Part shown: one piece after another, positions 1 through 13,380 of the stretch
Layout: each line of letters starts with the position of its first letter
How positions within the stretch are numbered: the first letter of the stretch is position 1
NCBI GenBank assembly: GCA_024511395.1
Contig: JANELJ010000018.1
Coordinates: forward strand, 1-13,380
Origin: Gammaproteobacteria bacterium
Lineage (GTDB): Bacteria; Pseudomonadota; Gammaproteobacteria; GRL18
Direction: 5' to 3'
Length of the DNA stretch: 13,380 nt
Translations under genes and position numbers: made by a program
Notes under the pieces: generated by a model
Databases searched by the model: none
Told to the model about the DNA's origin: nothing
The model's input: the letters and a program-made list of their open reading frames with translations, nothing else

Positions 1-113
1 TTTTTTGATAATGTGCTACTTTTCATTTGAAGCCTTTTTGTTGATGAATAATTGCCTGAATAACAACTATTTGATCATCAAATTGGCTTCATTTCAATTC
101 CTAAAGATCATAC

Positions 114-572
114 CTATGAATCAATATTATTTGCTGTTAAGAATAGTGATTTTTCAAGAGAAGTAAAAAAGTCCTGATAGGGTTTTGGGTCATTTACTTC
201 TTGTATATTATATTGAGCATTTGCCCTAACAAGAACTTGTTTTTGCCCCCTTTTACGCACTGTAACAGTTATTTTTAATTGATATGCAACATACTCATGC
301 TTACCAAACTTTGTGCCTGAAACTGAGCCAAGAACCAAGTCTGCATTATCTAATACAAAGCCTAAATCTTGTAAGGTTGAAATAACAGAACGAAGAACCA
401 TTGCTTTATCAGATGTATCAAATGCACGAGTTTGGATACTTCTTAATTGAACTTGACTTTTGTCTGTTGCAAGAAGTTGTTTGTTTGGGTTTGTTTGACA
501 ACCTGATAAAATTCCAATAGTAATTATAGCAATAGCCAGGGCTTTAAATTTATTTGTTATTATTATTTTCAT
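114..572 (-). CDS. Small lipoprotein, paralogue of the next gene upstream
   Basis: The product is a predicted lipoprotein of 152 residues and unknown function. A basic N-terminus and hydrophobic stretch lead to the lipobox LSGC with the acylated cysteine at about residue 25, so it should be membrane-anchored and periplasm-facing. The mature part shares a backbone with the protein encoded at 569-1099: both have QTR..DT.D near the start, LQDLGF about 25 residues later, a GTK segment, and YQ.FF..L.KS.FL near the C-terminus. This copy is shorter and lacks the hydrophobic middle segment of its partner. Its ATG overlaps the upstream TGA as ATGA (569-572), which indicates translational coupling. It is the last gene of a three-gene leftward operon. 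Positions 1-113 beyond its stop hold no gene I can support, only short weak inverted repeats. No specific function can be assigned. Confidence 0.85.
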   Translation of the reverse strand: MKIIITNKFKALAIAIITIGILSGCQTNPNKQLLATDKSQVQLRSIQTRAFDTSDKAMVLRSVISTLQDLGFVLDNADLVLGSVSGTKFGKHEYVAYQLKITVTVRKRGQKQVLVRANAQYNIQEVNDPKPYQDFFTSLEKSLFLTANNIDS

Positions 573-1099
573 ATTTTTTGTCCTTCGAGAAATACTGATT
601 TAGAAAGTTTAGAAAAGAATTCCTGATAAATTTCTAGATCTGAAATTGTTTCTGCTTTAGTTACTTGATTTTCAGTATTCCACACTATTCTTTGAAAAGT
701 TGCTCGTACACGTATCTTATTTCCACTTGAGTTTGGTGATACAACAATTGCAATTTTAAGTTTTTGATTCTTATCTATCGCCATTACACCGCCACCAAGA
801 AGAGCTAGTACTACAGCAGCAGTCACTTGAACTGCATCAGTTGCATCTCTATCTTTTGTCCCAAACAAAAAACCCAATTTGGTTTCTGATTCATCTATAC
901 TAAACCCTAAGTCTTGCAAAATTCCAGCACAAGCAGATAATATCATTTCCTCATCATTGGTATCATATAGTCTTGTCTGAATTTGCCTATCTTCAAGGCT
1001 TGTTGGACTGAGAGCAAGAGCTTCCTTGGGTATTGTTTGTTGGCATCCCTGGGTAAGGAGCAAAAACAAAACAACACTTAAGATAGATAATTTATTCAT
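569..1099 (-). CDS. Lipoprotein with hydrophobic central segment, paralogue of downstream gene
   Basis: A predicted lipoprotein of 176 residues: short hydrophobic signal, cysteine at about residue 19 (TQGC, a slightly atypical lipobox). The mature protein carries RQIQTRLYDTND, then ILQDLGFSIDES, a GTKDRD segment, and a hydrophobic Ala/Leu/Gly-rich stretch at about 90-107 that could be a membrane segment or a buried strand. The C-terminal half ends in IYQEFFSKLSKSVFLE. This architecture matches a family of hypothetical proteobacterial lipoproteins of unknown role. The gene lies 18 bp after the BamE-like gene and overlaps the next gene by 4 bp, so the three are one transcription unit. Upstream of the ATG there is only a weak AAGAG-like ribosome site, so translation may depend partly on coupling. 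Paralogy with the 114-572 product suggests tandem duplication followed by loss of the hydrophobic segment in one copy. Confidence 0.88.
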   Translation of the reverse strand: MNKLSILSVVLFLLLTQGCQQTIPKEALALSPTSLEDRQIQTRLYDTNDEEMILSACAGILQDLGFSIDESETKLGFLFGTKDRDATDAVQVTAAVVLALLGGGVMAIDKNQKLKIAIVVSPNSSGNKIRVRATFQRIVWNTENQVTKAETISDLEIYQEFFSKLSKSVFLEGQKI

Positions 1100-1117
1100 G
1101 AAATAAGCTCTTAGATT

Positions 1118-1561
1118 TTAGAAACGTGACGTATGGTATGCAAAATCCCTAACTCGAGAGTTTTTATCAAACTTTATAATAACTGTTAGAGTTCTTTGTG
1201 AAGTGGAAGATGCTCCTGTTGATTTACTATAACTTCCACCACCACCAGCAATAGATCCACCCCATCCAAGTATAAGTATACTTATACCACCTTTAGAAGT
1301 TGAATATGCTGTTTCGGTAGAAAGCTTGTCATATATCCAAACCTCTCTTCTCTCTTCATCTGTTGAAACGATATTTGGTGAACCTAAAGATGCTACAACT
1401 TCAGCACCTGACATTCCGACTTTAATTTCTTTTTGGACTGTGCCAACTGTAACTCTCTCCCCTTCATTATTTGAAACAGCTTGCCTATGTTCTCCAACGG
1501 ATACACAACCTGATATTAATCCAAGAGTTATTAAGGTTATTGTTGTAATTCTTTTTTTCAT
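1118..1561 (-). CDS. BamE/OmlA (SmpA)-like small lipoprotein
   Basis: Lipoprotein of 147 residues from the ATG at 1561. A longer in-frame reading from a TTG at 1573 is possible, but GGGA lies about 7 bases before the ATG and the signal peptide begins naturally with MKKR. The lipobox is ISGC with Cys19. The mature part contains a BamE/OmlA-like motif: a short basic region, KVGMSGAEVVASLGSP, an acidic stretch and then EVWIYDK, the usual GM..x.V...LG.P....WxY pattern. A Gly/Ser-rich segment follows (about residues 95-120), then a final strand (TVIIKFDKNSRVRDFAYH). In BamE the domain supports outer-membrane protein assembly, but many stand-alone relatives are uncharacterised. The Gly-rich insert and operon partners make this unlikely to be the housekeeping bamE. 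It is the first gene of the operon driven from 1625-1653. Confidence 0.85.
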   Translation of the reverse strand: MKKRITTITLITLGLISGCVSVGEHRQAVSNNEGERVTVGTVQKEIKVGMSGAEVVASLGSPNIVSTDEERREVWIYDKLSTETAYSTSKGGISILILGWGGSIAGGGGSYSKSTGASSTSQRTLTVIIKFDKNSRVRDFAYHTSRF

Positions 1562-1624
1562 TAGTGTTCCCAAATAATAAAATGCAGGGTTTTATGGTTA
1601 AACATTTAGTGTCAATTCGTATAA

Positions 1625-1653
1625 ATTATAGATAACTAAAGAGCTTCTTGCAA
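1625..1653 (-). promoter_or_regulatory. Sigma70-type promoter of the lipoprotein operon
   Basis: On the minus strand TTGCAA (1653-1648) is followed by a 17-bp spacer and a perfect TATAAT (1630-1625). Transcription would start near 1618, leaving a leader of nearly 60 bases before the ATG at 1561. A TTGACA at 1615-1610 has no good -10 at a suitable distance and is less likely to be used. Confidence 0.6.
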
Positions 1654-1663
1654 AATTATGAGA

Positions 1664-1804
1664 CTAAATTGTTAAAATCAGCGCACGAATCACTCTGGTT
1701 AGCAGGTTCCTAAATTTTTCTCTGTGATTGTGTTCAGCTATATGGCAGAGTTCATGTAAAAGAACATAGTCAATACATTCTTTAGGCGCTTTAACCAGGT
1801 GGGG
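1664..1804 (-). pseudogene. C-terminal remnant of a YgjP-like (DUF45) zinc metallopeptidase
   Basis: The reading frame contains HLVKAPKECIDYVLLHELCHIAEHNHREKF, quoted here only as its key parts: a KAP.ECIDYV lead-in, the HELCH zinc motif (HExxH) and the downstream NH ligand region. This is the signature of the YgjP/DUF45 family, whose full members are around 230 residues; only about the last 45 residues remain. The open frame continues upstream to 1864, but that part is IS-derived sequence, so the apparent N-terminus is artificial. The C-terminus also departs from the family after LLTRV, where a Met-Pro-Asp/Glu-Trp type ending is expected, suggesting a second lesion or drift. DUF45 genes often accompany type I restriction loci, but none is visible here. 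I call it non-functional. Confidence 0.75.
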
Positions 1805-1853
1805 GGTAATCCCCCCATTTATAAAGCAATTCATAAATAGAGGTTTTGCATAA

Positions 1854-1944
1854 GTCTTATCCACATATCCATAGGTCTGCCTGTTGTTGAGACCTTCAGG
1901 TTTATCTCACTGACAGGCTTGGCCTGTAGGTATGTGGATAAGAC
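1854..1944. repeat. Inverted repeat in IS 3' end carrying two DnaA-box-like sequences
   Basis: GTCTTATCCACATA at 1854-1867 is repeated in inverted form as TATGTGGATAAGAC at 1931-1944. Inside the loop are further short inverted pairs (GCCTGT/ACAGGC and GGTCT/AGACC). Each 14-bp arm contains TTATCCACA, which matches the DnaA-box consensus TTATNCACA. The same arrangement recurs in copy B at 13132-13230. It may be a 3' hairpin of the IS message or a host-factor site. Confidence 0.7.
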
Positions 1945-1959
1945 GGTTTAAATTGTTTT

Positions 1960-2050
1960 CTAACAGGCTAAAGCCAATTTTTGCCTGGGTGGTACTCCAC
2001 CGATAGCCGTATGGGGTCGTTCATTATTATAACTCCATTTCCAGCATGTT
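1960..2050 (-). pseudogene. IS3-family transposase, last ~30 codons only
   Basis: In the frame ending at the TAG of 1962-1960 the translation reads WKWSYNNERPHTAIGG followed by VPPRQKLALAC. The YNxERPHxAxGG..P signature is the typical C-terminus of the IS3-family orfB transposase (DDE recombinase). No catalytic residues are present. A different frame across this segment supplies the artificial C-terminus of the adjoining integrase remnant. Confidence 0.8.
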
Positions 2051-2759
2051 TGCCGGTAAAGAAACGCAACGTATAATAGTTGCGATAGTCACTGCGTACC
2101 GTATTAAGAATTTGCTGTACCTCTGTAATGGTAAACGGCTCCACATCGGTTTTGGGCACCTTAAGGGGTTTAATATTGCGATAAGGCGTGTTAAATTCAT
2201 ATCGGTCGGCTTCTTCATTAAGGATTTGCCGTAATGGCATCATAATCGCGTTAATGCGTTTTGGTGAGAGTGTGGCTGCTTTTCGGCCGGGTACTTTGGC
2301 GAGTGTTGACCGAAAAGCCAGAATCTCAGCCTTTTTGATTTGGCTGACCACCTTATCTTCAAAGACAGGGCGTAAATGCCCGTCAATGATATTGGTGACT
2401 GTCCTGCGGTGGCTTTTACGCCAGCCGATTTCATTTTCTAAAACCCAGATGTCAGCAAACTCCCCGAAAGTGGGATGGTTGGTATCAGTTTGTGTTTCTG
2501 CATTTTGAACCGGAACCTGGCTAACCTGAGTGGTGCTGGTACTGGTTTGCGCTTTCAGGTTTTTGCTATTGGGGAAATAGCGGGCATAGTCAAATGTGCC
2601 GTCTGCTATTTCCTTTTCAATTCGTTTCAGAACCGTTTGCATTTTCTTTTTGTTGGCTTTGGTGTCTTTTAGCAGAGTGTATTCTTGAAATCTTATGGCT
2701 TTGTAGTGAAAGTCAAAAAATAAGTGGCCGGTTTCTTTTACCTTTCGTATGCTACCCAT
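1968..2759 (-). pseudogene. Tyrosine integrase (DUF3596 arm domain), truncated before the active site
   Basis: The start is the ATG at 2759, because GGAGG lies 6 bases upstream; the open frame runs further upstream (to 2903) but that part belongs to another frame's gene. The N-terminal arm-binding domain begins MGSIRKVKETGHLFFDF and includes GTFDYARYFPNS, typical of DUF3596 integrases. A low-complexity Thr/Gln linker follows, then the SAM-like core-binding domain (TFGEFADIW to about IKPLKVPKTD), then the beginning of the catalytic domain (YYTLRFFTG). Normal members continue Met-Arg-x-Gly-Glu, giving the first catalytic Arg. Here homology stops after FFTG at about 2052 and the sequence enters IS copy A, adding a nonsense tail to the stop at 1968. 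All catalytic residues (Arg, His-x-x-Arg, Tyr) are missing, so it cannot recombine DNA. It overlaps the excisionase-like frame by 8 bp. Confidence 0.85.
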
Positions 2760-2967
2760 TACAAACCTCCCCATTTCCCATTGGAATTGATAAAGGATTG
2801 CTTTCAGTGGTATTGAGCATATCCTCTTCGATTCTTTCCCAGAGAAATAAAATTTTTCTACCACCAAAAGGGCGAATATAGTGTGTACCTTCAATAAGTA
2901 CACTGTCTTTTAACCGTTCTCTTATAGTTCTTATGTCGTATTTAATTTTCTTGGATAGTTCTGCAGT
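2752..2967 (-). pseudogene. Excisionase-like small DNA-binding protein, damaged 5' end
   Basis: A frame hidden behind the integrase reading encodes about 71 residues: TAELSKKIKYDIRTIRERLK, then DSVLIEGTHYIRPFGG and RKILFLWERIEEDML with a short tail. A helix-turn-helix lead followed by G.HY.R..GRKILF.W is typical of excisionase/regulator genes immediately upstream of DUF3596 integrases, and its stop overlaps the integrase start in the usual way (ATGGGTAG). No standard start codon precedes the conserved part. In frame, an ATG at 2982 is followed three codons later by TAG (2970-2968) inside the palindrome, so the natural 5' end has been lost or interrupted. It may still be expressed from a rare start such as ATT, but I consider it broken. 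Confidence 0.65.
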
Positions 2968-3017
2968 CTATAATAAAGCCATGTCTATCTGATAGGCATG
3001 GCTTTATTATAGACTGC
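2963..3017. repeat. 55-bp near-perfect palindrome between divergent excisionase and RHH genes
   Basis: Perfect 21-bp arms (2963-2983 and 2997-3017, beginning GCAGTCTATAAT) flank a core that pairs for five more bases (CTATC/GATAG) around a single central T at 2990, with one mismatch (2984/2996). It overlaps the 5' end of the excisionase-like frame and lies in the control region of the divergent RHH gene. It could be an operator, a hairpin or an inverted duplication formed during rearrangement. Confidence 0.85.
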
Positions 3018-3057
3018 TAGACAAGGTTGTCAAGCTTTTTGTGTCTAATTAGTAGAC
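2966..3057. promoter_or_regulatory. Array of TAGAC/GTCTA half-sites, candidate RHH operator
   Basis: Six TAGAC or inverse GTCTA pentamers occur in 92 bp: 2966-2970, 2983-2987, 3010-3014, 3018-3022, 3043-3047 and 3053-3057. The last pair forms GTCTA-ATTAG-TAGAC inside the predicted promoter spacer of the RHH gene. RHH repressors bind tandem short half-sites of this size, so autoregulation is a reasonable inference; no binding data exist. Confidence 0.45.
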
Positions 3058-3067
3058 GTGATATGAT
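3039..3067 (+). promoter_or_regulatory. Predicted promoter of the RHH regulator gene
   Basis: TTGTGT (3039-3044) and TATGAT (3062-3067) are separated by 17 bp, with two TAGAC-type half-sites in the spacer. A start near 3074 would leave a leader of about a dozen bases containing the GGAGG ribosome site. The spacing is good but the -35 is weak. Confidence 0.4.
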
Positions 3068-3086
3068 TTCAAAAATGGAGGTGCCT

Positions 3087-3263
3087 ATGGAACGAACTCA
3101 GATCAACGTCAGACTATCTACAAAATTGCTGGAATTAATGGATAAAAAAAGAATGGAGTTACAGCCAGAATTAGGAAAAATTCCAACTCGTTCAGATATT
3201 ATGAGGTATGCGTTAGAAAAATATTTAAAATTAAACAGTAGTGAAACAGAATCAGAAAATTAG
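3087..3263 (+). CDS. Ribbon-helix-helix (MetJ/Arc-type) transcriptional regulator
   Basis: A 58-residue protein starting at the ATG of 3087, chosen over an upstream in-frame codon at 3027 because GGAGG lies 5 bases before it and the RHH strand follows at once. TQINVRLSTKLLELMDKK is the DNA-contacting beta strand plus first helix; PTRSDIMRYALEKYLK is the second helix, with the S-D-I-x-R-x-A pattern of the family. The tail is short and acidic. Proteins of this size act as dimers on tandem half-sites, as plasmid or phage-type repressors or antitoxins. No toxin gene is adjacent; the divergent neighbour is an excisionase-integrase pair, so control of that module is the likely role. The TAGAC/GTCTA array just upstream is the obvious candidate operator. 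Confidence 0.8.
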   Translation: MERTQINVRLSTKLLELMDKKRMELQPELGKIPTRSDIMRYALEKYLKLNSSETESEN

Positions 3264-3310
3264 ACCGAAGGTCAAATTGAAGATTGTCAGGAACTTTGAA
3301 AAATCAACTT

Positions 3311-3329
3311 GGGCCATGGACGGGCCATG
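3311..3329. repeat. Tandem GGGCCATG direct repeat near tRNA 3' side
   Basis: GGGCCATG occurs at 3311-3318 and 3322-3329, an 11-bp period (about one helical turn). It lies between the integrative-element genes and the tRNA terminator. The period and place would suit an integrase arm-type or accessory binding site, but this is only a suggestion. Confidence 0.35.
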
Positions 3330-3349
3330 AGAATTTTCGAACAGGCATA

Positions 3350-3381
3350 AAAAAGCAGAGGCTTCTAAGTCTCTGCTTTTT
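3350..3381 (-). terminator. Rho-independent terminator of tRNA-fMet (possibly bidirectional)
   Basis: Perfect 11-bp arms (3350-3360 and 3371-3381, core GCAGAG/CTCTGC) surround a 10-base loop. Read on the minus strand the stem is followed by a run of T, starting 12 bases after the tRNA CCA. On the plus strand the arm also ends in T5, so it may stop transcription from the RHH gene. Confidence 0.85.
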
Positions 3382-3392
3382 CTAAAGAAATT

Positions 3393-3469
<77 letters not shown>

Positions 3470-3482
3470 ACTGATGGAGGGT

Positions 3483-3510
3483 ATTATACGGTCTTTTTTT
3501 CAAGATGCAA
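3483..3510 (-). promoter_or_regulatory. Promoter of tRNA-fMet
   Basis: On the minus strand TTGCAT (3510-3505), a 16-bp spacer and a perfect TATAAT (3488-3483) lie 13 bases before the mature tRNA 5' end. The rest of the interval to 3663 is AT-rich and holds nothing I can name. Confidence 0.75.
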
Positions 3511-3663
3511 GGGGTATTTAATAAATTGGTAATATTTATTCTAATAGAAAAAAACAGGCTTAAAGCAGTATTATTCTGTGCATAGCATGACATAATAACA
3601 GTGGTATTTTAGCTGCTATAAAGAAAAACTGCCTTTTTTGAGTTTTATTAATCGTAAATTTTA

Positions 3664-4198
3664 ATGAAAAAACCACATTTTAAACACTTTTTCCTACTTT
3701 TGAGCGTATTTTCTGTTCTTCTGGTAGCAGGTGTTCCTGCTGCAATGGCTAATTCTACACTGGCACGTTGTGATATTTATAAAAAAGGCAATTAACGGGG
3801 TGGTTACGGGAGCTGAAGTGGCGGATTTAAATGCTGACGGTTATCCGGAAATATACATATATACCTATTTTACCGGTAATGGCAGTTATGGTGATGTGGT
3901 GGCTTATAGTGCCAATAATAAAAAATCATTAAGTTCCGTTTATTTACCACCTTTAAGCAATGATAATAAAATATCCAGTGGTTATAGAGGTTATGATGAA
4001 TTTACTATCATTGAAAATAGTCTTGCCAGACACTTCCCGATTGATACTGTTTACAATACAGTGAAAGGTATGAATAATAAGCCCACCAATGATATGATGC
4101 GCTAGGTACAGTACAAACTGCTCAGGGGTGAGGCCGGCTGGCAGTTGCAGGCCGTAAAAGTAACGGATTTTCAGGTTAAAAACAGACACAAAAAATGA
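3664..4198 (+). pseudogene. Periplasmic PliI-like (lysozyme inhibitor family) protein, frameshifted and with internal TAG
   Basis: From the ATG at 3664 a clear signal peptide is encoded (MKK..., hydrophobic LLLSVFSVLLVAG, AMA cleavage-like end), then the frame meets TAA after KKGN at about 3793. The next frame, open from about 3731, carries the body: TGAEVADLNADGYPEIYIY, TGNGSYGDVVAYSANN, KKSLSSVYLPPL and a C-terminal strand. The shift lies at or near an A6 run (about 3780-3786). The second frame stops at TAG (4103-4105) but continues in register with VQYKLLRGEAGWQLQAVKV to a TGA at 4196-4198. The DLNxDGYPE and GSYG motifs recall PliI-type periplasmic lysozyme inhibitors; the assignment is tentative. 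The TAG sits in CTAGG, and CAG (Gln) fits the family-like RQ.QYKL context. Its final TGA overlaps the rmlC ATG, suggesting the intact gene was coupled to rmlC. Confidence 0.7.
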
Positions 4199-4770
4199 AA
4201 TATACAAAAACAGCTATTGCTGATGTTATCTTAATTGAGCCTAAAGTATTTGGTGATGAACGGGGGTATTTTGTTGAGACCTTTCGGGCCGACACTTTTG
4301 AGGCGGAAACCGGCATTAAAACGGCCTTTGTACAGGATAATGAATCCCGCTCCAGTTATGGAGTTTTAAGAGGACTGCATTATCAGCTACCCCCTCATGT
4401 CCAAAGCAAGCTCGTTAGAGTTATTGAAGGGCGGGTACTGGATGTGGCGGTGGATATTCGAAAAGGTTCGCCCACCTTCGGTCAGCATGTTTGTGAGGAA
4501 TTATCGGCTGAAAATAAACACCAGTTGTTTATCCCCAGAGGTTTTGCTCATGGTTTTGTGGTGCTGTCAGAAACAGCGATTTTTTCCTATAAAGTAGATA
4601 ATTACTACTCCCCTGAATGTGATCGGGGCATAAAGTTCGATGATCCTCTGCTTGGGATTGACTGGAAAATTGCGGCTTCTGAGCTGGTTTTATCAGATAA
4701 TGATAAAACCCAGCCATTATTGCAGGATGCGGTTGATCTGTTTGACTATTCCAATAACTTATACGACTGA
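4195..4770 (+). CDS. rmlC: dTDP-4-dehydrorhamnose 3,5-epimerase
   Basis: RmlC (RfbC) converts dTDP-4-keto-6-deoxyglucose to dTDP-4-keto-L-rhamnose in the cytoplasm, the third step of dTDP-L-rhamnose synthesis. The 191-residue length is normal. Recognisable cupin-fold motifs in order are FGDERGYFVETF (about 20-31), FVQDNESRSSYGVLRGLHYQ (about 45-64, with His62 the likely catalytic base), GRVLDVAVDIRKGSPTFG, FIPRGFAHGFVVLSE (about 112-126), YKVDNYYSPECDRGI and the DDPLLGIDW segment. The start overlaps the TGA of the broken PliI-like gene, and no clear ribosome site precedes it, so expression may have relied on coupling. rmlD follows after 5 bases. rmlA and rmlB are absent from the window and may be elsewhere. 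Confidence 0.95.
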   Translation: MKYTKTAIADVILIEPKVFGDERGYFVETFRADTFEAETGIKTAFVQDNESRSSYGVLRGLHYQLPPHVQSKLVRVIEGRVLDVAVDIRKGSPTFGQHVCEELSAENKHQLFIPRGFAHGFVVLSETAIFSYKVDNYYSPECDRGIKFDDPLLGIDWKIAASELVLSDNDKTQPLLQDAVDLFDYSNNLYD

Positions 4771-4775
4771 GATTT

Positions 4776-5669
4776 ATGAAATTACTGATTACCGGAGCTA
4801 AAGGACAGGTTGGCAGCGAGCTGGTAAAGGACGCTCAGGCCAGAGATTATGAGGTGTTTGATTTCGGCTCTCGTGAGCTTGATATCACCAATTTTAAGCA
4901 ACTGATGCAAAAAGTTGAGCAAATACGTCCGGATGTCATTATCAATGCAGCAGCTTATACCGCTGTAGACAAAGCGGAACAGGAGTCTGAGTTGGCCTAT
5001 GCAGTAAATGCCTTGGGCAGTGAAAACCTGGCCAAAGCCAGTAAACAACAGACTATTCCCCTGCTGTATATTTCTACAGACTATGTCTTTGATGGCGAAA
5101 AAGACACACCCTATACGGAAATGGATCAACCTAACCCTACCGGAGTTTACGGAGCATCGAAGCTGCAGGGAGACCAGGCCATTGAGGCCATCTGGTCTAG
5201 GCATATTATTCTGCGGGTGAGCTGGGTATTTGGTGAGCAGGGCAATAATTTTGTCAAAACCATGCTCAGACTGGCGGAACAACGGGATGAATTGAGCATT
5301 GTTAATGATCAGTTTGGTGCTCCAACATCGGCGAGAGCCATTAGTCAGAGTCTGCTGTCCATTCTGGAAGCAGATAATTTTAATCAACCTGACTTTCTCT
5401 GGGGTACCTACCACCTGCAAAGTGAGCCAGGTGTTACCTGGTTTGAATTTGCCAGAGAGATATTTAAACAGGCAGAAAAGCTTGGTTTGATTAATAAGAC
5501 TATGAAGTTGAACCCGATCTCTTCCTCAGAGTTTCCTACCCCAGTTAAACGTCCGGCTAATTCCAAACTGGACGGTATTAAACTAAAGCAGAATTTTGCT
5601 CTTAAACCCGTGCAGTGGCAGGATGATTTACAGCAAATGCTAAAAAATATGTCCGCTATTACTTCCTGA
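4776..5669 (+). CDS. rmlD: dTDP-4-dehydrorhamnose reductase
   Basis: RmlD (RfbD) reduces dTDP-4-keto-L-rhamnose to dTDP-L-rhamnose with NAD(P)H, the last step of the pathway. The protein has 297 residues, the usual size. The Rossmann nucleotide motif TGAKGQVG is at about 6-13, DVIINAAAYTAVDKAE at about 53-68, STDYVFDGE at about 100-108, and the short-chain dehydrogenase YGASK pair with Tyr125 and Lys129 is intact. VSWVFGEQGNNFVKTML and the ND.FG.PT substrate segment are also present. It lies 5 bases after rmlC with a GAG ribosome-site element. The codon pair TCT AGG at 5196-5201 forms a CTAGG that would be silent relative to TCC AGG. Confidence 0.95.
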   Translation: MKLLITGAKGQVGSELVKDAQARDYEVFDFGSRELDITNFKQLMQKVEQIRPDVIINAAAYTAVDKAEQESELAYAVNALGSENLAKASKQQTIPLLYISTDYVFDGEKDTPYTEMDQPNPTGVYGASKLQGDQAIEAIWSRHIILRVSWVFGEQGNNFVKTMLRLAEQRDELSIVNDQFGAPTSARAISQSLLSILEADNFNQPDFLWGTYHLQSEPGVTWFEFAREIFKQAEKLGLINKTMKLNPISSSEFPTPVKRPANSKLDGIKLKQNFALKPVQWQDDLQQMLKNMSAITS

Positions 5670-5677
5670 TCAAATAA

Positions 5678-5705
5678 TTGCTAAAATAGCGCAGTTAATC
5701 ATAAT
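5678..5705 (+). promoter_or_regulatory. Possible promoter of the carbamoyltransferase gene
   Basis: TTGCTA (5678-5683), a 16-bp spacer and CATAAT (5700-5705) lie in the 62-bp gap after rmlD. Alternatively the gene is simply co-transcribed with rmlCD. Confidence 0.35.
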
Positions 5706-5731
5706 CATTACTGCCGTAGAAGGAATAATTA

Positions 5732-7471
5732 GTGCCGCTAATCACTCTCGGGCTTTCCGGTTCCCTGAATCATGATCCCTCTGCCGCCCTGTTTTTTGAC
5801 GGCAAGCTGGTTGCCGCTGCTGAAGAAGAGCGTTTTATCAGGGACAAACATGCCAAAGGTAAAATGCCGGTACATGCCACCCGCTTTTGTCTGGATTATG
5901 CCGGTATTACGCCCGATCAAATTGATATTGTCGCCGTTCCTTATGCTGAAATTCCCCTGTCTTCCCCGGCCCGCTGGCATTATGCTAAGCGCTACTGGTA
6001 TGCACCGGACCGGGCATTAGATGCCCTGTTTAACGGTAATCGCCGTTATCGCCGCTATGTCGGTTATATTAAAGCCATGTGTGAAGAAGTCGGCATTAAC
6101 TGGACGGCTATTCAGTTTGAGTCGGTAGAACATCACCTAGCCCATGTCAGCAGTTGTTACCATTTAAGTGGTTTTAAAGAGAAAACCGCCATTATGGGCA
6201 TTGACGGTAAGGGTGAATACGCTACGACTTTTTTTGGTTACGGGGAAAACGGTAAAATCTATAAAATTAAGGAATTTTACGATCCGGATTCACTGGGCGG
6301 TGTGTATGGTGCTATTACTGAATACCTGGGGTTTGAAATGCTTGATGGTGAATTCAAGGTTATGGGTATGGCACCGTATGGTGATCCCAATAAATACGAT
6401 TTTTCCCGTCTGATTGATTTTGATGGTAAAGACTTTAAGGTTAATACCAAACTGGTCAATGTAATTGGTACACGGCGTTATAAGGAAAGCGGCAAGGGCT
6501 ATTATTTTTCTCCCGCTCTGATTGACTGGCTGGGCCCAAAACGGGAAGGCGATGAAATTGATGATCCCTATGTGGATTATGCGGCCTCCATGCAGAAACT
6601 GTTCGAGGACATTTCGCTCAAACTAATGGACCACTATCTGGGCGATATTATTAAGGAAACCGGAAAAATTGCCTTTGCCGGTGGAGCAGCCCTGAATGTT
6701 AAATTGAACCAGAAAATTATTGCTCGGGACGAAGTTAAAGAGCTGTTTGTACAGCCGGCGGCTTCAGATGCCGGAACCGCTATTGGTGCCGCTTCTTATG
6801 TAATTGCCTCTAAAGGTATTGAGCTGGAAAAAATGGAGCACGTTTACATGGGGCCGGAATTTACTAATGAACAGTGTATTGAAGCCTGTCAGAAATACCA
6901 GAGTGATCATGGACAGGATGTTAAATATAAACAGATAGACGAAGTGCCAAAAAATATTGCCAGAATCCTGGCCGATGGTAACCCCGTATCCTGGTTTCAG
7001 GGGCGTATGGAATTTGGTCCCCGGGCATTAGGCGGGCGTAGTATTTTAGGTTGTCCCAGTATTCCCGGTGTGGCAGACCGGATTAATGAGCAGATTAAAT
7101 TCCGCGAGCGCTGGCGTCCGTTTTGCCCCAGTATGCTTGATACCGTAGCCCCGAAGATGCTGAAAACCGATCATCCTGCCCCTTTTATGACGTTTACTTT
7201 TGAGGTCAATGATGGCTGGGCAGAACGGGTGCCGGAAGTGGTGCATGAAGACGGTACGGCCCGTGCCCAGGCGGTAAAAGAATCAGTTAATCCGAGGTAT
7301 TATGCTTTATTAAAAGAAATTGAAGTGTTAACAGGTAATGGCGTGGTGCTTAATACTTCCCTGAACCGACGCGGTGAGCCGGTGGTCTGTACGCCGGAAG
7401 ATGCACTGAATATGTTTTACGGTTCGGATCTGCAGTATTTAATTATGCAGGATATTCTGGTGACTAAATAG
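5732..7471 (+). CDS. NodU/CmcH/TobZ-family carbamoyltransferase
   Basis: The family transfers a carbamoyl group from carbamoyl phosphate, through a carbamoyl-adenylate, to a hydroxyl of a sugar or antibiotic. The 579-residue protein has the two-part architecture: an N-terminal Kae1/ASKHA-like domain (GLSGSLNHDPSAAL near 7-20, EEERF, VEHHLAHVSS with His134, His135 and His138, IDGKGE with Asp158, FAGGAALNVKLN at about 314 and DAGTAIGAA at about 346) and a C-terminal YrdC-like domain with GRMEFGPRALGGRSIL near 424-439. The start is GTG at 5732 with AGAAGGA 7 bases before it; the next residues PLITLGLSGS match the family start. Its place after rmlCD suggests the acceptor is a deoxysugar or surface glycan, as NodU acts on Nod factor, but the substrate cannot be read from sequence. 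The CTA at 6137 lies in CCTAG. Confidence 0.92.
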   Translation: MPLITLGLSGSLNHDPSAALFFDGKLVAAAEEERFIRDKHAKGKMPVHATRFCLDYAGITPDQIDIVAVPYAEIPLSSPARWHYAKRYWYAPDRALDALFNGNRRYRRYVGYIKAMCEEVGINWTAIQFESVEHHLAHVSSCYHLSGFKEKTAIMGIDGKGEYATTFFGYGENGKIYKIKEFYDPDSLGGVYGAITEYLGFEMLDGEFKVMGMAPYGDPNKYDFSRLIDFDGKDFKVNTKLVNVIGTRRYKESGKGYYFSPALIDWLGPKREGDEIDDPYVDYAASMQKLFEDISLKLMDHYLGDIIKETGKIAFAGGAALNVKLNQKIIARDEVKELFVQPAASDAGTAIGAASYVIASKGIELEKMEHVYMGPEFTNEQCIEACQKYQSDHGQDVKYKQIDEVPKNIARILADGNPVSWFQGRMEFGPRALGGRSILGCPSIPGVADRINEQIKFRERWRPFCPSMLDTVAPKMLKTDHPAPFMTFTFEVNDGWAERVPEVVHEDGTARAQAVKESVNPRYYALLKEIEVLTGNGVVLNTSLNRRGEPVVCTPEDALNMFYGSDLQYLIMQDILVTK

Positions 7472-7512
7472 TGTCCGTCTGTTTTTAAGCTTTCAATTTT
7501 CCCCTTTTTTGA

Positions 7513-7544
7513 CTTAAACCCCCTTTGAAAAAGGGGGACTTAAG
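7513..7544. terminator. C5/G5 palindrome between convergent genes, likely bidirectional terminator
   Basis: CTTAA and CCCCCTTT (7513-7526) pair with AAAGGGGG and TTAAG (7530-7544) around a loop of about three bases, with a small bulge. It lies between the end of the carbamoyltransferase gene (7471) and the end of the leftward DUF2384 gene (7568). A related, longer element separates the other convergent pair at 10156-10227, so this is a dispersed palindromic repeat that may serve as a terminator. Confidence 0.6.
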
Positions 7545-7567
7545 AGGAGCAGAGTTCGGGTTAGGAT

Positions 7568-7981
7568 TTAGTTTGAGTCACCAAACCAGTCGTAACTGCA
7601 GTCCAGATGCTTACGGATCTGGATAATGCCTTCCAGATCATCTTCTACCATGACCTGAATCGGTGAGCGGTTTTTAAACTTCTTGCTGGCACGGGTCATC
7701 CAGAATAGGGACATTTTGGGATTGGTCGGGTAACTGGTGGACAGTGCATCTATAATACCTAGAATATGACGCAGACGTTCCTGTACTTCAGATGTGTCCG
7801 GAAATGCAGTGTCATGCCTGAACTGGCTCAGGTGACGGACTTTTACATTTTTTGGTAATGCCATAATGGAGAGAATATGTTCACCGTCCAGTTGCCACTG
7901 GTCCATAATGTGCATCACGGCATTGGTGACTTTTATGTTATAATCCTCTTCGGACAATTCGTTTTGTGGTTGTGCTGTCAT
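7568..7981 (-). CDS. MbcA/ParS/Xre-like antitoxin-family protein (DUF2384)
   Basis: A 137-residue protein whose C-terminal third, FWMTRASKKFKNRSPIQVMVED followed by DLEGIIQIRKHLDC in pieces, has the W..r.....f..r.P...m....G....r..L pattern of the MbcA/ParS/Xre toxin-binding domain. The N-terminal two-thirds is helical (AVMHIMDQWQLDGEHILSIM, then RLRHILGIIDALSTSYP) and resembles the Xre-like part. Classic members neutralise a RES-domain NAD-degrading toxin encoded next door. No such gene is visible: neighbours are a carbamoyltransferase (convergent) and an unknown gene (divergent). It may therefore be a stand-alone regulator rather than an antitoxin. Start ATG at 7981 is preceded by AGG about 9 bases upstream. 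Family assignment is from motif memory and moderately sure. Confidence 0.7.
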   Translation of the reverse strand: MTAQPQNELSEEDYNIKVTNAVMHIMDQWQLDGEHILSIMALPKNVKVRHLSQFRHDTAFPDTSEVQERLRHILGIIDALSTSYPTNPKMSLFWMTRASKKFKNRSPIQVMVEDDLEGIIQIRKHLDCSYDWFGDSN

Positions 7982-8175
7982 ATTGTGTTGCCTGTTTTAC
8001 CTGATTAAAGGCTTAAAGTCCTAGTGATTTAGTCGGGTTTTATTGTATCATCTATTTTCTGTTATTTCTAACTAATTTTATTATCTTCTAAAGTTTGTCT
8101 ATATGTCAGTCTGAAAAACTGTCAAAAGCACCTTTTAAACCGAATAAAAAGTTAACTGTATTAAAGAGGAAAGCT

Positions 8176-8592
8176 ATGTCTGAAGTAAGCGGATCTGAAA
8201 AAGTCTCGTTTTTACTGGGGGGGCAGGAAGTTTTAACTTATGACCGTTCTATTGCCCTGACGGAGCAGCAGAAAAATTACCTGGAGGATATGGACAGATC
8301 CCTGGAAGAAGGGTTTATGCTGGCTGGGCAGAAGGTGGAGCAACCTGATCTGGAACAGAAAACCCAGTTTGTGGCACTGAATCTGGTGCAGGTACTGCAA
8401 AAAGAAGACGATAAAACGGCCATTATACTGTTTTCTTACCTGGTGGATCGGATGCCGGACCTGAAACAGGCTAAGGCAATGGTTAAAGAGAGCGAATCCG
8501 GTAATAAAATCGGGGTGGAGTTTATTTTTGATGAAATCAAGCCGGAAGGGCAGAAACTGGAGTTTCATCCTAAACCGCTGGTGATGCATTAA
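8176..8592 (+). CDS. Unrecognised acidic protein, first of a three-gene set
   Basis: I do not recognise this 138-residue protein. The start is the ATG at 8176 with AGAGGA 5 bases upstream; a longer reading from a TTG at 8095 has a basic, unconserved-looking extension and no ribosome site. The sequence opens with a strand-like FLLGGQEVLTYD, then ALTEQQKNYLEDMDRSLEEGF, an amphipathic helix (FVALNLVQVLQKEDDKTA, ILFSYLVDRMPDL), and a strand-rich C-terminus (KIGVEFIFDEIKPEGQKLEFHP). There is no signal peptide, membrane segment or cysteine, so it is probably a soluble cytoplasmic protein. It precedes 8663-9346 and 9435-10136 on the same strand with gaps of 70 and 88 bases and a similar Glu/Gln/Leu-rich composition, which suggests joint function. 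Confidence 0.75.
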   Translation: MSEVSGSEKVSFLLGGQEVLTYDRSIALTEQQKNYLEDMDRSLEEGFMLAGQKVEQPDLEQKTQFVALNLVQVLQKEDDKTAIILFSYLVDRMPDLKQAKAMVKESESGNKIGVEFIFDEIKPEGQKLEFHPKPLVMH

Positions 8593-8662
8593 GTTATTAC
8601 TGCAGGCAAAATAATATGGTTTATAAAAGTTTATGAAATAAGTTTGTGAAAAAGGTAGTTGC

Positions 8663-9346
8663 ATGACTCTGGAATTTTTACCCCGTCCCGGTATGCGGGA
8701 GCGGCATCTTAAACGGCAGTATCAGAATCTGCTGTTTGATAAAAACGTGCGGGAATTTGATAAGCAGCGTTTAAGTGGTGCCCGTTTTATGGATGAAAAA
8801 GAGCAGGAAGAATTCGGCCAGTCTTTTGTACAGCTGGTGGAAGAAGTGGCTGAATTAAAGCCCAATGAAGACAGTGAAGTGTTGCTGGAACTGAAAGCCC
8901 GCCTGGATCATACTTATGAAGTCTGCAGTGGCCTGGCAGGGGAACATGAAGCAGAAAAGCAGGCCATTACCCGGCTGGTAGAAGTGATTATGGCCTCCAT
9001 CTGGCAGGGAGCACAGGGTGATGCTGAAGCGGAGCAGAATCTGCATGAGGAAGCCCTGGCACGGAAAACCCATTATCATTTACTGCGTTTTCCTGTTATT
9101 GCTGATCTACTCCGAGCCCGTTCACCCATTGCCGGGGATCAACTGGTACCGACTTTACTGAGTGAGTCAGAAGAGTCGCTGGAAGCGGCACTGACCTTAT
9201 TTGATAAGGAACAGTTAGAAGAAATTCTGCGACGGAGTGAGACTTTGCTAAGTTCTTTGTCTGCTGCGGATAATTCAGATATTTATCAGGCCCGTCTTGA
9301 GCAGATCCGCAGCAAATTATTAAGCCTGTCGCTTGAAACCCAATAG
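8663..9346 (+). CDS. Unrecognised helical, Glu-rich protein
   Basis: A 227-residue protein that I do not recognise. It starts at ATG 8663 with AAGG about 8 bases upstream. The N-terminus is basic (RPGMRERHLKRQYQNLLFDK), after which the protein is almost entirely predicted helix, rich in Glu, Leu, Ala and Gln. Charged heptad-like stretches include EEFGQSFVQLVEEVAEL, VLLELKARLDHTYEV and a C-terminal EEILRRSETLLSSLS. No signal peptide, membrane span or catalytic motif is visible; one cysteine only. Such proteins often act as adaptors or assembly factors. Its position between two other unknown genes, opposite a redox fusion gene (10219-11736), suggests a shared but unknown pathway. Confidence 0.78.
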   Translation: MTLEFLPRPGMRERHLKRQYQNLLFDKNVREFDKQRLSGARFMDEKEQEEFGQSFVQLVEEVAELKPNEDSEVLLELKARLDHTYEVCSGLAGEHEAEKQAITRLVEVIMASIWQGAQGDAEAEQNLHEEALARKTHYHLLRFPVIADLLRARSPIAGDQLVPTLLSESEESLEAALTLFDKEQLEEILRRSETLLSSLSAADNSDIYQARLEQIRSKLLSLSLETQ

Positions 9347-9434
9347 TTTATCCCCAATTAAATCAATTACATTCCCCTTAATCCCTAGCCTAAAGAGCCA
9401 TAGTTTTGGAGTCATATTAGCTCTGGAGTAATAA

Positions 9435-10136
9435 ATGAATCAGGAAAAACAGGAAATAGATAGCCCGATTGAAACCTCTGATGCCAAAGAAACCCGTGAG
9501 TTTCTGGCACAGAAGGTACAGGAATTTTCAGATAAGCTGGCGGCTTTACCCAAGGTGGTCGCCTCCATGGAAAAAGCCAGAGTGTTGCTGGATCTGGCTA
9601 ATGCTGAACTGGGTATGACCCAGATGAGTGATGTCTGGAATCATGCTAAGGAAGCCTTTGATATCTGCATTGCCAATGAAGAATGGCAGATAGCCATTGA
9701 AGCCTGCGACTTACTTTACCAGACAGAACTGCCGTCCTCCATTGTTGCCTTGGGGCATGGTGTCTGGCTGTCGGTGACTTATCCTGTTGAGCCGGAATAT
9801 ACCATTAATATGCTAAATTATGTCATTAATGAAACCCCGGATGATGCCGATGGTGCTGCCCTGGCGGCTGTGACAGCCCACTTTATTGTGGATCACCGCA
9901 CCGAGGGCCGTAAGAAAGAAGATCTGAAAGTGATCACCGGTAATATGATTGCCAAAGTAGCTGAGCGGCACAGTAAGGTTGAAACCCAGATGGGACTGGA
10001 TGTCTGGATGGACAAGCTGGAATTAAGAGATCCCGATGTGTTCCTGCCCCGTATGGGTCTGGTAGTTGGAGCCATTGTCGGTGACGGAAACTGGTGGTTT
10101 GATCGGGATGAGTTAAGAGCGAAAATTCCGGATTAA
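9435..10136 (+). CDS. Unrecognised TPR-like helical-repeat protein
   Basis: A 233-residue soluble protein from ATG 9435, preceded by GGAG 6 bases upstream. After an acidic N-terminus the sequence EKARVLLDLANAELG, VWNHAKEAFDICIANEEW and IAIEACDLLYQTE gives helix pairs with TPR-like spacing of small and large residues, so a helical repeat fold is likely. A distinct middle motif, LGHGVWLSVTYPVEPEYT, is followed by NYVINETPDDADGAALAAVTAHF. The C-terminus ends in a Trp/Asp-rich WWFDRDELRAKIPD. I cannot assign a function. It is the last gene of the rightward set and is followed 19 bases later by the large palindrome. Confidence 0.8.
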   Translation: MNQEKQEIDSPIETSDAKETREFLAQKVQEFSDKLAALPKVVASMEKARVLLDLANAELGMTQMSDVWNHAKEAFDICIANEEWQIAIEACDLLYQTELPSSIVALGHGVWLSVTYPVEPEYTINMLNYVINETPDDADGAALAAVTAHFIVDHRTEGRKKEDLKVITGNMIAKVAERHSKVETQMGLDVWMDKLELRDPDVFLPRMGLVVGAIVGDGNWWFDRDELRAKIPD

Positions 10137-10155
10137 TTTCTGGTTGTTGAAATTA

Positions 10156-10227
10156 AACGATTAACCACCCTGCTCTTAAATCCCCCTTTTTGAAAAGGGG
10201 GATTTAAGAGCAGGGTGGTTAATCGTT
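10156..10227. repeat. Perfect 72-bp palindrome (35-bp arms, 2-base loop) between convergent genes
   Basis: The left arm 10156-10190 (AACGATTAACCACCC..., ending CCCCCTTTT) is the exact inverse complement of 10193-10227, separated only by TG. The right arm overlaps the last three codons of the leftward fusion gene, including its TAA stop (10219-10221). The inner part, CTTAAATCCCCC and its inverse, is related to 7513-7544. It should fold into a very stable hairpin in either transcript and probably terminates both convergent genes, although no long T run follows the stem. Confidence 0.9.
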
Positions 10228-11736
10228 GATTTCGTCGCCATGGAAGGTGCTTTCAAAGTGCATATTTTCAGGTTTTACACCATTGGCCAGCAGTAAGGGC
10301 TTTAACAGATGGTTAAGGTGTCCGGGTGCAGAAATGTATAAATCAAAATTAAGCAGATGTTTATGCTCATTGTGCAGGTGTTTGATTAAGGATTCCGCCA
10401 CCACATCGGTTTTGGATTCCAGCACAATAGGGGTGTAGGTAAAATTATCCAGAGCATTATTCCAGGAACGGCACAGATTTTCCAGGTAGTTTTCTTCAAC
10501 CTTGCGAGTTATCCAGTATAAATGAATGGTATCGGCATTATCCAGTGACATGGCGTGTTCTATGAGTCCTTTGATGGGCGCAAATCCGGTATCCCAGGCG
10601 ACAAAAATCAGTGAATTGGGTGAGTCCTCATCCAGAACAAAACTGCCGTAAGGGCCTTTTAATTTCAGAGTGTCATTGGCTTTAACGTGCTTAATAATGG
10701 CCTGACCAAAATTACTTTGGTCATTGACGGGAATATGAAATTCTAGGGTGCTGGGTTCGCAGGGACAGCTGGCGATGGAATATTCAGCCTGCAGTTCGGT
10801 CTCACTTCCGCCGCTACCTTCGGGAATGATCAACTCAATATGCTGACCGGCCAGAAAACGCAGACGCTGACTGCGGAGAGGGCGCAGGGTCATAATAATG
10901 GCATGATTATTAATGGTCTGCAGTTTCTTCACTTTGGCGGTAATGCTCTGTAATGGAATATCATCGGCACTGACGGCTTCTTCAGTCTCCAGAGTAATAT
11001 CAGTAATGGCCCAGTTTGAGCAGGTCAGAATATATCCCTGAGCTTTTTCACTTTCTGAAAAAACATAATCCTGATGGGCGGTTTTTTCGACCTTGCCGGA
11101 CAGCAGTTTTGCCTTGCACTTGCCGCATTTACCGTTATTACAGCCGTAATCCACGGCTAGGCCACTGCGCAATGCTGATTCCAGCAAGGTTTCGGACTTG
11201 TCGGAGGTAAAGTCATGACGGCTGGGTAACAGGCGTACATGGGGCAGCATAAATTGATGGATCTGCTGCTCCATATGATCGATGGGGGTGATCATTTTTT
11301 CTATTTCCAGGTTTCTGACTTCAGCATGGAACCAGTCTTTACAGTCATTCAGAGCATGTTCTGGATTATCCCCGAGATTTATGGCCATTAAACGATGCTT
11401 CAGGGCATAAATAAGTTCTTCCATTTTTTCTGCATGCTTGCGCTCATCGGCCAGTTCCTGGTTCATTTTTACCAGACGTCGGCTTAAAGCATCAATCTGG
11501 GCACCTTCCCGTTCACTCTGAGCCATTTTATGCACAGCATCGCGCATAAACTTTTCCACTTTCTCAAGCATGGTATTGTCTTCATACTGAGCCTCAGGAA
11601 AAGCCTTTTTTAAATCCAAAAGGGTTACGGTACCTTCCATAACTTTTAGCTTGTTTTCCTGAATTTTCTTTTGAATATCCCCCCGTTTAACACCGATAAG
11701 ACGGGCTGCCTGAGATAATGATAAATGTCTGTCCAT
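10219..11736 (-). CDS. Fusion: N-terminal HTH, coiled coil, [2Fe-2S] ferredoxin and ferredoxin-reductase-like module
   Basis: A 505-residue protein. The start is ATG 11736 with GGAG 6 bases upstream; the TTG at 11748 would place the ribosome site inside the gene. Residues about 3-45 (HLSLSQAARLIGVKRGDIQK...) resemble an excisionase/MerR-type helix-turn-helix. About 50-120 is a charged coiled coil. A plant-type ferredoxin domain follows with Cys199, Cys204, Cys207 and Cys239 (C-x4-C-x2-C-x31-C), complete for one [2Fe-2S] cluster. The rest resembles phenol-hydroxylase or CDP-6-deoxyglucoseen reductases: AGQHIELIIP, YSIAS (319-323), GPYGSF (361-366), TGFAP (383-387). Key residues differ: the Arg of RxYS is Ala317, GGTG is WDTG, and CGP near the end is SAP. 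Flavin or NAD binding may be weakened, so a redox-sing or redox-sensing regulator is as likely as an enzyme. It lies 35 bases after the GGDEF-EAL gene. Confidence 0.85.
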   Translation of the reverse strand: MDRHLSLSQAARLIGVKRGDIQKKIQENKLKVMEGTVTLLDLKKAFPEAQYEDNTMLEKVEKFMRDAVHKMAQSEREGAQIDALSRRLVKMNQELADERKHAEKMEELIYALKHRLMAINLGDNPEHALNDCKDWFHAEVRNLEIEKMITPIDHMEQQIHQFMLPHVRLLPSRHDFTSDKSETLLESALRSGLAVDYGCNNGKCGKCKAKLLSGKVEKTAHQDYVFSESEKAQGYILTCSNWAITDITLETEEAVSADDIPLQSITAKVKKLQTINNHAIIMTLRPLRSQRLRFLAGQHIELIIPEGSGGSETELQAEYSIASCPCEPSTLEFHIPVNDQSNFGQAIIKHVKANDTLKLKGPYGSFVLDEDSPNSLIFVAWDTGFAPIKGLIEHAMSLDNADTIHLYWITRKVEENYLENLCRSWNNALDNFTYTPIVLESKTDVVAESLIKHLHNEHKHLLNFDLYISAPGHLNHLLKPLLLANGVKPENMHFESTFHGDEIND

Positions 11737-11771
11737 GTTATTCTCCAAAAATCATAAGCGGTATAATCAGC

Positions 11772-13082
11772 TTAAGAAGGTAGTTTAGCCGGTAGTTTCA
11801 CAGGCTGTTGACTGGGTTTACCGTACAGATAACCCTGGGCATAGTGGAACTTCATGTTTTTAATGATTGTTTCAGTCTGTTCTGTCTCAATGCCTTCTGC
11901 CACCAGTTGATGGCCGGTTTCATGAATCATGTCAGCCAGATGATGAATAATGCTGTATTGTTTTTTATCACCCAGCTGCTGAATCAGGGATATGTCAAAC
12001 TTAACGATATCAACCGGCATGGAAGATAAATAACTGATGGATGAATAACCACTGCCGAAATCATCCAGAGCAATAATAAAGCCCAGTTTTTTCAGGGCAT
12101 TAATATGTTTGCTGGCCTGGATTATATTGGTTATCAGGGAGGTTTCAGTTATTTCCAGAACAATTTTATACCACTTTAAATAAGGAACAAACAGGGATAG
12201 TTGCTCTACTATATTGTCATGAATAATAGAAGGTCCGGATACATTAATGGATACACCCGTCTGTTCTGGTATTTTTTTGTTTTTAAGATCTGCTTCAATG
12301 GTTTTAAAGATTGCTAGATCGAATTCGTATTCAAGTTTGCGGGATTCAATCAGTTCAAAAATATTTTGAGGCGAGATGATTTCATTGTCTTTTTGTATTC
12401 TCAGCAAGGCTTCATAATAATTCACCTTATGATCAGACAGGGTAATTATAGGCTGGTAAAACATAACAATATCTTTACCTGAGGCTACGGCATCATAAAC
12501 AATATTGTTGATTTTACTGGAAAAAATACTGTTGGAGCTTTTGTCAATGTCTTTTGAATAAAAAATAATATGATAATTGCCCGGTTTTTTTGCTTCATAG
12601 ACAGCGACATCCGCCTGCCACAGGAGATCATTGATACTGCCGGACTGCTGTTCAATATTATGTGCAATACCAATACTGGCAACAACGGGTTCTTTAATAT
12701 TTAAAGTACTGGAGTCCATATTTTTAATGGCATTTTTGCAACGTTCTGCAACTAAAAGGGCATCCTCTGGTTTGACCTCCTAGATAATGGTTGCAAACTC
12801 ATCTCCGCCGATGCGATAGAGTTTTTCTCCTTTTCTTAATGAACCTTGAATGGTTTCTGCAAAGGACTGAAGAACCTTGTCATCCACCGGATGTCCATAA
12901 GTATCATTAATGCTTTTAAAATGGTTTATGTCAAACAGCAGCAGGGCGATTTTCTGACGGCTACCCGAGAAAATGTCCTGAACGTGCTGCCAGTGCTCTT
13001 CAAAAGCCCTGCGGTTAAAAACTCCAGTAAGTGCATCACGGTGAGCCATATCCTAGAGTTCTTTATTTTTATTGTCCAGGTT
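11772..13082 (-). pseudogene. GGDEF-EAL cyclic-di-GMP protein, two internal TAG codons and truncated by an IS
   Basis: The frame is continuous from the IS junction to the TAA at 11774-11772 except for TAG at 13055-13053 and 12782-12780. In order it encodes a linker (LDNKNKEL), the GGDEF domain (DMAHRDALTGVFNRRAF, DINHFKSINDTYGH, RIGGDEFATII, SIGIA, ADVAVYEAKK), and a full EAL domain (YYEALLR, INVSG, LEITET, DDFGSGYSS, VKFDIS, EGIETEQ, QGYLYGKP). The GGDEF and EAL signatures are intact, so both synthesis and hydrolysis of cyclic di-GMP would be possible in an unbroken protein. Both TAGs sit in CTAGG (minus strand) at variable family positions where CAG would give Gln. The 5' part, including any sensor domain, is cut off by IS copy B and would lie beyond it. 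Internal starts such as 12719 could give an EAL-only product. Confidence 0.85.
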
Positions 13083-13380
13083 GGTAATCCCCCCATTTAT
13101 AAAGCAATTCATAAATAGAGGTTTTGCATAAGTCTTATCCACATATCCACATATCCATAGGTCTGCCTGTTGGTAAGACCTTCAGGTTTATCTCACTGAC
13201 AGGCCTGGCCTGTGGGTATGTGGATAAGACGGTTTAAATTGTTTTCTAACAGACTAAAGCCAATTTTTGCCTGGGTGGTACTCCACCGATAGCCGTATGG
13301 GGTCGTTCATTATTATAACTCCATTTCCAGCATGTTGCTGTTTCCTGTGCATGCTCTATAGAATTAAATAAAAACTGATT
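13082..13380 (-). mobile_element. IS3-family insertion sequence, 3' end (copy B, continues outside the window)
   Basis: The element end starts at TGGTAATCCCCCC (13082), fused directly to GGDEF-gene codons. 13083-13336 matches copy A; beyond it the transposase frame continues to the window edge, so this copy may be complete. It contains the same inverted repeat (13132-13145 with 13217-13230) bearing two TTATCCACA sequences, plus a tandem ACATATCCA duplication absent from copy A. The left end and any target duplication lie outside the window. Confidence 0.82.
13246..13380 (-). CDS. IS3-family transposase (orfB, DDE), C-terminal 44 residues, partial
   Basis: The frame is open from the window edge to the TAG at 13248-13246. 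It reads NQFLFNSIEHAQETATC, then WKWSYNNERPHTAIGG and VPPRQKLALVC. Spacing of the FxSIEHAQ helix before the YNNERPHxAIGG motif is that of IS3-family orfB C-termini, which follow the DDE integrase core. The catalytic part is outside the window. Compared with copy A the penultimate residue is Val rather than Ala. Confidence 0.85.
   Translation of the reverse strand, partial: NQFLFNSIEHAQETATCWKWSYNNERPHTAIGGVPPRQKLALVC

Follow-up and report, generated by a model that had tools for sequence, protein, structure and literature searches.

Two genes in the window (the whole stretch of DNA analysed here, 13,380 nucleotides) are split by in-frame TAG codons, which raises the question of whether these stops are real and how they came about. 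One gene resembles that of the periplasmic inhibitor of I-type lysozyme (PliI) and the other encodes a GGDEF-EAL protein. In the original prediction the stops were traced to CCAGG, a Dcm-type site, and three explanations were offered: deamination of 5-methylcytosine (5mC) without very-short-patch (VSP) repair, systematic base-calling error and amber read-through, of which the first two were favoured.

The window corresponds to the entire contig C181 in assembly G000 (2,264,450 bases, 407 contigs, completeness 99.43). It was aligned to five congeners, with most shared stretches at about 89-95% for G002, G003 and G005 and about 70-81% for G001 and G004. Outside the window, 60 of the 407 G000 contigs (C181 excluded), 40 stretches of G005 and 20 contigs of G003 were sampled. 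Sequences consisting of N only, all shorter than 3 kb, make up 23 of the 60 G000 contigs and 8 of the 40 G005 stretches; in the G000 sample 49,409 of about 327 kb (about 15%) are masked in this way. The readable sequence comprises 277,806 bp in G000 (37 contigs), 556,374 bp in G005 and 211,761 bp in G003, with a G+C content of 0.445, 0.437 and 0.429, respectively. Open reading frames (ORFs) of at least 120 codons were used (207 in G000, 593 in the congeners). As a yardstick, 50 of 80 loci were used: 45 from a Pseudomonas-dominated group, 4 from Methylophaga and 1 from Zooshikella.

The CTAG words and the two broken genes

Overall, CTAG is depleted in the window, with 14 occurrences against 35.9 expected from dinucleotide shuffling. 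A recount returned the ten words flanked as CTAGG or CCTAG that had been listed originally, at identical coordinates (Table 1). Likewise, all three gene-splitting TAG codons do read C-TAG-G (4103-4105 on the plus strand, 12780-12782 and 13053-13055 on the minus strand). Such Dcm-type flanking is more common in G000 than expected by chance: it is found on 124 of 204 readable CTAG words, the window left aside, versus 62 of 184 in G003 and G005 (odds ratio (OR) 3.05, p 1e-7).

Table 1. Features of the window, with the corresponding words in the congeners
Feature	Position	Strand	Remarks
PliI-like gene remnant	3731..4105	+	Pfam PF16743, 24.4 bits, below the cut-off of 27
CTAGG, in-frame TAG, PliI-like remnant	4102..4106	+	CCAGG in G002; CCAAG in G005
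CTAGG in presumably RmlD-like ORF 4776-5669	5197..5201	+	CCAGG in G005, G003; absent from nonsynonymous changes
CCTAG in carbamoyltransferase gene 5732-7471 (Pfam)	6136..6140	+	CCTGG in G005, G003; absent from nonsynonymous changes
CCTAG in ORF 7568-7981 (minus strand)	7758..7762	+	CCCAGA in G005, G002, G003; not CCWGG-derived
CCTAG	8020..8024	+	CCTAG kept in 5/5 congeners
CCTAG between ORFs 8663-9346 and 9435-10136	9384..9388	+	CCTGG in G005, G003, G002
CTAGG in ferredoxin/flavin oxidoreductase-like gene 10219-11748 (minus strand)	10743..10747	+	CCAGG in G005, G003, G002, G004; absent from nonsynonymous changes
CTAGG in the same oxidoreductase-like gene	11157..11161	+	half word CCAGA in G005, G003, G002, G004
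GGDEF-EAL gene remnant	11772..13082	-	Pfam PF00563 (EAL, 11772-12719), PF00990 (GGDEF, 12780-13049)
CCTAG on plus strand = C-TAG-G on minus strand, premature stop in GGDEF domain	12779..12783	-	CCTGG in G005, G003
CCTAG on plus strand = C-TAG-G on minus strand, upstream premature stop in GGDEF-EAL gene	13052..13056	-	TTCCAGA in G005, G003; not CCWGG-derived
Repeat of about 250 bp at which the alignment of the GGDEF-EAL gene stops	13083..13336	.	second copy 1805-2050

Alignment to the congeners showed that the proposed reversal of CTAGG to CCAGG is only partly correct. At six of the ten sites (4102, 5197, 6136, 9384, 10743 and 12779) one or more congeners carry CCWGG. The four others are not CCWGG-derived: at three the congeners carry only the half word CCAG (7758, 11157 and 13052), and the CCTAG at 8020 is common to all five congeners and hence did not arise recently. 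Of the three TAG codons, the one at 12780 is a CCWGG product (CCWGG in both of two congeners), the one at 4103 probably is (one of two), and the one at 13053 is not (neither of two). At the 4102 site the G005 word is the opposite-strand product of a CCWGG change.

If the stops were errors, the two genes had been expected to be otherwise near-intact, which proved wrong. What had been taken for a frameshift in the PliI-like gene is the loss of 356 bp, relative to G005, between 11-bp direct repeats (junction copy 3777-3787). The supposed IS insertion at 13083 is the repeat of about 250 bp listed in Table 1, which cuts off the GGDEF-EAL gene; the alignment of this remnant to the open 744-aa frame of G005 ends at 13082. 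Since both genes are broken by other lesions, they have probably been released from constraint in G000, so that stops could persist in them. Among 49 aligned CCWGG sites at which the change can give a nonsense codon, two carry such a stop, namely 12780 and position 9605 of locus L194. Within the aligned frames of congeners, in-frame stops of any origin were found in G000 at 8 distinct places, of which 3 lie in CTAGG; in the reverse direction there are 3 such places.

A CCWGG-specific C-to-T change on the G000 branch

An unbiased scan was made with the window excluded, in which 512 strand-merged pentamers were ranked by their observed/expected change in G000 versus G003 and G005. The most depleted pentamer in G000 is CCAGG/CCTGG (z -4.7). 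The two most enriched are CTTGG (z 4.2) and CTAGG (z 4.0), which are exactly the products of an inner-C-to-T change at CCWGG. The G000 sample contains the excess of CTAGG and the deficit of CCAGG, relative to its congeners, for which a genome-wide count had been proposed. When 256 C-to-T contexts were ranked, C[C>T]AGG (OR 8.2, z 13.8) and C[C>T]TGG (OR 2.5, z 11.2) came first; the change at the second C is seen for both W letters and on both strands. The hexamer CCTAGG, in which both strands contain the word, occurs 28 times in G000 and 5 times in the congeners, a difference of about 15-fold per kb. The footprint is not limited to one island, at least in the 37 of 407 G000 contigs that were seen: the synonymous CTWGG fraction reaches at least 5% in 34 of these 37 readable contigs, versus 1 of 32 in G005 and 3 of 20 in G003.

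The same can be observed in codon usage. In the ORF set, TTG in the context C_G accounts for 62/348 in G000 versus 8/1156 in the congeners, CTA for 53/339 versus 2/1150, CAA for 30/218 versus 8/593, and NCT before WGG for 42/186 versus 5/617. For the half-word contexts the odds ratios between G000 and the congeners are 0.9-2.2, and the control codons GAG, AAG and GTG in the context C_G do not differ (p 0.17-0.56). The pooled synonymous CTWGG fraction is 189/1110 in G000 (7/44 in the window), 20/2561 in G005 and 10/1012 in G003. In the loci it is 1/72 in G002 and 0/46 in G004 (both small samples), 8/48 in G001 and 10/44 in another genus of the family. It amounts to 639/7893 in the Pseudomonas-dominated set, and to 22/46 in Zooshikella and 91/144 in Methylophaga, where general codon use differs.

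In aligned pairs matched by codon change, a Mantel-Haenszel OR of 3.1 was obtained for CCWGG. If codon change is not matched, the synonymous excess is small (27/176 at CCWGG versus 563/4773 at other Cs against G005; 19/89 versus 313/2661 against G003).

For the direction of change, G003 and G005 served as references for each other in 14,338 three-way columns, 7,854 from the window and 6,484 from contig C12, the one contig besides it. The inner C of CCWGG changed at 17/65 sites on the G000 branch and at 0/48 on each congener branch; the change is thus confined to the branch of G000. Half words changed at 10/432 on the G000 branch (5/427 and 2/424 on the congener branches) and other Cs at 145/3783 (108/3746 and 98/3736). 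With the window removed, the G000 branch retains 10/36 for CCWGG, 7/219 for half words and 65/1848 for other Cs, and the congener branches 0/26 each for CCWGG. The C>T share of all changes is 267/466 in G000 versus 156/395 and 135/287 in the congeners.

These rates bear on a first alternative, according to which no methylation is involved: a repair system or bias of the genus would keep CTWGG rare, and its loss in G000 would expose the word to ordinary C-to-T change. CTWGG makes up about 1% of the synonymous sites in G003 and G005, similar to E. coli K-12 (3/181 in a 50-kb stretch), and half words are depleted there too. Moreover, the half words rise in G000, with 22+14 C>T changes at CCWGH on its own side versus 5+1 on the congeners' side, and 17+9 versus 8+2 at DCWGG. 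However, on the G000 branch CCWGG changed about 7 times as often as other Cs and 11 times as often as half words. For identical codon changes the rates are 25/185 at CCWGG, 26/1030 at half words and 42/723 at sites in neither half word, so that CCWGG exceeds the last class 2.3 times (OR 2.5, p 0.0008). In addition, the CTWGG counts of G003 and G005 roughly match the half-word prediction (pentamer observed/expected about 1), so that no pentamer-specific protection is needed there. Loss of protection alone is therefore regarded as unlikely. By itself, the low CTWGG level of G003 and G005 is not proof of a repair system. The half-word depletion of these two genomes is shared with E. coli.

A second alternative is restriction avoidance, where a restriction enzyme selects against CCWGG and the word is removed by any mutation. 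CCWGG is indeed depleted in G000 (2.78 versus 3.62 per kb in the congeners), and compared to G005 the losses at outer positions are greater on the side of G000 (transitions 29 versus 12, transversions 9 versus 1). Compared to G003, however, the outer transitions are 14 versus 17, and losses at the middle base are not in excess (4 versus 5 and 2 versus 6). The asymmetry that is consistent lies in inner-C transitions on either strand (35 versus 0 for G005, 23 versus 1 for G003). Nor would avoidance make CTAGG and CTTGG the most enriched of all pentamers. As the consistent excess of losses sits at the inner C, restriction avoidance is not favoured and seems very unlikely.

Nonsense avoidance, base-calling error and read-through

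The 207 G000 ORFs contain 290 CCWGG codons that are able to become TAG. At the silent rate and without selection, about 60 ORFs would be expected to end in a CTAGG/CCTAG stop, an expectation that is lowered somewhat by the ORF length cut-off and by the loss of short split pieces. Only 3 of the 207 do so (P 5e-22), and 5 of 593 in the congeners. At aligned CCWGG sites the outcomes are silent at 31/211, nonsense at 2/49 and missense at 2/18. The comparison of synonymous (31/211) with nonsynonymous (4/67) changes gives p 0.09; without the GGDEF-EAL remnant it becomes 31/209 versus 3/65 (p 0.03). Nonsense outcomes are thus avoided, which argues against base-calling error, since an error would ignore the reading frame.

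Systematic long-read error at methylated CCWGG had been among the options of the original prediction, and methylation-linked errors are documented for some species in native-DNA nanopore data (PMC12506013). It is contradicted chiefly by the 3 ORF ends found where error predicts about 60; the aligned-site counts lend weaker support. Furthermore, the sampled contigs are about 1.5-23 kb long, which suggests a short-read assembly, and frameshift indels, although a weak test, bear no sign of error (16 in the congeners' frames, 15 in G000's own frames). Base-calling error would itself require CCWGG to be methylated. Taken together, an artefact of this kind is highly improbable.

Amber read-through, i.e. 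the decoding of TAG as an amino acid, would fit the homologous sequence that continues in frame on either side of the TAG codons concerned. Yet TAG ends 36 of the 207 ORFs in G000, as it does in the congeners (81 of 593). It thus serves as a normal stop codon, which speaks against read-through. The suppressor tRNA that was to be looked for is absent among the 11 tRNAs of the window and the 60 sampled contigs (37 readable), and both TAG-split genes are broken by other lesions as well. Recoding is the least probable of the explanations, and hardly credible here.

Methylation, repair and the most probable cause

Searches for the C5-methyltransferase family PF00145 gave no match in G000, G003 or G005, and those for Vsr (PF03852 or TIGR00632) none in G000, G002, G003, G004 or G005; in both, contigs below 3 kb were possibly masked. 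As such contigs read N (about 15% of the sampled bases), the searches may have spanned no more than about 85% of G000. Vsr is present in G001. DUF559, presumably a Vsr-like nuclease family, was not found in any of the six genomes.

Several other candidates were rejected. Divergent PF00145 proteins occur in G002 (461 aa) and G004 (466 aa), scoring 76.4 and 72.1 bits versus the dcm cut-off of 100.65; the loci of these genomes carry no footprint, and the family was not found in the three genomes named above. An N4-cytosine methyltransferase is not supported as the cause either, with no PF01555 found in G000, where contigs below 3 kb were again possibly masked. Finally, no HhH-GPD match of MutY length (MutY being named by length only) was found in G000, but loss of MutY is not supported as a cause: C>A shows no clear rise (41/466 versus 30/395 and 23/287).

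We infer that the modified base was 5mC and that VSP repair was absent. Dcm-type deamination of 5mC without effective VSP repair on the G000 lineage is considered the likely cause. Of the original prediction, the process is thus strongly supported, and well beyond the window, whereas no Dcm-type enzyme was found. The enzyme may have been lost, may reside in unread or unbinned DNA, or may be of another kind.

The following course of events is proposed. After the split from G003 and G005, a Dcm-type activity would have methylated the inner cytosine of CCWGG on the G000 branch. The T:G mismatches generated by deamination of 5mC would not have been restored effectively, converting CCWGG to CTWGG on either strand and throughout the genome. 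Most nonsense outcomes would subsequently have been purged by selection, leaving chiefly silent changes. Genes already free of constraint could keep their stops, as in the GGDEF-EAL remnant at 12780 and probably in the PliI remnant at 4103.

A variant of this scheme starts from the genomes G002 to G005, in which CTWGG amounts to about 1% or less of the synonymous sites and Vsr was not found. The genus could possess a Vsr-independent guard against T in CTWGG; G000 would have lost it, with an enzyme not belonging to PF00145 continuing to methylate CCWGG. This reading is unlikely; if true, such a guard of Dcm-type sites would be new.

The footprint has known counterparts. In E. coli, CCWGG is reported as a 5mC deamination hot spot (PMC13250602, PMC3527292); the word, the affected second C and the C-to-T product all match G000. 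Strain K-12 carries both Dcm and Vsr (PMC3527292) and CTWGG is rare there, unlike G000, where the word is common and neither gene was detected. In Helicobacter pylori, the ACGT motif of M.Hpy99XI is described as depleted via 5mC deamination (PMC10423294). This likewise is a lineage-wise loss of a 5mC word on either strand with mostly synonymous changes, although word and organism differ and the methyltransferase is known. For Shewanella, a dcm gene was reported with no vsr found, from which its authors infer other repair paths (PMC8350357); in G000 neither gene was found and only the footprint is visible. In RIMS-seq, CCWGG is recognized in vitro as the methylated word by the C-to-T changes that appear in NCNNN contexts (PMC8565308). 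There the deamination is brought about by heat and alkali, whereas in G000 it would have taken place in evolution. The kind of footprint is thus already known, and G000 appears to be a further case, recognized from sequence alone.

The word of a methyltransferase, its target base and the state of repair may accordingly be read from a fragmented assembly and two congeners, even with the enzyme gene unseen. The two split genes also serve as a warning: in such genomes, what looks like an amber split can be a genuine scar of mutation in an already dead gene, and neither a sequencing error nor recoding. If the proposed cause is true, the G000 lineage would represent natural CCWGG methylation without the usual repair, and would be suited to measuring what 5mC costs bacteria over the long term.

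Half-word depletion and PF00145 proteins in the congeners

At the silent sites of the congeners G003 and G005, the words CTWG and TWGG (the halves of CTWGG) are strongly depleted, and the same can be observed in the small samples of G002 and G004. A like depletion is found in E. coli K-12. No gene for Vsr (very-short-patch repair) was found in a search of G002 to G005. The C5-methyltransferase family (PF00145) proteins of G002 and G004 carry an N-terminal extension and score under the dcm cut-off. A 468-aa PF00145 frame of G001 scores much as they do.

UDG-family, HhH-GPD and EAL proteins

The genome holding the window (G000) is one UDG-family match short of its congeners, although its masked contigs, which read only N, could conceal it. 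The absent match is the counterpart of a type-4-like 214-aa protein on a G005 contig (C26), for which frames of like length occur in G001, G002 and G004 and a cut frame in G003. A MutY-length HhH-GPD match is present in all five congeners; none was found in G000, where masked contigs could again conceal one. EAL-protein matches number 10 in G000 (2.26 Mb) versus 16–34 in the congeners (3.2–4.2 Mb), and the masked contigs could conceal more.

Deletion and repeats in the window

Compared to G005, the PliI-like gene has been partly lost through a deletion.

Features of the window and of two congener loci
Feature	Position	Remark
Deletion, 356 bp	window 3777-3787	reference G005; flanked by 11-bp direct repeats
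Divergent PF00145 protein, 461 aa	L156:1075-2460	G002
Divergent PF00145 protein, 466 aa	L157:1435-2835	G004
Long palindrome	window 10151-10232 and 7512-7549	C run beside AT-rich arms
Inverted repeat, 27 bp	window 2963-3017	1-base loop; precedes small ORF 3027-3263
Repeat, ~250 bp, two copies	window 1805-2050 and 13083-13336	95% alike

The ~250-bp repeat is MITE-like, and partial copies are also found in G003, G005 and another G000 contig (C11, L011). Both window copies sit at broken gene ends. The C-run palindrome is REP-like and turns up again in both G003 and G005; the sampled sequence contains 18 matches, among them the window's own.
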